Below are positions 1 to 58,468 of a stretch of 58,468 nucleotides of DNA, piece by piece. Each line of letters starts with the position of its first letter. Positions within the stretch are counted from its first letter, which is position 1. The translations under genes and the position numbers were made by a program. This DNA comes from a virus, in IMG/VR virus record IMGVR_UViG_3300020228_000001, positions 1 to 58,468 of that record; one strand, 5' to 3'. The notes beneath the pieces are model-generated. The model saw only the letters and a list, made by a program, of their open reading frames with translations, was not told where the DNA came from and ran no database searches.

Positions 1-127
1 ATAACGTGTTGTTTGTACCATACTTCACGACTTGTCCATCGGTATATAATGCCATTTTGGCATATCCATGATAGTATACACCGTCTTCTACGCAATACAC
101 CTCTACGTCTTTGCACCATGCCAACAC
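1..127. repeat. Exact terminal duplication (circular overlap)
   Basis: Bases 1-127 are identical to 58342-58468. A length of exactly 127 is typical of the k-mer overlap an assembler leaves on a circular contig, and the gene running through this segment stays in frame when the ends are joined. I read it as evidence of a circular or circularly permuted genome rather than a biological terminal repeat. Confidence 0.9.
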
Positions 128-307
128 TTTCACCCTTGAAATTGTTCCAGCGAGTTCTGGATTTGGAATAGCAAACGTATATAATTTAGCAGCAGACGTC
201 GAAATTTTGGTAGTATCTCCATCGGCGGTTTCTTCATCAACACTGGCATAAGACGAGCCATTATTAGAGCCCCCCGCAATCGGCCTAAATGTTGCAACTA
301 AGCTCAT
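1..307 (-). CDS. Virion-associated hypothetical protein, N-terminal part (gene crosses the circular join)
   Basis: ATG at 307 (ATGA overlap with the stop of the fibre gene at 304). Reading leftward through base 1 and continuing at 58341 gives one open frame ending at 58100, 182 residues in all. The protein starts MSLVATFRPIAGGSNNGS and continues into a Trp/Tyr-rich segment. No family is recognised; the beta-rich, aromatic composition and position among fibre genes suggest a tail appendage or fibre-associated protein. The remaining codons are listed at 58100-58468. Confidence 0.8.
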   Translation of the reverse strand, partial: MSLVATFRPIAGGSNNGSSYASVDEETADGDTTKISTSAAKLYTFAIPNPELAGTISRVKVLAWCKDVEVYCVEDGVYYHGYAKMALYTDGQVVKYGTNNTL

Positions 308-1812
308 GTCGGCCCCATCGTCAGGCTACAGGTGATCTGCTTGCATGTGAGGATCCCTGAGATTACCACCGTAAGCCATTCCTCTGCCGCCACTGCAATA
401 CTCAGCCCCGTTTCGTGCATGTGGTTGGCTGATGCAATTGCGAAGGTATCTACCAGCGTCCCTATTGCGCCGTCGATGGCATGCTTGTAGAGCGTGCACG
501 TTACCGATCCAGTGACCGGCGCGCCAGCAGCATCAAAGCTGCGAATCCTTGCAGCTGTGATCTTAGAGGCTATCGGGATCTCGTAAGCGCACGATGACGC
601 AATTAGGACAGAAGTACCATCACCAAACGGGAAGGCAACCGCAAACCCCGACGTGGACCAGGCAGGATCATCTGTGCCCTGCACGAGCCTCTGGCCCGCC
701 ACGCCCTTGTTGAGAGCAAGCGGCGCAGATATGCCTCGATATAGCAGTTGGCCGCGAGTGGTGAGCAACGCGGTAATCGGATCTGCTGCCCAGGCCCAGA
801 CGTTGGTACCTTGTACAGGCACCTGGCCGGCTGCTCCTTTGGCTGTCTTGATCCATCCGGTCTCGCCGCGAACCAGAGACGCCCCCCAGGCAGCGGACCC
901 GACGAAATCAAGAATATCAGATAACGAGCACTCTTCACCCACGCCAGTTCCGGCTGCTTTCCTGGCTAATATCCGAGCAGTTTCGGCAAAGCTGGTAGCT
1001 GCTGCGGTGATAGCTGCCCCGTCTCCTCCCACATGGTTATGGTTGTCGCCGTTCGTGACTCCCTGAATGTTACCCAGGGCAGCGAAGGCCTCCCGGACCG
1101 CCTGCTCTGAAGCGACTTTTGTGTCGGACCCCGGAGTTCCGATGCTTGTGACTATGTCATCGGTGTCGATCTTGGTGTCTGCCAGCTCTCGGACAGCCTG
1201 CTCGGATGGGATTTTGGTATCTGATCCAGTTGCCCCAACTGTGGTGATTATGTCAGCCGAGGCTATCTTTGTGTCTACCAGAGTACGAACGGCTTTCTCA
1301 GTGGGCTGGATGGCATCCGACCCAGGAGAAGCTACAGTAGTTGAGACACCCTCGACACCGACAGCGAACATCCAGATGTTGGCCGTTGTGACAGTGGTCG
1401 CCGTGGCTGGGACGTAAACGGCTCCCAGGATGGCGCCGGGCGGAACGTCTGCGGGTGGCTGGGGAGAGGTGTAGCTCTTCCATTCACCGAGCTGCTTGGG
1501 ATCTACGATAACGGTGGGCGTGCCTTTCGCGATTACCGCATCACCGGCAGCGTCTCGATAGATCACATCTACCCCAGGAAGTGTCGCGTGCCCTTCGTCG
1601 TGCGTAGTAGTATCTGCCTCGACATCAACAGGAGCACCGGCCACTCTGATCCTGCCTGCTGCGATATGCACGACCCGGCTGGCGGGCGAGCTGGCGGTTA
1701 GCTGGTTGCCGTTCACCACCCCGGTACCTTTGTTTGCTCGCGCCAAGGCGCTTACGTGCGTCGTCAAGATGCACTGGCCGGGCCGCGGCTCAAGAAATGT
1801 TATGTCGGGCAT
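304..1812 (-). CDS. Tail fibre-like protein with tandem appendage repeats
   Basis: 502 residues. The centre (about 165-245) holds three copies of a roughly 28-residue unit with the pattern GSD-x-K-(I/V)-x-SE-x-AVR-x-x-x-x-TKI, which is common in phage tail fibres and baseplate appendages. Regions rich in Gly, Ala and Thr flank it, and the C-terminal 100 residues look like a beta-sandwich tip. It lies just upstream of the join-spanning gene, with coupled stop and start codons. Likely a structural adhesin or fibre shaft acting outside the cell at attachment. The family is inferred from repeats and context, not from a catalytic signature. Confidence 0.7.
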   Translation of the reverse strand: MPDITFLEPRPGQCILTTHVSALARANKGTGVVNGNQLTASSPASRVVHIAAGRIRVAGAPVDVEADTTTHDEGHATLPGVDVIYRDAAGDAVIAKGTPTVIVDPKQLGEWKSYTSPQPPADVPPGAILGAVYVPATATTVTTANIWMFAVGVEGVSTTVASPGSDAIQPTEKAVRTLVDTKIASADIITTVGATGSDTKIPSEQAVRELADTKIDTDDIVTSIGTPGSDTKVASEQAVREAFAALGNIQGVTNGDNHNHVGGDGAAITAAATSFAETARILARKAAGTGVGEECSLSDILDFVGSAAWGASLVRGETGWIKTAKGAAGQVPVQGTNVWAWAADPITALLTTRGQLLYRGISAPLALNKGVAGQRLVQGTDDPAWSTSGFAVAFPFGDGTSVLIASSCAYEIPIASKITAARIRSFDAAGAPVTGSVTCTLYKHAIDGAIGTLVDTFAIASANHMHETGLSIAVAAEEWLTVVISGILTCKQITCSLTMGPT

Positions 1813-1823
1813 AATAAATTACC

Positions 1824-2078
1824 TCACGCAGAGAGATTCATGAAAAGCGATGTGTTGTTGCTGCTGCTGTTGATATTGCAGGGCCAATAGTCTGGTGATA
1901 GGAATGTCAGATAATCCGACTGCCCCATAGCATCACCCACATGGGCGGCCACCGTGACCGGCAAGAGGCCGGGGCTCGCTTCCCACGACATCCCGTTTTC
2001 GTCTACGCCATGCATCGGCTCGGGCGGAGGGCCGTCTATTGGCCCCAGGAGCATCATGAGCAGAATTAAGAAGATCAT
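1824..2078 (-). CDS. Small secreted or membrane-anchored hypothetical protein
   Basis: 84 residues. The N-terminus (MIFLILLMMLLGP) is a short hydrophobic signal-like segment followed by a polar region with several N-x-S/T sites. Its ATG overlaps the stop of the upstream membrane protein. It belongs to a run of four small membrane or exported proteins (1824-3244), the position where lysis genes are often found. No enzymatic motif is visible. Possible lysis or envelope accessory protein; function unknown. Confidence 0.6.
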   Translation of the reverse strand: MIFLILLMMLLGPIDGPPPEPMHGVDENGMSWEASPGLLPVTVAAHVGDAMGQSDYLTFLSPDYWPCNINSSSNNTSLFMNLSA

Positions 2079-2656
2079 TGTATCCCCATAATTTTCTTGC
2101 CAGCTTCCTTTGTTGCCTGCCGGTTATTGCGCCGGCTCAGCACCACACCGATTGAAATTAACAGGATTGTTACAAGGACGGCCCCGACGATATGCCAGCC
2201 ATACTGCCCGATCCTGCCCCAATAGACGCCTATCGCACCCAACGCACCTACATAAGCACCACCGAAGAGCCCTATTGTGAGCCACCTGAGCACGGGGTTG
2301 CCCCAAATCAGATTCCAGGTGATACTCACCAATCGCGGATATTCTTGTATTACCGAGATGCTTGCCTTGATTTCTTTTATCTCTTCGGCAAGAGTGTCGT
2401 TTTTTAGGCCAGCCTGATATATCGCATCGGCCTTTGCTGAGCCGAGGTCAGCGCCATCTACCAGAAAGCCTTTAGTGGCCTGGTATGCTCCGCAAACCTC
2501 TTCGACTTTTGTTAGGCGCGCATTGAACTCCCTTCTGAAAAAGTCGCAGTTGTCGCGGCCAACCATACCACGATCTACTGAACCCTTCAGCTCAGTTATT
2601 GCTTTTTCGTTCTTTTCGATGCCGTCTAGGATGAGTCGGAGCATTGCGTCATCCAT
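2075..2656 (-). CDS. Coiled-coil protein with C-terminal transmembrane pair (holin/haemolysin-like)
   Basis: 193 residues from the ATG at 2656 (MDDAMLRLILDG), chosen because it follows the stop of the upstream gene at 2662; the same frame is open further upstream but would overlap that gene. The first ~120 residues are charged and helical (EKNEKAITELKGS, EEIKEIKASIS). Two hydrophobic spans follow (about 130-150 and 155-178), then a basic tail. This resembles XhlA-like or other phage membrane proteins found beside holins. Inferred role: lysis or membrane remodelling. Confidence 0.6.
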   Translation of the reverse strand: MDDAMLRLILDGIEKNEKAITELKGSVDRGMVGRDNCDFFRREFNARLTKVEEVCGAYQATKGFLVDGADLGSAKADAIYQAGLKNDTLAEEIKEIKASISVIQEYPRLVSITWNLIWGNPVLRWLTIGLFGGAYVGALGAIGVYWGRIGQYGWHIVGAVLVTILLISIGVVLSRRNNRQATKEAGKKIMGIQ

Positions 2657-2661
2657 GCAAC

Positions 2662-2871
2662 CTACCGGGGGAGCGTGATCAGCCCGCCGCCGTACTTCCT
2701 GGCAATCATGACTACCATAAACAGGATTGAACCGATTCCGGCTATCTGTTCCACAGTCAGGCCCGCACCCGCCAGGCCGAAGGATACTAGTAAGCTCGAT
2801 ACCAGGCCAATAAAGGCCACTATTTCTGTCTTGGATTCCCAAGGCATCTTAGGCTCTAATTCAACTGCCAT
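2662..2871 (-). CDS. Holin-like small membrane protein
   Basis: 69 residues, with a polar N-terminus, two hydrophobic helices (about 17-35 and 44-60) and a short basic tail (ARKYGGGLITLPR). The size and two-TM layout match small phage holins. A Shine-Dalgarno-like GGTGATC precedes the ATG. It sits between a signal-peptide protein and a coiled-coil/TM protein, giving a plausible lysis cluster, although no cell-wall hydrolase was found nearby. The holin call is by architecture only. Confidence 0.55.
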   Translation of the reverse strand: MAVELEPKMPWESKTEIVAFIGLVSSLLVSFGLAGAGLTVEQIAGIGSILFMVVMIARKYGGGLITLPR

Positions 2872-2884
2872 TTAGATCACCAGT

Positions 2885-3244
2885 TCATATGAATATAAGT
2901 CCACCGTTTTCGGTTTCAATCGGTGTCAGGTTGCCCACTTCCGCGCTGATGTTCTGCGGGAGCGGTGTTGCCGTCATCGTGAAATTGATTAGCAGGTCCG
3001 GTACGCCTGCCCGCCCGTTATCGAGCTTCCTGGTTCCTGAGAAGAACTTGCCCAGGTCTGCTAAGGGCCGGTCCTTCCAGGCCGTCAGGTTCTCATTCAC
3101 GGCGGCTATGGCGTGGGCGCTCGTGGGCGACAGGCCCGACAGGCTCACGGCCTGCACCGGGGCGGCGCGGGGCTGCAGGAGGTCGAGCGGGGTCTGGGCG
3201 GTAGCCACGGAGATTAAGGCTAACAGAATAAGGAAGAGTCTCAT
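2885..3244 (-). CDS. Exported hypothetical protein with signal peptide
   Basis: 119 residues beginning MRLFLILLALISVATA-QT, a clear signal peptide with an AxA-type cleavage site near residue 16. The mature part has no cysteines and no recognised catalytic motif. ATG/TGA overlap with the upstream zinc-finger gene shows translational coupling. It is part of the 1824-3615 membrane/exported group. Function unknown; envelope interaction at release or infection is a guess. Confidence 0.6.
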   Translation of the reverse strand: MRLFLILLALISVATAQTPLDLLQPRAAPVQAVSLSGLSPTSAHAIAAVNENLTAWKDRPLADLGKFFSGTRKLDNGRAGVPDLLINFTMTATPLPQNISAEVGNLTPIETENGGLIFI

Positions 3245-3615
3245 TTTGCCCCCTTCTTTCCGAGGGTGCTGGTATTGTAGAAGCCCTCAACGCCTTCCTT
3301 GCCGAGCTTTCGCATTTTCGCCAGGACAATCTCAGGATCATAGCCGAAGCAGGCCACCCATTCGATTCTCGTTAAGGGCGTGGCATCGTCCGCTGTGGTA
3401 TAGATCCTGTCACCATTGACCGGGCTAATTCCACCTACGGGCAGCCTCCACTCGAAGCACTTGGGCAGAAGGCAACCACATGCTTGATCTCCGGTGCCTG
3501 CCGTGTCTCTCTGGGGCGTATTTAGGATACCACAGTCACTACAGCAAAATTTCTTAGCCCGGTCGTCTACTGATTGGACCAGGCAACAACCCGCACATTT
3601 CGCTTTATATGTCAT
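3241..3615 (-). CDS. Cysteine-rich zinc-finger protein
   Basis: 124 residues. The N-terminal half has CAGCC, CCSDC and CGC clusters, giving at least two CxxC pairs suited to zinc binding; the C-terminal half is basic and ends GKKGAK. Upstream GAGG at a normal distance from the ATG supports the start. Small Cys-rich viral proteins often bind nucleic acid or host factors, but nothing here fixes a function. Confidence 0.6.
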   Translation of the reverse strand: MTYKAKCAGCCLVQSVDDRAKKFCCSDCGILNTPQRDTAGTGDQACGCLLPKCFEWRLPVGGISPVNGDRIYTTADDATPLTRIEWVACFGYDPEIVLAKMRKLGKEGVEGFYNTSTLGKKGAK

Positions 3616-3627
3616 TTATTATTCCTC

Positions 3628-3681
3628 TTAGCATTTTTCGCCAATTTCAGCAATAACGCCCTTTATTTCCACAGATTTCAT
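3628..3681 (-). CDS. Possible 17-residue peptide
   Basis: Short frame ATG...TAA encoding MKSVEIKGVIAEIGEKC, between two better supported genes and preceded by GTGAGG. It fills the gap between 3615 and 3692. The length is too short for confidence; it may be only leader sequence. Confidence 0.25.
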   Translation of the reverse strand: MKSVEIKGVIAEIGEKC

Positions 3682-3691
3682 TGATTTGGCC

Positions 3692-3790
3692 TCACTTTCC
3701 AGCACCACCAATCGAGCAGAAGTATTGATCGGTTCCCTCGACCGCCTTTTGCTGGCCGTCGCTTCTCTTCTTCACGAAAATTTGTGCCAT
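3692..3790 (-). CDS. Small hypothetical protein (32 aa)
   Basis: ATG at 3790 preceded by TAGGAG nine bases upstream; encodes MAQIFVKKRSDGQQKAVEGT and on to a stop at 3692. It lies in the gap between connector-type genes and the Cys-rich gene, on the same strand. No family recognised. The good ribosome-binding site and tight fit support a real small gene. Confidence 0.45.
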   Translation of the reverse strand: MAQIFVKKRSDGQQKAVEGTDQYFCSIGGAGK

Positions 3791-3848
3791 GAAAATTCTC
3801 CTAGATCTTAATCGCCTTCCGGTGGCGTTCCCTAGAAAATGATAGAAA

Positions 3849-4433
3849 TCAAGCGCAGTACAGCACATTGAACGGCTGTGTGTTGTCTTCCAGATCGACG
3901 GCGCTGGATCGATCCTTCACGTAGATGTCTATCGAGTTGCCCTGGTGTGGATCTGTATATCTGATCTGGTCCCCGATTTTTAAGGCTGCCTCGGTATATA
4001 TGTTGTATGTCGTTTCCATGAATCCCGATCCGTTGGGATCTCTCCTGACTGATGTCTTGGGAAAGACCACGCAGGTGATCGGCACCAGCGTCTCTCGGAA
4101 TAGCGGCTCGCCTGTGGTGCTGATACACTCGATGAGGATGTTGCAGTCCAGGTCCGCTGTCGAGATGTCGGGCAGCTCGGTCAGATCTTCCTCGTTGGTC
4201 AGCCTGGTTGCCTCGATGAACTCCAGCCCTTCCTCGTCGATGTGGACAGTCCCTTCAACGGTGGTGTGTCCTGTCGCTGGCGAGACTGTGATAGCGAGCC
4301 GGAAGGCCTCGATGGGGGTCTCTGCTGCACTCAGGTCCAGCTCCGAGGTTAAGCCGTCGTACAGCACCCAGGGGCCTTGCAGGATCTGATTAGCTTCGAC
4401 CTGGACAAACTCATCAAAAAAGCCGTCATCCAT
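3849..4433 (-). CDS. Hypothetical virion connector/neck-region protein
   Basis: 194 residues from the ATG at 4433 (MDDGFFDEFVQVEAN), preceded by GAGGTG and starting directly after the upstream stop at 4435. Acidic, beta-rich, and without catalytic signature. It follows the capsid, decoration and adaptor genes, where head-completion and neck proteins are usually encoded. Position suggests a structural role. Confidence 0.55.
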   Translation of the reverse strand: MDDGFFDEFVQVEANQILQGPWVLYDGLTSELDLSAAETPIEAFRLAITVSPATGHTTVEGTVHIDEEGLEFIEATRLTNEEDLTELPDISTADLDCNILIECISTTGEPLFRETLVPITCVVFPKTSVRRDPNGSGFMETTYNIYTEAALKIGDQIRYTDPHQGNSIDIYVKDRSSAVDLEDNTQPFNVLYCA

Positions 4434-4434
4434 C

Positions 4435-4662
4435 CTACACCTCACCGATCCGTGGCCACTCACCCATAATCCGGTTTCGCTCGATGAGCTGCGCCCTGGC
4501 TGCCATCATGCCAGCGAACGGAGCCGGGTCGCCCGCCTTGGTGCGCTGTTTGAATTCCAGATAGAACGTGCGCTCCAGCGCGGCCTGCTGCATTGGACTC
4601 AGTTGCTTCTTTCCGATCATCGGCATTCCTGTTGCCTGGCTGATTGACATTTTCTCGCTCAT
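4435..4662 (-). CDS. Small hypothetical head-region protein
   Basis: 75 residues, helical, Met- and Gln-rich (MSEKMSISQATGMPMIGKKQ). The ATG overlaps the stop of the adaptor-like gene upstream and its stop abuts the next ATG, so all three are probably coupled. No family recognised; head-completion accessory by context. Confidence 0.5.
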   Translation of the reverse strand: MSEKMSISQATGMPMIGKKQLSPMQQAALERTFYLEFKQRTKAGDPAPFAGMMAARAQLIERNRIMGEWPRIGEV

Positions 4663-5075
4663 AGATATCCTGTGATGCTGTAACCGCTGCTTGGATTGTC
4701 ATGCTGGCCTATGCCGAACTTGAGCGCCCTGTGTGCAGAGGATGACGCTCTGGGCGTGATGCTCGGACTCATGGCCATAGCCTTGAGGGCCACGCTCTTT
4801 TTACGCCATCCTTCAGCTTTTTGTGAAAGTGAAACGGAAGACCCCCCCATCGATTTATCGGCGAGGCCGGCATACATCCCGGCGATGGTCTCGGCACAAT
4901 AGCTGGCAGCGAGAAGGGCATTGCCGCTTGCTCTGGCAAGGTTGTACTCAATCTCGGAATCTGTGACCAAGGACAGGCTTGCCTCCCGGCCCAGCTCCAG
5001 CCGGACGGCATCGACGGGCACGTTAGCCGGATCGCCTGTATAAGTCGATTCGGGCTCTGGTTCAGGATCGGGCAT
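4659..5075 (-). CDS. Head-tail adaptor-like protein
   Basis: 138 residues. The core (about 22-100) reads DAVRLELG...VTDSEIEYNLARA...LLAASYCAETIAGMYAGLADKS...LSQKAEGW, the pattern of helical head-tail connector or adaptor proteins of the HK97 gp6/SPP1 gp15 type: an N-terminal D-x-VRxELG, an E-I-E-Y helix and a long Ala-rich helix. The residues after ~110 are extended. It would attach to the portal ring as the first neck component. Placement downstream of the capsid and fibre genes agrees. Confidence 0.65.
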   Translation of the reverse strand: MPDPEPEPESTYTGDPANVPVDAVRLELGREASLSLVTDSEIEYNLARASGNALLAASYCAETIAGMYAGLADKSMGGSSVSLSQKAEGWRKKSVALKAMAMSPSITPRASSSAHRALKFGIGQHDNPSSGYSITGYL

Positions 5076-5130
5076 GTTATTATTCTCCTCATCAGTTTAT
5101 TATTTCAAAAAAGAAATGATAGTGACCCGC

Positions 5131-6561
5131 TTAAGCGGTGCGGGTCCACTCAAGAGATACGAGCACTTTTCCGCCCGCAGTGCTCTTGGCACTTGTCAGA
5201 TAGTAATATCCGTCTGCAAGGACCACATTGTTGGTCGTTGGACTTGCCGAATATTCTACGTTCAAGGCATCAGATGCCACGGCGGTCAAGACACCGGATG
5301 CAGACGCTCCCGTGGAATTTCCACATGTCACAGTACCATTGTCGCTTGCCGCAATGGCCTTCATGACAATGCCACGAATTTTGTTTATCGTGACCTTCTG
5401 CGGGAAGTAGATTCTACTGGTGGTCTGCTCGCCCGTCTCGAAGGACATCGTGAACGTGCTAACGCCTTTGAGAAGAGCTGCCTCAAGCTTGGGTATAGTT
5501 ACCCCCAGGGGCTGCAATGCGGAGGCGCCGATCGAGACAAGCTCGGACTTAACCACATTGAAAACGATCTTGCCAACCGTGGCGCTCTTGACCTTGATGC
5601 GGCCAACGATCTGCTTGAGCTGGTCTGCCCCCGTTGGCCCCGTCAGAGTCCAATTGCCTGCTGTGACCCCATCCAGATATACCGGATCTCCCACATTTCC
5701 AGCATCGGTGTTGAGTGTCGTCAGCTCCAGGATATCCCTGGCCTCTGATGTGGTGGTGCCAGCGTTGACGCTGGATGCGACGAGCTGAGCGGGCTTCCCG
5801 GAGGTGTCTGCGTCAGCTTTCTCGACTATGAACGTGTCTGTGGTGAAGTCATAGCTCGATATGTGCAGAAGCTCTCCGATGGCCAGGGCTCCGACCGAGT
5901 AGACGGTGAACTTCCTGGGAACGTCCGGGCCCATGTCACTCATGACGACAGTGCCCGGTGCGATCTTGGCACTGGTCACGGAGCTATCCTGTAGCCCGGA
6001 AGTACCGACCTTGACCCGCTCTATTTTAACCGTGTTGAAGACGATCTTGCCTACGGTTGCCGATTTTACCTTGATCCGGCCCACTATCTGCTGGATCTGG
6101 TCCGCGCCTGTCGGACCTGTGAGTGTCCAGCTTCCTGCTGTGGCTGCATCGAGATAGACTGGATCTCCGACTTCTCCGGCGTTGGTGTTCAGGCCGGTTA
6201 GCTCCTCTATGTCAGAAGCGAGGGAGGTCTCTGAGCCGCCATTGACGGTGCTTGCCACGAGCTGGGCCTGCTTACCGGACGTGTCCGCATCGGCTTTCTC
6301 TACAGTGAAACAACTGTTGGCTACATTGTAGCCGGTGATGTGCAGGAGGTCTCCCTTTGCCAGGGCTCCGGCGCTGTAGACGGTGAACTTGCGGGTCGTC
6401 AGGTTCAGGTTGTTCAGGTCGTCTGCGGTGGAGGTGATCTCCGTCATTGTGCCGGCATCGTTGGGCAGGTGCAGCTCTTTGATCCGGGCCCTCTTGACAT
6501 CAATAGAGTCCTGCTTTACCGGCCCACGTGGGTACTCTAATCTAGCTGGGCCTTCCACCAT
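5131..6561 (-). CDS. Capsid decoration or head-fibre protein with internal duplication
   Basis: 476 residues. Two tandem copies of a ~130-residue module (about 57-185 and 216-345) share (R)KFTVYS-x-GALA-x-G-x-LLHI, EKADADTSGK-x-AQLVAS, VGDPVYLD, NWTLTGPTGADQ and IVGRIKVKSATVGKIVFN. A different C-terminal beta domain follows. The gene is two short steps downstream of the major capsid protein, a usual place for decoration proteins or head fibres. The module's KGDLLHI...VEKADAD pattern is also like capsid cement domains. No enzyme motif. Confidence 0.65.
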   Translation of the reverse strand: MVEGPARLEYPRGPVKQDSIDVKRARIKELHLPNDAGTMTEITSTADDLNNLNLTTRKFTVYSAGALAKGDLLHITGYNVANSCFTVEKADADTSGKQAQLVASTVNGGSETSLASDIEELTGLNTNAGEVGDPVYLDAATAGSWTLTGPTGADQIQQIVGRIKVKSATVGKIVFNTVKIERVKVGTSGLQDSSVTSAKIAPGTVVMSDMGPDVPRKFTVYSVGALAIGELLHISSYDFTTDTFIVEKADADTSGKPAQLVASSVNAGTTTSEARDILELTTLNTDAGNVGDPVYLDGVTAGNWTLTGPTGADQLKQIVGRIKVKSATVGKIVFNVVKSELVSIGASALQPLGVTIPKLEAALLKGVSTFTMSFETGEQTTSRIYFPQKVTINKIRGIVMKAIAASDNGTVTCGNSTGASASGVLTAVASDALNVEYSASPTTNNVVLADGYYYLTSAKSTAGGKVLVSLEWTRTA

Positions 6562-6787
6562 CTGGGATCGCCTCCGTTATTTGTGAATTGTCGTCGTCAG
6601 GCATCCGGTATATCGCCCCGGATCTGATGAGCGTCTGGAGCGGATTGCCTCGGGGGTACTTCTTAGGATCTTTGGTGTCCATCTTAGCGGCATCCTTGGC
6701 AGAAATGATAGAGCCCCGCGCATATTGGCGCAGGACCTTACCATCATGCCTCTGGAATGCCCGCATTACCTTGTAGCTGTCGGGCAT
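6542..6787 (-). CDS. Small hypothetical capsid-region protein
   Basis: 81 residues, basic (MPDSYKVMRAFQRHDGKVLR) with an SH3-like beginning and Pro/Asp-rich end. Lies between the capsid gene and the duplicated decoration gene and overlaps the latter by 20 bp. Small proteins of this size after the capsid gene are often head-closure or decoration accessories; unassigned here. Confidence 0.5.
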   Translation of the reverse strand: MPDSYKVMRAFQRHDGKVLRQYARGSIISAKDAAKMDTKDPKKYPRGNPLQTLIRSGAIYRMPDDDNSQITEAIPDGGRPS

Positions 6788-6797
6788 CGGTGGGACC

Positions 6798-7865
6798 TCA
6801 AGCTATTGCGGTATAGAAGAACATGCCCGCATCAGGAGCTACGACGCAGGGAGCCCAGCACTGGAATCCTTGATAGAATGTCGTGTGTACGTGCATATCA
6901 GGCACTTGAGACAGGGCAGTCTCGAAGCCTCCCAGAGGCTCGTTGAAGGACAGGTTCATGGCAGCAATGGTCTTCAGGGGGCCGGGCTTGTCCACGAATC
7001 CGAGCCACATGCTCTTTCCGAAGATCCAGTCCAGGACCACAGCAGCGCCAGGTGCGGCGGTGTTGTACATCGCTCCGGCGACTATGATCTTCTCGACATC
7101 CAAGGCTTGAGCGATCATCTGCTCATTGAGCTTGGTGGGAACCTTCTCAGCGCCCTGTGGGTTTCTGAAGAGCGAGATGAGCTGCGGGTTGATCCTCAGA
7201 GCCTCGTAGACCTGCTCGCCCATGATGAGGGTGTTGGGCTTGACGCCTGCCTTCTTCTTGATCGCCATCTTGGCATCCTTGAAGAGGCCCAGGGGGTCCG
7301 AGTCGGAGTCGTTGAACCTGCGGAATGTCTCGCCGGTCGTGACCTCGCCATCTGCCCAGGTCTCACCGGAGTTGACGCCAGTCACATCGATTCCCCAGAC
7401 ACCTGCCTTGAAGTAGGCATTGGCAATGGTCAGCTCTTTGTTGAGCTGCAGGACATCTGTGACCATGTTGGTCGTGGCCTGCTCGATTGGGTAGCCGTCG
7501 TCGGCTACGAAGGGCAGATCGGCCAGCAGAGGCATCTCGAAGGCGTACCTCTGGCAGACGTAGCTGCCGGGAGTATCCACCTTCAACTCGCCCTGGGGCG
7601 GCACGGTGCCGGGCCGCCAGGTGCCTGCCTTGTTGGTAAATGCGTTCTCTTTTGCCCATTTGGGATAGAGACCAGCGATCTGGTTGACTCCGATCATCGG
7701 GAACCATTGGTCTGCCACGAAGTTGGAGGGCTCCTGCCTGTAAGCCAGGGACCACTCGGATTCCAGTCTGGCTACATGGATCTGGGAATAGTCCATGCCC
7801 TTGCAGACTACATCCTGGGCAGCCGTGGCTAAGGCTTCTTTGTATGCAATATCCGTAATAATCAC
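6798..7865 (-). CDS. Major capsid protein (HK97 fold)
   Basis: 355 residues. Organisation and motifs fit the phage capsid family: an N-terminal arm, then VADQWFPMIGVNQIAGLYP, a central segment with LNKELTIANAYF, the conserved P-N-T-L-I-M-G-x-x-V-Y-x-A-L-R region (about 208-222), and a C-terminal domain ending MFFYTAIA. Upstream neighbours are a decoration protein, a scaffold-like protein and a protease, the standard capsid cassette order. The protein forms the icosahedral shell. No N-terminal delta domain is fused; scaffold function is probably supplied by the gene at 8307. Confidence 0.85.
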   Translation of the reverse strand: MIITDIAYKEALATAAQDVVCKGMDYSQIHVARLESEWSLAYRQEPSNFVADQWFPMIGVNQIAGLYPKWAKENAFTNKAGTWRPGTVPPQGELKVDTPGSYVCQRYAFEMPLLADLPFVADDGYPIEQATTNMVTDVLQLNKELTIANAYFKAGVWGIDVTGVNSGETWADGEVTTGETFRRFNDSDSDPLGLFKDAKMAIKKKAGVKPNTLIMGEQVYEALRINPQLISLFRNPQGAEKVPTKLNEQMIAQALDVEKIIVAGAMYNTAAPGAAVVLDWIFGKSMWLGFVDKPGPLKTIAAMNLSFNEPLGGFETALSQVPDMHVHTTFYQGFQCWAPCVVAPDAGMFFYTAIA

Positions 7866-7877
7866 CTCAAAAGAGTT

Positions 7878-8306
7878 TTAAGTCACCGCATAGGTGAATG
7901 GTCCCATCAAGCGCACTGAGGCAGGCAGGCCCGCTGCGGCACCGACAATACACTGTCCGACAATGATATCAGCAGCCGTTGGGGTCGCCTTGTCGCCCAC
8001 TCCACCGGTGCCAACTTTTACCCAGTCACCGGCTGCGAGTGCTCCACTCCCAGCCTTGACTAATGCAACGCCGCGTGTCTGGACCTGGGCCACGGTCTGG
8101 AATTTTGCGGACGTGACCGATGCTTCCTCGATGGGTCGGTTGCAGAGGACTCCTGCAGATAAGCCGCTACTATATGCTTCCACCGTCCGGTTGACGGCTG
8201 CCCGCTGCTGAACAAAACAATACTCGTAGGCCGTCAGATCTCCATAGACATCAAACGGACTGATGTCTCCCGGCATTGCCTCCCTGAACGGGGCTGTGAT
8301 AGCCAT
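7878..8306 (-). CDS. Capsid decoration/cement-like protein (DUF2190-like)
   Basis: 142 residues, Ala/Gly/Thr-rich beta protein directly upstream of the capsid gene in transcription order. The segment ALAAGDWVKVGTGGVGDKAT followed by DIIVGQCIVGAAAG resembles the DUF2190/decoration family, in which an initial G-D-x-V step precedes a repeated G-x-A-x turn. It is likely to stud the capsid surface. The family call rests on pattern and position. Confidence 0.6.
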   Translation of the reverse strand: MAITAPFREAMPGDISPFDVYGDLTAYEYCFVQQRAAVNRTVEAYSSGLSAGVLCNRPIEEASVTSAKFQTVAQVQTRGVALVKAGSGALAAGDWVKVGTGGVGDKATPTAADIIVGQCIVGAAAGLPASVRLMGPFTYAVT

Positions 8307-8981
8307 CTAATGCACCCCCATCTGAGATCTTACGTAAGACTGCCTTTCCTCGGCCAGGACTGCCTTCGCCAGCTTGCCGTTCTCGCGGGTAGCCGCGGTT
8401 ACGGCCATTGCCCTGCGGACCTTGGGGTCTGTCGGGCCGCTGCCGGACTTCTGGATCGTGCCTTCATGCTTCTGCACGATCGCCTCGAACTGTGCCGTAG
8501 CACTGCCAGGAGCGGGCCTGCTTGAGCCCATCTGAGTGCCCAGGATGCCCATCGCCTCTTTCTTGACGGCGTTGGCCTGCTTGAGAGTCTTGAGGATGCT
8601 TTCTTTGGCGCTTGCGGACATATCGGAGTCCTCAAGGGACTTCAGGATGGTCGCGGTCTCGCCAGGGTTGCCCAGCTCGCTCAGGTAGCTCTTGGCGATG
8701 CCTTCAAGCTCCTGCTTTCTCATCTTGGTAGACTGCTTCTGAACAGTCTCCACCAGAGGCCGCACGGCCTTCTGGATTTCTTCCGATATCATAGCTGCAA
8801 TATCGGACTTAGTGACCTGAGCCACACTGGCTCCGGCCCTTGCCCCAGCGGGCTTGGTCTTCATCATGATACCTTCCTTGGAATTTTGCATTGATTTGAA
8901 AATAAGGAATTTTTTTGAGTTAGCCGCTTTACCGACTAACGAGACTTCATCTAAGTCCAAATTTTTAAGATCGTTTGGCAT
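8307..8981 (-). CDS. Scaffold-like protein carrying the detached end of an XkdF-type protease
   Basis: 224 residues. The first 30 (LDLDEVSLVGKAANSKKF) match the segment that normally closes XkdF-type prohead proteases (EVSLV-x-x-(P/A)AN). The rest is a charged helical protein with long Lys/Glu/Gln helices, typical of scaffolds. The protease itself ends 12 bases before this ATG and this gene has its own GAGG site. It may guide capsid assembly before proteolysis. An internal start (MQNSKEG, MMKTKPAG) could give a shorter scaffold form. Confidence 0.6.
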   Translation of the reverse strand: MPNDLKNLDLDEVSLVGKAANSKKFLIFKSMQNSKEGIMMKTKPAGARAGASVAQVTKSDIAAMISEEIQKAVRPLVETVQKQSTKMRKQELEGIAKSYLSELGNPGETATILKSLEDSDMSASAKESILKTLKQANAVKKEAMGILGTQMGSSRPAPGSATAQFEAIVQKHEGTIQKSGSGPTDPKVRRAMAVTAATRENGKLAKAVLAEERQSYVRSQMGVH

Positions 8982-8993
8982 AGAATAACCTCA

Positions 8994-9947
8994 TTAAAAT
9001 GGAGTTCGTTCGCCCTGGCCTGCTATCGAGAAGCCGGTTATCTCGCCCTTCTTCACGGCATCCCATACATCTTTATCATGGATTTTTACAGCCATGACCC
9101 ATGAGCCGGACTTCACGACTTGCCCGCCACACCTGAAGTCTGTGGGCGCTATGTAGCTCTCGATGATGTCCGCCTTAGCCGGGCCTTCATGCTCTTTGTT
9201 GATCTTCTGCGAAGTCTGCATAAATTTGTGGCAAGCACGCCTTATTTCAGACTTGGAGATGCGGTCGCCCTGCAGGTCAATTGTGTCCGGCTCAGACACG
9301 ACACCGTAAACGATCTGCCGATCCCCCTTGATGATAGGCACCCGGAAGGACTTGGTTATCTTGCCGTCTTCCTCTTCTTCCTCGTCATCCTCTTTTAGGA
9401 AGTCCGGCTTGTCGTCCTCGTCTGCATCGTTAGATTTCTCGGTGTCCTCTTCATCGCAGGGCTCGTCTGCCTTCTCCATCTCGTCATCATGAGCTTCAAG
9501 GATGGCCCGGATCTGATCGATCAGCTCACCTTTGCCGCCGTCGTCATCCTTGTCGAGCCCTTCCTCTTCCGGCTCAGGCCCTTCCTCGCCCTTCTCGGTG
9601 TCGTCATCGGCCTCTTCTGCCGGGGCTTCTTCCTCTCCATCATCGCCGCCGCCGTTCTCCTGCATCCACTGCTGTAGAGCGGCCTGATGTTTCTGCTCAT
9701 CCGCATGGATTGCGGCCATGATCTCTTTCAGCTTCGGGTCTTGGATGCCTTCAAGGGCCTGGCTCAGTGCCTCCACGCCCCCGGACTCGTCGGCTAGCCG
9801 TTCCTTGACGAAATCGAGGTCAGAGCCTTCTTTCTCCAGCTCTTCCTCGCCTTCGTCTTGCATTTCTTCATCTTCATCTGGTTTCAATTTTGAACCTCCT
9901 AATCTGGGGGTGTGTAGGTCAGAATAATCGAGGGATTTTAGCACCAT
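8994..9947 (-). CDS. Prohead protease, XkdF/S78-2-like, with acidic N-terminal extension
   Basis: 317 residues. Residues ~20-195 are extremely acidic (Glu/Asp runs) and probably scaffold-like or DNA-mimetic. The C-terminal ~120 residues are the protease: VVSEP-x-x-x-D-x-x-GD, then SQKINKEHEG with the likely catalytic His at 253, GSWVMAVKI, and GEITGFSIAG with the Ser at 307. This layout matches the putative serine protease of XkdF-like head maturation enzymes. It cleaves scaffold and capsid precursors inside the prohead. Unusually, the EVSLV-x-x-AN tail found at the end of the family is on the next gene. Confidence 0.75.
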   Translation of the reverse strand: MVLKSLDYSDLHTPRLGGSKLKPDEDEEMQDEGEEELEKEGSDLDFVKERLADESGGVEALSQALEGIQDPKLKEIMAAIHADEQKHQAALQQWMQENGGGDDGEEEAPAEEADDDTEKGEEGPEPEEEGLDKDDDGGKGELIDQIRAILEAHDDEMEKADEPCDEEDTEKSNDADEDDKPDFLKEDDEEEEEDGKITKSFRVPIIKGDRQIVYGVVSEPDTIDLQGDRISKSEIRRACHKFMQTSQKINKEHEGPAKADIIESYIAPTDFRCGGQVVKSGSWVMAVKIHDKDVWDAVKKGEITGFSIAGQGERTPF

Positions 9948-9969
9948 TATTATCTGTTTACCGTAAACC

Positions 9970-9977
9970 TTAAATAG
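9970..9977 (+). promoter_or_regulatory. TATA box for the small plus-strand genes
   Basis: TTAAATAG preceded by a BRE-like AACC lies about 39 bp before the ATG at 10013, between divergent genes. The position suits an archaeal promoter with a short leader. Confidence 0.45.
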
Positions 9978-10012
9978 ATAGCATGCCTGTTAAGTATTGG
10001 AAGTGAACTGAG

Positions 10013-10246
10013 ATGCAATATGCTGCCACGCTGAAAAACCGAGAAGTTTTGAGCCTACACAAGACCATCGCCGCCGCCCGATTGGCGGCACAAAAAAACG
10101 ATGCCGAGTACATCCGGCCTGCCGAACGCGCGCAGCCCCCGGAAAACTCCTCAGATGAATGTGATGAGATTATATATACAGACTATCTGGGGTGGTCCCT
10201 GCGAATTGATATCGGGAATAGTGGCGCATTCGTGAGTGGATTTTAG
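10013..10246 (+). CDS. Small plus-strand hypothetical protein
   Basis: 77 residues, transcribed against the late block. The N-terminus is basic and helical (LKNREVLSLHKTIAAARLAA) and the C-terminus acidic, ending YTDYLGWSLRIDIGNSG. A TATA-like box and GAACTGAG precede it. Its stop overlaps the next start (TAGTG), making a two-gene plus-strand unit placed in the capsid operon like a moron. No family recognised. Confidence 0.5.
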   Translation: MQYAATLKNREVLSLHKTIAAARLAAQKNDAEYIRPAERAQPPENSSDECDEIIYTDYLGWSLRIDIGNSGAFVSGF

Positions 10247-10392
10247 TGCCCCGACAAAAGAATATGGGGGCGGCTATATCCTTTCGTCTGCCTCTTGAGG
10301 AGGATTACAGCTTTCGCGAAAAAGCAAAAGTAGAAGGACTTTCGCCCGGAGAGTACGCCAGAAAACTATCCCTTGTGGCCGCTCATGCTTAA
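10246..10392 (+). CDS. Small RHH/CopG-like protein
   Basis: 48 residues from GTG at 10246 (TAGTG coupling) or 42 from ATG at 10264. The sequence AAISFRLPLEEDYSFREKAK followed by GLSPGEYARKL has the short beta strand, helix, S-P-x-E-Y, helix layout of ribbon-helix-helix regulators. It converges with and overlaps by four bases the end of the minus-strand gene at 10389. Likely a DNA-binding autoregulator of the two-gene unit. Confidence 0.5.
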   Translation: MPRQKNMGAAISFRLPLEEDYSFREKAKVEGLSPGEYARKLSLVAAHA

Positions 10393-11156
10393 TGGTATTC
10401 GTTCCAGGAGTTTGTAGCTCCTGGTTCATCATATAATTGTTCCCGTCTTTTCCCGGGCGTGTTCAAGTACCGTGGTTTGGAGGGGGCAGGTGTCTGCACC
10501 TCGGTCTCGCCGTAGTTCATTTCAGATTCCGGCCTTACAGGATCGTTGCGATGCTTTATTCCCCATACTTTATTGTTGGCATCATATAGCGCCTGCGCTT
10601 TGTTTTTTAATTTTTGTTTTGCCTTATCGCCAATGTCGCGCAATGCGGCATCCAGTTTGAATTCGTTGTTATTTAACTTCATTCGTTGATGTAATATTGC
10701 CTCGATCCCAGCTTCCAATTTTTGGTGTTCTGCATATATAACATCCCGCTCAGCTTCTGCCGTTGTCAATTCGTGGCGGTCTGGCCCATCCGGCTCTTTC
10801 GCGGCTTCCTGCCCTTTCGGCTTGCTCGTGTTCAGCCATCCGATCTTGTCGAGCGCACTGCCGCCACCCAGGAGCGTCTGGATGGCCTTGCCACCACCCA
10901 GGGTAGACTGCCCAGCACCCTCGGCCCGTCTGGCCTGCTGGTTCCGCTTGTGCTTGGCTCCCTGGCTTTCCTTGCCCTTCGGCTTAGGTTTAGCCGCACT
11001 TGAGCCGCCTGACCCGAACTGGCCGTTGGCCGCGTGCTCGTGACCGGAGGCATCCTTGACCTTCATGATAGCGATCTGGCCGGACTTGGATATGCCAAGA
11101 TACTCAGCACCGCTGGATCGCATGACGCCTGTGAGCGCAGGAATTTGCATTAGCAT
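10389..11156 (-). CDS. Capsid-associated protein with shared tag segments
   Basis: 255 residues. It shares segments with the protein at 15872-17758: an N-terminal IPAL-x-x-V-x-R, then VKDA-x-GHEHA-x-x-G-x-F, then [15 protein letters not shown]. Between and after them it is basic and charged (KPKPKGKESQGAKHKRNQ), and the C-terminal half is helical. Its position in the head operon suggests a minor or internal capsid protein. A TATA box 27 bp upstream of the first ATG suggests a leaderless promoter. Start at 11156 (MLMQIPAL) or 11150. Confidence 0.55.
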   Translation of the reverse strand: MLMQIPALTGVMRSSGAEYLGISKSGQIAIMKVKDASGHEHAANGQFGSGGSSAAKPKPKGKESQGAKHKRNQQARRAEGAGQSTLGGGKAIQTLLGGGSALDKIGWLNTSKPKGQEAAKEPDGPDRHELTTAEAERDVIYAEHQKLEAGIEAILHQRMKLNNNEFKLDAALRDIGDKAKQKLKNKAQALYDANNKVWGIKHRNDPVRPESEMNYGETEVQTPAPSKPRYLNTPGKRREQLYDEPGATNSWNEYH

Positions 11157-11177
11157 GAAACCACAACCAGAAGAGTA

Positions 11178-11188
11178 AAATATAAATA
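11178..11188 (-). promoter_or_regulatory. TATA box for the gene at 10389-11156
   Basis: On the minus strand this reads TATTTATATTT, centred about 27 bp upstream of the ATG at 11156, the spacing expected for an archaeal leaderless transcript. The rest of 11189-11288 shows no convincing gene. Confidence 0.5.
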
Positions 11189-11288
11189 GATTAAATGCAA
11201 ACTATACAGTTATGCAGAAAGTGCCTTACAGGTTCCGAGGTTTCAAGCGATGGGACATCGGCCAGCAGGTCACATTAGCCGCTTTCGA

Positions 11289-11402
11289 TCAACAGTACAG
11301 CAGAGCATCTGAGCCAAGGAGCTTCAGATCTTCCCAGTCGTCCACCAGCCCCCTGCCCCGGTAGATTGCCTCTTGCCTGGCCTGATATTCTTCTTCAGTC
11401 AT
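11289..11402 (-). CDS. Small hypothetical protein (37 aa)
   Basis: Begins MTEEEYQARQEAIYRGRGLV and ends LLGSDALLYC. The ATG forms an ATGA overlap with the stop of the Sm-like gene, so translation is probably coupled. No family recognised. Confidence 0.5.
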   Translation of the reverse strand: MTEEEYQARQEAIYRGRGLVDDWEDLKLLGSDALLYC

Positions 11403-11608
11403 TCTGCGATGATCTCCACTTGTTTTGGCAGGGATATTCCTATGACCCAATCGATCCTAATGCAGTCAAATCCCAGCTCGCTTGATATGATCATGTGGTT
11501 GGCGTCATGACTCTCGATTTTGCCTTCATATAGACCATCACAATCAACGATGTTCACCCAGACATGTTGCCCTTTAGCGACTTTCAGGAATTCTGAGATG
11601 ATGGTCAC
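11399..11608 (-). CDS. Sm-like/SH3-fold small protein
   Basis: 69 residues from a GTG start that overlaps the upstream stop (GTGA); an open frame continues upstream but would overlap the previous gene. The pattern KGQHVWVNIVDCDGLYEGKI...ESHDANHMII...IDWVIGI resembles the two-strand/turn/strand Sm motif (G-x-x-V-x-V...G-x-x-x-G-x-(I/L)...D-x-x-x-x-(I/V)) of Lsm or SH3-like folds. In an archaeal virus it could bind RNA or be a structural adaptor. Only pattern-level support. Confidence 0.45.
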   Translation of the reverse strand: MTIISEFLKVAKGQHVWVNIVDCDGLYEGKIESHDANHMIISSELGFDCIRIDWVIGISLPKQVEIIAE

Positions 11609-11793
11609 GGCTTGGCCTTCCTTTCCTTGGTTTTGCGCCTGGGCTTTTCCGTTGTCTGCTTCCATGGTGGATATTCATGCGTTACATTTTCGATCGCGGT
11701 GTTATCAGGTAAATCGACATTCAAATCCACAATCTCTGACGAGCTGGCGCTGTAAGTCCAGGCGCCATCTGGTAGCTTGATCATTTCTTGCAT
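11605..11793 (-). CDS. Small hypothetical protein (62 aa)
   Basis: Starts at the ATG at 11793 (MQEMIKLPDGAWTYSASSSE), overlapping the TAA of the MuF-like gene (TAATG) with GGAGG upstream. The C-terminus is very basic (KPRRKTKERKAKP). The longer open frame above this start is an overlap with the MuF-like gene. Unassigned. Confidence 0.5.
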   Translation of the reverse strand: MQEMIKLPDGAWTYSASSSEIVDLNVDLPDNTAIENVTHEYPPWKQTTEKPRRKTKERKAKP

Positions 11794-12761
11794 TAAGTTG
11801 AGCCTCCGTAATCGATATCTAGGAGCACGTGGATGCAACGAGGATGATGCAAACCAGCATCCACCGCCGTCTTGAGTGCCGGATATTCTTTCGATCGGCC
11901 CGAAATTGACACAATTTTCCCGGCCCAATCCCTGCACGGCCCGCAGCTATTCGTCCGGACTTCTCTGCTAATCAGTGCCAAGTCACCCCCTCGCCCCAGG
12001 ATGCCGTTCATTGCACCCATGTTATAGAAATCGCGGGCTGCTGTTGTGGCGATCATCATCGCATAGTCTGCGAGCCCCAGCTCTTTCCCGTCAATGGTTT
12101 TGTGGGCAACTGGTCGTTCTCGGAGTCCTGTGTAATCGGGCTTCCTGGATGATAGATCGCCCTGGACCTTCCTCTTGGTGGCTTCGGCTATGATTTCTTC
12201 AATATGCCTGGCTAGTTGGGCATCTATTTCCCGGAAACGGTTCATCTCCTGCTGTATGAGTGCCCTGGCCGCCTTCTCGTGTGGGCCTTGTAAGCTGCCG
12301 ACCCTTGAGCCTGCTAGATATAAACCGGGCACCGAGGCCCCGAGCCATGATGCCGCCTGCATGAGCAGCTCTCTCCTGATACTGCTCGTGTGCGCCCTCA
12401 GAACGTCTGGATTTTCTAAGTTCTGGCTGATCTCTGACTGGATTGCTTTCTCGCCTCGCCGGTAGAGCAGTGCGATGGCCAGAGCGGTTTCCTTGATCCG
12501 CTTCCTGGGGTCTTTCTCCTTAGCCGTGGCCTTGACAGCCTTCTGGATCGGTGCATCTGGCAGAGCGGCTATGAGGGCTCCATGTGGCCTGCCTGACATC
12601 TTCCAGAGGAGCCGCTTCAGGGAGACGATATCATAGCCCAGCGACCGGGCCTGCCGCCAGAACTCGCTGGTGAGGAAATCAAAACGCTGCTGATCGGTGA
12701 GGAGCGGAGAGCCCGACAAGTAGCCAGTCTCTCGGATGAGCTGCAGGAGTTCTGCGTTCAT
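11793..12761 (-). CDS. MuF-like head morphogenesis protein
   Basis: 322 residues following the portal gene. The C-terminal signature NSCGPCRDWAGKI...YPALKTAVDAGL-HHPRCIHVL is the C-x-x-C...Y-P-x-L...G-x-HPxCxH motif of Mu gpF/SPP1 gp7 minor head proteins. The N-terminal ~180 residues are helical and bind the portal in related phages. A few copies are packaged per virion and may be ejected with DNA. Context portal-MuF matches many tailed viruses. Confidence 0.8.
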   Translation of the reverse strand: MNAELLQLIRETGYLSGSPLLTDQQRFDFLTSEFWRQARSLGYDIVSLKRLLWKMSGRPHGALIAALPDAPIQKAVKATAKEKDPRKRIKETALAIALLYRRGEKAIQSEISQNLENPDVLRAHTSSIRRELLMQAASWLGASVPGLYLAGSRVGSLQGPHEKAARALIQQEMNRFREIDAQLARHIEEIIAEATKRKVQGDLSSRKPDYTGLRERPVAHKTIDGKELGLADYAMMIATTAARDFYNMGAMNGILGRGGDLALISREVRTNSCGPCRDWAGKIVSISGRSKEYPALKTAVDAGLHHPRCIHVLLDIDYGGST

Positions 12762-12770
12762 ATGAGATCC

Positions 12771-14261
12771 TTAAGCAGCCTGCCCCATGATCGCATCAAG
12801 CGCGCTCTTGCCGTCGAGCAGGCTCTCGATCGGTGCATCGCCGTGCTCTGTGAGCTTTTCGTCTACATCTTGCTCTATGTAGTTGGGAAGTCCCAGGTTT
12901 GAAATGATAGTGTCCCGGATGCCTGCCTGCTTGGAGAGATCCCAGCCCGACTTTTCGAAGAGCCCCAAGATGGCAACTACGTCCTGCGTGCTGATCGGCA
13001 CAATGGGGTCATAGACCATACGAGGCTTGGGCTTGCCTTTCTCGAATTCGAATTGTGGATTTAAACGGAAGAGCTGACGAACGGCCTGTTGGTTGATGGA
13101 CTCCATGAAGGCGGTCAGAGTCGCATCTACCGCCAACGTAAAGTTATCTGTCTTGTCTCTGCTTAACGCCAGAGATCCTGTGCCCCCCATGCCCAACGCC
13201 ATGAACTCGCTCATAGTAGAGATGAGGATTGCCTTGGCTTCTGCATCTATCGCAGCAGTTATGTGCCCGATGATGTCAGCGCCCTGGGCTGGCTGCAAGA
13301 ACCCTAGTTTAATCTGTGGTTGCCCGTTCGCATCCCACACCTGGGGGGTGATGATCCACTTTTGAGCATCTTGATTGATATTTTCCATCGTATCTACTAG
13401 GCTTTGATACGAGGCCATTGCGTCTATTGCGGCCTGATCGGTTGGTGCAGCAGCGACATACTGCGGCGCATTAGCGATGTTTGAAGGCACTTCTGCCCAG
13501 GGGATGCCTGCGCCTCCTCTTTCCGCCGAAATATTTCTAAGGTCTTCCATTATTTTCTTAGTGCGCCAAGCACGCCAGGCACTGCGGAGGATTGATCTGC
13601 CTTCTGGGTTGTCTTTGCCGGGCTCTGCCCTGATGAGGATAAGCTTCTCGATTGGAATAAAGGTGGTGCGGTAATCCGGCGCAGCTATCTGAGTAAATCC
13701 CAAAAGTCTAGTAACGTCTAACGGGCTGTAATCCCAGTGCAAAATAGTATCAGGAGACCTAAAGGCAAAGTTCGCCCACCCAACCGCGCCATCGTCATAA
13801 TTTGATGAATAGCGGTCATCGTCCTGCTCACCTTCGCGGAACTTATAGATTTTCTCAAATGGTGCCAGGCCAAATTGAAGTGTTGGTTTAGCAGCAGTCG
13901 CTACAAAAGTTTGCCAGCTATGCTGCATATCATTCATATTATTTTCTAGGAACTCAAACGACCCATTATCCTTGTTTTCATCGATGACAGGATCTGCGTG
14001 CCATTTGGCCCGCCTGATGAAGACTGAGTAGGCATTGAGGGAGGCTCCGCAATAAGCATCCGTGCCCATTTCCTCATAAGCAAGAAATAGGTTCCTGCCT
14101 TGTAGCTCCGGGAGGTAATCTCGCTTGATCCAACCTGGTAAAAAATATTGTTGCCCAGACCTGCCGAATTGCTGGCGAGCCAACGCACGCGGCGAAGAAT
14201 TGAATTTTGGATAAGGATTGTAGGCGGCTTTAGCTACCTTCTTGTTATTGTCTTTAGCCAT
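12771..14261 (-). CDS. Portal protein (DUF935/Mu gp29-like)
   Basis: 496 residues. N-terminal region with FLAYEEMGTDAYCGASLNAY (the conserved D-x-x-x-x-x-x-x-x-R/A segment of portals), a central W-rich clip and stem region, RAEPGKDNPEGRSILRSAWR (the P-x-G-x-S-x-x-R portal motif, about 225-240), and a C-terminal crown segment. Likely forms the dodecameric DNA channel for terminase docking and DNA ejection. It is immediately upstream of the MuF-like gene and downstream of terminase. The C-terminal GKSALDAIMG echoes the SALD tag seen in neighbouring proteins. Confidence 0.85.
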   Translation of the reverse strand: MAKDNNKKVAKAAYNPYPKFNSSPRALARQQFGRSGQQYFLPGWIKRDYLPELQGRNLFLAYEEMGTDAYCGASLNAYSVFIRRAKWHADPVIDENKDNGSFEFLENNMNDMQHSWQTFVATAAKPTLQFGLAPFEKIYKFREGEQDDDRYSSNYDDGAVGWANFAFRSPDTILHWDYSPLDVTRLLGFTQIAAPDYRTTFIPIEKLILIRAEPGKDNPEGRSILRSAWRAWRTKKIMEDLRNISAERGGAGIPWAEVPSNIANAPQYVAAAPTDQAAIDAMASYQSLVDTMENINQDAQKWIITPQVWDANGQPQIKLGFLQPAQGADIIGHITAAIDAEAKAILISTMSEFMALGMGGTGSLALSRDKTDNFTLAVDATLTAFMESINQQAVRQLFRLNPQFEFEKGKPKPRMVYDPIVPISTQDVVAILGLFEKSGWDLSKQAGIRDTIISNLGLPNYIEQDVDEKLTEHGDAPIESLLDGKSALDAIMGQAA

Positions 14262-14276
14262 TGAAAACCCCAGTAA

Positions 14277-14756
14277 CTAAATGTTTATGCCGTCTTGGAT
14301 GTACTTATCTGCCCAGTAATTTGCGAGCTTATTGAACGCCCAGTGCCGATTAAATGTTGTTTTGGCATGACATGATTTGCACAACGGCACCAACTTCCAT
14401 CCTTTGTCGCTTTTGCATCCTTGCTGCTTGTTAAAATCACAGTGATGAACGTCTAACCCCTTGCCATTTTCATTGGCCCCGCATAGATAGCACTTCCTAC
14501 CAAATGCCTCTCGGACCTGCTCCTTTAGAGATTTATTGAATTTGTGACAATAAGGTAGATACGAAATACCGCCTTTCCACGCGGGATGGTCTGCCCCAGA
14601 TACAGATTTTGGGTGCGGCTCGATATTGTTTTTTCGTATTGCATAATGGATGACAGCCGGACACAAATTCAATTTTCTAGCGCACTCTTTTATTGATAAT
14701 TTCTCTTTAACATAATTTTCCTGCAACCACACGTGGGATATGTCGGTGAGAGGCAT
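14277..14756 (-). CDS. HNH homing endonuclease
   Basis: 159 residues from the only ATG in the frame. The N-terminus is an HTH repeat (VWLQENYVKEKLSIKECARK). The C-terminal half carries a full HNH domain: CYLCGANENGKGLDVHHCDF, the central N, and LVPLCKSCHAKTTFNRH with two zinc CxxC pairs. This domain architecture is typical of free-standing homing endonucleases. It lies between the portal and internal-protein genes. The frame is open for 468 bases upstream, so the functional protein may be much longer (see next entry). Confidence 0.8.
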   Translation of the reverse strand: MPLTDISHVWLQENYVKEKLSIKECARKLNLCPAVIHYAIRKNNIEPHPKSVSGADHPAWKGGISYLPYCHKFNKSLKEQVREAFGRKCYLCGANENGKGLDVHHCDFNKQQGCKSDKGWKLVPLCKSCHAKTTFNRHWAFNKLANYWADKYIQDGINI

Positions 14757-15224
14757 TCCAGTAGGTTTTGCTGTGATATTGTATCGCTTAAGTGCGCGAA
14801 GAACGGCACCATTCCTACATCCAGCGATCTTTGCACATTCGGTGGATGTTAAGCCCTGGTTGACATACAGCTCAGTTAACCACTCGTCCGTGAGAACTTC
14901 GATCTTTGGCCTGGCCGGAGCCCGTGGTATTATCTGATATCGCTTTAATAAATTTCTTATAGTTGTCTGCGTGCACCCGGTTAGTGCGGCGCATTCCCAA
15001 GTTGTTAGTCCCTTATCTACATAATGTTCTTTTAACCACCCTTCTGAAATGTTTGGACATTGCGGCCCAGGGTGGCGCGTCTTGATCCCATGGCGTTTTA
15101 AGGCAGTGCATATCGTAGCATACGTGCACCCAATTAATTGCGCACAATCTTTTGATGACTTGCCTTGGTTTACATACTGCTCAATAAGGAACTCTTTTGT
15201 AATCTCAAATTTCTTGGCCGTAAA
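14757..15224 (-). other. In-frame N-terminal extension of the HNH gene: three more HTH repeats without an ATG
   Basis: Continuous with the HNH frame from just after an in-frame TAA (15225-15227). It translates to three repeats of a ~50-residue HTH unit, for example EGWLKEHYVDKGLTTWECA and DEWLTELYVNQGLTSTECA, each ending LKRY or LKRH. There is no ATG, GTG or TTG in frame. A short frame MAGDVIYGQEI begins at 15240 and is offset by one base, so a frameshift may have cut off the original start, or an unusual start is used. Confidence 0.65.
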
Positions 15225-15344
15225 TTACATCTCCTGCCATGTATTCCTGAAATCGCTTTATGCTGGCAAGACGGTCAGGAAACCGCCCCTTCAGAATCAG
15301 TGATCAGCCGATCCCTAGCCAACAGATAATGATTAGCTTAATAG

Positions 15345-15354
15345 CATATATACT
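15345..15354 (-). promoter_or_regulatory. TATA-like box upstream of the HNH region
   Basis: Minus strand reads AAGTATATATGC. It could drive the HNH gene independently of the late operon, as is common for homing endonucleases. The rest of 15241-15377 shows no gene. Confidence 0.4.
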
Positions 15355-15377
15355 TACCGAGTCGCTGCAAGCTGGTT

Positions 15378-15875
15378 TTAATCCTTCTTTGCCCCTTTCT
15401 TCCTATTGGTGTCGCGGCTCACCGCTCGCAGATTGCGCTTGCTGTTGCTGCCGCCGTTGCTGATCGGATTGCGATGATCAGCCTCGCGTGGATCGCCGCG
15501 CTTGAGCCCCAGCTCTGACCGGGCCGCGTTCCTCTGCGCGCGCTCCTTGATCTTGGACGGCTTGCCGTGGTACTCGCGATATTCTTTTCCATAGTCACGG
15601 GCTGCGGCTTTCTGGATGCCGTTGAGGTTGAGATAAGGGAGCTTGTCGAGGGCGGAGGGGGCCATTACTGCCGATTTTTCTGATACCAGGGGCCAGTCCC
15701 CTCCCCCGTCGTCTGGCATAATAGGATCATAAAGGATACCGTGATCGCCTGGGTATGGTTTGGTGTGGATAAATTGCCCTGAAAAGATCTTATGAGGAAT
15801 GTGATCAGGGAAAGCTTCACACGTTGCGCTCATCGTGTAACGCTTGCACCCTATGCACTGACCCGACGTGCTCAT
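15378..15875 (-). CDS. HNH-like protein with Cys-rich N-terminus and SALD tag
   Basis: 165 residues. N-terminal GQCIGCKRYTMSATCEAFPD...HTKPYPGDHGILYDPI is a compact Cys-containing domain common in phage minor head operons. MAPSALDKLPYL follows (about 70-81), identical in layout to a segment in the next protein upstream. The C-terminus DPREADHRNPISNGGS...NLRAVSRDTNRKKG is the D-H...N-L-R...N-R-x-x-G pattern of a small HNH nuclease. Start overlaps the upstream stop (ATGA). Possibly a virion-packaged nuclease. Confidence 0.6.
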   Translation of the reverse strand: MSTSGQCIGCKRYTMSATCEAFPDHIPHKIFSGQFIHTKPYPGDHGILYDPIMPDDGGGDWPLVSEKSAVMAPSALDKLPYLNLNGIQKAAARDYGKEYREYHGKPSKIKERAQRNAARSELGLKRGDPREADHRNPISNGGSNSKRNLRAVSRDTNRKKGAKKD

Positions 15876-17758
15876 TTGATCGTCCTCACGGTGTTCTGGA
15901 ATGCTTCCATAAGCTTAGGATGTACCTTCATACCACAAGTAATTGCCGATCCCAGCTCTGCGAAGAATTCTTTTTTATTCTCTGTCGCGTACTCTGTTAA
16001 TGGAATGCGCCACCCATCGACCTTGTTCATTTCTGCATTAAAGGCCTCGCCCAGGTGGTGATAATGATATACGGCGTGCATGCACTCATGGGCCTGGGTG
16101 GCATAGAGAGGATCATCTACGGCATCGGCTACGGTCCAGTGGTCTGTGTTTTTTGTGCGTTCTAGCTTTTCCTTATATTTCTTAGTCTCGTTTTCTACAT
16201 ATTCGGCGGTGTAGACCGAACGGTTTTGATACTTCGGGTCGGTCTCCATCAACTTGATGGCTTTTTCGGTCATCAAGATATTATAAGCTTGATTGCCCCT
16301 CATCTTACCAATGTCTTCTTTTTGGTATTTTTCGGGGTTTTTTGCGTAGGACTTCCGGACGCCACATGATAATATCTCCCCGCTGTGACGATTGGTGATA
16401 CACATTCCATATTCAGAGCCCGCCCGATCAACAAATCCCATCTTCCCAACGGCCACACCATACTTGCCAAGGACGTGCTCTGCACCTTTTAGCAGGGAGT
16501 TCATCCTGTGAATTGGTAAACCTTCATATGCGACCTTTGTTCCCTCTGGCACATATTTGGCCATCCTGCTCAAAGCTTCTACAGGTGTCTTTGCAGGAAC
16601 GTGTTCTGGTAGTTCTGTGACGTTGGTGTTTATCGGCCCGGTGGGTCGTTTTGCTGCTGCGGGCCTCGCCCCAGGTGGCGTTGTTTTTGGCGACTCGTGC
16701 TTGGGCTTGCCGTCTGCCCCCAGTTCGTACATGGTCTTCTCGCGACCATTCCCGCTGTCAACGAACGTTACTTTTCCCAAGTCTTCCAGGTTGTGCATTG
16801 CCTGCCGGAATTTTTCATTTCCGAACATGGCTTCTGGGACGGTGAGCGGACCGTCTTTTGCGGCTCGGTACATCACAACAGCCACGTCGTCTGCTGTGGC
16901 GGGCGTCATGATGTTGCTGCCCATCAGCACCCTGCCGCCGCCCTGGACGACAGCGACCGAGATGTTGACCTTCCCTGCCGACTTGTACCCAGTAAATGCC
17001 CCGCCGGTATTGACCTCGACCTCACCGCCATTGGCATCGGGCTCCTTTGGCCCCGGCCCGATCTCCGGCTTTGGTTCTGTTTTTGGTTCGGGTTTCTTTT
17101 CCTGTTTCGGTTCCGGCTTCGGCTCAGGTTTCGCCTCTGGCTTCTTGGGTTCTGGCTTGGGCGTCGGTTTCGGATCGGGTCTTTGTTCTGGCTTGGTTTC
17201 CGGCTTCGCTTCCGGTTTTGCTTCTGGCTTCTTAGATCCCGGCTGAGCTGCGGGTGTCCCTTGTATAACAGAATGCGGCACCCATCGAGTAACCTCTTTC
17301 CCCGATTTATCCTTATATGTCACTTTGGCGTTCGCTTCGTATATCATCTGGACGCGGGCCTTCGTGCCCTTTGGAATGCCGCCAGTTGATGTGTGGAATT
17401 CAACCTCGTCGCCGTTTTTTAGCTCCGGGGTATTCTCGGGCTTCGCTGGCTGCTTAAACCAGGGATTGTTGTCCAGGGCGCTGCCGCCGCCCAGAAGAGT
17501 CTGGATCGCCTTGCCGCTGGTGCCAGACTGCCCGGCAGCTTCCGCCCTGCGATCCAGCTTGCGTTTGGTCTTCCCCGGCTTGCCCTTCCCGGACCCACCG
17601 CCGCCGCTCGTGAACTTGCCATCGCCGGCGTGCTCGTGGCCTTCGGCGTCCTTCACCTTGCGGATGTTGAAAGCCAGATAAGGCAACCGATCCAGCGCAG
17701 ACGGCGCCATGCAGCGAGGCCGCAGGACCTTCTGCAGAGCCGGGATATTCATGATCAT
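15872..17758 (-). CDS. Large capsid-associated protein with Pro/Lys repeat and HExxH metallopeptidase domain
   Basis: 628 residues from the ATG at 17758 ([16 protein letters not shown]); codons above it are an overlap with terL. Order: IPAL-x-x-V-x-R and [11 protein letters not shown] tags; [30 protein letters not shown]; an SH3-like segment ([18 protein letters not shown]); a long Pro-Lys-Glu repeat (about 175-250); and a C-terminal zincin-like domain with HECMH at 557-561 and downstream EFFAE (597-601) as candidate third ligand. Lies between terL and the portal, so probably packaged in the head. It may process virion or host proteins after ejection; substrate unknown. Confidence 0.65.
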
Positions 17759-17762
17759 GCTT

Positions 17763-19067
17763 TCATTTCCATGCAGGTTTCTTGGTGGCTCCGGCGAAGG
17801 AGAGCTTTGGCGCGTCTTGCACTTGCCCCAGGGCTTGCCATGCGTATGCCAGAGCGTCCGCTTGATCATCATGATTTCCGATCGGGAAGCTGAGGAGTTC
17901 CGCCTCGAACTCTTGCGGCAACCCTCGGACGTGATAGACCTGGCCGAGCTCGTAGCGGGCCTCCAGGGGCGCAAATCTGCTGACTTTATCTGAGATCGGC
18001 TTAATGCCCCGGACATTGAGCGAGGTCTGCGAGGCGAGCTGCTGGATAAGGGCCTTCTGGTAGGCCACGTCTTCAATTCCTACCACGGAGGGCTTCCACT
18101 TAGCCGCAAGCTGCTTGATGAATTCAATTTGCTGTGAGAATGATGCTCTGATCCTTTGGACATCGAGAACGTGCAGGTTGCCTGCCGGATCCCGGCCCAG
18201 GACGGCTCCAGCGGTGTAGTCTGCCGTCTCTTTCTCTGAGATGGCCAGATCTATCCCAAGGGCGATCTTCAGGCCTTGTGTGGGGGCGTGATCTTCATAC
18301 TTGAGCCAGGCTCTTTGTATCCTGGTCGCCCCGGCTGCTATGAACTGGCATTCATACTCTTGGGCTACCCAGGCGTTGCCTCGCTCCAGGCGCTCCTCCT
18401 CAATGAAGGTCGGATCAATTCTTGGGCACTGGTGCCAGGGGACCTCAACCTTCTGCCAGCCGCTACTTTTGGCCCAGGTTTCCCAAAAGAACCCTTGCTC
18501 CCCCCTCGGGGTGGACATGAGGATGAGTCTGCCCTTGGAAACAGCCAGCATGGGCCGGACTGCCCCATAAAGCTCGTCTGGTATTCCTGCTGCCTCATCG
18601 AGGATCAGGAGAGTTACGGCGCTTATGCCTCGGATGGTCTTCTCCGAGCCGGGGAGGGCCAGGACCCTTGAGCCGTTGGCAAAGCGCACTGAGAGCTTAG
18701 TATCTGAGTCGAGCTTGACGTTCTTGTTGACCAATGATAGAAATTCTGCGAACTTGAGCATGAGTTCCTGGGACTGTCTCAATGAGGGAGAGTCCAGGAC
18801 TATTGTGCTTTTGGGCTTGTTGATGGCTTCCCACAGGGCTAGAATAGCCGTTGTGGTTGACTTGCCGGACTGTCTTGAGCAGTTGAGTGCGATCCTTTGC
18901 GCCTTAGATCTCAGGAATTGGGCCTGCCAGGGGTCCGGAGTGAATTTGAGGTAATGCAGAGCAAATGCAACGGGATCTTTTTCGGCTTTCTGTTTGATGA
19001 GGCCCTCAGCCTTCTGGATAGCTTCCAGCCTTGTCGAGTGTAGCGAGGAGTTCTTTGAGTCGGGCAT
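17763..19067 (-). CDS. terL: Terminase large subunit
   Basis: 434 residues. ATPase domain: Walker A SRQSGKST (64-71), Walker B LLILDEA (152-158), coupling motif LMSTPRG (182-188). RNase H-like nuclease domain: D272 in GIDLAISE, E331 in GIEDVAY and D399/D400/D403 in HDDQADALAYA. The enzyme powers DNA packaging through the portal and cuts the concatemer. Its ATG overlaps the end of terS by 62 bp. The nuclease acidic residues are all present, so it should be active. Confidence 0.93.
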   Translation of the reverse strand: MPDSKNSSLHSTRLEAIQKAEGLIKQKAEKDPVAFALHYLKFTPDPWQAQFLRSKAQRIALNCSRQSGKSTTTAILALWEAINKPKSTIVLDSPSLRQSQELMLKFAEFLSLVNKNVKLDSDTKLSVRFANGSRVLALPGSEKTIRGISAVTLLILDEAAGIPDELYGAVRPMLAVSKGRLILMSTPRGEQGFFWETWAKSSGWQKVEVPWHQCPRIDPTFIEEERLERGNAWVAQEYECQFIAAGATRIQRAWLKYEDHAPTQGLKIALGIDLAISEKETADYTAGAVLGRDPAGNLHVLDVQRIRASFSQQIEFIKQLAAKWKPSVVGIEDVAYQKALIQQLASQTSLNVRGIKPISDKVSRFAPLEARYELGQVYHVRGLPQEFEAELLSFPIGNHDDQADALAYAWQALGQVQDAPKLSFAGATKKPAWK

Positions 19068-19542
19068 CTAGTTCAGCTTCTGACAGCGACTCTATGGCGG
19101 ATGCCTTACGGCTCTCTGGGTCGTCTCCCGAAAGTTCAAGCTCCAGCTTGACTGAATCCACCATCATCTTTGTACCGATCGGCCAATAGATTGATGCAGA
19201 GCCCAGGGTGAGCTTGTGGTCCTCGCCGTCCGAGACTGCAAACCTTTCGCCCAGCTCGACGGACATCATCTGCTTTGCCCGACGCTTTCCTAGGTTGATA
19301 AGATCCAGAGTGTTTACTACTTCATCAACCGCTTTTTCGCGGCGCTCTTCCAGTTTTTTGGCACGCTTCTTTTTCGCGTCTTTCACTAGGTCTTTCAGGT
19401 CCCACACGGCAGATTTGTAGCGGTGGATGGTACGCCACTTTTCTGGGATGCCTAGTCTCTGAGCGATGGCCATAGGGCTTTCTTTTTGGAGAAAGCCTTC
19501 TTCTATCTGCTCCAAGTAGAGGGATATCGATTCATAGGCCAT
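19006..19542 (-). CDS. terS: Terminase small subunit
   Basis: 178 residues. The N-terminal HTH (PMAIAQRLGIPEKWRTIHRY) and the following long basic coiled coil (KDAKKKRAKKLEERREK) match small terminases, which recognise the packaging site. Immediately upstream of terL and directly downstream of six TTGACA iterons, a candidate recognition site. It is the first gene of the late block. Start at 19542 is the only sensible ATG. Confidence 0.75.
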   Translation of the reverse strand: MAYESISLYLEQIEEGFLQKESPMAIAQRLGIPEKWRTIHRYKSAVWDLKDLVKDAKKKRAKKLEERREKAVDEVVNTLDLINLGKRRAKQMMSVELGERFAVSDGEDHKLTLGSASIYWPIGTKMMVDSVKLELELSGDDPESRKASAIESLSEAELDARLKELLATLDKAGSYPEG

Positions 19543-19600
19543 TTGACATCACGGTTTGACAAGGATTGACAAATTGACATGATTTGACAAGGATTGACAA
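19543..19600. repeat. Six TTGACA iterons upstream of terS
   Basis: TTGACA begins at 19543, 19556, 19566, 19574, 19584 and 19594. The 18-mer TTTGACAAGGATTGACAA occurs twice (19555-19572 and 19583-19600), 28 bp apart. Spacing is close to one helical turn. The array abuts the terS start codon, so it could be the pac/cos recognition site bound by TerS or an operator controlling the late block. Confidence 0.7.
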
Positions 19601-20151
19601 GAATTAGAATCCGCCTGGCCGGGCTTCGCTTTTCGATGTAGGAGGAATTGAAACGAATCCCGATGGCTCAGGATATGATCCCGGCCAGGGCGAGTTTCCT
19701 GACAGGCAGGATAACAGGGAAATGCGGCCAGGTGTCTGGCCTTGAATGGGTTACTGCTTTCCCGATGGCATGGGGGGTTAAGTCGTAACTAGGAGAAAGG
19801 GCCAGGAAAGAATCGGAGGATTCAGGAACCTGGCCCGCTTGGATAACGGGGAATGGCACGGTGCAATTCCAGCGATTGCTCGCCGCGTTGAGCCTTGCCG
19901 CGCCTTTGATGGACGGGTGTCGGACCTGTCCTTGATGGAAGTCTGTCTATTGGCTTGACTGAGCACCGATATATCAGATATCGGGTTCCAGATGGAACTG
20001 TAATATTACCGGGCCCTTCTCGGCCAGATCCTGGTTATCCTGGGCGCTTCCTTCCTGGATTTGGCCAGCACTCCGCCGCATCCTGGGCAGCGGGCCGGTG
20101 GCTCTATGCAGGCATAATATCGCCCACACCATGAGATGCGCCAAGACGCGA
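19601..20151. other. Region without a confident gene
   Basis: Short frames exist on both strands but none has a good start, ribosome site and protein-like composition. One minus-strand frame near 20050-20145 encodes a zinc-knuckle-like WCGRYYACIEPPARCPGCGG segment without an ATG, GTG or TTG. The overlapping ATG frame that ends at 19974 (LAEKGPVILQFHLEPDI) looks protein-like only at its C-terminus. A frameshifted small zinc protein is possible. The stretch 19601-19970 separates the early and late blocks and may hold regulatory sequence. Confidence 0.4.
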
Positions 20152-20319
20152 TTACCTCTTAGCTTGGTGCTCATCTGATTGGGTGATGATATCCAGCAGG
20201 CGCGGGAAAGGCCGGTGATTCATGCCTACGTCTTCCGGTGGATGGCATACACCGCAGCCGTCCTCTGTGAGGGGCTTCTTGCTTGATTGCAGCTCCAGCG
20301 GTTCCTCGGGCTTGCTCAT
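20152..20319 (-). CDS. Small hypothetical protein with CxxC
   Basis: 55 residues, MSKPEEPLELQSSKKPLTED then GCGVCHPPEDVG and a helical end. ATGA overlap with the upstream gene stop. A single C-x-x-C-H could coordinate metal together with a partner. It is the last clear gene of the early block. Unassigned. Confidence 0.55.
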   Translation of the reverse strand: MSKPEEPLELQSSKKPLTEDGCGVCHPPEDVGMNHRPFPRLLDIITQSDEHQAKR

Positions 20320-20504
20320 GGCGGCCTGGATGCTTTCATTGCCTCATACTGGGCCTTGATTCTCTCGCGGCCCATGCGACACTGTAAAGCTGCCTGATCC
20401 TGCTTGGCCCGTACCTCCGCACCGATGCTGCCAAGGTGGGAGCCGGACCAGAAGGATTTCGTCTTGCCGCGATGCTTATCCGGGCTGGATGATGTTAAGG
20501 ACAT
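20316..20504 (-). CDS. Small basic hypothetical protein
   Basis: 62 residues, basic and helical at the C-terminus (AKQDQAALQCRMGRERIKAQ). Its stop overlaps the next ATG. No family recognised; possibly nucleic-acid binding because of charge. Confidence 0.5.
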   Translation of the reverse strand: MSLTSSSPDKHRGKTKSFWSGSHLGSIGAEVRAKQDQAALQCRMGRERIKAQYEAMKASRPP

Positions 20505-20569
20505 GAGAAAACCTCGATAAAGACTATAAATGCCCCGTTTCTAGCGGGCGGTCGGGATAGTTCCCGCCG

Positions 20570-21019
20570 TTAGTGCGATATTCGTTTCATAAAATGTTTT
20601 GTTAGCCAGGGGTGATCTTCCGAGACGGTTTCACGTTCGCGTCTCTCGTTCACGACTTCTATTGTTCTACCGTCAGAGAAATGATTGGTAACTTTCAGCA
20701 TGCCCTCGATGTTTCCACCATCGTTGAAGACGGTGCTGCAATTTGGATTATTGCAGACTGCCCGGCCATCTCTGCGTGTCTGTATCTCCCAGCCACATGT
20801 GCAGGATTTGCGAGAGAAGCGCATGCAAGAAGGCTTTTCCTTCACCGTGGAGAATTTAGTCTCTGAGTCGAGATTGTTTAATTTCTGCCTAAAATCGAGA
20901 ATAGTAAGCTCGCCCAGTGTGGTCTTGTAAACCTTTTCAATCGGAGAATCGTAATATTGCCCTTTCCGGCTCGATGCCTCTGGCCGCGCCATCCTTCCTT
21001 GCGGTCGGTGTGAGGGCAT
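20570..21019 (-). CDS. Zinc-ribbon-like hypothetical protein
   Basis: 149 residues. Central SCTCGWEIQTRRDGRAVCNNPNC gives a C-x-C...C-x-x-x-x-C zinc-binding site (about 72-93). The N-terminus is basic, the C-terminus mixed and charged. It resembles small viral zinc-ribbon proteins but no specific family. Located at the end of the early block after three wHTH genes, so a regulatory DNA-binding role is plausible. Confidence 0.5.
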   Translation of the reverse strand: MPSHRPQGRMARPEASSRKGQYYDSPIEKVYKTTLGELTILDFRQKLNNLDSETKFSTVKEKPSCMRFSRKSCTCGWEIQTRRDGRAVCNNPNCSTVFNDGGNIEGMLKVTNHFSDGRTIEVVNERRERETVSEDHPWLTKHFMKRISH

Positions 21020-21046
21020 AGCCTCTTTTTATAGGCCCTAAAAATA

Positions 21047-21316
21047 TTAAGCTTCGTTCTTGATAGCTATCGATTGGATAGCTATCGATCTGTACCCTAC
21101 CGTCACCCACCCGCCTTTTTTCCGGGAGGCCTGTGGCTCATGCTCCACCTTTTCCGCTATGCCTAGCCGGATTAGCAGATTGAGCGCATTGCGGACGGTG
21201 CCTTTCTCCAGCTTCACCTCGTCTGCGATCTCTGGCAGCGGCCTGATCTCCGATGATAGAGCGGCATTGACGGCCAGGAGCGTTGAGTCCAGGACCATCA
21301 GGCAGTCCTCCACCAT
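21047..21316 (-). CDS. Winged-helix DNA-binding protein
   Basis: 89 residues. PLPEIADEVKLEKGTVRNAL then LIRLGIAEKVEH is a classic helix-turn-helix followed by a wing (KKGGWVTVGYR). Likely transcription factor. It is one of three adjacent small wHTH genes (21047-21716), suggesting a regulatory cluster that may control the early-to-late switch; that role is inference. Confidence 0.65.
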   Translation of the reverse strand: MVEDCLMVLDSTLLAVNAALSSEIRPLPEIADEVKLEKGTVRNALNLLIRLGIAEKVEHEPQASRKKGGWVTVGYRSIAIQSIAIKNEA

Positions 21317-21564
21317 ATCGTTCTGGTAGTCACATGGCCTTTCGGGTTGGTCTTGATGCTATGTAGCTTCATGCCGACTGCTCCGAAGCGCTGCAATGCC
21401 CGGCAAGCTTTCTGGGCTGACTCTTGCGAGCTGCCTGTCCAGATGGCCAGCTCCGTGGCGCTCAGGGCGAAGTCCTCCCGCTCTGGCAGAATCTGCTCGA
21501 TTCTGTCCCGGAGGCGCTCGTGGTCGAGGATCATACCCCTCCCCTCCATTCCTTCCCCACTCAT
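21298..21564 (-). CDS. Winged-helix DNA-binding protein
   Basis: 88 residues; an internal ATG (MILDHERLRDRIEQIL) is an alternative start. HTH segment ALSATELAIWTGSSQESAQK then ALQRFGAVGMKLHS, with a basic wing (KGHVTTRTIWWR). Overlaps the next wHTH gene by 19 bp. Probable regulator. Confidence 0.6.
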   Translation of the reverse strand: MSGEGMEGRGMILDHERLRDRIEQILPEREDFALSATELAIWTGSSQESAQKACRALQRFGAVGMKLHSIKTNPKGHVTTRTIWWRTA

Positions 21565-21716
21565 GCCTTTCTGCTCTCAATGTCTCGCCAGGCTGATGCT
21601 TTCGCGAGAGATTGTCTGACTCCTGTGTATCCATGGCCGAGGCCCGAGACAACGTCTGCCGTCAGATGCCAGCCCGGATGCTTGCGGAGCCATGCTATGA
21701 TGTCATCCTGACTCAT
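21561..21716 (-). CDS. Small HTH-like protein (51 aa)
   Basis: Starts at the ATG at 21716 (MSQDDIIAWLRKHPGWHLTA), which forms an ATGA overlap with the upstream stop; open frame above this is not needed. The pattern DDIIAWLRKHPGWHLTADVV...GVRQSLAKA is a compact helix-turn-helix. Probable DNA-binding accessory. Confidence 0.55.
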   Translation of the reverse strand: MSQDDIIAWLRKHPGWHLTADVVSGLGHGYTGVRQSLAKASAWRDIESRKA

Positions 21717-21889
21717 GCCTTGCCCTCCATAGTGGCAATCCTGCCTTCCCACCGTTTCTGCTCCTTCTGGGCCAGGAGGACCTCTTCCTTGGCTCGCATG
21801 ATCATGCTGCTCAGCGCGAGATCTAGCCGCTGCCAGTACAGGAGATGTCCCTGTGCTTCGGCGAGTTCCTTCTCGGCTTTCGGACTCAT
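21713..21889 (-). CDS. Small coiled-coil protein (58 aa)
   Basis: MSPKAEKELAEAQGHLLYWQ and on, ending IATMEGKA: a single long charged helix. Coupled by ATGA on both sides. Unassigned; such short helices often mediate protein contacts. Confidence 0.5.
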   Translation of the reverse strand: MSPKAEKELAEAQGHLLYWQRLDLALSSMIMRAKEEVLLAQKEQKRWEGRIATMEGKA

Positions 21890-22716
21890 ACCAGTCCCTG
21901 CCTTTTCAGTTCGGTGTAGCGAGCGGCTACCTTCTGAGTAGTCCAGCTTCCACCAGGATTTCTCTCTAGGGCTTGCGCTATTTCGTGGTTGAGCATCTTC
22001 TGTGCCTTCATGCTGATGATCTTCGCGTCAGCTACCTCATGATAGTCTAGCTTCGGATTTGGCTTGGCGTGTGGCGGTTCTTCCGGGATGCCGCGCGGAT
22101 TTGCGCGCGCCGGCGCCGGGGCTCCCTCAACGCCGGGAAGGCTCGGAGAGGTGGCAGCTATTGCGGCCATGCGTTCCCGCTGTTCCTGGCCCCGGATGAC
22201 GCCTACTACGCGCCGGCCATCTATGGCGAGGGCCCCCTTGATTTCGTCGTATGACCAGTTCGCCGCGTGCATCTCCAGGATCCTGGTTTTCTGATTTTGG
22301 CTTAGCTTGACTTTCTCAGGATTTTGAACTATCCGGGGATTCCGGACAGTTGGGTGCTCTGGAAGGTTCGGCTCTGTCAGAATTTTTGGAGTGGCATCAG
22401 AGCGATCGAGGTATTGCTTATCGCCATCCTCCGGCTTTACCTCCAGGAGAGCCGGCTGAGCTGCAGGCAGAATATCTGTCTCTATTTTCTTCTGTACTTC
22501 TGGCGGCGTGGTGAAGATGCCACCCCGGATTGCCGGGCCTTGAATCGCCGCGTATCCCTCCTGCGTGGTCATGATTGCTTTCGCGAGATCATCCATCGCG
22601 GTTTCCGGGCCTTCCAGCAGACCGACCGCGTTGCTGTCCGAGCTGACCGTGATGCCCATATCCGGCCCGATTGCTATGAGCAGCCTGCCGTTTTTTCCTC
22701 TGTAGACTGTGATCAT
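21886..22716 (-). CDS. Hypothetical protein with two HTH-like segments
   Basis: 276 residues. First ~110 residues form a small alpha/beta domain (MITVYRGKNGRLLIAIGPDM). A central HTH follows (LSQNQKTRILEMHAANWSYD...IKGALAIDGRRVVGVIRGQ), then a Pro-rich linker, then a second helical segment (MLNHEIAQALERNPGGSWTT). It may be a DNA-binding regulator. No exact family recognised. Confidence 0.5.
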   Translation of the reverse strand: MITVYRGKNGRLLIAIGPDMGITVSSDSNAVGLLEGPETAMDDLAKAIMTTQEGYAAIQGPAIRGGIFTTPPEVQKKIETDILPAAQPALLEVKPEDGDKQYLDRSDATPKILTEPNLPEHPTVRNPRIVQNPEKVKLSQNQKTRILEMHAANWSYDEIKGALAIDGRRVVGVIRGQEQRERMAAIAATSPSLPGVEGAPAPARANPRGIPEEPPHAKPNPKLDYHEVADAKIISMKAQKMLNHEIAQALERNPGGSWTTQKVAARYTELKRQGLV

Positions 22717-22886
22717 TTCGCGGCCTCATCTATCGGCTTGTTGTGTGCCTTGCGCTCGATCCAGGACGGTTTTCTGATCGGATTGATTCTCAGGAATTGC
22801 ATGTCTCTGTATGATCGTCTGGGCGGCTCTGGCTCAACTCTTACGGCCCGATGGGCCGGGCCTTTCGCTCCTTTCTTTTGGCTCAT
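22713..22886 (-). CDS. Small basic hypothetical protein (57 aa)
   Basis: From the ATG at 22886 (MSQKKGAKGPAHRAVRVEPE), preceded by GGAG. Basic N-terminus, C-terminal KPSWIERKAHNKPIDEAAK. Stop overlaps the next ATG. Unassigned. Confidence 0.5.
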   Translation of the reverse strand: MSQKKGAKGPAHRAVRVEPEPPRRSYRDMQFLRINPIRKPSWIERKAHNKPIDEAAK

Positions 22887-23017
22887 TTTGCTCTCCTGCA
22901 ATCGTCGCGCGCGTGCCCGCATCCTTCACACACCATACCAGGTTCTTTGGACAGATGGTCGCATGATGGCTCCGGGCAACATGTCACTGGAGCGCGGTGA
23001 AGCTCGATTTCGTTCAT
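22883..23017 (-). CDS. Small zinc-binding protein (44 aa)
   Basis: MNEIELHRAPVTCCPEPSCD then VCEGCGHARDDC: C-x5-C plus CxxC with further His and Cys, a likely zinc knuckle. ATGA overlap with the downstream gene. Probably a nucleic-acid or protein interaction module. Confidence 0.5.
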   Translation of the reverse strand: MNEIELHRAPVTCCPEPSCDHLSKEPGMVCEGCGHARDDCRRAK

Positions 23018-23030
23018 GCTCTTGCCTGCC

Positions 23031-23462
23031 TCATTTCTCGGGTAGCTTCACTTGCATGGTCGCCCCATTTTCTTTCAGGAGTTGCTTCATCTCCTGGACT
23101 TCCGCAAAATCTGTCAGAGAGCGATTCTGCTGTGCTTTCTTGATGGCCTCTGCCACGTCTAGCGAGCCTTGCCCACGCGCCTTCAGCCCAGTAGACGCAT
23201 ATTCCTTGATCGTTTCCAGGCTACTTTCGCAGATAGCCAGCTTCATGGCCCGCTCTTCTGAAGTATCCGCCCAGTCGAGGAGATTCTTTTTCAGCAGCTC
23301 CAAATTGCCTTCGATCATCGATACGACCAATTTGAGCCCGTCCACCGGCTCGGCTTCCGTTCTAAGTTGGATGATCGCGCCTTGGACGAACGTCTTGATG
23401 TCCTCCGGTGAGGACATACTCATAGCCGTGCTCAGCTTCGACAATGCCTTTTCTTTCGACAT
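23031..23462 (-). CDS. Helical hypothetical protein
   Basis: 143 residues, almost entirely helical (EDIKTFVQGAIIQLRTEAEP, EGNLELLKKNLLDWADTSEE). No catalytic motif. Sits between the nuclease-like gene and small zinc genes in the early block. Unassigned; accessory replication or host-interaction role by position. Confidence 0.5.
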   Translation of the reverse strand: MSKEKALSKLSTAMSMSSPEDIKTFVQGAIIQLRTEAEPVDGLKLVVSMIEGNLELLKKNLLDWADTSEERAMKLAICESSLETIKEYASTGLKARGQGSLDVAEAIKKAQQNRSLTDFAEVQEMKQLLKENGATMQVKLPEK

Positions 23463-23509
23463 CTCTCATCATCCTCCCTCAGAAAATGGTTCAGCGCCCC
23501 CTAAACTGG

Positions 23510-24055
23510 TCAACATTCTGCAACACCTCTAATCGCGTTGCACCCAGCAACCACGCGATCAATTGATTTTTCGTGTTTTGCCCATTTGACGATCGCGTTT
23601 GGATGACTGGAAAAACTAAGAGCCTGTAAATGATTGATCTCTTTGCCTGGGATGAGCCAAACGTGCATCGGTGTCAATGATTCCCGATTATCGAAAGCGA
23701 GACACAGAAAATAATCAGGAACCGCATTTCGCCGTATATCAAATTGCCAACGGGGATTCCGCCTGAATCCGCCTATTAAGCATGATGATTTCACATCTAT
23801 CTTGAACCCTTTCCCACAAATGAAATCAAATGCCGGATTGTTTACCGGCATTCGCTCAACGTGGTCAAACAATCCAGCCAACACGCGTTCAGCTACATGA
23901 ACGCCCAAATAAGAGGCACAGTTCCTATTTTCGGACATTGGTAGTATGCCATGTGCTGTTGCATAGTCCCGCCGATACCCCCTAAGCTCTTCTTTGTGGG
24001 CGCTCCACCATGCACGCCTCTTGGCCAATCCTTCTTCCCGGTTCTTGTAAGGCAT
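23510..24055 (-). CDS. PD-(D/E)XK nuclease-like protein
   Basis: 181 residues. Basic helical N-terminus (NREEGLAKRRAWWSAHKEEL), then NPAFDFICGKGFKIDVKSSC (about 75-95), which has the D...D-V-K-S arrangement of PD-(D/E)XK nucleases. A beta/alpha continuation follows, WQFDIRRNAVPDYFLCLAFD and HVWLIPGKEI, typical of this fold. Directly downstream of the ssDNA-binding-like and replicase genes. Likely a phage nuclease for recombination, host DNA attack or repair. The motif is clear; the substrate is not. Confidence 0.65.
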   Translation of the reverse strand: MPYKNREEGLAKRRAWWSAHKEELRGYRRDYATAHGILPMSENRNCASYLGVHVAERVLAGLFDHVERMPVNNPAFDFICGKGFKIDVKSSCLIGGFRRNPRWQFDIRRNAVPDYFLCLAFDNRESLTPMHVWLIPGKEINHLQALSFSSHPNAIVKWAKHEKSIDRVVAGCNAIRGVAEC

Positions 24056-24868
24056 CTATCTCGCTCCTGGCGCTGCCATGCCTGCCTTCTGGCTCTCTAT
24101 CCACTCTGCCCCAGGAACGGCCTGTGGCGCGGGCTGGGCGGCTGCCTGGCGGGCTGCCTCGGAGACCGGGATTGGATCAGGGCGAGGCTGGGCCTGAGAA
24201 GTTTGCGGGCGGGCGAGCAACTTGACGAAGTATTTTCTCTGCATTCCAACACCGGACGCTGTGACTCTGAGAGTTGATCCGGCCAGCTCGGGGCCAAGCC
24301 TCTCCTTCAGGCAGATTGCCTTGATCTGCTGCATGAGAGACTTGCTGGTCACGCTCCAGGTCTTGATTTTGGGGTTCTCATCCACCAGGACCTCGATATT
24401 GAGGCCTTCGTTGGACTTCTTTGTGCCATCTGGTTGTGTGAATTCTATCGGGCCTGCTATCGGATTTCTCACTACTTTCAGGACTTTTTCGTCTCCATCA
24501 TCGAACTTCACGAAATTGCCATCAAGCATGTCTTCGGTGTCGTCCAGCCAGGTTCTCTGTCCATTTCCGTTCGGTGTAGTCATGTCTTTTTCAGCTCCTT
24601 TCATTTCTTTTTCATCTACGCCAGGATCGCTCACAGCGGTCTCTGACTTTGTAGTGAATTGCTTGCCCCTGGGATCTTCCGGTTCTGGCTCGATCTCCTG
24701 GTGAGCAGCCAGCCATTCCTTGACCTGGCCTAGGTCTTCGGGAGGTATGTCATTGGCCCGCAGGATGATCGAGAGGATGTAGGCGCTGGGCTTCTGGTGC
24801 AGCGACTTCATTCTACTCAGGGTACGGGTGAGGAGGGAGGACTGGGCTTCTGAAAGCTTGCATTCCAT
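24056..24868 (-). CDS. Replication-associated protein, possibly ssDNA-binding
   Basis: 270 residues. An N-terminal helical domain (~60 aa) and an acidic linker (EPEPEDPRGK) come first. A central beta-rich core (about 120-230) with KTWSVTSKSLMQQIKAICLK and LAGSTLRVTASGVGMQRKYF follows, like OB-type or viral ssDNA-binding proteins. The C-terminus is Pro/Ala-rich. It follows the primase-helicase gene and precedes the nuclease, a common place for an SSB. GGAG precedes the ATG. The SSB assignment is inference. Confidence 0.45.
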   Translation of the reverse strand: MECKLSEAQSSLLTRTLSRMKSLHQKPSAYILSIILRANDIPPEDLGQVKEWLAAHQEIEPEPEDPRGKQFTTKSETAVSDPGVDEKEMKGAEKDMTTPNGNGQRTWLDDTEDMLDGNFVKFDDGDEKVLKVVRNPIAGPIEFTQPDGTKKSNEGLNIEVLVDENPKIKTWSVTSKSLMQQIKAICLKERLGPELAGSTLRVTASGVGMQRKYFVKLLARPQTSQAQPRPDPIPVSEAARQAAAQPAPQAVPGAEWIESQKAGMAAPGAR

Positions 24869-24941
24869 TGTCTACCATCTCCTGGTTTTGATAGCGTTCG
24901 CTGTTGTCGGTTCTATGTTTTGTGTACAAATGCTTACATTT

Positions 24942-24949
24942 CTTATAAC
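24942..24949 (-). promoter_or_regulatory. Candidate TATA box before the SSB-like gene
   Basis: Minus-strand GTTATAAG, 75 bp before the ATG at 24868, in the 128-bp gap after the replicase stop. The same gap contains a pyrimidine-rich CTCTCTCTTT stretch that could end the replicase transcript. Weak evidence. Confidence 0.3.
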
Positions 24950-24996
24950 TCTTCTAAAGAGAGAGAGAATAAGAGAGTTACACGAAATGCATGCAT

Positions 24997-27900
24997 TCAT
25001 ACACGGTCCTCCCTTCGATAGAAGTTTGGTATAGGTGCGGTAATTCCCTTCCAGATGTATCCGATGGTCTTTCTCTCTCTAATTACTCCCTTCAGAGCAC
25101 ACATTTCTTGCATAGCGCCGTTGAATCTGCCCAACCCCAAAGCCCGAAGGCCGGAATTTACGCAAAACTCCTTGTAGGATGAGTAAATCAGTGGGCCGTC
25201 TATGCTGACGCTTTCTTTTACAGTACAAACTTCTTCGATGAATACTTCCACCGAATTGTTCTCTTTGCGATATTCCTCAACCGCGTCCGTGATTTCTTTT
25301 GGTGGATAAAGACCGCCAAGCGTTCTGTAATCCTTGAGCCCATCCAGCGCCCAGTTCAAGATGCCTGGCAGTTCTTTTATCAGCTTTTGGGCGAGGTGTT
25401 TGTCCTGCTCCTCTTTGGCAAAAGTCCGATTAAACGGTATCAAGTGGACTCTAGACCATGCAGCGTTTGTCCTTTCGTAGATGGCGGGCTTGTTATTGGC
25501 CGCCAGAAAGATCTTGCCTTTTGGCTGATAGGTGAAGATCTTGCCGTACAACTCTCGGCAGGTTTGCGGATCGCCGCCAGTCCACGGCTTGATAACTGAC
25601 ATCGAGAACCGGCTGCCCTCTTCCGGCTCTGCTGTGGTAATGATCCGGGCTCCATAGAGCGCGGCCAAATCGTCTCTGACCTTCTCGTTTTTCGATATTA
25701 GGAAGGTCGAGATGTCCGCGTTCCTGGCATACTCGCCGCCCAACTCCCTCATGATCTCCAAGAAAATGCTTTTCCCGTTATCTCCGTCCGATCCGTAAAG
25801 GAAGAAGAAGCATTTCTCGGCCATTGATCCGGTGAGTGAATAGCCTACCACCCTTTGAATATAATCTATGATCGGTTCCTTGTTTTCAAACACCTCTCCT
25901 AAGAATTGCTCCCACCGCTCGCATTTTGCGTTTTCGTTGAATCCATATCCCGCGATCTTCATCAATCTGAATGCCGGGCTGTGATGCAGTAGAGCGAAAT
26001 CATTCAAATCCAAGACACCGTTCTGGAGATTGAGCTTGCAGTCGTCAGCATCGAGCGCCAGAACCGACAAAGAAAACGCCGGATTCTTTGAGGCGAGTGC
26101 TGCCGTGGCCGTATAGCTGTTGTTGTTTCCACATGATGAGGAGAACTTGGCCAGCTCCGCGCGTTTTTTGTCGTCTTCACAGTCCCTGGTTTCTACATAG
26201 AGATTAGAAATAACGTCATCGAGCGCGGTATAAGGCGCGGTTTCGTCTCTCTCCCAGTTCTTGCCTGTCCACTTGATCCAGTCCTTGAACTCTCTGACAT
26301 ACTTCAGATCTCCCCGGTGGAGATCTAACAATCGCTCTACGTTGCCACGATTATTCAGAGTCAGGAATCTTTTCTTGGGCTCCTCCGTTGGGGCTTCCTG
26401 CGGCCTTCCGGTGTTGCCTAACGGCTTGAAGACATCCCGTCCTGGCGCTTCTGGTATCGCCCTGGGGTGGTGCTTCCCAGCGCCAAGAGCACTGTTCAGC
26501 GTGGCTTCTATCTCGCCTTCTCCCAGGCCCGCCCTGTCCGCAGCACGTTCTAATTGCCTTCTGACATCCCACTCGTCGAGGCTTCCACCCGCCACCAGGG
26601 TTGCCAACTTAAACGCACTTGTGTTAAGCTGCGCGTTTCTGTTGCCTTCCTTCGCGAATGTGACCGCCGCTACTTCATCTTCAAAAGCCCGCTGCGCATA
26701 CCTATTATTAATCGCCGTCTTCTTATTATTTTCCAGTTTCTTTAGGTTCTCCTCCAGCCTTTTCTTAGGTCCATATTTTTCCTTTAGAATTTCTACAAAC
26801 CAAGCGGGCGCTTCTGCGAGTTCGCATTCATCCGGTCCTACTTCCCATTCATACTTAGAGCCGTTGTAGTGGGCACTAGGAGGCATAGCCACCTGTCCCT
26901 TTCCTACCTTGACATCGATCCCTGGGAGGATTCCGGCATTGTTTTTAAGTGGAAAACCGAGCTCTGGCCACTTGAAATGATAGTGGCACCCCCGCCCGGT
27001 TTTCACCTTGTGGGTCTTCGGCCATTCTCGATCTCGCAGGCTCTCCTCGCCCGTGGGACCGTCCACATCAACGACCATGAATCCGGTGTCCTGGCCACAC
27101 ATAACGCCCACATTGGACTGCGGCCACATTCCCCACCAGTACTCTATTTTCTTGGTGTCGTTAGAAGCGGTCTCCTGCCACTTTGTGACCCTGGGATGCT
27201 TGCCCCGGCTGTTGCCGTCACAGTCTGGCTTTCCGCACACACACGAGCCGTCCTGCTTGATGTTGTAGAGCGGAATAACCCGCCAGCCACGGGAAGCATA
27301 ATCCAGAGCGGCCAGGCGAAGTTCTCTTTGATGTGTTGAGTTGCCAACGGGCGGCTCGGAATTTCCACCAGGAACTTTTTCCGGTTCCTTTACAATTTGC
27401 AGTTTGCCAATTTCATCGATGTCTTTTTGTGATAAACACCTCTTCAAATCGTCCTTAATGTAATATTCTTTACCCAACGAATTCAACACTCTGATAGCTT
27501 CCCGTCCAAAGCTCGCCCAATCGGTTTCTCGGCTCACCGTCTTGACTGCTTCATTGTGCCAAGGCTGATTATTTTTACTGTTCATTTTGCCGACTTTTAT
27601 TTTATCGGCATATTTAGAGACGATTGGCAACAGTCCAAGGGTTTGTTTTGGATCTACCACGGGTTCGAAGCTTACCCAGGTTGAAATTCCGCGCTCTTTT
27701 GCCAATCTCAGAGCTTCTATTCTATCAGACCAGAGAGACGCGCCCGGTTCCCACTTCTTAGAATCTGCATCATTGTCACATGTCAGAGTGACCCCAAAGA
27801 GGCAATCCTGGCCGTAAAGATCAAAGTCCGTCCGAGCAGTGATACCATTCTTGGTCAACACCTGGAAGGGAATACCTGCGTTCTTGCAGGCCATTAAGCA

Positions 27901-28203
27901 GCGTCTTGATATGTAATCAGGCAATGCCGGATCATAGATATCTCCGACAAAGGTGAACTCCAATCTCTCACCTGGCTTGATGACTTCCTTGAGTCGCTTG
28001 AGGTCAGTTTCCAACCTGGTAAGAACATTATCCTTCAGGACGGGTCCTTTCTGTGTCCCTGGCTTATTGTAGCAATACAGGCAACCATGAGAACAGCTAT
28101 TAGGTCCATCATTCCCTTGTATGCTCTTGACTATGTTACATGCCCAAGCGGAGTATTCCAGAGCCGGTCCTTTTGGCTGGTAGATTACATCAAATCTTGC
28201 CAT
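24997..28203 (-). CDS. Radical SAM–primase-polymerase–SF3 helicase fusion (replicase)
   Basis: 1068 residues from the ATG at 28203 (GGAG nine bases upstream). Domain 1 (about 1-260): radical-SAM/SplB-like, with C37-SHG-C41-LY-C44 for the 4Fe-4S cluster and a TIM-barrel-like continuation (FTFVGDIYDP, VSFEPVVDP). Domain 2 (about 295-480): AEP primase-polymerase with C321/C323/C328, GKHP, catalytic VVDVD (D379, D381) and GRGCHYHF (H407/H409). Domain 3 (about 615-1060): D5_N plus SF3 helicase with Walker A GSDGDNGKS (804-812), AARIITTAEP-like B region and NNKPAI sensor. One uninterrupted ORF. It probably primes and unwinds viral DNA; the radical-SAM part may repair or modify DNA. Overlaps the TcmP gene by 14 bp. 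Confidence 0.85.
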   Translation of the reverse strand: MARFDVIYQPKGPALEYSAWACNIVKSIQGNDGPNSCSHGCLYCYNKPGTQKGPVLKDNVLTRLETDLKRLKEVIKPGERLEFTFVGDIYDPALPDYISRRCLMACKNAGIPFQVLTKNGITARTDFDLYGQDCLFGVTLTCDNDADSKKWEPGASLWSDRIEALRLAKERGISTWVSFEPVVDPKQTLGLLPIVSKYADKIKVGKMNSKNNQPWHNEAVKTVSRETDWASFGREAIRVLNSLGKEYYIKDDLKRCLSQKDIDEIGKLQIVKEPEKVPGGNSEPPVGNSTHQRELRLAALDYASRGWRVIPLYNIKQDGSCVCGKPDCDGNSRGKHPRVTKWQETASNDTKKIEYWWGMWPQSNVGVMCGQDTGFMVVDVDGPTGEESLRDREWPKTHKVKTGRGCHYHFKWPELGFPLKNNAGILPGIDVKVGKGQVAMPPSAHYNGSKYEWEVGPDECELAEAPAWFVEILKEKYGPKKRLEENLKKLENNKKTAINNRYAQRAFEDEVAAVTFAKEGNRNAQLNTSAFKLATLVAGGSLDEWDVRRQLERAADRAGLGEGEIEATLNSALGAGKHHPRAIPEAPGRDVFKPLGNTGRPQEAPTEEPKKRFLTLNNRGNVERLLDLHRGDLKYVREFKDWIKWTGKNWERDETAPYTALDDVISNLYVETRDCEDDKKRAELAKFSSSCGNNNSYTATAALASKNPAFSLSVLALDADDCKLNLQNGVLDLNDFALLHHSPAFRLMKIAGYGFNENAKCERWEQFLGEVFENKEPIIDYIQRVVGYSLTGSMAEKCFFFLYGSDGDNGKSIFLEIMRELGGEYARNADISTFLISKNEKVRDDLAALYGARIITTAEPEEGSRFSMSVIKPWTGGDPQTCRELYGKIFTYQPKGKIFLAANNKPAIYERTNAAWSRVHLIPFNRTFAKEEQDKHLAQKLIKELPGILNWALDGLKDYRTLGGLYPPKEITDAVEEYRKENNSVEVFIEEVCTVKESVSIDGPLIYSSYKEFCVNSGLRALGLGRFNGAMQEMCALKGVIRERKTIGYIWKGITAPIPNFYRREDRV

Positions 28204-29065
28204 TGCCAAAGTCTCCTAGCTCTTTGATCGTGTGTGACACCCGATTCAGTATCGCGGCTCCCTTAGACGAATCGATTTTATAGAATCCTTGAGATTCCCA
28301 CGACGGGTAATCTGTCCAATTGATTCCTAATAAGAACGTCCACTGGGAAGGATCGGGATCTACAATGTCTCTTATGATCCATTGCTTCTTGTTTATGGAT
28401 TTTAGCTGAATCTTCAGATTCGGATATTTCCCTACAAGTTCGGGTCTTCCGGTCTTTGATCCAAATGCATCCAATCCGTTTCTGATCCGCTTGTAATTTG
28501 TTCCAGAAATTCTTATCAAGATATCCACGAATCGGAAATCTGAGTATTGGCTTATGCTTCTCAGCAAATCAAAACTTGGCAGCCCGTTTGGATCATGATA
28601 GATTAGGCCGTATCTCTTCCCGGTTTTCTGTATTATACCAGGCAAGATTTCACTATGGTTTCCGTTCCATAGCTCAACCAAATCAACGAACTCTGGATAG
28701 TCTTCCCATACACGTTCTCCTAGCTTGGTAAGACTGTCTGCATTGGCTTCGATGAAATGTATCTTTTGACCAAAATCATACTTCTTAGATTCTTCTAAAT
28801 ACAATAGCGGAGAACCTATACAATTAACTTCTTGGTTCCACCCGCTACCGGCGTTGATATCTGCGTATAATATGTCTCTTTGTGCTATTTCACACATCGA
28901 AGACGAATATTCTCCATTTTCGGCCTTGGTTTTGATTCGATTGATGATACTAAGCCATTGGCCGAGCACCTTGGATAGCCCGTATTGTTTCTCTTCGGTG
29001 TGTTTTCCTTGTCCCTGTGGTGACGAAGGAAGGCTATTTATATCGCCAGCTATCTTTGTACTCAT
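28190..29065 (-). CDS. tcmP: TcmP-family (three-Cys-motif partner) protein
   Basis: 291 residues with the family layout: KVLGQWLSIINRIKT near the N-terminus, ILYADINAGSGWN (about 68-80, a Rossmann-like D-x-x-A-G-x-G), IHFIEANADSLTKL, YGLIYHDPNGLPSFD (D-P-N-G motif), and C-terminal WTFLLGINWTDYPSW. TcmP genes are known as neighbours of radical-SAM-like three-Cys-motif genes, and here the partner is the radical-SAM domain at the start of the replicase. It looks methyltransferase-like by the D-x-x-x-G-x-G and D-P-N-G pattern, but function is unknown. Confidence 0.7.
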   Translation of the reverse strand: MSTKIAGDINSLPSSPQGQGKHTEEKQYGLSKVLGQWLSIINRIKTKAENGEYSSSMCEIAQRDILYADINAGSGWNQEVNCIGSPLLYLEESKKYDFGQKIHFIEANADSLTKLGERVWEDYPEFVDLVELWNGNHSEILPGIIQKTGKRYGLIYHDPNGLPSFDLLRSISQYSDFRFVDILIRISGTNYKRIRNGLDAFGSKTGRPELVGKYPNLKIQLKSINKKQWIIRDIVDPDPSQWTFLLGINWTDYPSWESQGFYKIDSSKGAAILNRVSHTIKELGDFGNGKI

Positions 29066-29394
29066 TGTCTAACCAAACCCGCCTGTTGATCGTCGTAAGC
29101 GATTGACAGGCAATTCTTAGTTATTCGCTCTCTTCTATTCCGGCCACCTTGAGAACGTACTCTTCCCAGGTCAGCCCCATTGCATCTTTCTTTTTCACCA
29201 GTTTCTTGTGTTCTGCTCTGGTGAAACGTAGATGCACGTTCACCGTATCTGCCTCTCTTGGCATGGACGTATGTATGCACGTATGGTATAAATACCTTTT
29301 CCTCGCTCCCGCTCCTGTAGTCCGGGCACCTCGCCCCCTCGCAGAGAGCCGGGTGGCAAAGGCAGCCGGGTGCGGTGCAGGTGCGCTCGATCAT
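29062..29394 (-). CDS. Cys-rich frame overlapping the RHH gene (uncertain)
   Basis: Frame starts at the ATG overlapping the MTase stop (ATGA) with a Cys-rich N-terminus (TCTAPGCLCHPALCEGARC) and stays open to the TcmP start. Its last 75 residues overlap the RHH gene in another frame and look like frame-shadow (Arg/Gly-rich). The first ~35 residues may be real; if so the gene overlaps the RHH promoter and gene. Confidence 0.35.
   Translation of the reverse strand: MIERTCTAPGCLCHPALCEGARCPDYRSGSEEKVFIPYVHTYVHAKRGRYGERASTFHQSRTQETGEKERCNGADLGRVRSQGGRNRRERITKNCLSIAYDDQQAGLVRQ
29121..29264 (-). CDS. RHH-type regulator (47 aa)
   Basis: MPREADTVNVHLRFTRAEHK then GLTWEEYVLKVAGIEE: a beta strand, helix, turn, helix layout typical of ribbon-helix-helix/CopG regulators. 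Preceded at 26 bp by a strong TATA box, so probably leaderless. It heads the RHH–TcmP–replicase group and may control replication gene expression. Confidence 0.6.
   Translation of the reverse strand: MPREADTVNVHLRFTRAEHKKLVKKKDAMGLTWEEYVLKVAGIEESE
29287..29294 (-). promoter_or_regulatory. TATA box for RHH–TcmP–replicase
   Basis: Minus strand reads AAAAGG-TATTTATA-CC, a BRE plus TATA box centred 26 bp before the RHH ATG. Just downstream is a repeated CATACGTGCATACATACGT, a possible operator. Confidence 0.6.
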
Positions 29395-30113
29395 GCCCGC
29401 ACCTCTTCCTTTTCGGCCCATCTATCGAGCCTGGCAGGCAGCGCGGCAACCCTGGCGCGGGCGATCTCTACATATTTGGGGATCTGTTCAATTCCAACAC
29501 AATGCCGCCCCGTCTTCTGGCAGGCAATCGCTGTTGTGCCCGATCCCAGGAACGGATCAAGGACCAGATCACCGGGCTTTGAATATTTCTCCAAAATCTG
29601 CATGAAAAGCTTGACCGGCTTCTGGGTGGGGTGGTATCGCGTTTCTTTGTGCTTCATGTCTTCCTGCAGCATCCCATTCCACCGGAAAACAAATTTTCTT
29701 ACAGCCGTTGGAAACGAGGTCCAAGCAAGCTCACAGTCCGCAAAATCTCCTGAGTTATCCTTATCCCAAACAATCCAGCACGGTGAAGCTGGAAGACCAA
29801 AGAAATTTCCGCCAAAGATTATCTGATTCTTGGACACTCGGACAATCTCAGTGAATGCCTCTGGTGAGAGCGGTGCATCATCCCAGGCAGCGTTGCCATA
29901 ATCGGTTGCTTTTATGATAGTGTTATAATATTTCCCATTACGTTTATCGAATCCTGCAGGTCCGCTTCGTGTTTGGTTTTTTCCAGCCGCTTCCTTGAGT
30001 CCATAAGGCGGATCGGTCAGCACCAGATCAAAACTTTTGTCCGGGAATTGCTTCATCACCTGCAGGCAATCCCCTTCTATGATCCGGTCAAGCTCCGGCG
30101 CAGGCGTGATCAT
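29391..30113 (-). CDS. DNA methyltransferase (N6-adenine or N4-cytosine, beta class)
   Basis: 240 residues. Catalytic DPPY (34-37) comes before the AdoMet-binding DPFLGSGTT (186-194), the order of beta-class amino-methyltransferases; ETRYHPTQKPVKLF is typical of this group. It would methylate viral or host DNA, protecting the genome from restriction. It is coupled by ATGA to both neighbours in the early block. No cognate restriction gene is seen beside it, so it is an orphan MTase. Confidence 0.85.
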   Translation of the reverse strand: MITPAPELDRIIEGDCLQVMKQFPDKSFDLVLTDPPYGLKEAAGKNQTRSGPAGFDKRNGKYYNTIIKATDYGNAAWDDAPLSPEAFTEIVRVSKNQIIFGGNFFGLPASPCWIVWDKDNSGDFADCELAWTSFPTAVRKFVFRWNGMLQEDMKHKETRYHPTQKPVKLFMQILEKYSKPGDLVLDPFLGSGTTAIACQKTGRHCVGIEQIPKYVEIARARVAALPARLDRWAEKEEVRA

Positions 30114-30271
30114 CCCTTCCGCCCTCCCTTTCTCTTCTCTGCTCGCGTCAGCTTCCTAGGCCTGAAGGAAGGGCAAGCCTGCCCCGCCACCAGAGCCGAG
30201 ACCACTCGGCAAGGCCCGGCCCACCGGCTCGCTGCATCCCAGTAGCATGAACCGCAATCACCGAAGGTCAT
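30110..30271 (-). CDS. Small Cys-rich protein (53 aa)
   Basis: From the ATG at 30271 (MTFGDCGSCYWDAASRWAGP), then CRVVSALVAGQACPSF and a basic tail. CxxC plus two more Cys fits a zinc finger. ATGA overlaps on both sides. Function unknown. Confidence 0.5.
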   Translation of the reverse strand: MTFGDCGSCYWDAASRWAGPCRVVSALVAGQACPSFRPRKLTRAEKRKGGRKG

Positions 30272-30618
30272 GCCACCATCACCACACGCATTCGATATTG
30301 GTTTCCGTGCTCGACCATCTCCAGCATCTGGAAATAGAAGGCATCCAGATCCTTTGTATCGTTGATTGCGACGTCTGCGAACCTTGCCCCGTCCTGCCCG
30401 GTGATCGGCCCGCCTTGCCCCGCACGCATAACCTGGTGGGCTTCTTGTGCCCTTGCCCGGCGGTCCATGACTCTGCAATAGCAGACCGCGCTTCTCGGCC
30501 CGCTCAAGGGCTCTTCTGCCTTGGCTGCCTCATCCGGAGAGAGAAGGGCGCTCTTGGCCCGCTTCTTTGTGGTGGACTTGAGAAAATTTTTGATTTCCCG
30601 CACCTCTTCAGAACTCAT
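30268..30618 (-). CDS. Hypothetical early protein (116 aa)
   Basis: From the ATG at 30618 (MSSEEVREIKNFLKSTTKKR), which overlaps the upstream stop. Basic N-terminal helix, then AVCYCRVMDRRARAQEAHQV and a C-terminal half with INDTKDLDAFYFQMLEMVEH. Not recognised; early-block anti-host or accessory gene by position. Confidence 0.5.
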   Translation of the reverse strand: MSSEEVREIKNFLKSTTKKRAKSALLSPDEAAKAEEPLSGPRSAVCYCRVMDRRARAQEAHQVMRAGQGGPITGQDGARFADVAINDTKDLDAFYFQMLEMVEHGNQYRMRVVMVA

Positions 30619-30890
30619 CTTCCGCCCTCCCTTCCGCCGCTCTGGCATTCGATCAGATCCACAGCCAGCGCCTTGAACCGGTGCAGCTCATAGATCTCCT
30701 CCAGCAGCCGGTCCCTATCGGCCAGGACGATCTTCATGAGGTCCGAGCTGGCCCTCCCCAGGAAGGCCCTGGCTGGAATGCAATCATCTATGTCCCTCAT
30801 GGCCGTCCCGTCCTGTAGAAAATATACATCAAAACCGCAATCGGCGTCTGGTAGATCATACCAACTGCTCCGGTTCCGCTTCTCTTTCAA
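30615..30890 (-). CDS. Hypothetical early protein (91 aa)
   Basis: Contains SSWYDLPDADCGFDVYFLQD and a long C-terminal helix (VLADRDRLLEEIYELHRFKA). No recognised family. Coupled to its downstream neighbour through ATGA. Confidence 0.5.
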   Translation of the reverse strand: MKEKRNRSSWYDLPDADCGFDVYFLQDGTAMRDIDDCIPARAFLGRASSDLMKIVLADRDRLLEEIYELHRFKALAVDLIECQSGGREGGR

Positions 30891-31143
30891 ATTCCAGCAA
30901 CCCGTCCGGCGTACATGTAAGACACTGGCCGCTTTCGGTTGCTTGGAATCCTTTTCTTCTGAGCAATCTTCGGGAAAGCACTGAGATCAGATCTAGCGCT
31001 TGTTGATCTGATAATGTGCATCTGCAATGATCAATCTCGATCGCCGTCCACGGCTTCGGCCCCATGATCGCGATTACATGCAGATCGAAATTGTCTGCTT
31101 GAAAATCCGATTGGACGCGATATTTGCGAATTTCATTACTCAT
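30856..31143 (-). CDS. Hypothetical early protein (95 aa)
   Basis: From ATG at 31143 (MSNEIRKYRVQSDFQADNFD), overlapping the upstream stop. Alpha/beta with a Cys pair near the end (GQCLTCTPDG). Overlaps the next gene by 35 bp. Unassigned. Confidence 0.45.
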   Translation of the reverse strand: MSNEIRKYRVQSDFQADNFDLHVIAIMGPKPWTAIEIDHCRCTLSDQQALDLISVLSRRLLRRKGFQATESGQCLTCTPDGLLEFEREAEPEQLV

Positions 31144-31415
31144 TCCCGTCCCTCCATATCGATGGCAGTCAAACCATAATCGAAGCATTGCCGGTGATCA
31201 GAATAATACTGCCTCACCGTCGCCTGAAAGCGAATCTCCGAGCCAGGGAACGGCAACTTTCCTTTCCAGTCACCGAAGGCAATCCAACAGTATGGCTCCT
31301 GACCGGCAACTGTCCTAACATTTTCAAGGATCACATGCCCCTTGGGTCCGACACCGGCAAAATTGGCAACGACTCGCGTCCTCTTGCCTCTGAGCGATGC
31401 CAAGGATGATCTCAT
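31140..31415 (-). CDS. OB-fold-like small protein
   Basis: 91 residues from the ATG at 31415 (MRSSLASLRGKRTRVVANFA). The pattern G-x-x-x-x-V-x-A-x-F...GHVILENVRT...CWIAFG...GSEIRFQATVRQY...DYGL resembles five-strand OB-fold domains that bind nucleic acids or complete helicase complexes. Coupled by ATGA to its neighbour. Likely a nucleic-acid-binding accessory. Confidence 0.5.
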   Translation of the reverse strand: MRSSLASLRGKRTRVVANFAGVGPKGHVILENVRTVAGQEPYCWIAFGDWKGKLPFPGSEIRFQATVRQYYSDHRQCFDYGLTAIDMEGRE

Positions 31416-31702
31416 GGCCACTCCACCTCAGGATATTCCGCGGCGAGTCTCTTTTTGGCCTCATCGTAGAACCATTGCTCGCCGGGATATTCGGCGCACG
31501 GATATGTGATTAACTCTGAAATTTCATCGATTGCTATTTTTTTCAGTATCTCGATCTGCTTGGCCTGCTCATCGATCCGCACCATGGCAATCGGCAGCGC
31601 CCTGGCCGCCTCCGCTGCCCAATAATCATGATCTACGTAAGGATCACGAGATGCGCATCTTTCGGCGATCTCGCACATATGGGCGAATATTTCCGGGCTC
31701 AT
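31412..31702 (-). CDS. Hypothetical early protein (96 aa)
   Basis: From ATG at 31702 (MSPEIFAHMCEIAERCASRD). Helical, acidic, with a DEQAKQIEILKKIAIDEI helix. ATGA overlap with the upstream membrane gene. Unassigned. Confidence 0.5.
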   Translation of the reverse strand: MSPEIFAHMCEIAERCASRDPYVDHDYWAAEAARALPIAMVRIDEQAKQIEILKKIAIDEISELITYPCAEYPGEQWFYDEAKKRLAAEYPEVEWP

Positions 31703-31923
31703 GCCTGCCCTCCCAGTGTAACATTCCAAATGCTGCCGTTCTGCAAAATCGAAACATTGAGCTGCTCGCCTGTGAAATTCAGAAGATGCGAGCCCTGCCC
31801 GCTCGCGTTGCCTGTGATGGACAGCTCAACAGCATGGCCGATCGGCAGCAGCAGGACCAGAGAGACAATGCCGAAGCAGATCGCCAGAGCAGCCAGCCAG
31901 ATATACAGCGGATCGGGCCTCAT
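31699..31923 (-). CDS. Small membrane protein (74 aa)
   Basis: From ATG at 31923 (MRPDPLYIWLAALAICFGIV). One N-terminal transmembrane helix (about 6-28), then an exterior domain with N-x-S/T sites. Early membrane proteins of viruses can alter host envelope or exclude superinfection; unproven here. Confidence 0.5.
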   Translation of the reverse strand: MRPDPLYIWLAALAICFGIVSLVLLLPIGHAVELSITGNASGQGSHLLNFTGEQLNVSILQNGSIWNVTLGGQA

Positions 31924-32186
31924 TCCAGATTCCTCCATGCTTTCAGCTTCCAGCGGCATGAATCACAGAAATCGGACGCCACCATACCCGGATAGCTCCA
32001 CTTCATTTTGAGAATCGCATGAGCGAACCCGTGTGGGAATCTCAATACAATGCCCGCCTGGAGTGGTGCGATACCGACAATTAGGCAGGCTTCGTCTCTG
32101 GTGAGGTGGTGATAGATATCTGTCCGAATCTTTTGGGAATGGGTGAGAGTTATTCGTTGTCGGCCAAGCTTCAGTATGCGAGTCAT
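31920..32186 (-). CDS. Small zinc-finger-like protein (88 aa)
   Basis: MTRILKLGRQRITLTHSQKI followed by a helical core and a C-terminal DFCDSCRWKLKAW with CxxC. ATGA overlaps with both neighbours. Likely interaction module; unassigned. Confidence 0.5.
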   Translation of the reverse strand: MTRILKLGRQRITLTHSQKIRTDIYHHLTRDEACLIVGIAPLQAGIVLRFPHGFAHAILKMKWSYPGMVASDFCDSCRWKLKAWRNLE

Positions 32187-32608
32187 ACCATCCCACCCGA
32201 CCGCATCTCAAGCTCTGCCATGCGATCCCTCAGATACTCGTTCTCCAGCAGGATTCCTGTGAGTGCGTCCGGTGCTGGGTATGGGTCGCTCGCCCGGACT
32301 TTCGTCCTGCCTGCCATATAGATCGTAGTATCGTCATGGACGATCTTGAGCAACCTCGCCCGACCGCACACGGTCTCAACTGAGAGACTGATCTCGATAG
32401 GGGTGCCCTGGTCGAGATCTCGCAGAGCTTCCATGAGGATGCCAAAATTGAAAATACCAGACGCGTAGCCCACCTTTTCTCGCTTTTCGCATTCTGCGAG
32501 AAGATCGGCTGCATGTGCGGAGCTAGTCCGAGCAGGGCGAGCCGTGACAAGCACATTTTCGACGAACGATACTTCTCGCTCGCCTATGATGAATCGATCT
32601 GGATTCAT
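32183..32608 (-). CDS. Hypothetical early protein (141 aa)
   Basis: N-terminal SFVENVLVTARPARTSSAHA, central FNFGILMEALRDLDQGTPIE, and a C-terminal coiled helix LENEYLRDRMAELEMR. No recognised family. Coupled at both ends. Confidence 0.5.
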   Translation of the reverse strand: MNPDRFIIGEREVSFVENVLVTARPARTSSAHAADLLAECEKREKVGYASGIFNFGILMEALRDLDQGTPIEISLSVETVCGRARLLKIVHDDTTIYMAGRTKVRASDPYPAPDALTGILLENEYLRDRMAELEMRSGGMV

Positions 32609-32868
32609 GCTGTCGTGCTCCTCTCGGCCCGGATCTGCCCGGTGATGCAGCCCACTATGACTCGCTCGCCCATGTAGCCCCAGAGCGATGCAGAGAGCAC
32701 CTTGGGCAGCTCGATCAGCTCATCTGCGATCCTGGCGAGAACGAAGTCCTCGCCATCAGGCTCGATGACATCCGAGAGCTTCCCGACGATGATATCCAGC
32801 TCTCGGAGGCGGCTAGGTGTGCCTGGAACGAAAGCTTTTTCTAGAACCGCATCTACAGAAGATGCCAC
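32605..32868 (-). CDS. Hypothetical early protein (87 aa)
   Basis: MASSVDAVLEKAFVPGTPSR then acidic helical body with VLARIADELIELPKVLSASL. ATGA overlap downstream. Unassigned. Confidence 0.5.
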   Translation of the reverse strand: MASSVDAVLEKAFVPGTPSRLRELDIIVGKLSDVIEPDGEDFVLARIADELIELPKVLSASLWGYMGERVIVGCITGQIRAERSTTA

Positions 32869-32871
32869 TGC

Positions 32872-33147
32872 CTAGGCCTCCTCTGTGAGGGGGATGTCTG
32901 GGCAATCATTGCCCATTTTCTTTTGCTTCTGTTCGCGAGGATGCACCAGAGTCTCTTCGCGCAGGTAGAGTTTCCCGCGCGCCCCTAATTCATGTATCCT
33001 GCGCTTGATTGTGTCTCGCGATGGTGCCTTTACGCCACTCGGCACGAGCCCCAAAACAGTATCAATAGTCTTTGTGATGGTCTGGCCCGGTTGAGCTCTG
33101 ATCGAGGCCAAAATTATATCGTCCAATGCAGATTGTTTTCCGTTCAT
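32872..33147 (-). CDS. Winged-helix regulator (91 aa)
   Basis: From ATG at 33147 (MNGKQSALDDIILASIRAQP) with GAGGTGG upstream. HTH APSRDTIKRRIHELGARGKL followed by a wing YLREETLVHP. A classic wHTH at the head of a sub-operon, with a palindrome (TAGTTGCAACTA) 74 bp upstream. Likely autoregulatory transcription factor. Confidence 0.6.
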   Translation of the reverse strand: MNGKQSALDDIILASIRAQPGQTITKTIDTVLGLVPSGVKAPSRDTIKRRIHELGARGKLYLREETLVHPREQKQKKMGNDCPDIPLTEEA

Positions 33148-33374
33148 TGCCCACCTCTTTTGCAAGGTGGAGCCACGAGCCGCAACTTTCAGAGCCGATA
33201 GATACATATTCTCGCGCTGCTAGTTGCAACTACCGGGACGAAGCTGCAAAAGTTTGGCGACCTACACAGCTTTGCCCTGGGCTCTTTCTTGCTATGCTTC
33301 TACTGTTCAATTGTGCTTTTTCATGATATACCTTTTCATCTATGCTACTATGCCGCGCGTGGAGTGAAAGTGTC
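33148..33374. promoter_or_regulatory. Intergenic control region with a perfect 12-bp palindrome
   Basis: TAGTTGCAACTA at 33221-33232 is a perfect palindrome. Minus-strand TATA-like ATATGTATC lies near 33203-33210, and a second GGTATATCATG near 33323-33333. No protein-coding frame is convincing. This looks like the operator/promoter of the wHTH gene at 32872-33147. Confidence 0.4.
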
Positions 33375-33596
33375 CTATTCGTCGATGCACTGATCACTTT
33401 CGACCCAGTTTTTTAAGCCATATTTGGCCATCTCTTCAGCGGCTTCCGCCGCCGTTTTGAAGCTCTCGCCGTTGACCCAGAACATCCCATTTGCCGGGCT
33501 GTATCCTGCCCAATTGTAATCAGAATCGATCTTTGGATTCTGAAAGCTTATCACATGATTTTGTCCAAGTTTCTCAATTATTTCGTCAATTTTCAT
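33375..33596 (-). CDS. Hypothetical early protein (73 aa)
   Basis: From ATG at 33596 (MKIDEIIEKLGQNHVISFQN). Contains DSDYNWAGYSPANGMFWVNG and a helical AAEAAEEMAKYG, similar in layout to its neighbours at 33599 and 33947 (strand-turn-strand plus AAE helix). May be a small paralogue group. Function unknown. Confidence 0.5.
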   Translation of the reverse strand: MKIDEIIEKLGQNHVISFQNPKIDSDYNWAGYSPANGMFWVNGESFKTAAEAAEEMAKYGLKNWVESDQCIDE

Positions 33597-33598
33597 TT

Positions 33599-33799
33599 TC
33601 AAGTCGCCCCCCATTCAGCCTTTAGAGCCGCATCGGCTGCCCGGAGCTTGCAGAGTATGTCGGCCATGTCAGATCCGGCGCACGATATCTCCCAATTGTA
33701 CCCCTTCGTGTTTTTCTCCAGCTTGATTTTCAAGGGCTCCACTGAAGCCCCATAAATATGCTCTACCACTATATTGGCAGGCAGTTCTTTTTCGCACAT
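33599..33799 (-). CDS. Hypothetical early protein (66 aa)
   Basis: From ATG at 33799 (MCEKELPANIVVEHIYGASV), preceded by GGAGGAAG. Alpha/beta, ending AADAALKAEWGAT. A longer upstream frame overlaps the zinc gene and is not needed. Unassigned. Confidence 0.5.
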   Translation of the reverse strand: MCEKELPANIVVEHIYGASVEPLKIKLEKNTKGYNWEISCAGSDMADILCKLRAADAALKAEWGAT

Positions 33800-33800
33800 C

Positions 33801-33950
33801 TTATTCTTCCTCCGCTCTTGGTTGCCATTGGGGGCAGCTATCCGACTCATGGCTGGCCGCCCCGTATGTTTTACAAAATCCAATATCAGCCGGGCCTTTG
33901 AAATCATCCGGCGGGAATTGGTAGGCGGCGCATGTATCGCATCGCTTCAT
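33801..33950 (-). CDS. Small zinc-binding protein (49 aa)
   Basis: MKRCDTCAAYQFPPDDFKGP, then FCKTYG and SCPQWQ: CxxC plus two distal Cys, a probable zinc finger. ATGA overlap with the upstream gene. Unassigned. Confidence 0.55.
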   Translation of the reverse strand: MKRCDTCAAYQFPPDDFKGPADIGFCKTYGAASHESDSCPQWQPRAEEE

Positions 33951-34180
33951 TGCATCGCCCTCTGGAGTGCAAGCAGGTCACAGTAGCCGCCGCGAATCTC
34001 TACAATATGCTCGCGGCTCGCGTCGGATGCCCCGGCCACAAAAGGATAGTCCACCTCGAAGGGCGCCGCCAGAACTCCGATCCGCCCGACCTTGAGCCCG
34101 AACGCCCGGAACTTCTCAGCGGCTTCCTCGATAGTGAAAACATGTTCACTTCCGTTTACGACCTTAACCTTGCCTTGCAT
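33947..34180 (-). CDS. First gene of the early operon, hypothetical (77 aa)
   Basis: MQGKVKVVNGSEHVFTIEEA followed by AAEKFRAFGLKVGRIGVLAA and a C-terminal HIVEIRGGYCDLLALQRAMQ. A strong TATA box is centred 26 bp upstream, so the transcript is probably leaderless. It starts the long early operon running leftward. No family recognised. Confidence 0.55.
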   Translation of the reverse strand: MQGKVKVVNGSEHVFTIEEAAEKFRAFGLKVGRIGVLAAPFEVDYPFVAGASDASREHIVEIRGGYCDLLALQRAMQ

Positions 34181-34197
34181 ACGCTAACTACAACGCA

Positions 34198-34210
34198 TTA
34201 GTATATAAAG
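34198..34210 (-). promoter_or_regulatory. Main early promoter (TATA box)
   Basis: Minus strand CTTTATATACTAATGCG, TATA centre 26 bp upstream of the ATG at 34180. TGCGTTGTAG follows the TATA box and the minus-strand promoter of the cassette at 45.1 kb has a closely similar sequence. Confidence 0.7.
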
Positions 34211-34212
34211 AT

Positions 34213-34239
34213 TGCGTAGAATGCGTAGAATGCGTAGAT
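34213..34239. repeat. Three tandem 9-bp repeats, TGCGTAGAA operator
   Basis: TGCGTAGAA at 34213-34221 and 34222-34230, TGCGTAGAT at 34231-34239. The array lies exactly between the divergent TATA boxes of the early operon and the plus-strand RHH gene, a good place for RHH operator binding. Confidence 0.7.
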
Positions 34240-34241
34240 AA

Positions 34242-34250
34242 CTTAAAATA
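34242..34250 (+). promoter_or_regulatory. TATA box for the plus-strand RHH gene
   Basis: CTTAAAATA centred about 28 bp before the ATG at 34274, directly beside the TGCGTAGAA repeats. Confidence 0.6.
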
Positions 34251-34273
34251 CCAAGCATGCGTTTGTTGTTGTT

Positions 34274-34417
34274 ATGGTGCAAAAACGTCTATCAGTGGTC
34301 GTGAGCGAAGAAGCTTGGACCGTATTGAAAGAGTACCAAGAAAAGAACAAAATCGGAACGCGTGATGAGGCAGTCGAGACCTTCCTCCTCGCTCATCGAG
34401 GAGGTGAATTGAAATGA
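34274..34417 (+). CDS. RHH regulator (47 aa), divergent from the early operon
   Basis: MVQKRLSVVVSEEAWTVLKE then TRDEAVETFLLAH: beta strand (RLSVVVS), helix, turn, helix of the ribbon-helix-helix fold. It is divergent from the early promoter, with three operator-like repeats between. Probably represses or autoregulates the early operon and itself, a lysogeny-switch candidate. Confidence 0.65.
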   Translation: MVQKRLSVVVSEEAWTVLKEYQEKNKIGTRDEAVETFLLAHRGGELK

Positions 34418-34578
34418 AGTTCTGTGAATATTGCCAGCGCAATGTGAAACCTAAAAAGGACTGGTCGTGGCTTGGATTCTGCGTAGGGGTAGGCATCTTC
34501 TATATACCTTGGTATTTCGCGAAGGCACCACACTGCCCGATATGCAACGCGAAAATGGGAATGCTCAAGAAAGACTGA
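34414..34578 (+). CDS. Zinc-ribbon membrane protein (54 aa)
   Basis: MKFCEYCQRNVKPKKDWSWL, one hydrophobic helix (FCVGVGIFYIPWYF), then HCPICNAKMG: two CxxC pairs bracket a transmembrane segment. Perfect GGAGGTGA upstream, with overlap to the previous stop. May signal or anchor at the membrane; function unknown. Confidence 0.55.
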   Translation: MKFCEYCQRNVKPKKDWSWLGFCVGVGIFYIPWYFAKAPHCPICNAKMGMLKKD

Positions 34579-34617
34579 TTACCGTAAAAGCATCACTGCC
34601 CCCGGATGCAAAAACTA

Positions 34618-34626
34618 GATATACCG
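34618..34626 (+). promoter_or_regulatory. TATA box for the gene at 34646
   Basis: AGATATACC centred about 24 bp upstream of the ATG at 34646, with AAAACT before it. Suits a leaderless archaeal transcript. Confidence 0.5.
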
Positions 34627-34645
34627 TACTCGCGCATAGAAGAGT

Positions 34646-35155
34646 ATGCCGCCAGAACGCTACAGAGACCGAACCCTGACGATCTATTTTCCCACCAATG
34701 ATGAATACCAAGAACTGAAGCAATCGGCAATTGCCGCAAAGACAAAAGAGTCTCTTTTCGCCCGCGAAATGATCCGAACCGGGATGCAGTACCATACCCT
34801 TTCTCCAAACATTCCAGCGATCCGCGAAGCCGCCCAATCTCGGGAGGCTCTCACCATGGCCCGGCGCTCTCTGAAGGATTCCGAAGCGGCCAGGCTGAAG
34901 CTGGAGACTGAGATCTTCGCCCTGAAAGGTTCCCTCTTCTTGCAGCCCACCCCAGAAGGCCGGGGCTCGCTTTCCTCCGAACTGATAGACCTTCTCCAGG
35001 ATGGCCGGGTCTGGCGCTCCGCTGAGATCATGGGCGCCCTTGGGATCGACGCCAAGAACATCGATGCCCTCAAAGTCCTGGCCGGGCAGCTCCATGCCCT
35101 CCAGGACCTCAAGATGATCGAGGAGACTGTGAAGGGGTGGAGGTGGATAGAATGA
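34646..35155 (+). CDS. Putative DNA-binding regulator beside the integrase
   Basis: 169 residues. N-terminal RTLTIYFPTNDEYQELKQSA then SLFAREMIRTG is RHH-like; a coiled helix follows, and the C-terminal half (LIDLLQDGRVWRSAEIMGAL then KVLAGQLHALQDLKMIEETV) is winged-helix-like. Position next to the integrase suggests an excision or lysogeny regulator. No specific family assigned. Confidence 0.55.
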   Translation: MPPERYRDRTLTIYFPTNDEYQELKQSAIAAKTKESLFAREMIRTGMQYHTLSPNIPAIREAAQSREALTMARRSLKDSEAARLKLETEIFALKGSLFLQPTPEGRGSLSSELIDLLQDGRVWRSAEIMGALGIDAKNIDALKVLAGQLHALQDLKMIEETVKGWRWIE

Positions 35156-35328
35156 CCCCCGATGAATCGATAGCAATTGTAAGAGCGTTAGCGGCGAGTG
35201 ATCCGTTTTTCGATAATGATATGGGAGAACTTGTTTGTGCGTTGTGTGGTGGCGATTGGGCGCACGAAGCGAATTGTTTGGTCGAGCGAGCAAAACGATG
35301 TGTCGAGATATGGGAAAATGAACTCTGA
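35152..35328 (+). CDS. Small zinc-binding protein (58 aa)
   Basis: From the ATG overlapping the previous stop (MTPDESIAIVRALAASDPFF), then VCALCGGDWAHEANCLVERA: C-x-x-C...H-x-x-x-C, a compact zinc module common in small phage proteins. Overlaps the integrase start by 11 bp. Confidence 0.55.
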   Translation: MTPDESIAIVRALAASDPFFDNDMGELVCALCGGDWAHEANCLVERAKRCVEIWENEL

Positions 35329-36229
35329 TCTCCTCGCCGCCTTTGTGGCCGATCAGCGCTTGCGCCGCCTCGCCCCCGGCACGATACAAACCAGTTCGGC
35401 CCGCATCCGGGCATATCTATCCTACTGCGAGAAAGTCGGGCTAGATCCTCTACAGGCCGGTAGGGAGGTCTTCCTGAAGTATCTCCAATATCGCCAGGAG
35501 CGAGGTGTCAGGCACGGCACCCTGAAGGGCGATTTCTCGGCACTCTCCAGCTTCTACGAGCTTCTGGAGGAGCAGGGAAAGAGCCGCTCCGCTCAAGAGG
35601 TAGGAGCTATTCGAAAAAAGTATCTCAGGCAGTACAAGCCTGATGCCGAAGAGCGGCAGATAATCAGCATCGAGCAGGCCGCTTCCATGGTAGCCGGGAC
35701 GATCGACACCAGGGACCGGGCTATTCTGCTCCTGCTGCTGAAGACAGGCATGAGAAGAGGAGAGATGGCTACATTGGATGTAGCGGATGTATCCCTGGAG
35801 GGATTGAGTATCAGACTGAAGCCCACGGGAAAGCGCAGCAACCGCCTGGTTTTCTTCGACGAAGAGGCAAAAGAAGCGCTCTCGAGGTGGCTCAAGGCCA
35901 GGGCGAGAAGGGCAGGATCTGAGCCGGCGCTCTTCCTGGCACCGGACGGCCAGCGGCTAGGCTACCGCGGGATCTGGTCTGCGGTGGTCCGGGCAGCGGC
36001 CAGGGCCGGGCTGCACGACCCGGCGAGCGAAAAGCTGGAGGAGCGCTTCGGGCCGCATTGCTGCCGGCACTGGAACGCCACCCACCTCCTGCGTGCCGGG
36101 ATGCCAAGAGAATACATGCAGTGGCTCAGAGGCGATGCCCGGCGGGATGCAATCGATATCTACAACCACATTGACCCGGAAGATGTCAGGCGGGCCTACT
36201 TGGTGAATATCCCCCTGCTCGGTATCTAG
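35318..36229 (+). CDS. int: Tyrosine integrase
   Basis: 303 residues from the ATG at 35318. N-terminal SAM-like core-binding domain (about 1-85), then the catalytic domain: TGMRRGE with R146, K172 in the beta-hairpin, PHCCRHWNATHLL with H247/R250 and Y282 in DAIDIYNHIDP. This is the standard R-K-H-x-x-R-Y set of the tyrosine recombinase family (XerC/D-like archaeal type). It would integrate and excise the viral genome at an att site not identified here. Coupled with the preceding zinc gene. Confidence 0.9.
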   Translation: MNSDLLAAFVADQRLRRLAPGTIQTSSARIRAYLSYCEKVGLDPLQAGREVFLKYLQYRQERGVRHGTLKGDFSALSSFYELLEEQGKSRSAQEVGAIRKKYLRQYKPDAEERQIISIEQAASMVAGTIDTRDRAILLLLLKTGMRRGEMATLDVADVSLEGLSIRLKPTGKRSNRLVFFDEEAKEALSRWLKARARRAGSEPALFLAPDGQRLGYRGIWSAVVRAAARAGLHDPASEKLEERFGPHCCRHWNATHLLRAGMPREYMQWLRGDARRDAIDIYNHIDPEDVRRAYLVNIPLLGI

Positions 36230-36287
36230 GCGAGTACAAAAGGGCCAAATCGGAGCTCCCGCAGCAGCCCTAATTTAGTCCTTTTGT
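36230..36287. other. Region after int with a distant inverted repeat
   Basis: ACAAAAGG (36236-36243) and CCTTTTGT (36280-36287) form an 8-bp inverted repeat across the convergent int end and the end of the minus gene at 36275. Could be a two-way terminator or lie near attP; no further support. Confidence 0.3.
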
Positions 36288-36472
36288 CCACGCGAGAGCA
36301 CCGCAGCGACGTGCTCTCTCCAAGCCTCTGCCGATAGCCCCAGACAGATCCCGCAGTCCGCCTTTTTCTCGCGGCAGAGATGATAGGCAGGACACTCCTG
36401 CACCGCTTCCGCTGTCGGCTTGGACACTTTCGCAGCCTTCTCTTTTGGCTGCGGCTTCTTTTTGGGCGCCAT
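36275..36472 (-). CDS. Small Lys-rich Cys protein (65 aa)
   Basis: MAPKKKPQPKEKAAKVSKPT then ECPAYHLCREKKADCGICLG: four Cys in a C-x5-C...C-x-x-C layout. Last gene of the late block. Similar compact Cys clusters appear in small DNA-binding or Fe-S proteins. Unassigned. Confidence 0.5.
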   Translation of the reverse strand: MAPKKKPQPKEKAAKVSKPTAEAVQECPAYHLCREKKADCGICLGLSAEAWREHVAAVLSRGQKD

Positions 36473-36476
36473 CTGC

Positions 36477-36686
36477 CTAGCCGCCCCTCATCTCTGCGTC
36501 TCTGCCTACCAGGATCTCGACAGTCGCGTCCAGTGTGGCCCCGTCATTCTTGAGGTAGAGGACCTCAACCGATTCGCCCAGGAGCCCGATCTGGCCAGGC
36601 CCCAGGAACAATAGCGGGCCGGTCATTGCGATCCAGTCAGGGACGGCATCCGCCCCGTCTACATCAGTGCCTTGATATCCTACCAT
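36477..36686 (-). CDS. Small beta protein, paralogue of 37287-37670
   Basis: 69 residues. GPLLFLGPGQIGLLGESVEV followed by KNDGATLDATVEILVGRDA aligns with the C-terminal half of the 127-aa protein at 37287 (GPLTLIGVGQVALLG...VLDANVQIIVIRNA). Probably a tail-fibre or baseplate decoration subunit derived by duplication. Confidence 0.55.
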   Translation of the reverse strand: MVGYQGTDVDGADAVPDWIAMTGPLLFLGPGQIGLLGESVEVLYLKNDGATLDATVEILVGRDAEMRGG

Positions 36687-36698
36687 GATTACTTCTCC

Positions 36699-37277
36699 CT
36701 ACGCCGGCGTCCCTGGGGCCGTTCCCATTTTCAGCATTTCTGTCATGTCGTTCGACGTGCCTCGGGTAATCCGCACCTTGGAGCTTGCTCCCGTGGTGCC
36801 GCTGGTGCAGGTGTATATGGTCGTGTAGGCGAAGGTCACGGCTGCGTAAGCCCCGCCCAGTGCCTGGATAGCTGACTCAATAGCAGCAGCGATCTCTGAG
36901 CCGGAGTCCAGCAACGTGGCATCGACGGTGATCTCGCTGTAGTCGTCCTCGTCATCAACCATGATCTTCATTTTCGCGCCAGTCAGGAGCGAGCTGATGT
37001 CAGTTGATGGTGACGCGGCAGATATGTGGGTCCCCGCCGTGGCCGGATACTCGATGTGACTGGCATAATACAGATCTGCATAGTTGTCGGACTTCATAAA
37101 GAGCAACTGCATGGCGAACGGAGCCACGGGCTGCAGGTCCGCAATGACGGTGCCGGATGTCTTGGGCACCGGGATCCCCAACACGTCAATAGCCCCGACG
37201 TTCACCGTGGCCTCCTCCGAGATGATGGGCCCCCCTTCGGCCTGGATTCCCAGGCTGTAAGCGATGGGTATCGTCAT
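36699..37277 (-). CDS. Tail fibre-like beta protein (192 aa)
   Basis: N-terminal VIADLQPVAPFAMQLLFMKS-DNYADLYY resembles the 37287 protein (LVDIQPGDPGDVL...SDNYEDLTY). The C-terminal part (SGSEIAAAIESAIQ...FAYTTIYTCTSGTTG-ASSKVRIT) matches a repeat common in phage sheath and fibre proteins. Likely structural baseplate/fibre component. Confidence 0.5.
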   Translation of the reverse strand: MTIPIAYSLGIQAEGGPIISEEATVNVGAIDVLGIPVPKTSGTVIADLQPVAPFAMQLLFMKSDNYADLYYASHIEYPATAGTHISAASPSTDISSLLTGAKMKIMVDDEDDYSEITVDATLLDSGSEIAAAIESAIQALGGAYAAVTFAYTTIYTCTSGTTGASSKVRITRGTSNDMTEMLKMGTAPGTPA

Positions 37278-37286
37278 ACTGCCCGC

Positions 37287-37670
37287 CTACAGGCCGGAAT
37301 CGACAGCGTTTCGTATGACAATAATCTGGACATTGGCATCGAGCACCGTGCCGGCATTGAAGAAGGCGAACACGTTGCAGGTTGCCCCAAGCAGCGCCAC
37401 CTGACCCACCCCAATGAGCGTGAGCGGGCCGTCCAGCGTGTTGGGCGCGCCTGAATCAACTTGATACGTCAGATCCTCGTAATTGTCGGACGTGATCATT
37501 ATCGCCAGCACGTCTCCGGGATCGCCAGGTTGGATATCCACCAGAGCAGATCCTTCTGCCGCGACGACGAACTGATTGACATCGTACGCCTCAGCCTCGA
37601 AATGATCATCAACCAGCTTAGACGGTCCGCCAGTGACAATCAGTTCACTTCTCCAATTTACAGTAAGCAT
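37287..37670 (-). CDS. Small beta-sandwich tail protein (127 aa)
   Basis: Beta-rich (MLTVNWRSELIVTGGPSKLV). Its halves are related to the two proteins encoded downstream (36699 first half, 36477). Located after baseplate J, where fibre proteins often map. Structural role inferred. Confidence 0.5.
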   Translation of the reverse strand: MLTVNWRSELIVTGGPSKLVDDHFEAEAYDVNQFVVAAEGSALVDIQPGDPGDVLAIMITSDNYEDLTYQVDSGAPNTLDGPLTLIGVGQVALLGATCNVFAFFNAGTVLDANVQIIVIRNAVDSGL

Positions 37671-37703
37671 TTTTACACCTCGAAATATGATAGAAAATAG
37701 AAT

Positions 37704-39140
37704 TTAAGCTGCCTCAGTGACAGCTACGGTTCCGACTTCCAGCCGCTCATCGGACTCCACATCAACATGCTCTCCGAATCCGGTTATTGTGGAGCCCTTA
37801 CAGGTGACTGAGAAGCTTGATACATCATCGATGCCCAAGAAGGCGCGGGATGTCGCATAGTCGATGTATATGTATTTTGTCAGGTCCGCGAACTGCAGCT
37901 CCTCCCCGATCCGGTAGCTGGCCAGCTTTGCCTCCAGGGAGGCCTGGATGTTGTCGAGCAGGTCTGCCTCAGGCGTGGCTGTGAGGACCAGCTCCAGGGA
38001 TATGTCCACCTCCTGGAGCTCCGGGCTTACGTAACCTCTCGGGTACGTGCCCCGCATCATGAAAATATCAAAGCTCAGGGTGCCGGCATAGCTGGAAGAG
38101 ACGATCTTGGTAGCCAGCAGGAAGCCCTCTTCCTGCACCGCCTGAACTGTCGTTCCGGCCGGTGATAGGGCTGGGATCGTGGCCCTGCCTGCCTTCCCGG
38201 TCGCCGTGGATGTGTCGTACACGAACGGCACCGAGACCTCGGTGGGGCAGAATTGCAGAGTCCTAACCCAGACAGGAGCTCCGGCAGTGTCCCCGATCTC
38301 AAACAGTGGCGCACCGTCTCGGAGGCTTGCACCCAAGACACCCGGCGCCGTGCAGCCGGCTGCCAGGTTGTCGAGCACCATGTCATCTATATCATCATCA
38401 ATGTCTCCAACAGCATCGATCACCAGCAGAACGTCACCCTGCCCCAGTGTCTGGACATGAGCCTCCCGGACCCCTGCCACGCCGTCTATGTGCTCTTCCA
38501 TGAGTGGGACGGTAGCCCGGCCATTCACCCAGATAGTATAGAGGGCCCTCTCCCGGAGATCCGTGTCCGACTCCTGGTCAGTACCGCCCGTGAAAGGCGA
38601 GTCGTTGGTGACTGTCTGGATTCCGACAATGGGCGTGCGGATGATATTGACTAGCCCGGTGCTGACGTTGCCTGTCGTACCGGAGGCCAGGGCGGTGGCG
38701 TAGGCATAGGCCTGCACATCCCCGATCCCCAGGGTAACGGCATCATCGACCGAGAATTGCAGCAGCGTGCCGTCATCGGCCAGAGCGGCGCAGATGGTGC
38801 CGGCTGGGATTATGATAGCACTCAGAGCAGCGGTGGGCCGGGAGAAGGTGAGCACTCCCATGGCGCGGATGCCAGGCTGTCGCCCTTCTGGCAACATCGA
38901 CAGAACGATAGCAGAGAGCGCCGCGCCGGTCGCGGTGAGGATGGAAGAGTCGCGGACTTTGGTTTTGAGCAATTGTATAAAAATCCAAAATTCTGATGCT
39001 ATGGCCTCTGCTAAAATACTGTTGAAAGTGGCAACAGAACGATCCTGTAGCAGTGGATCCCTGGTGGTCAGGAAATCTAACCAGTCCTCGTAAATGTCAT
39101 TAGCACTGTAATTAAGAAATTCCGTAAAATCCTGCGCCAT
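37704..39140 (-). CDS. Baseplate J-like protein
   Basis: 478 residues. SDTDLRERALYTIWVNGRATV preceded by DSPFTGGTDQE is the G-G-x-D-x-E-x-D-x-x-x-R-x-R signature of Mu gp47/P2 gpJ baseplate wedge proteins (around residues 185-205). The rest is beta-rich. It sits directly after the gp25-like gene. It forms the wedge of the contractile baseplate. Confidence 0.85.
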   Translation of the reverse strand: MAQDFTEFLNYSANDIYEDWLDFLTTRDPLLQDRSVATFNSILAEAIASEFWIFIQLLKTKVRDSSILTATGAALSAIVLSMLPEGRQPGIRAMGVLTFSRPTAALSAIIIPAGTICAALADDGTLLQFSVDDAVTLGIGDVQAYAYATALASGTTGNVSTGLVNIIRTPIVGIQTVTNDSPFTGGTDQESDTDLRERALYTIWVNGRATVPLMEEHIDGVAGVREAHVQTLGQGDVLLVIDAVGDIDDDIDDMVLDNLAAGCTAPGVLGASLRDGAPLFEIGDTAGAPVWVRTLQFCPTEVSVPFVYDTSTATGKAGRATIPALSPAGTTVQAVQEEGFLLATKIVSSSYAGTLSFDIFMMRGTYPRGYVSPELQEVDISLELVLTATPEADLLDNIQASLEAKLASYRIGEELQFADLTKYIYIDYATSRAFLGIDDVSSFSVTCKGSTITGFGEHVDVESDERLEVGTVAVTEAA

Positions 39141-39147
39141 TTAAACC

Positions 39148-39609
39148 TCAGTAGCTCGCCATTCCCAAGTCTTTCAGAGCCGCATTAAGCCGCGAATTCA
39201 TCTCATTCAGACTCGCAGCGTTCCCCAAAAACTCAACCGGAAATGGGCCGATGTAGGCCTTGATCGAGATCGAATTTCTTTCGGGTACTTCCAATCTGAG
39301 CCCAGCGACAATATATTCCGGGAAAAGCTCTTCCAGCTCAGCCTGGATCTGGCCTTTCAGGCTTTTCAGGATCGAGACTGTGAGCGGCATATTCATGTAA
39401 GATCGGATGCAGCAGCCGAAGTTTGGAAAAAGTGGACGCTCTCCCTTTTTTACTGAAAGCCATACTTGTATGCGCTGCATGATGCAATCCTGTTCTTTTG
39501 TAACACGCGCCACGTCCCCTGAAGAGGTCCTTACAGGGCTCCATCTGCCATGACATCTACAGATACCGTTTTCAAACACGCCGCTCATTTTCACGTCGCC
39601 AAAAGCCAT
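39148..39609 (-). CDS. Baseplate wedge protein, gp25/gpW-like
   Basis: 153 residues. Core: MQRIQVWLSVKKGERPLFPN, FGCCIRSYMNMPLTVSILKS, then LEELFPEYIVAGLRLEV: the L-x-T-x-x-G-E-x-x-x-x-P-x-x-G pattern of gp25-like lysozyme-fold wedge proteins. The N-terminal extension (CRCHGRWSPV) has Cys/His. Positioned upstream of baseplate J as usual. Confidence 0.75.
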   Translation of the reverse strand: MAFGDVKMSGVFENGICRCHGRWSPVRTSSGDVARVTKEQDCIMQRIQVWLSVKKGERPLFPNFGCCIRSYMNMPLTVSILKSLKGQIQAELEELFPEYIVAGLRLEVPERNSISIKAYIGPFPVEFLGNAASLNEMNSRLNAALKDLGMASY

Positions 39610-40104
39610 CTACGGCACCTCTTTCCTGGCCCACCACCCGACTATGCCGTCCGTGACCTGGCAGATCTGAACTATATCGCTGCTGACTGCCCCCAGCGAT
39701 TCCAGAGAAGTTGTATTATAATTATTGAATGATAGCTTGTAATTTCCGTTCACATAGAATCGCAAGATATAGGGCTCGGCGGGTGGCGTTACCCAGACGT
39801 TCCCGCCTTGGTTGCAGCCCATCCCAGAGGGGGCGGGCGGGCGCGGCATAGCTGCCGGGAGCACATCCCCCGCTATGGCAACCTCAGCCAGACCGCCGAG
39901 CGCCTTGGCGTCTGCGATAAGCTGCTTGATTATATCCCAGGTGAGGCTCTTCAGGCCGCAGATATCAGAGATCTCCCACAGAAGGACATCAACCGGGCAG
40001 TTCTTGTTGCACAGCCCTACCAGCTTGGAAACAATCGCGGGATTATCGTACAGAAAGGGGGTTAAGTCGTCTCTTATGATTCGGATGTTTTCATAGATCT
40101 GAAT
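39610..40104 (-). CDS. Baseplate/tail protein with a probable ATT start
   Basis: 164 residues if translation starts at ATT (40104), which has GGAGG at an ideal distance of seven bases. No in-frame ATG/GTG/TTG precedes the GTG at 39864 (an 84-residue product), while the frame is open and protein-like above it: IQIYENIRIIRDDLTPFLYD, LVGLCNKNCPVDVLLWEISD. The C-terminal half has NVWVTPPAEPYILRFYVNGN, a typical tail/fibre beta domain. Lies between the tail spike and gp25-like genes. Confidence 0.5.
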   Translation of the reverse strand: MQIYENIRIIRDDLTPFLYDNPAIVSKLVGLCNKNCPVDVLLWEISDICGLKSLTWDIIKQLIADAKALGGLAEVAIAGDVLPAAMPRPPAPSGMGCNQGGNVWVTPPAEPYILRFYVNGNYKLSFNNYNTTSLESLGAVSSDIVQICQVTDGIVGWWARKEVP

Positions 40105-40106
40105 AT

Positions 40107-41309
40107 TTATCCCTCCAGTAATTTTACGCGAGCCTTCAGGGCTTCATTTTCTGCTATAAGCTGCTGGACTGCAACGGTCAAGATCGAGACCATTCCGCCA
40201 ATATCTCGCCCAATCCTCTCTTTTCCGTTTTTAACTCGGTGCGGAAATTGTGCGAATTTGGGGAGCGTTGAGTGGTCGATTTTCTTATCGTGCGTATGTG
40301 AAATTTTTTTGATTTCCGCGAGAGCGTCCCCCGTAAATGCGGGGGTATCGTCCACATACGCGGAGGCAGTCACGGTGCCGCCAAAATGGGCATTTCCTTG
40401 CCCCGAAAATGATATGCTACGGGCTCCATTGTAAGCATCGGGTGAAAAATAGATTTTACCCCACTCGATAAATTCCAGGGCGTTGTTAGCGCGGTCAAAA
40501 AATATTCTATGGTATGCATCAGCCGATGATATTGAACCGTTGTCCGCGAAAAATATTGTACCGTTCTCGGGTATGTGCAGGTGCGCGGTAGGTCCAGTGA
40601 TCCCTCCGGCGCCGATATTTCCGGCAACCGCCAGATTGTTATCTCCAGGGTCCGCGACCCCCCCGATATTTACGCCACCATTGACGCACAATTTTGCCAA
40701 CGGCGCGGTTGAGCCGCCGATATCAATATTGCCTAGACTACCAACAGCCCTCAGGATCAAATTTCCTTTGCCGTTACCAATTGAGAGGCTCCGATACCGG
40801 GTTACGCCACCATTATATCCTCGGTAGTTCAGCCATAGGTCAAGATCGTCGCTGTCGACCCCAAAACAGCCGTTAACGGTGTTTCCGGTGACGAACACGC
40901 AGTCTGCGCCCGACTCGTTCCCAAATAGTGCTGCTATTGTGGTCTCGTCGTAAATATATCCGGTGTTTTTCTTCACCACCAGTCTAGCCACGAGTTTAGT
41001 AGGCGCCCCGATGCCTACATCGCCGTGTTGGTTTGGCCGCAGTTGTCCAAATCCATACGGGACTGCGGGTGCTGCGGCGTTGGTCGTCATCGCCGGACTT
41101 GTGATAGTCTCGTTCGTCAGGACGAAGACCCCGCATCCGTTGATCGAGAGTCGGGTGTTCCCAGAAACGAGCGCAACTGCGGCGATTATGAAGAACTTTA
41201 CCGCGCCGCCCTGAGTAATCTTGGCGAGCTGGTTAGCCCAATATTTCGCGGTAAGATCTCCGGCGACTTGTATTGTGTTGGCATCGTAGTATGTCCAGGT
41301 TTCTGCCAT
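40107..41309 (-). CDS. Tail spike/fibre protein with trimerisation C-terminus
   Basis: 400 residues from the ATG at 41309 (MAETWTYYDANTIQVAGDLT), overlapping the stop upstream (TGATG). N-terminal attachment, a central beta region (GNIDIGGSTAPLAKL, LAVAGNIGAGGITG), then ALAEIKKISHTHDKKIDHST and a terminal coiled coil QQLIAENEALKARVKLLE, as seen in tail fibres with a chaperone end. Likely receptor-binding; SGQGNAHFGGTV precedes the chaperone region. Confidence 0.65.
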   Translation of the reverse strand: MAETWTYYDANTIQVAGDLTAKYWANQLAKITQGGAVKFFIIAAVALVSGNTRLSINGCGVFVLTNETITSPAMTTNAAAPAVPYGFGQLRPNQHGDVGIGAPTKLVARLVVKKNTGYIYDETTIAALFGNESGADCVFVTGNTVNGCFGVDSDDLDLWLNYRGYNGGVTRYRSLSIGNGKGNLILRAVGSLGNIDIGGSTAPLAKLCVNGGVNIGGVADPGDNNLAVAGNIGAGGITGPTAHLHIPENGTIFFADNGSISSADAYHRIFFDRANNALEFIEWGKIYFSPDAYNGARSISFSGQGNAHFGGTVTASAYVDDTPAFTGDALAEIKKISHTHDKKIDHSTLPKFAQFPHRVKNGKERIGRDIGGMVSILTVAVQQLIAENEALKARVKLLEG

Positions 41310-42481
41310 CAACAATCCTCCCAGCCAGCGGCGGCGATATTGCAGCACGCCGCGCCACCATGTGTCAGGCTGCCAGTCACTTCGACATCTCCATCCAGAA
41401 CGATCGTTCCGTCTGATTTTATCTCGCAGCTACTGTCCGCAATCGCGTTCCGCAGCCAGCAATTGCCGTCAATCCCTAGAAAGATCTCTGCCTTTGCCGT
41501 ATTGCCTGTCGTGTCGGTTGATGCCCGCACCCGCGCGGAACCATCCTTATAAATCCGCACAAGCGCCATTTTCTGCAAATTAATGAGTTCTGCCGCGATC
41601 TCTCCATGTTCATCTGAGGTAGGGTCGGCATGACCATATACCTTCATACGATTTCCGATGATGTCCTCTGTGCCCTCTGTATAGGTGTCGCCATGGACAT
41701 CTATCGACCCATACGGGTCGTGGTGGATATGCCCAAGATACGTATTGTCTAGCCCATTTTCTTCCAGGATGGACCCCTGGATTCGCCATGTCCCGTCCGC
41801 GTCGAAATACCAGTACGCCAGACTCATGTGCTGGAACTTGAAGCGGTTTTGCTTATCGTGCTCGGTCGGGCTCTTGTATGAAAAGTTTTTGAAGCACGTG
41901 CCGTATATGAGGTTGTCCAGGCCGTCACAAATTCCACAGCTCGGCATGGCATTCCCGAGCGGGCAGTCATATATAACAACGCTGTCAAGCGTCTTGGGCC
42001 ACCACTTACGGCAGTCTGGATTTTTTGGCTCAGGGAAAATTATATAATTACCATCTGCGTTCTTGCTTGGCTCCTCCCATGGGCAAAGCTTCTCGACGTA
42101 TTCCTGCTGCTGGTCGTCTGCCTGGGACCTGCAGACGGGCTCCTGCTCGACTGAGGTGCAGGTGCCCAGGACCAAGGCTTCTCTCTCTGCCAGCCAATAG
42201 ACATATATCATATCTCCTATTCTGGCGTGCCATGGATGGCCTTGGAAGCGGCCATGTTCTCTCTGCAGGCTGTTGAGCTTGACATACTCGATGGTGAGGG
42301 CCTTGTCAGAGATCCGGGGCCGGTCTATGAGCTGAACGTCAACCGTGTTGAAGTCCTTATCTGCCGGATAAGGCTGGACATGGGGCCGGACGTTGATGAC
42401 CTCGCATCGGTCTACCTGGCCTTTTCTAGAATCCTCTCTCCGGGAGGAGTCTATATTCCTATCTCGGACATTGGAAACCAT
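41309..42481 (-). CDS. Baseplate spike-like protein (gpV-like)
   Basis: 390 residues. N-terminal OB-like domain (VDVQLIDRPRISDKALTIEY, then GDMIYVYWLAEREALVLGT), a Cys-rich central domain (CRKWWPKTL, CGICDGL) and a repeated beta tip (DGTWRIQGSILEENG, DGSARVRASTDTTG, DGNCWLRNAIADSS, DGTIVLDGDVEV). The end-on beta repeats with D-G starts are typical of baseplate spikes. Encoded between hub and fibre. Confidence 0.65.
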   Translation of the reverse strand: MVSNVRDRNIDSSRREDSRKGQVDRCEVINVRPHVQPYPADKDFNTVDVQLIDRPRISDKALTIEYVKLNSLQREHGRFQGHPWHARIGDMIYVYWLAEREALVLGTCTSVEQEPVCRSQADDQQQEYVEKLCPWEEPSKNADGNYIIFPEPKNPDCRKWWPKTLDSVVIYDCPLGNAMPSCGICDGLDNLIYGTCFKNFSYKSPTEHDKQNRFKFQHMSLAYWYFDADGTWRIQGSILEENGLDNTYLGHIHHDPYGSIDVHGDTYTEGTEDIIGNRMKVYGHADPTSDEHGEIAAELINLQKMALVRIYKDGSARVRASTDTTGNTAKAEIFLGIDGNCWLRNAIADSSCEIKSDGTIVLDGDVEVTGSLTHGGAACCNIAAAGWEDC

Positions 42482-42484
42482 GGC

Positions 42485-42772
42485 TCAGATCCCCGTGTAT
42501 TCCGGCCAGCCGTATTTTTTCAGGTTAGCATTGTTTTGCGCTACAGTCTCCGCAAAATCGATATGAGGGAAAGCCTCATAATAGCCGTTGGGCAGCTCCG
42601 CCCTGGCGTTGAGCTTGGTGGAAAACTTGCCGTCTTTTGTGGCCGGATTGTAGAGGAGCGTGATAGATCGATCCGCCTTCAGCCTGCGGTAATTGATGGT
42701 GCGGTCTTTCGCCTCGGCTGACAGCATCGCTTCAATGTACCTCTCTTCTGAGAGCAGTGCTGTGGTGATCAT
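42485..42772 (-). CDS. Small baseplate-region protein (95 aa)
   Basis: Helical/beta mix (ERYIEAMLSAEAKDRTINYR, then LLYNPATKDGKFSTKL). Coupled by ATGA-type overlap to the hub gene. By position a baseplate component; no family recognised. Confidence 0.5.
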   Translation of the reverse strand: MITTALLSEERYIEAMLSAEAKDRTINYRRLKADRSITLLYNPATKDGKFSTKLNARAELPNGYYEAFPHIDFAETVAQNNANLKKYGWPEYTGI

Positions 42773-43998
42773 ACGAGGAAAACTCCCGGATACTTCTGCA
42801 CCACAGAATCATCCTGATCTATGGCATTCCTGTAGTTGGAGTAGAAATTCATGATATCCTGGTCGCCTGATGGCTTGTTAACGCCCAGGAAGTTGGTAGT
42901 CACATCAAGCGAGCTGACGAACCCGCCCTCCGCCGAGATATCGACTACCCGGCGCGTTACCAGGCCCATTACGGCGCCCATCTCGGCCTCTTCTACGCCA
43001 TCGCACTTGACGGGGGGCATCTGTCCGTTCCATGGCCGATAAGCTACCTTGCTGAGCAGGCCGGGGGCTTTGCCAACTACCTTGACCGTTGGCACGTCTT
43101 TGTATTGGCGATACCACTCCAGGAGCTTGTCTGCGACTTCCTGGCATTTCGCCTGGTCTGCGTTAGGCAGCACGACGGGCGGAGCTTTGAGCAGGCCGTA
43201 AGACTGGATCTCCCAATCATTGTCGGGCTCTGCGAAGGCATGAATCAGGTTGTGGGTCTTGCCCTCCCACAGATCCTCGGGTGCACCCCCATAGACATCG
43301 ACGTGATTGCAGTAGCCCACCATATTGGTGGCGTTGCTGCCTCTCAGGATTGAGCCGGTCAGGTTGGAGAAGCCGCGCAGGTTCGTAGCCGGGCAGAACC
43401 AGAACTCATCGTTTTCATCAAAGAAATAGATGGACTCCGCCCAGCAGGAAACGGTGTATAGGGCCGTGTCGAAGTCTATTCCCTTGTCAAGCGTCGGGTT
43501 GACATCATCTGTGGTGTTCTTGGATGGCATGATGTGCCGGACGCCAGTATAGCTGAAATCGTCTAGCAGATCGTTGACAATCGTGGTTATGGGCGTCCCT
43601 GTTGCCCAGATCCTGGGGTTGATCCTGGCCGTCATCCCACCCTCTGAGCAAGACCCCTCGATCTTTAGGAAAAGCTCGTCGCACTCACATTTTTGAATTT
43701 CGCCACTGCACACGTTGATGGTTTTGGTTGATGTCGAATCGCACCCCAATTTGCTGACGCGGACCTGTAAAGATACTCGCTTTTTTGGAGCTGTCTTGAA
43801 ATTGCCCAATTCTTCCTCGGTGATCTCCTCAATACTTTTTGGTGCAAAGCTCCCAAAGAATTGCCCGCTTGGATTGCACAAAACAATATCATACTTGCCA
43901 GGATCTTTGCTGCTATTGCCCGTCTGTTCCATGTGGCAAGTGAGGAAATATCGAGACACATCAGTGCCATCTAGTATTAATATTGGAGTAATATGCAT
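42769..43998 (-). CDS. Baseplate hub protein (gpD/gp27-like)
   Basis: 409 residues. N-terminal beta domain (PILILDGTDVSRYFLTCHME), a long central domain with Cys/Trp clusters and DTALYTVSCWAESIYFFDEN, and a C-terminal beta barrel (VVDISAEGGFVSSLDVTTNF). Layout and position right before the spike match phage late-control gpD/hub proteins. A GGAG sits eight bases before the ATG at 43998. Confidence 0.65.
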   Translation of the reverse strand: MHITPILILDGTDVSRYFLTCHMEQTGNSSKDPGKYDIVLCNPSGQFFGSFAPKSIEEITEEELGNFKTAPKKRVSLQVRVSKLGCDSTSTKTINVCSGEIQKCECDELFLKIEGSCSEGGMTARINPRIWATGTPITTIVNDLLDDFSYTGVRHIMPSKNTTDDVNPTLDKGIDFDTALYTVSCWAESIYFFDENDEFWFCPATNLRGFSNLTGSILRGSNATNMVGYCNHVDVYGGAPEDLWEGKTHNLIHAFAEPDNDWEIQSYGLLKAPPVVLPNADQAKCQEVADKLLEWYRQYKDVPTVKVVGKAPGLLSKVAYRPWNGQMPPVKCDGVEEAEMGAVMGLVTRRVVDISAEGGFVSSLDVTTNFLGVNKPSGDQDIMNFYSNYRNAIDQDDSVVQKYPGVFLV

Positions 43999-44011
43999 AA
44001 TAGCTCCTTGC

Positions 44012-44040
44012 TTGTGAAAAAATAAGAAAAAAATTAAAAT
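44012..44040 (-). terminator. T-rich terminator of the array transcript
   Basis: On the minus strand this is ATTTTAATTTTTTTCTTATT followed by more T residues, directly after the pentanucleotide array. T-rich tracts without a stem are the typical archaeal terminator. The next GGAG and ATG belong to the hub gene. Confidence 0.6.
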
Positions 44041-44053
44041 TGATTATTTGTCC

Positions 44054-44247
44054 ATACCACACTTTACAGGACCAAACCAGACATCACATCGCCGCACTTC
44101 ATCGCACCTTGCCTGACAATACTTCACCCCACATTACCAAACCATATCGTAGATTCCGCTCTCTTTCGGGAGCGGGATAACCATACTTTACCTTGCTTCA
44201 CCAGACTTTGCCTGACCAGACCGCGCCTCACCGAACCTCACCGGACC
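44054..44247 (-). ncRNA. Pentanucleotide-periodic array RNA (14 + 18 units around a hairpin)
   Basis: Transcribed (minus) strand. The first block, 44247 to 44178, is 14 consecutive 5-nt units of the form (G/A)G(T/C)NN, e.g. GGTCC GGTGA GGTTC. A hairpin follows. The second block, 44143 to 44054, is 18 units mostly of NG(T/C)NN, e.g. GGTTT GGTAA TGTGG, with one unit (GATGA) off at position 2. Units are not identical: G at position 2 and T/C at position 3 stay constant while positions 4-5 vary. A period of five is incompatible with simple codon repetition, and the region has stops. It begins within two bases of the stop codon of the nuclease gene and ends in a T-rich terminator. Confidence 0.75.
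44154..44177 (-). ncRNA. Hairpin with GAAA tetraloop between the two array blocks
   Basis: Minus strand TCCCGCTCCCGAAAGAGAGC then GGAA: stem CCGCTC/GAGCGG, one C·A mismatch, then C-G closing a GAAA loop. The 5-nt phase shifts by one base across it, so it separates two independent blocks. Confidence 0.65.
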
Positions 44248-44249
44248 GC

Positions 44250-44546
44250 TCACTTGAGCAGGATTTCGGTCAGTCTTGTCGAAAGCCTTTCGGGATCGTT
44301 GATCAGTTCATGTGATAGCCGGTAGACTTTCCAACCTTCCAATTTCAGGCATTTGGTCCTAAACCAATCTCTTTTTCTGGATTTGCTTGAATCATGACAA
44401 GGACCGTCCGCTTCAAGGACAATGTTCGGACTTAGTACAAAGTCCAACACAAAGCCGCTTGTTGTCGGATATTGTTCAACGAATTCAATTCCTTTGGATT
44501 TTAGCAAATCGAAAACGATCTGCTCTAAGTCGGTTCGCTCGTACAA
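44250..44546 (-). CDS. Vsr/DUF559-like endonuclease
   Basis: 98 residues. GFVLDFVLSPNIVLEADGPC-H (31-51) then DWFRTKCLKLEGWKVYRLSH is the conserved pattern of the Vsr/DUF559 branch of the PD-(D/E)XK fold: D35, E45-x-D47-G and H51, with the G-W-x-V-x-R strand. Start overlaps the RAMP-like gene by 22 bp, so they are translated together. It likely cleaves nucleic acid, guided or helped by the partner protein; substrate unknown. Confidence 0.7.
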   Translation of the reverse strand: MYERTDLEQIVFDLLKSKGIEFVEQYPTTSGFVLDFVLSPNIVLEADGPCHDSSKSRKRDWFRTKCLKLEGWKVYRLSHELINDPERLSTRLTEILLK

Positions 44547-45127
44547 GGCGAAACCTCTTCGATCCTACTAACGGTGAACTGCCCGAAGAGCGGCCTGAAA
44601 TCACCGATACCGCCGCGCTTGCCCGCATTTTCGAGGATGCTCTGAATAATCTCTGGGCCCTCGTTTGCCGGATTCAGGAAGACGGGATCAACCACCCGGA
44701 TTCTGAAGATGCAAGACCACTTGTCGAACCTTGGCCGGTTCGCTATTACTCGCGCCTTTCCGATTACTACCGGACGGCTGTCTATTGTCCATTTCTCATA
44801 GATTAGCTTTGGATCATCTGGTTCGATTTCCAAGCCGGAATATACCAACTTCTTGAAAGTGGCTTTGCCTTTGCCACCCACCTTCTTGTCTGCTGCGCCC
44901 GTTCTGATTGTGTCCAGTAGCACCAGACTCGGCAGAACGATTTCGCCCCTTTCGTTCTTGTAAAGTCCTGATTCTGCCTGAATGTCTGAAGGCGGATGAG
45001 ATACGCCCTTCTGCCTCCATTCTTCGGAGACACGCATCGATTCTACGGGATTGTGCATCAGTAGTGGCTTTTTCCCAGTTATCTCGATCTCAAACACTTT
45101 TTCGATAGGCTCTAGTTCTATCTTCAC
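44525..45127 (-). CDS. RAMP/Cas7-reminiscent protein (200 aa)
   Basis: Start GTG at 45127 with GGTGAG three bases before; the frame is open 14 codons above but runs into the TATA box. N-terminal FEIEITGKKPLLMHN (12-26) is the first strand and P-L-x-M-H-N motif of a viral conserved family. The middle has IVLPSLVLLDTIRTGAADK and RPRFDKWSCIFRIRV. The C-terminal Gly-rich loop GKRGGIGDFRPLFGQF (169-184) recalls RAMP G-loops. Together with the nuclease and the array this suggests an RNA-binding filament protein. Fold assignment is inference. Confidence 0.5.
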   Translation of the reverse strand: MKIELEPIEKVFEIEITGKKPLLMHNPVESMRVSEEWRQKGVSHPPSDIQAESGLYKNERGEIVLPSLVLLDTIRTGAADKKVGGKGKATFKKLVYSGLEIEPDDPKLIYEKWTIDSRPVVIGKARVIANRPRFDKWSCIFRIRVVDPVFLNPANEGPEIIQSILENAGKRGGIGDFRPLFGQFTVSRIEEVSPCTSEPT

Positions 45128-45154
45128 AAACTCACCGAAAGCTAATACTACGCA

Positions 45155-45166
45155 CCAGTATATAAG
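45155..45166 (-). promoter_or_regulatory. Cassette promoter (TATA) with TGCGT operator
   Basis: Minus strand CTTATATACTGG followed by TGCGTAGTATTAGC. The TATA is about 30 bp before the GTG at 45127. It closely matches the early promoter at 34.2 kb (TTATATACT, TGCGT-x-GTA, TTAGC), including the operator half-site. Confidence 0.65.
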
Positions 45167-45200
45167 CATACTGATCTAATAGCATCATTGAACGGTTAGC

Positions 45201-45209
45201 TATTTAAAC
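45201..45209 (+). promoter_or_regulatory. TATA box for the divergent RHH gene
   Basis: TATTTAAAC centred about 25 bp before the ATG at 45230, spacing of a leaderless archaeal transcript. The two cassette promoters are back to back. Confidence 0.6.
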
Positions 45210-45229
45210 TGAGGTGCTAAGTAGGACTT

Positions 45230-45385
45230 ATGGCGCGAACCACGTTAACTCTTTCCGACCCAATAATGCACACGCTGCGATCCCATGCCGCTAAGAGTAA
45301 GAACAGCTCCAAGGCGCAAAGCGAAGTTGTTGAGGACGCTTTGAAGGAATATTTCGAGAAGTACAAGATCACAATCGAGAGCTGA
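45230..45385 (+). CDS. RHH regulator (51 aa) of the array cassette
   Basis: MARTTLTLSDPIMHTLRSHA then SKAQSEVVEDALKEYFEKYK: strand TTLTLSD, helix, turn, helix of ribbon-helix-helix repressors. It is the only plus-strand gene here and diverges from the RAMP-like/nuclease/array operon; its stop lies one base before the end of the minus gene at 45387. Likely autoregulator and repressor of the cassette. Confidence 0.65.
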   Translation: MARTTLTLSDPIMHTLRSHAAKSKNSSKAQSEVVEDALKEYFEKYKITIES

Positions 45386-45386
45386 T

Positions 45387-45860
45387 CTAATCTCCAGAAT
45401 TCGCTTCCAGCAAACTTATTTCTACGCTGTGATACCAGTCCTTAGCGCCCTTGGTCTGCACAATCTCCTTTTTCTGGACGTATGTGCAGAGCCCTTCTGG
45501 GAAGAGTGCAGAGTAGAATTTCTTAGGCCCGGCCAGCAGCCCCTTGATAGACTTCAGGTTATCGCTTATGTCTCCATCCGTCCCCTTCAAGCTGTTATAT
45601 TTCACCAGGATGCTCCACAGGCCGTCTGGGATGGTGCATTGCGTGAGCGGCTTCTGGCCCACAGTCTTGTGGATGACTATCTCGAACTCCTGGCTGTACC
45701 GGATCTCCAGCGGATTGGGCTGCGAGATGTCTGGATCGTTCATATCCCGGACCCCCAGCTCGATGCCGTGAATCTTGACATGGAAAGCGGAATCGACAAG
45801 CGAGATAGTGGCGGCCATCTTCTCGCTGCCGAGGCTTCGTAGGATATCTGAAACCGACAT
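45387..45860 (-). CDS. Tail/baseplate component (157 aa)
   Basis: Beta-rich (VDSAFHVKIHGIELGVRDMN, then FEIVIHKTVGQKPLTQCTIP) with a helical end. Located between tape measure and baseplate hub, where tail-tip/LysM-type proteins are often found. GGAG seven bases before the ATG. Family not recognised. Confidence 0.55.
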   Translation of the reverse strand: MSVSDILRSLGSEKMAATISLVDSAFHVKIHGIELGVRDMNDPDISQPNPLEIRYSQEFEIVIHKTVGQKPLTQCTIPDGLWSILVKYNSLKGTDGDISDNLKSIKGLLAGPKKFYSALFPEGLCTYVQKKEIVQTKGAKDWYHSVEISLLEANSGD

Positions 45861-45909
45861 AAGAAACTCCTGGAAAAGATTTTAAGCTAGAAATGATAGA
45901 TGGTTGAGC

Positions 45910-46320
45910 ATGCTACGAAAGATCTTGATTGTGCTATGCCTGCTTACGTGCCTGGGCGGGCTCTGTCTTGCCGCAGATACGAACAACAGCACAGACTTGA
46001 ATCATGCTTCCGCATTGAAGGCGTATGATCAGGGCCTGGCCTATGACAGTCTCGGACAGATAGCGAATGCGACGGGTGCCTATCGCCACGCGGTTGGACT
46101 AGATCCTAAGTTTGCTGAAGCTTGGTATAGTCTGGGACTGACCTTATATGCTGTTTCTGGCAAGTTCAACACTTACGACGAAGCCATCGGGTGTTTTGGG
46201 AAGGCCGTGGCGCTAAATTCGAGTTTAGATGTCTGGGATATCGGAAACCGAGACGATCCTCCCATGACTGTCAATTCTAAAGAGGATTGGGAAAATTACA
46301 AATTGCTTCATGCGCTCTGA
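45910..46320 (+). CDS. Secreted TPR protein (136 aa)
   Basis: Signal peptide MLRKILIVLCLLTCLGGLCL-AAD, then three TPR-like helical pairs: ALKAYDQGLAYDSLGQIANA, AYRHAVGLDPKFAEAWYSLG and AIGCFGKAVALNSSLDVWDI. TPR proteins of this style with an exported N-terminus are common in methanogens such as Methanothrix. Plus strand inside the late minus-strand operon, so a moron-like insertion. May act on the host envelope. Confidence 0.7.
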   Translation: MLRKILIVLCLLTCLGGLCLAADTNNSTDLNHASALKAYDQGLAYDSLGQIANATGAYRHAVGLDPKFAEAWYSLGLTLYAVSGKFNTYDEAIGCFGKAVALNSSLDVWDIGNRDDPPMTVNSKEDWENYKLLHAL

Positions 46321-46321
46321 G

Positions 46322-46338
46322 GAGGGGTTTATCCCCTC
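46322..46338. terminator. Hairpin between convergent TPR and tape-measure gene ends
   Basis: GAGGGG-TTTAT-CCCCTC, a 6-bp GC stem with a 5-base loop overlapping the TMP stop codon and just after the TPR stop. Could stop transcription from both sides. Confidence 0.45.
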
Positions 46339-48812
46339 AGATAACCAATCCCGCGCGTGCTCCCATTTTCCATTTTGTTTCTCAGGGCAAAGAGCAATTT
46401 ATCAGCACCCTCGTTTCCGATTCTGGAAATAATCTGGTCAATGTCTGCGGTTTTTTCGACCTTTTCAATGACGACTGTCAGGGATATGGGCGCATGAATT
46501 GTCTGCCCGCCGCCTGGACCAGGCGCGCCAGAAAACATCCTATTGATCTTTCCCAAGGTGGTCTCTCCTCCGACAACCACATCTGCTGGATTGACTTGCT
46601 CTCCTTGGTGCCCGATTATAGCACCGGAGCCGATGATGGATCCGCCCTCTGCCATACCATATAATCCACCACCTGGCATCCACCAGGGCCGCCATGTGGT
46701 TTGCGCTGCTATGTACTCGCCCTTATCTGCCTTAACAGATTCATATTTCTTGGCGGTATTGTCCACATATGCGCTCCCTGCCTCGTTGACCGTGGCAGCA
46801 ACTGCCTTTATCGAGAGCTGCGTGATCAAAGCATTGATCGCCCTCGTGAGTTCTGTGACGCCCGGAAGCCCATCGATAAAGCTCTTGGGCGCATTGTCGT
46901 AAGCTTCTTTGGCCCTTAGCAACGAGTCCGGCACGTCCTCCTTGCGTTGGTTTCCCCCGGTGTACCACCCAGCAGGTGAGTCTGGGCGGCTCTCTTTCCA
47001 CGTCAGGCCTGCTGCCTTTTCGGCCTTCTTCAGATCGGCTTCTTTTTCGCGTTTCGTGATGCCGAGGCCGTCACGGAGCCAGGCGAGGCCGCCTTTTATG
47101 GTATCAAGCAGCCAGGTGAAGAAATCCACCATCTTCTGCCAGATCACGACACCGTAATTGATGAGCTTATTCAGGATATTGCTGTTGTTCCACAGCTTCC
47201 TGAGCATATCGAAGATGAAGGCAATCATCTTGAAGAGCGGCGAATTGGCAACGATCCCCTCCAAAGCCACCTTGAGCACGCCGCCCACGCCACCGGACTT
47301 GTATGCCTTGCCGAGTGTGCCCAGCAGGTCCTCGATCGCCTTCTTTCCGTCTGCAATCGCAGCAAAAACGCCTTTTCCGATGCTCGACTCCGAGAACATC
47401 TTCCAGGCTTTCGAAACTAGCCCAAACCTTTTCTCAAGCACGTAGAGTACTGCAATCAGGCCCACTACGGCCATGATAGCAATTCCCAGCGGATTGGCAC
47501 TCATCGCCGCGTTGAGAATCCACTGAGCAGCCGCCATGAGCTTGGTAACTATGCCTGCTTTCGATATCAGGCCGATAACCGTCATGAGGCCAGGTATGAG
47601 CGAGCCGACCATGGAGACCATCACGAGCCCTGCAGATGCAGCCCCGAGCAGCACCGCCCCCCATCCCATGGCCTTACCGAGCCCTGGGATCTTGCCTATG
47701 ATGTCAGAGAGCTTGATGAAGCCGCCCAGGACGCTGTTGAGCGCAGGTAGCACAGCATCTCCCATAGCTGCCGTTGTGGCGGTAAGCCGCTTGCTAAGGA
47801 CCTCATCCGGCCTGGCGGCAACTGCGCCGGCGAGCTGCTTATCATCCGGTGCCTCGGTGCCGAGCCTTGCCAACCTGGCTGTTGCCGAGGTGGTTGAGAA
47901 TCCGAGGCCAAAGATATCATCAAACTTGGCTGCGGAATCTCCTGAGAGCTGGGGCGCAGAGATCTCTGAGGCGAGCTGCTCTGCGGAAGCGATGCCTTTT
48001 TTCTGGAGCATCTCCTGGTTGGCAAAGAAGTACTTCTCTATATCCTCTGTTGCCTTCTGAGCGGCTTTCTGGCCCATGCCCTTGTTCTTGCTGAGCACTG
48101 TCTGGAAGGTGCCCATCCGGGAGTCTCGGCCCGCGGACCAGTCGTCTCCCTGGGCAGACTCTATCCACTTCTCGGCTCCGGCCTTGTCGGGCAGCTTGCG
48201 GGCCATTAGCCTGCTGTCTAGGGTGGACTTGATGTAATTCTGAGAATGCTTCGATGATAGGGCCGCTGCTGCCGCCATTCCGACCATAGCTGCCGCTGCG
48301 ACGGTAAGGGCGGTGCGGTACTGGACCAGATTGGCAGAGGCGTTCTGCAGCCACCCCGTAAAGCCGGTCCCACTGCCGGCCAGGAAGCCGGACAGTGAGG
48401 ACTTGAGAGAGGCTACGCCCAGGTGCATGGCGCCGGATGTGCCCCAGAAAGCTGCCAGAGTCTTTTGACGCTGGAACTCTGCGGACACCCTGCCCAGCGA
48501 GGATACCAGGCCCGGCCCGATCGCCCGGCCAGCGTTCGCCACGGCTCCGAGGGCCTGCTGGTACTGAGCGAGCGGTGCGACTGCTTTTGATGTCAGGGCT
48601 CCGCCTAGTGCGGACAGATCCTTCATGGCCCCGGCATGAGCGGCGCTGGCGGCTACGGACGCTCTGCGGGCCTGCTCGAAACCGGATGAATCGATCCCTA
48701 GCTTTATCTTGGAATTATTTAGAAGAGCGTCCCTTTGTTTGCGGATCTCTACGAGGCGGTTTCCTATGCCATCTACGACATCGAGCTTGATTGTGACCTG
48801 TCTTTCCGTCAT
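46329..48812 (-). CDS. Tape measure protein
   Basis: 827 residues. N-terminal MTERQVTIKLDVVDGIGNRL, long Ala-rich helices (QARRASVAASAAHAGAMKDL), central hydrophobic segments (GMAAAAALSS; WGAVLLGAASAGLVMVSMVG) and Trp-rich loops are typical. Encoded directly after the tail chaperones and before the baseplate. Its length sets tail length; by the usual ~0.15 nm per residue the tail would be about 120 nm. Confidence 0.8.
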   Translation of the reverse strand: MTERQVTIKLDVVDGIGNRLVEIRKQRDALLNNSKIKLGIDSSGFEQARRASVAASAAHAGAMKDLSALGGALTSKAVAPLAQYQQALGAVANAGRAIGPGLVSSLGRVSAEFQRQKTLAAFWGTSGAMHLGVASLKSSLSGFLAGSGTGFTGWLQNASANLVQYRTALTVAAAAMVGMAAAAALSSKHSQNYIKSTLDSRLMARKLPDKAGAEKWIESAQGDDWSAGRDSRMGTFQTVLSKNKGMGQKAAQKATEDIEKYFFANQEMLQKKGIASAEQLASEISAPQLSGDSAAKFDDIFGLGFSTTSATARLARLGTEAPDDKQLAGAVAARPDEVLSKRLTATTAAMGDAVLPALNSVLGGFIKLSDIIGKIPGLGKAMGWGAVLLGAASAGLVMVSMVGSLIPGLMTVIGLISKAGIVTKLMAAAQWILNAAMSANPLGIAIMAVVGLIAVLYVLEKRFGLVSKAWKMFSESSIGKGVFAAIADGKKAIEDLLGTLGKAYKSGGVGGVLKVALEGIVANSPLFKMIAFIFDMLRKLWNNSNILNKLINYGVVIWQKMVDFFTWLLDTIKGGLAWLRDGLGITKREKEADLKKAEKAAGLTWKESRPDSPAGWYTGGNQRKEDVPDSLLRAKEAYDNAPKSFIDGLPGVTELTRAINALITQLSIKAVAATVNEAGSAYVDNTAKKYESVKADKGEYIAAQTTWRPWWMPGGGLYGMAEGGSIIGSGAIIGHQGEQVNPADVVVGGETTLGKINRMFSGAPGPGGGQTIHAPISLTVVIEKVEKTADIDQIISRIGNEGADKLLFALRNKMENGSTRGIGYLRG

Positions 48813-49324
48813 TTAACCACCGGAATTATCCACTGATGGACGTTAAGCCTTCTACCATCCTCACTTTCTGTCTTCCCACATATCAGGCAGGTGCGGTCAA
48901 AAAATTCCCGAACCCTCTCCCTAAACTCGTGATTGAATTTTGGACAATATGGTTCAAAGCTTGCCCCGCCCCACCAACATGGGCTTTGCTCTCCAGAATG
49001 TGCAATGGAGTTCTTCAGTTTTGCTTCGGGTGTGTGGTGTTTTCCATATCTAATTGAAAGTGGACCAGTCTTTCCGTACTTGGCATTTTTCTCTCCTCGA
49101 TTCGCCGCAGAAATCTTGGCCCGCGTTTCGGGTGATAAGTGTTTCCCCCAATTGACATGTTTTTCACCAGAGTTGCTGGCAGATAGTTTAGCACGTGTTT
49201 CTTCTGTGTGATGCCTCCCAAACATCGGATGTGCTGCCCCAGACGCGCACCCCAACCCCAATTTCTTCCGTGTTGACGAGAGTTTTGCTTTCGATTCCGC
49301 ACTCATATGCTGCCCCTTTCTCAT
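48809..49324 (-). pseudogene. Truncated NUMOD3-HNH homing endonuclease remnant
   Basis: 171 residues. Four NUMOD3-like repeats (MFGRHHTEETRAKLSASNSG, NWGKHLSPETRAKISAANRG, IRYGKHHTPEAKLKNSIAHS) precede the beginning of an HNH domain (FDRTCLICGKTESEDGRRLN-VHQW). It stops after VH: the second His is Gln, and the central Asn, second CxxC and final His are missing. The frame then runs into the TMP start. A decayed homing endonuclease, probably inactive. Start at 49324 or 49306. Confidence 0.7.
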
Positions 49325-49389
49325 ATGTCTAACAAGGCCTCAAAACTATATCAAATCGATTAGCGCGGGGCGAAAGTGATGTTAATCCC

Positions 49390-49686
49390 TTACCTGTATC
49401 TCATATCTTCTTGCACCAGTGCCCGGACCCTGCCGTCCAGGATCTTCCTCATCCCCGCCTGCTTCTGCCTCTTCTCAACCAGGGCCGAGTGCTCTTCCGT
49501 GCCTGGCTTTTTCGCTTTCCGCATAGCGAAATAATCCTTGGTCGTCATTCCTTCTTGTGCCACGGCCGCCCCCCTCTTGACTAACCCATTTCCGGCCTTG
49601 ATCTGGGCGTCCTCCATCCCAGCCAGGCCGAGAAAGAGGATCTGAGCCGAGGTCAGGTCCGCCACCGGCCCGAATCCTTGCCCCAT
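49390..49686 (-). CDS. Tail assembly chaperone, downstream frame (T-like)
   Basis: 98 residues from ATG at 49686. Helical (MEDAQIKAGNGLVKRGAAVA). Its frame is open above the ATG to a U_UUU_UUC site in the preceding gene; slipping there would give a fusion of ~318 residues. This matches the G/GT frameshift chaperone logic of tailed viruses. Confidence 0.6.
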   Translation of the reverse strand: MGQGFGPVADLTSAQILFLGLAGMEDAQIKAGNGLVKRGAAVAQEGMTTKDYFAMRKAKKPGTEEHSALVEKRQKQAGMRKILDGRVRALVQEDMRYR

Positions 49687-49691
49687 GCAGG

Positions 49692-50345
49692 CTATTCTTG
49701 ACCAGATCTGGCCTTCTGGGCTAAGAAAAAAGATTCGATCTCCGACCAGGCCGCTGTGGAGGCCCCGATTATGGCCATGCCGATCATGAGCACCGAGAAG
49801 CCCCTCAGCTCGTCAACCATTGCGGCTACGTCGCACTCATCACAGCCTTTGCCCTTGCAGGTGCACCCCGGATCTGGGACGATGCCTGCCTTGCACAGCT
49901 CGCCCAGGAAGAGCGTGAGCTTTGGTGATAGTGCCTTGGATGCTTTCGCCGTGAGTTCTGAGGAGGGCGGTTTAACCTCAATCTGACCGATTTCTTCTGC
50001 CGTGAATTGCCCGATCAGTTTCTTTTTTAGGTCTGATGGGAGGGCGTTTCCTGACCGGATCTCGGCCAGTTCCTCCTCTGTGAAGCATTTGGACACCCTT
50101 TCTGCCAGCTCAGGCGGTAGCGGTCCGGCCTTAAGCGAGGCTACTTCCTCGTCGGTGAGCCCCTGAGAGGACATCGACGCCAGGGCGTCCTCCAGCTTAT
50201 ACTCCGTTCTGTCTTCTATTCTGGCAAGCCCTAGATCTGGAATGGCGTGGCAGCGAACCACAGCACCGCCGTACTGCTCTAGCGGCACTTCAATCTCAAA
50301 ATTCTTCCCCATCAAAATTTGTTTTCGGCTAAGATAATTTGGCAT
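49692..50345 (-). CDS. Tail assembly chaperone (G-like)
   Basis: 217 residues. N-terminal beta part (MGKNFEIEVPLEQYGGAVVR), acidic helical middle (TDEEVASLKAGPLPPELAER), C-terminal CTCKGKGCDECD zinc-like segment and helices. It lies between the tube and tape-measure genes, the universal site for these chaperones. U_UUU_UUC near its 3' end permits a -1 shift. Confidence 0.6.
   Translation of the reverse strand: MPNYLSRKQILMGKNFEIEVPLEQYGGAVVRCHAIPDLGLARIEDRTEYKLEDALASMSSQGLTDEEVASLKAGPLPPELAERVSKCFTEEELAEIRSGNALPSDLKKKLIGQFTAEEIGQIEVKPPSSELTAKASKALSPKLTLFLGELCKAGIVPDPGCTCKGKGCDECDVAAMVDELRGFSVLMIGMAIIGASTAAWSEIESFFLAQKARSGQE
49725..49731 (-). promoter_or_regulatory. Slippery heptamer U_UUU_UUC (programmed -1 frameshift)
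   Basis: In the 0 frame the codons read TCT TTT TTC. A -1 slip continues CTT AGC CCA ... to ATG GGG CAA of the next gene without a stop (residues LSPEGQIWSRIAC then MGQG). CCAGA...TCTGG downstream can form a short stem. Confidence 0.65.
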
Positions 50346-50391
50346 GAAAAGCTCCTATTGCTGTTTATTATAAAAATAGAAATATGCCCCC

Positions 50392-50952
50392 TCATCTAGG
50401 GAGCTTGTAGCTGAACTTGAAATCTCGGCTTGACACCACCGTGTTCTTCTCCGGGATGTCTCGATTGATTTTCGTGACCTTGCAGTCCACGAGCGCCTCC
50501 AGGTACCCGAAGTTTCCGGCCCCAATCTCGGCCTCGATGGCCTCCTCAAAAGTCATACCTGCCTGGGGGGTCCTCTTGCCCTGCACTTCCAGGATGTAGA
50601 TATCGAAGTACTTAGAGAGCCCCTCATCTGCCTGATCCTGCAGGAGCTGGGTGAGGATCAGAGCATCCTTCTGCGTCATGACGTTCTCGCCAGTGACCAG
50701 GAACGATGCATAAGCAAAGCTGCCGGTGTATGTGTGCTCCTGGTTGGTCAGAGCCACCGGATCATGCGTGCCGGTGCCGTGCTCATCCGACACGTTATGG
50801 TTGGCTGCATAGTTGATTGACCGCAGGGGGAAATAGAGCCCTGCGATATCAATCACCAGATCCAGGCCGGAGATGTTGTGCAGCGCATAGCCGTCCGAGA
50901 CCATGTATGTAGATTTCGGGTGATGCCCGATAGAGTTGTAATTGTCTGCCAT
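50392..50952 (-). CDS. Tail tube protein
   Basis: 186 residues, beta-barrel-like (VIDIAGLYFPLRSINYAANH; FGYLEALVDCKVTKINRDIP), ending FKFSYKLPR. Encoded right after the tail sheath, as expected of contractile-tail tube proteins. Forms the inner tube for DNA passage. Confidence 0.7.
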   Translation of the reverse strand: MADNYNSIGHHPKSTYMVSDGYALHNISGLDLVIDIAGLYFPLRSINYAANHNVSDEHGTGTHDPVALTNQEHTYTGSFAYASFLVTGENVMTQKDALILTQLLQDQADEGLSKYFDIYILEVQGKRTPQAGMTFEEAIEAEIGAGNFGYLEALVDCKVTKINRDIPEKNTVVSSRDFKFSYKLPR

Positions 50953-50954
50953 AT

Positions 50955-52631
50955 CTAGGCCTCCGCTATGGCGGTTGTGTCATAGTACTCGACGCCTATC
51001 CAGGTCTGGACCCGCTCGATGTGTCCGACTGGCTGAATCTTCAGAGAGATGTCCACTGCATTATGATCGCTCTCTGTGGGGGTGACGGCCAGTGTGTAAG
51101 TGTCCAGCACGCCCATGCCCATGAACTTTTCGAGCAGCACGTCAATCGACGCCTTCATCCGGGCCAGGTTGGTCGCGGTCCTGCGCTCGTTCATGAACTT
51201 CTTCACGATCTGATCCACAATTATGATAGTGGCGCAGATGGTCCTCACGTCCACCGTCCGGTAGAACGAATCATCGAGGTTGGTGGTGACACCGACATAG
51301 GGATGCACCCCCGTCTCTTTGATCATCACTTCCAAGCCGGCTGCATTCAGCACCTCTCTTTCTGCCTCATCCCACTGGAAGAGCAGTCCCTGAATTCCCT
51401 TGAGGCTGTTGTCATCTACTGCTGGAGATGTGCCCAGCCTGAGAGTTGCCTCCTGTCCTGCCCGCGCACCGGCGATATCCGCTTCAGTGTTGTCAAAGCC
51501 GTTGCTGATCAAGGTCATGAACAGGTTATTGTACCCTGCCACGAGGTCTGTCAAGTCCTCGGCCTCGGCGGTCTGATCCAGCGAGATGAATCCCTGGCAC
51601 GGTGACATCTTGCCCACCGGCTTGTTGGCCATCCTGGTCAAGAAGGCGTCCATGAGGGCCACGATCTCGACCTGGCCTTCATCTATGCCATACTCGGTGG
51701 CAAATACTGCAGATGGGTAGACGTTGGCTGGGAGATTCTCGACCACGGCGGTAAAGGCAGCATCCCAATCATCCTCGACGATAGTGGCGCCATTCAGGCC
51801 GCCCGTCATGTTGGTGGCTGCCATGAGTTCGGGCAGATGAGTAGCTCCGACCTCCATGGTGAACGAGACCAGCGCATCGTTCTTCATCTTGGCATCGAGC
51901 ATGGTCAGGCTCTTGATGTTGTTGTAGACCATAGGCAGCGTGCCGGCGTCCACGTCTGTGATTGTGACTTTCCTGCTGTATGCCTTATAGCGGATCTCGA
52001 CCTTCTGGGCAGTGGTCGGCCACTCACCGGTGGCGAATGATAGCGCGCCGAGTGTCTTGTCTACCTTGCACTCTTTCGGTGTCTGGGCCGGGTCTGCATC
52101 GCCTGTATAGACTATGGTGTAAGCGATACCAGCAACTTCGACGTAATTGACAGTTGACTCGTGGATGTCATTGTAGAGCAGCGCATAAGCCGAAGTGCCG
52201 CCGTTGCCTGCGAAGGACTCCACGGTGGTGAAGTGTAGATCTCCTCGCTCTATGGTAATTGTCGGGATGTTGCCAGAGAGGCCGGGCCCGGTCGCTTCGA
52301 AGGTGCCCACGACATTGTCATCTCCGTCCTCCACGTCAAGGGATGCGGTTGCGTAGCCTGCGCCCAGAACTCGGACGCCGTACACGATTGAGCAGCCCTG
52401 GTCTGCGGCAGCCTCAAGCCCTTCCTTGAGTTTCCCGGCATAGTAAGTCTTTTTGATCTTGCTGGCGGCACTTGCGGCGATTCCGTAGGGAACCATCGCA
52501 GGCCCCCTGTCGGCCGTGCCGATGCCCACGACGACACCACGGCCAACCGTGACGGCTACCTGGCCGATGCTCTCCAGAGTAACTACGTGCCGCAGGAAAT
52601 TGTACTGATTACCAAGCATTATTTCGGCCAT
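50955..52631 (-). CDS. Tail sheath protein
   Basis: 558 residues. Contains GVVVGIGTADRGPAMVPYG near the N-terminus (sheath G-x-A-x-x-G-P), a variable insertion domain, and the C-terminal signature TVDVRTICATIIIVDQIVKK-FMNERRTATNLARMKASIDV of contractile sheath proteins. Its presence makes this a myovirus-like particle. Coupled by TAATG to the small gene upstream and followed by the tube gene. Confidence 0.88.
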   Translation of the reverse strand: MAEIMLGNQYNFLRHVVTLESIGQVAVTVGRGVVVGIGTADRGPAMVPYGIAASAASKIKKTYYAGKLKEGLEAAADQGCSIVYGVRVLGAGYATASLDVEDGDDNVVGTFEATGPGLSGNIPTITIERGDLHFTTVESFAGNGGTSAYALLYNDIHESTVNYVEVAGIAYTIVYTGDADPAQTPKECKVDKTLGALSFATGEWPTTAQKVEIRYKAYSRKVTITDVDAGTLPMVYNNIKSLTMLDAKMKNDALVSFTMEVGATHLPELMAATNMTGGLNGATIVEDDWDAAFTAVVENLPANVYPSAVFATEYGIDEGQVEIVALMDAFLTRMANKPVGKMSPCQGFISLDQTAEAEDLTDLVAGYNNLFMTLISNGFDNTEADIAGARAGQEATLRLGTSPAVDDNSLKGIQGLLFQWDEAEREVLNAAGLEVMIKETGVHPYVGVTTNLDDSFYRTVDVRTICATIIIVDQIVKKFMNERRTATNLARMKASIDVLLEKFMGMGVLDTYTLAVTPTESDHNAVDISLKIQPVGHIERVQTWIGVEYYDTTAIAEA

Positions 52632-52780
52632 TAGGCATCCACCTCAACCTCAACCTTTTTGTTCCGAGCTATCGCGAGCCCAGACTCCTTTACCCACTTC
52701 TGAAACTGCTCTTTCGTGATGGGAGGATTTGGCAGCAGCATAGCGTCCACTGCCCTCATGAGAATCTTCTTTTTCGCCAT
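52631..52780 (-). CDS. Small hypothetical protein before the sheath (49 aa)
   Basis: MAKKKILMRAVDAMLLPNPP then ITKEQFQKWVKESG, ending KKVEVEVDA. TAATG overlap with the sheath ATG. Small proteins before the sheath are common in such operons. Unassigned. Confidence 0.55.
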   Translation of the reverse strand: MAKKKILMRAVDAMLLPNPPITKEQFQKWVKESGLAIARNKKVEVEVDA

Positions 52781-52808
52781 AGGTACCTCAAAATAAATTA
52801 GAAAATAG

Positions 52809-53417
52809 CTAAACAGCAGCGGCGATGCATGCCACTATTCCAACCGCGAGCTCGACCTCTCTCACCTCAGATGTCCAGGTGATATGGTCCTCTGATTCGC
52901 CTACCTGCATTTCATTGTGAACTGTCTTGATATAATCGTCAAGCGATACCGCGCTAACTTCATACTCCAGCTTCAGATCCACCTGCGCCCAAAACAGATT
53001 TTTGCCTCCATCGAGCCTCTGAGGATCGAGGGGTTTACTGTCCAGGATCTCAAGAAACCGCCAGCCGTCTCGGTAGATCACGGCATCTCGGCGGGATGAT
53101 AGGCACTGGGCGTAGAATGCATACCACATCACCTCCATCTCTGCCTTCGTGTTGGCCCGCAGGACCACGTTCATGGTGGCGAAGTGATACTGCCCCCAGA
53201 AGTCGTCCAGGGTGCCGTCTGCGTTCCTGACCGTTCGCAGGATGGTGTTGCTGTAGAGGGACGGCGTGCCGACCGAGCTGAAGTAATAGGTGATAGCCGG
53301 GGCTATGAGATCTGGAATTATATTATCCGTTTCTTTTGTAGGATAATCATAGCCCGCCAGGACGTGCGGCAGCCATGCCAGAACCTTAGCCTTGGTTGCC
53401 GCTAGTAGTGGGATCAT
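52809..53417 (-). CDS. Tail terminator/completion-like protein
   Basis: 202 residues. PHVLAGYDYPTKETDNIIPD at the N-terminus, a central DDFWGQYHFATMNVVLRANT, then MWYAFYAQCLSSRRDAVIYR and a beta C-terminus. Position before the sheath suggests the tail terminator or sheath-terminator. Family not certain. Confidence 0.5.
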   Translation of the reverse strand: MIPLLAATKAKVLAWLPHVLAGYDYPTKETDNIIPDLIAPAITYYFSSVGTPSLYSNTILRTVRNADGTLDDFWGQYHFATMNVVLRANTKAEMEVMWYAFYAQCLSSRRDAVIYRDGWRFLEILDSKPLDPQRLDGGKNLFWAQVDLKLEYEVSAVSLDDYIKTVHNEMQVGESEDHITWTSEVREVELAVGIVACIAAAV

Positions 53418-53616
53418 GTAACGCTCTCAGAACTCGTTCTCTCAAACCGAATTTTCTTCCATTGACGCAAGCAGAACATCCTAAAAGCTTGCTCAATGCT
53501 GCGTCGCTTGCCCGTTTTGCGACCGTGGCGTCCTTCCCGGCCAGCACGAGCTGCCAGTATTCTGCCCCGGCCTGGACGGCCTCATCATATTCCGGCCCGG
53601 TGTCGATCTGCGACAC
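53386..53616 (-). CDS. Small helical protein with uncertain start
   Basis: 76 residues from GTG at 53616 (VSQIDTGPEYDEAVQAGAEY). The frame is protein-like above (ILAREIAKSIVSKVSQIDTG) but has no ATG/GTG/TTG until deep inside the upstream gene, so a non-standard start near 53640 is possible. Ends with basic GRKFGLRERVLRALH. Unassigned. Confidence 0.45.
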   Translation of the reverse strand: MSQIDTGPEYDEAVQAGAEYWQLVLAGKDATVAKRASDAALSKLLGCSACVNGRKFGLRERVLRALHDPTTSGNQG

Positions 53617-53632
53617 CTTGCTGACAATGCTC

Positions 53633-54475
53633 TTAGCTATCTCTCGCGCTAAGATTTGATTTTCGGTAGTCCTTGACCTTGCTCGCCCAGTTCGGAGTAG
53701 AACGGAGATCCAGCTCTTGGGGCCAGAGATTTTCCATCTCCAAAAGGATATGATCGACACGAGTTTTCACCACAAAAGCCTTGATGCCGCACGTTTTTTC
53801 GGTCTCGCCCTTGATCGCCGCCTTGAGGTGGCAGTGCTGCTGAGGATTGCCTTGAATAGTCGCAATCACGCCGGGCAGGAGATTGAAATCCTTGCCTATG
53901 GCGGCTATGATAGCGGGCTCCAGAAGTCTCTCTGCCCGGATAGCTGCCCGTATTGGCAGATATCTGGTAGCATCTCCGAGGATTGCCGCCCGGATGCCCA
54001 CGTCAAGCTCCGGGCTGCCCTGGATCGTTGCCTTGACGCCGCAGCCCAGCTCATCCGTCTTTGCGAGGGCAGCGGCGATCCCCGCGGCATTCTCTCGCTC
54101 TCCCCGGATGGCAGCATTTATGCCAGAGGTCTGGCTGCGTGTGACTTGCCCCGGCATCTTGTAGATCTCGGAGTACCAGTTTCCACACGGTGGGCTGACC
54201 TCTACGAAACTGCCAATCCCACCCCAGTTAGGCAAATCGCCGGGCAACGTGAAAACGTAGATGACGTTCGCTCGTACATACAGTTGGTAATAAGCCGTTG
54301 GTTTTCGGTCTTCTGGTGATCTGACCGCCAGTTGCTGCCTGTATCCGTTTTCTGGCGGAATTTTATAGAACTCGGTCTGCCCCCGAGGCAAGTTGTAATT
54401 TATGCCCTCTGCCCAAAACCAAGACTTCCATGGCTTGTCCTGGAAGGCATCGATCCAGAACCACCCCGCGGTCAT
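53633..54475 (-). CDS. Baseplate/fibre protein with 14-residue tandem repeats
   Basis: 280 residues. N-terminal Trp-rich domain (MTAGWFWIDAFQDKPWKSWF). From about residue 117 there are eight to nine tandem 14-mers such as INAAIRGERENAAG, VKATIQGSPELDVG, IRAAIRAERLLEPA and IIAAIGKDFNLLPG. The pattern is I-x-A-x-I-x-x-x-x-x-L-x-x-G. The same repeat occurs in the protein at 55377-56438. Probably an elongated stalk or beta/alpha solenoid on the virion. Confidence 0.65.
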   Translation of the reverse strand: MTAGWFWIDAFQDKPWKSWFWAEGINYNLPRGQTEFYKIPPENGYRQQLAVRSPEDRKPTAYYQLYVRANVIYVFTLPGDLPNWGGIGSFVEVSPPCGNWYSEIYKMPGQVTRSQTSGINAAIRGERENAAGIAAALAKTDELGCGVKATIQGSPELDVGIRAAILGDATRYLPIRAAIRAERLLEPAIIAAIGKDFNLLPGVIATIQGNPQQHCHLKAAIKGETEKTCGIKAFVVKTRVDHILLEMENLWPQELDLRSTPNWASKVKDYRKSNLSARDS

Positions 54476-55377
54476 CAGAGATCCCCCAATAGCCTATAGG
54501 AGCTGCCCGACTCTGCCGTCCTGCGTCCAATGACTGCAAATATTGTCTTAATTTCACCAATGCCTGTTGGCGTGACCGACTGCATCGAAGCGACCACACC
54601 CACTCTCGACATATCAGGTATTAGAGAGTCCCCGATATCATAACTCCAGTAGAGCGTTTCGATTTCGCTGCCTTCTTGCTCTACAGTAATAAGGAAAGTC
54701 GGTAGGTTCGATTGATTTGACACAGCGACGCTCTTTATGACGCCCGCCGGGACGGTCTGCACCACGTCCCAGGGCTCTCCTGCACCGTCTGAGCGCAGGA
54801 GCTGGTTGCCCGCCCCGGCCAGAAGTCCGACCGGCCCGCCTGCTATGGCAGGATACCATTTCCCTGTCCAGGTCGTGGCGTCGTAAACCTCCTCGAAATC
54901 GCCGCCAGGGTACTCAGCATAATAGATCTTGTGATCCTGGCCGTAGGCCACGAGCGCCCATTTTGAGGCGGTTAGCTGGATCACAGCAACAGCAGCAGCG
55001 GGCAGAGTGGTCAGAGCCAACTTGGTCCAAGTCACCCCCGCGTTTGTGGTGGCCCACCAGCCGTCTGCAGCGCAAAAGATCGCGTGCCCATCATCGATGA
55101 AATAAAGTCCGTAGATCTTGCTTTCGTGCTCGTGAACGAGCTTGTACTTCTGGAGGTTGATCGACCGGAAGAGGTAATAATGGCCGTCCTCTGCCAGCGC
55201 CAGCACCAGCCAGATCTTGTGATATATCTGCCAGGTGTTGATTATCCTCGTGCCAGGGATGGGGCTGGAGACCTCCCAGAGGTCAGATTCTGAATATTCC
55301 TCCGCCGCCCCGCCTATCGATCTGTGTACTATGCGATCCCCGGATGATATGACTAGCCGGGGAAGTTCTTCGGCCAT
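54475..55377 (-). CDS. Beta-propeller-like receptor-binding protein
   Basis: 300 residues, WD/BNR-like repeats: DLWEVSSPIPGTRIINTWQI, YYLFRSINLQKYKL, CAADGWWATTNAGVTWTKLA (Asp-box-like S/T-x-D/N-x-G-x-x-W), then LLRSDGAGEPWDVVQTVPAG. Lies between the two 14-mer repeat proteins. Fits a six-bladed propeller for binding glycans on the host surface. No hydrolytic residues identified. Confidence 0.55.
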   Translation of the reverse strand: MAEELPRLVISSGDRIVHRSIGGAAEEYSESDLWEVSSPIPGTRIINTWQIYHKIWLVLALAEDGHYYLFRSINLQKYKLVHEHESKIYGLYFIDDGHAIFCAADGWWATTNAGVTWTKLALTTLPAAAVAVIQLTASKWALVAYGQDHKIYYAEYPGGDFEEVYDATTWTGKWYPAIAGGPVGLLAGAGNQLLRSDGAGEPWDVVQTVPAGVIKSVAVSNQSNLPTFLITVEQEGSEIETLYWSYDIGDSLIPDMSRVGVVASMQSVTPTGIGEIKTIFAVIGRRTAESGSSYRLLGDL

Positions 55378-56438
55378 CAGTTCATCCTCCTGGCCACCCT
55401 GGCCCGGATGCCTACACTAAGCTCCTGGCCGGTCTGCACGGCTGCCTTGATGTTGCACTGTAGCTCGAACATGAACACAATCCTCGCCAGAATTCCTGCC
55501 TGCAGCTCGAAGTTCCGGGCTATTGCTGCATAGTAGCTACACGGTAGCTCCGGCTCGCCCATGATGGCGGCCAGGTTCCGGACAGTAAGCTCCGGCTCGC
55601 TCTGGATGGCTGCATAGATAGAGATTGGCAGATCCGGCTCGCCCATGATTGCCGAGATTATGCCCGGCTCCAGAAGCCGTTCCGCTCGGATAGCTGCCCG
55701 GATTGGCAGGGTAGCTTCCCGGCCTGTCTGGATTCCTGCCCGAAGATGACTAAGTAGCTCCCGGCTGTATGCTATCAAAGCATCAATACCAAAAGAAAGC
55801 TCGACGTCGGTCGCTACAGCAGCCCGAATAAGAGATGATCGTTCTGTATCGCCCTTAATCGCTGCCCTGAGATAAACGTCTACATAGGGGATAATGAGCT
55901 CGTAGTCGATGCCTGCCGCGAACATACCGGGCAACACCGAATCTAAGAGGGTCCGCCTGGCGTTTGCAAGTCTCATGGCATCGACTGAATTGAAATCTAT
56001 TATAGCCCGGCCAGGCCACCGGGATTCTATCCTCGTGCTTCCCGGTGAGCCTATCAGGGAGTCCATGACTGCCTGGATGGCAGGGATTGTGCCGGATCCG
56101 GTCAGGACCCGGGCATAGTTCTGTAGCCGGGCACGGTAGTCTTCATCTGTCTCTCCTGTCAACCGGGGCAGGTCGTAGATCCTGCCCCAGTGTTCATCCA
56201 GGTCTGAGCCCTTTGCGTACTCGATCTTGTTGAACAGACTGAATGCCTGAATCCCCTGCTGGAGCCAGTCGAACCTCTGCGCTAGGCCCACGGCGATGCT
56301 GTCCATGACAGGAGGCACGGAGGAGATAGGCTTAACGATCCGGGCCTTGATGCCTATAGATAGCTCCGACCCCCCGACACGATAGGGAGAAGCGAGATAC
56401 CAATCCGCCCCATAAAAAGATTCGCCGTAGCCTGTCAT
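55377..56438 (-). CDS. Baseplate P2 gpI-like protein with C-terminal 14-residue repeats
   Basis: 353 residues. N-terminal ~200 residues match tail protein I-type wedges: LFNKIEYAKGSDLDEHWGRI, TGETDEDYRARLQNYARVLT, SGTIPAIQAVMDSLIGSPGS. The last ~155 residues are eleven tandem 14-mers (IRAAIRAERLLEPG, IISAIMGEPDLPIS, IYAAIQSEPELTVR, YYAAIARNFELQAG, IKAAVQTGQELSVG). The repeats may extend as a fibre. Shares the 14-mer block with the protein at 53633. Confidence 0.65.
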   Translation of the reverse strand: MTGYGESFYGADWYLASPYRVGGSELSIGIKARIVKPISSVPPVMDSIAVGLAQRFDWLQQGIQAFSLFNKIEYAKGSDLDEHWGRIYDLPRLTGETDEDYRARLQNYARVLTGSGTIPAIQAVMDSLIGSPGSTRIESRWPGRAIIDFNSVDAMRLANARRTLLDSVLPGMFAAGIDYELIIPYVDVYLRAAIKGDTERSSLIRAAVATDVELSFGIDALIAYSRELLSHLRAGIQTGREATLPIRAAIRAERLLEPGIISAIMGEPDLPISIYAAIQSEPELTVRNLAAIMGEPELPCSYYAAIARNFELQAGILARIVFMFELQCNIKAAVQTGQELSVGIRARVARRMN

Positions 56439-56448
56439 GGAAAAGTAC

Positions 56449-57066
56449 CTAAGAAATTAAGCTCTGTCTGCTGTTGAATTTCTGCATGAACTTGCCCTTG
56501 ATACCGATGTGGTAAGTCACTTCTTCCCATGGCAATGACTGAGACCTTATCGGATTGATCCGCCTGCATTCTCGCTTGCAGTCGGGGCATTCCTTCGTGT
56601 CTGGCAGCTTTCCACAGGTGTCGCACTTCCAGGACGGAGCCGCACCACAGTTGGGACAGACCTCCGGCTTCTCGTACGACTGGACGACACAACCACACGC
56701 CAGACAAGCATAGCTCAGCTTGTAGACCGTGGCTTCCTTGAAAATGACCAGCTCTTCTCCTGGATGCACATCTACCAGCATGGCCGGGGCAGAGACGGGA
56801 ACACCGATCTCACCACAAGCTCGCGTCTTTCTGGCCAGGTCTGTGGTGATAGGCAGCCACCCTGCCCCTTTTAGGCCGTCTGGTGTGTGGGTGCCCCACG
56901 GCTTGATCTGGCCGGTTTCAAGATCAAACTCCTGCTCCATCCTGCCGTCTAAGTATTCTCTCCACCAGAAGAAGGAGATGGCAACTTTCCAGGTGCTTGG
57001 CGCTATTTGGGGCATCGCTTTTGCCAGCCACCCGGCACTTCTTTCCAGCCGTTGGCTTTTAGCCAT
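56449..57066 (-). CDS. Zinc-ribbon protein of the tail region
   Basis: 205 residues. The C-terminal half has CLACGCVVQSYEKPEVCPNC then WKCDTCG...CPDCKRECRR: three to four CxxC pairs, two zinc ribbons. The N-terminal half is Trp-rich (STWKVAISFFWWREYLDGRM). Its order in the fibre/baseplate operon suggests a structural or assembly factor. Not recognised. Confidence 0.55.
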   Translation of the reverse strand: MAKSQRLERSAGWLAKAMPQIAPSTWKVAISFFWWREYLDGRMEQEFDLETGQIKPWGTHTPDGLKGAGWLPITTDLARKTRACGEIGVPVSAPAMLVDVHPGEELVIFKEATVYKLSYACLACGCVVQSYEKPEVCPNCGAAPSWKCDTCGKLPDTKECPDCKRECRRINPIRSQSLPWEEVTYHIGIKGKFMQKFNSRQSLIS

Positions 57067-57137
57067 GCACGATCTTCTGTTAGCATCGCAGGATGGGGGT
57101 CATTGCCTGCGGGTTGTCCCTCATACAAGGCATTCAT
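57003..57137 (-). CDS. Small hypothetical protein (44 aa)
   Basis: From the ATG at 57137 (MNALYEGQPAGNDPHPAMLT), overlapping the upstream stop (ATGA). Ends WKEVPGGWQKRCPK. Overlaps the zinc-ribbon gene start by 64 bp. Unassigned. Confidence 0.45.
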   Translation of the reverse strand: MNALYEGQPAGNDPHPAMLTEDRAWLKANGWKEVPGGWQKRCPK

Positions 57138-57724
57138 ATTTCTTGCCACCTGACCCCGGTTTGCAGTTCGTCCATTTCGCCAAACGCGCTGTCGTCTTCG
57201 ATTACGAGCTGGTGACACACCAGTTTGGTAACTTTCAGGGCACTCGCTGGCGTGTAGACAGTAGTGTCGAACACCAGGGGGCTCGTGGTCTTGTAATCGT
57301 CCAGATCTTCACAAGTTCCGCCTGCAAAGAATGGTATGCCGTGCACTGGATCGAGGATGTCATAGCCATACGATCCAGCGACGCCAGTTGGGGCGAAATA
57401 GCTCGCCACAGGACACCCTGCCTCTCCGGTCGCGGGTATAGCCACCTGGACCATGCCAGAACCTAAGCCCCAGTCGGCCTTGATCGTGCCGGGCCCGAAG
57501 TACCTGAAGTTGGTAAGCTGGCTATAGGTGCCGCCAGTGATCTCTGCGCCGGTGAACATCCACATCGAGCGGTACGTCTCCCCGCTGGGAGGAACATTGT
57601 TTGGGTATGATAGACCAGGATCTCTCGTGCTAGGGAGCTGGGTATTATACCTCTGGGTCGTCAGGGTTGTTTTGGTCCCCGGCGCCGCCCCATAATATCC
57701 TACAATGGTAACAGTAGCTGCCAT
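57134..57724 (-). CDS. Beta-rich virion protein (196 aa)
   Basis: MAATVTIVGYYGAAPGTKTT then GLSYPNNVPPSGETYRSMWM and many Gly/Thr turns, ending ELQTGVRWQEI. Composition of a fibre or baseplate coat protein. Coupled with the small gene downstream. Not recognised. Confidence 0.5.
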   Translation of the reverse strand: MAATVTIVGYYGAAPGTKTTLTTQRYNTQLPSTRDPGLSYPNNVPPSGETYRSMWMFTGAEITGGTYSQLTNFRYFGPGTIKADWGLGSGMVQVAIPATGEAGCPVASYFAPTGVAGSYGYDILDPVHGIPFFAGGTCEDLDDYKTTSPLVFDTTVYTPASALKVTKLVCHQLVIEDDSAFGEMDELQTGVRWQEI

Positions 57725-57727
57725 AAA

Positions 57728-58093
57728 TCAAATCTCCTCAAGAAGTTTGTCTGCGATTTGGGTCTCAAGTTCGTCCAGAATCTTTTCACCGGGGCCGTCT
57801 GCGACAGGCCCGAAAACAGGACGCGGCGGGATGAGCTTCGTTCCATGCTCGTTCCAAAAAACGTATTCCCCTATCTTGGGGTCAAAAACCCCGATCTCGA
57901 CGCCCTCTGGATCGGCCCGGACCTCGATGCTCTCCCGGTAGGCCCAGGTATCCCGGAGGGTCAGGCCATGACCCTTCTTCTGGATGGTCCGGGGCGCGTT
58001 GGGCGGAGGCACGCCAGAATCTATGCGGGCCTCGATGGCCACCTTGTATTTCTGCCCGGCTGCCTCCAGCTCGGGCGTGAAATTATAAGGCAA
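57728..58093 (-). CDS. Virion morphogenesis/tail completion protein (HK97 gp10/Mu gpG-like)
   Basis: 121 residues. APRTIQKKGHGLTLRDTWAY followed by GVFDPKIGEYVFWNEHGTKL-IPPRPVF is the E-x-G-T...I-P-x-R-P-F signature of HK97-gp10/Mu virion morphogenesis proteins that finish the head-tail joining. It lies between the join-spanning gene and other virion genes. Confidence 0.65.
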   Translation of the reverse strand: MPYNFTPELEAAGQKYKVAIEARIDSGVPPPNAPRTIQKKGHGLTLRDTWAYRESIEVRADPEGVEIGVFDPKIGEYVFWNEHGTKLIPPRPVFGPVADGPGEKILDELETQIADKLLEEI

Positions 58094-58099
58094 GGAAGA

Positions 58100-58468
58100 T
58101 CACCAGACCGGGCCGATGAGCTGAGCGCCGCGAGATGCGGGTGGAATATAGGTTACTTCAGCGTATATTTGGGTACAGTACGCGGTTGCATAATGGTATA
58201 CTGTATTAAAAGGCGGGTCTGTATACCAATCCCCGTACATGCTTATCCCGATTTCAAGTGCGTTTAATTCATCCCATGTCCAAGCATTTCCTGTCCATGG
58301 ATTCGTTATCCATTCGTATGATTTTAGGACATACGATGTGGATAACGTGTTGTTTGTACCATACTTCACGACTTGTCCATCGGTATATAATGCCATTTTG
58401 GCATATCCATGATAGTATACACCGTCTTCTACGCAATACACCTCTACGTCTTTGCACCATGCCAACAC
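58100..58468 (-). CDS. Virion-associated hypothetical protein, C-terminal part (gene crosses the circular join)
   Basis: Continues the gene that starts at ATG 307. The last 127 bases here duplicate bases 1-127, so the unique C-terminal part is 58100-58341. It contains DVEVYCVEDGVYYHGYAKMA, then WTWDELNALEIGISMYGDWY and ends SRGAQLIGPVW. Aromatic and beta-rich. Full length 182 residues; function unknown. Confidence 0.8.
   Translation of the reverse strand: MLAWCKDVEVYCVEDGVYYHGYAKMALYTDGQVVKYGTNNTLSTSYVLKSYEWITNPWTGNAWTWDELNALEIGISMYGDWYTDPPFNTVYHYATAYCTQIYAEVTYIPPASRGAQLIGPVW

Follow-up and report, generated by a model that had tools for sequence, protein, structure and literature searches.

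VIPR, described in a bioRxiv preprint of April-June 2026 (PMC13142463), is the closest known relative of the viral locus analysed here. According to the preprint, Vipr is an ancestral RAMP protein with an RRM core, a G-loop and a thumb that binds vrRNAs built of GGY/NN repeats, and target DNA is recognised by the NN pairs with one base skipped (PMC13142463). Each vrRNA comprises 9-16 YNNGG units followed by a structured, invariable 3' tail, and the targets lie mostly in competing elements (PMC13142463). Repression has been shown for type II VIPR (SUSP1, P. fulva), whose vrRNAs have been sequenced, and the nuclease-bearing types III and V are presented as host-defence types residing in defence islands (PMC13142463). 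VIPR was tested mainly in E. coli; it is viewed as a relative of CRISPR with a gapped code and has been proposed as its ancestor (PMC13142463).

The window, that is, the whole 58,468-nucleotide stretch of viral DNA analysed here, contains matches to major head protein, portal, protease, tail sheath, baseplate and tape-measure genes, and by gene content it belongs to a tailed virus with a contractile tail. Two of its tail proteins have the Methanosarcinales virus vir525 as their sole homologue among 50,697 phage records, and positions 1-25,000 of the window have no near DNA match among the phage records. The host is likely a methanogenic archaeon, judging from the vir525 relative, TATA-like boxes and termination at T-runs. 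Elsewhere in the window, a long minus-strand open reading frame (24997-28209) combines Radical SAM and PrimPol-D5 primase/helicase regions, an unusual fusion if its start is correct, and an apparently truncated homing-endonuclease-like frame with three NUMOD3 motifs lies beside the tape-measure gene (48809-49324, minus strand).

The cassette occupies positions 43999-45386, between two tail genes (42769-43998 and 45387-45860). It is a clean and exact insert, since the homologues of these two genes abut, with a gap of 0-12 nt, in all six related viruses compared, each of which is devoid of the cassette. Neither a lag-5 array in these siblings nor a vipr gene in the three sibling records searched was found. 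The sequence-only reading had bounded the cassette at 44012-45385; it placed every part correctly (RHH gene, RAMP-like gene, nuclease and two arrays), and the relatives with abutting flanks extend the insert to its full length. On the minus strand, from 45127 to ~44014, the cassette encodes a 200-aa protein, a 98-aa nuclease, a 14-unit array, a hairpin, an 18-19-unit array and a T-rich stretch. A 51-aa ribbon-helix-helix protein (45230-45385, plus strand; Pfam RHH_1, 3.7e-5) runs opposite to this vipr operon and is probably its regulator. The divergent intergenic region (45128-45229) carries TATA-like boxes on both strands, read from the sequence as CTTATATA on the vipr side and TATTTAAA on the RHH side, and their spacing suggests putative archaeal promoters; sigma-70 promoter and terminator scans were uninformative. 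The T-rich stretch at the 3' end of the second array (44014-44050, minus strand), in which folding found no stable structure, is a probable terminator; beyond it lies the next gene's leader.

The vipr gene (44525-45127, minus strand; phrog_4652, PHROG 4.7e-21) encodes a RAMP-like protein of 200 residues from a GTG codon, or of 214 residues from an alternative upstream ATG at 45169. By sequence, this protein is a Vipr: it matches SUSP1 Vipr (PDB 36pp) at 3.9e-9 with a single sequence (phmmer) and at 1e-59 by profile, and membership of the cassette in VIPR is near certain. The locus had been called uncharacterised in the sequence-only reading, which has been overtaken, as this kind of system, known for a matter of months, is already published as VIPR (PMC13142463) and the SUSP1 protein is deposited in the PDB. 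The guess of a RAMP/Cas7-like fold fared better: an AlphaFold model of the window protein (pLDDT 90.8) found Csm3/Cas7-family RAMP subunits as its best solved structures with Foldseek (E 7.5e-7, TM ~0.5). Scans with Pfam and PADLOC models gave no match to Vipr. Relatives detected by tblastn lie in Felixounavirus-type, Pseudomonas, Gordonia and Mycobacterium phages and in rhizobial plasmids, a single-protein scan of IMG/VR found none, and the first Vipr alignment yielded no conserved stretch usable for scanning. In a tree, the window Vipr falls in a deep clade with other Viprs that have nuclease partners.

The partner in this locus, vap (44250-44546, minus strand, TTG start), encodes a 98-aa DUF559/MTES_1575 Vsr-like PD-(D/E)XK nuclease (Pfam ~1e-9), which by homology is a predicted DNA-acting accessory. 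Such a nuclease could be dispensable, act on RNA or serve another role, and the cassette could then block transcription only, as type II does. This reading, to which we accord a modest chance, is consistent with the repression reported for type II (PMC13142463) and with the rarity of DUF559 partners, which were found only in the window and, among the other loci compared, at one, where DUF559 adjoins vipr in a Thermoplasmata archaeon. However, vap overlaps vipr by 22 nt and sits between vipr and the arrays, it retains the D...E-x-D residues (LDFVLSPNIVLEAD), and members of the same deep clade also have nuclease-like partners, of the HNH type in L070 and L081 and of a PD-(D/E)XK appearance, without a Pfam match, in L025 and L027. 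Exclusion of other viruses by cutting is in our assessment the most likely use of the cassette.

The arrays stand out by their periodicity. Identity at lag 5 reaches 0.46 over positions 44054-44247, with further peaks at 10, 15 and 20 and a background of ~0.25; no other stretch of the 58 kb scores higher at lag 5, and its best 90 bases score 0.51, whereas 60 simulations of the entire window with a first-order Markov model never exceeded 0.47. A GGY detector run over the entire window returned two arrays and no others. Their minus-strand unit has the form NN-G/A/T-G-Y, and both the second G and the pyrimidine are present in 14/14 units of the first array and in 18/19 of the second, while the first G of GGY is a G in 22 of the 33 units. 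The first array, vrRNA-A (44180-44249, minus strand), comprises 14 NNGGY units directly after the nuclease stop codon, with NN pairs GC CC GA TC GA GC CT CA AA CT GA AA AA AT. The second, vrRNA-B (44051-44145, minus strand), comprises 18-19 NNRGY units with NN pairs AT TT AA GG GA AT CA AA GC GA GC GA GA CT TT CC AA GT AT. The 14 and 18 five-nucleotide units counted from the stop codon in the sequence-only reading are thus reproduced as 14 and 18-19. TATGG ends both arrays, and a hairpin (44146-44179, minus strand; -14.5 kcal/mol, z -2.8) follows vrRNA-A as its candidate 3' tail, with no such structure 3' of vrRNA-B. A search against Rfam gave no family match.

Pentamer arrays of this kind accompany vipr homologues well beyond the window. 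All of the first 13 loci, from phage and plasmid relatives, have same-strand NNGG(T/C) arrays adjoining the vipr homologue, and when 80 loci from bacterial and archaeal genomes were added, the detector found adjacent arrays in all but 4 of the 93. The statement in the sequence-only reading that similar proteins lie next to pentamer arrays in unrelated phages therefore holds, for phages and for bacteria. A repetitive look, and nothing further, would favour the arrays being a functionless low-complexity or coding by-product. We give this idea practically no credence: it is contradicted by the same-strand arrays beside nearly all homologues, by the vrRNAs sequenced in published relatives (PMC13142463) and by the decoded target of vrRNA-B described below.

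Several homologous loci have unusual array arrangements. In three actinophage loci (L004 3570-3800, L005 1650-3160 and L007 2700-4400), the arrays are separated by tRNA-like minihelices with an acceptor-like stem and a T-arm bearing GGTTCGANTCC; most of them fold in this way, only moderately beyond shuffles. These elements suggest vrRNA processing by host RNase P/Z, and the main text of the VIPR preprint does not mention tRNA (PMC13142463). A Twister-P5 ribozyme lies upstream of a four-array locus of Omnitrophota (L094 186-240), and hammerhead-interspersed arrays have been reported (PMC13142463). A Desulfobulbaceae contig has seven arrays, with overlapping neighbours, around one vipr (L034 2565-4377). 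Solitary NNGGY arrays occur ~2 kb from vipr in L075 (5874-5943) and L092 (1170-1264), on the opposite strand in the latter.

We decoded the arrays with the published VIPR rule, in which NN pairs are read and 1 nt is skipped between them. Decoded in this manner, vrRNA-B is a run of codons in which no stop is possible, [IM][FL][NK]G[DE][IM][HQ][NK]A[DE]A[DE][DE]L[FL]P[NK]V[IM]. It matches 30/38 bases at a single in-frame site in L015, L016, L103, L104 and L107, and 29/38 in L017, with the next best site at no more than 22 in each of these six sibling contigs and with skips of 0, 2 or 3 reaching 20-22 only. The skipped bases fall on the wobble positions of the target gene. Over 18 units, the gene beside the cassette site in the five sibling contigs matches the guide at 30/36 bases, compared with 27/36 in the virus itself and at most 26 in 300 shuffles of unit order. 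An exact 10-unit pattern (20 fixed bases) retrieved five contigs only from IMG/VR, all at the target tail gene; three of the five were new and have a perfect 12-unit run. Longer exact patterns had no hit among viral and genome contigs, which is explained by differences at the ends of the alleles observed. The target match is strongly supported, and it lends support to the 1-nt skip of the code in this system. It also bears out the idea that the array is the readable RNA code of an RNA-guided system, with one amendment to the proposed five-nucleotide step: a unit is not read in all five of its bases, but the NN pairs with DNA and one target base is passed over per unit (PMC13142463). As the best target is imperfect (30/36), the true target virus is absent from the collections searched.

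The target gene is the tail gene that abuts the insert. A search of the whole window placed the best 1-skip site of vrRNA-B in this gene (27/38, next best 22), and the site corresponding to the siblings' target lies at 43658-43713 (minus strand; 27 guide bases match), ~285-341 bp from the insertion edge; we estimate the chance of a target within ~300 bp of the insert edge at ~1% if targets were spread evenly over the 58-kb genome. The products of the relatives' genes are 53-87% identical to that of the window. Synteny with vir525, in which the tape measure is followed by a small protein, the target gene and then baseplate genes, points to a probable baseplate-hub gene (42769-43998). That the window's own allele scores above all 300 shuffles, and that vipr and the tail gene are neighbours, would also fit a guide acting on the virus's own gene, for late-gene timing or addiction-like self-regulation. 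We regard this as improbable, since the cassette-less relatives match better (29-30), the core of 10-12 units is unbroken in five of them and interrupted in the own allele at two units (four bases), and the targets of VIPR lie mostly in competing elements (PMC13142463).

For vrRNA-A, exact patterns of 12 or 9 units gave no match in viral contigs, and 8-unit seeds hit 60 and 4 contigs with a best overall agreement of 21/26, about the chance level for such seeding. We also compared 168 different arrays with their own local flanks: with a skip of 1, 8 of them gave a partial match at p<=0.01, and with skips of 0, 2 or 3 none did. The skip rule is independently supported by this enrichment for skip 1 only. 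Guides thus appear often to resemble the neighbouring genes of their carrier, as would be the case if they were aimed at sibling alleles. With wider flanks, six systems chosen for their partial self-matches still had several such local matches above shuffles. The same enrichment, together with a target within the gene directly beside the insert, empty sites in the siblings and a mismatched own allele, could reflect RNA-guided homing, in which the guide leads the nuclease to the cassette-less allele and the cassette is then copied over by repair from the carrier, at the expense of sibling markers, mismatches protecting the own allele. We consider this quite improbable, as the geometry fits one of the two guides only and the same pattern is expected if guides are simply aimed at sibling alleles. 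The locus nevertheless raises a testable question, namely whether VIPR can drive homing.

Our preferred reading, which we hold to be likely, is that this VIPR cassette lets its carrier exclude sibling viruses. Vipr, as a RAMP/Cas7-like protein, would assemble on the two vrRNAs, with the GGY positions anchoring the protein and the NN pairs reading DNA, one base being skipped per unit. vrRNA-B would be directed at the neighbouring tail gene, the probable baseplate-hub gene, of siblings without the cassette. The DUF559/Vsr-like nuclease probably cuts the DNA recognised by Vipr, and the carrier would thereby exclude its siblings. The own allele, although it too matches the guide above chance, would be partly protected by its mismatches, and the operon is probably under the control of the divergently encoded RHH protein.

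Compared with Class 1 CRISPR systems, the cassette shares with Cas7/Csm3 a RAMP fold and a protein on a periodic guide RNA, but differs in its 5-nt rather than 6-nt periodicity, its gapped code and its lack of a CRISPR array; its five-base units are not CRISPR repeats, and the neighbours scanned included no further cas-like protein. It resembles free-standing phage homing endonucleases in having a nuclease gene inserted beside the recognition region, with empty alleles in the relatives and an altered own allele, except that recognition here would be by RNA and that homing is a proposal of this work. Type II VIPR (SUSP1, P. fulva) agrees with the window in the sequence and fold of Vipr, in NNGGY arrays that share the strand of vipr, in a viral location and in the presence of an accessory gene; its target, too, lies in a coding gene and is read with a 1-nt skip that falls on wobble positions. 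However, the Vap of type II is a DNA-binding protein whereas that of the window is a Vsr-like nuclease, and the host of the window is probably archaeal. The window further departs from published VIPR in the 18-19 units of vrRNA-B (versus 9-16), in a looser first G of GGY (22/33), in two vrRNAs without a common tail and in a target gene that lies beside the cassette site in sibling viruses. Relative to the main text of the preprint, a DUF559/Vsr-like nuclease as Vap in a virus and the match of vrRNA-B in cassette-less siblings are new, and the locus, picked out from sequence alone, puts the 1-nt-skip rule to an independent test in nature. With types III and V the window shares a predicted nuclease as Vap and a place among nuclease-partnered Viprs, but those types are described in host defence islands whereas this cassette is virus-borne and has its match in sibling-virus sequence. 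Such a nuclease-carrying VIPR on a viral genome, probably that of an archaeal virus, that appears to be aimed at the carrier's siblings qualifies the link between nucleases and host defence as drawn in the preprint (PMC13142463).
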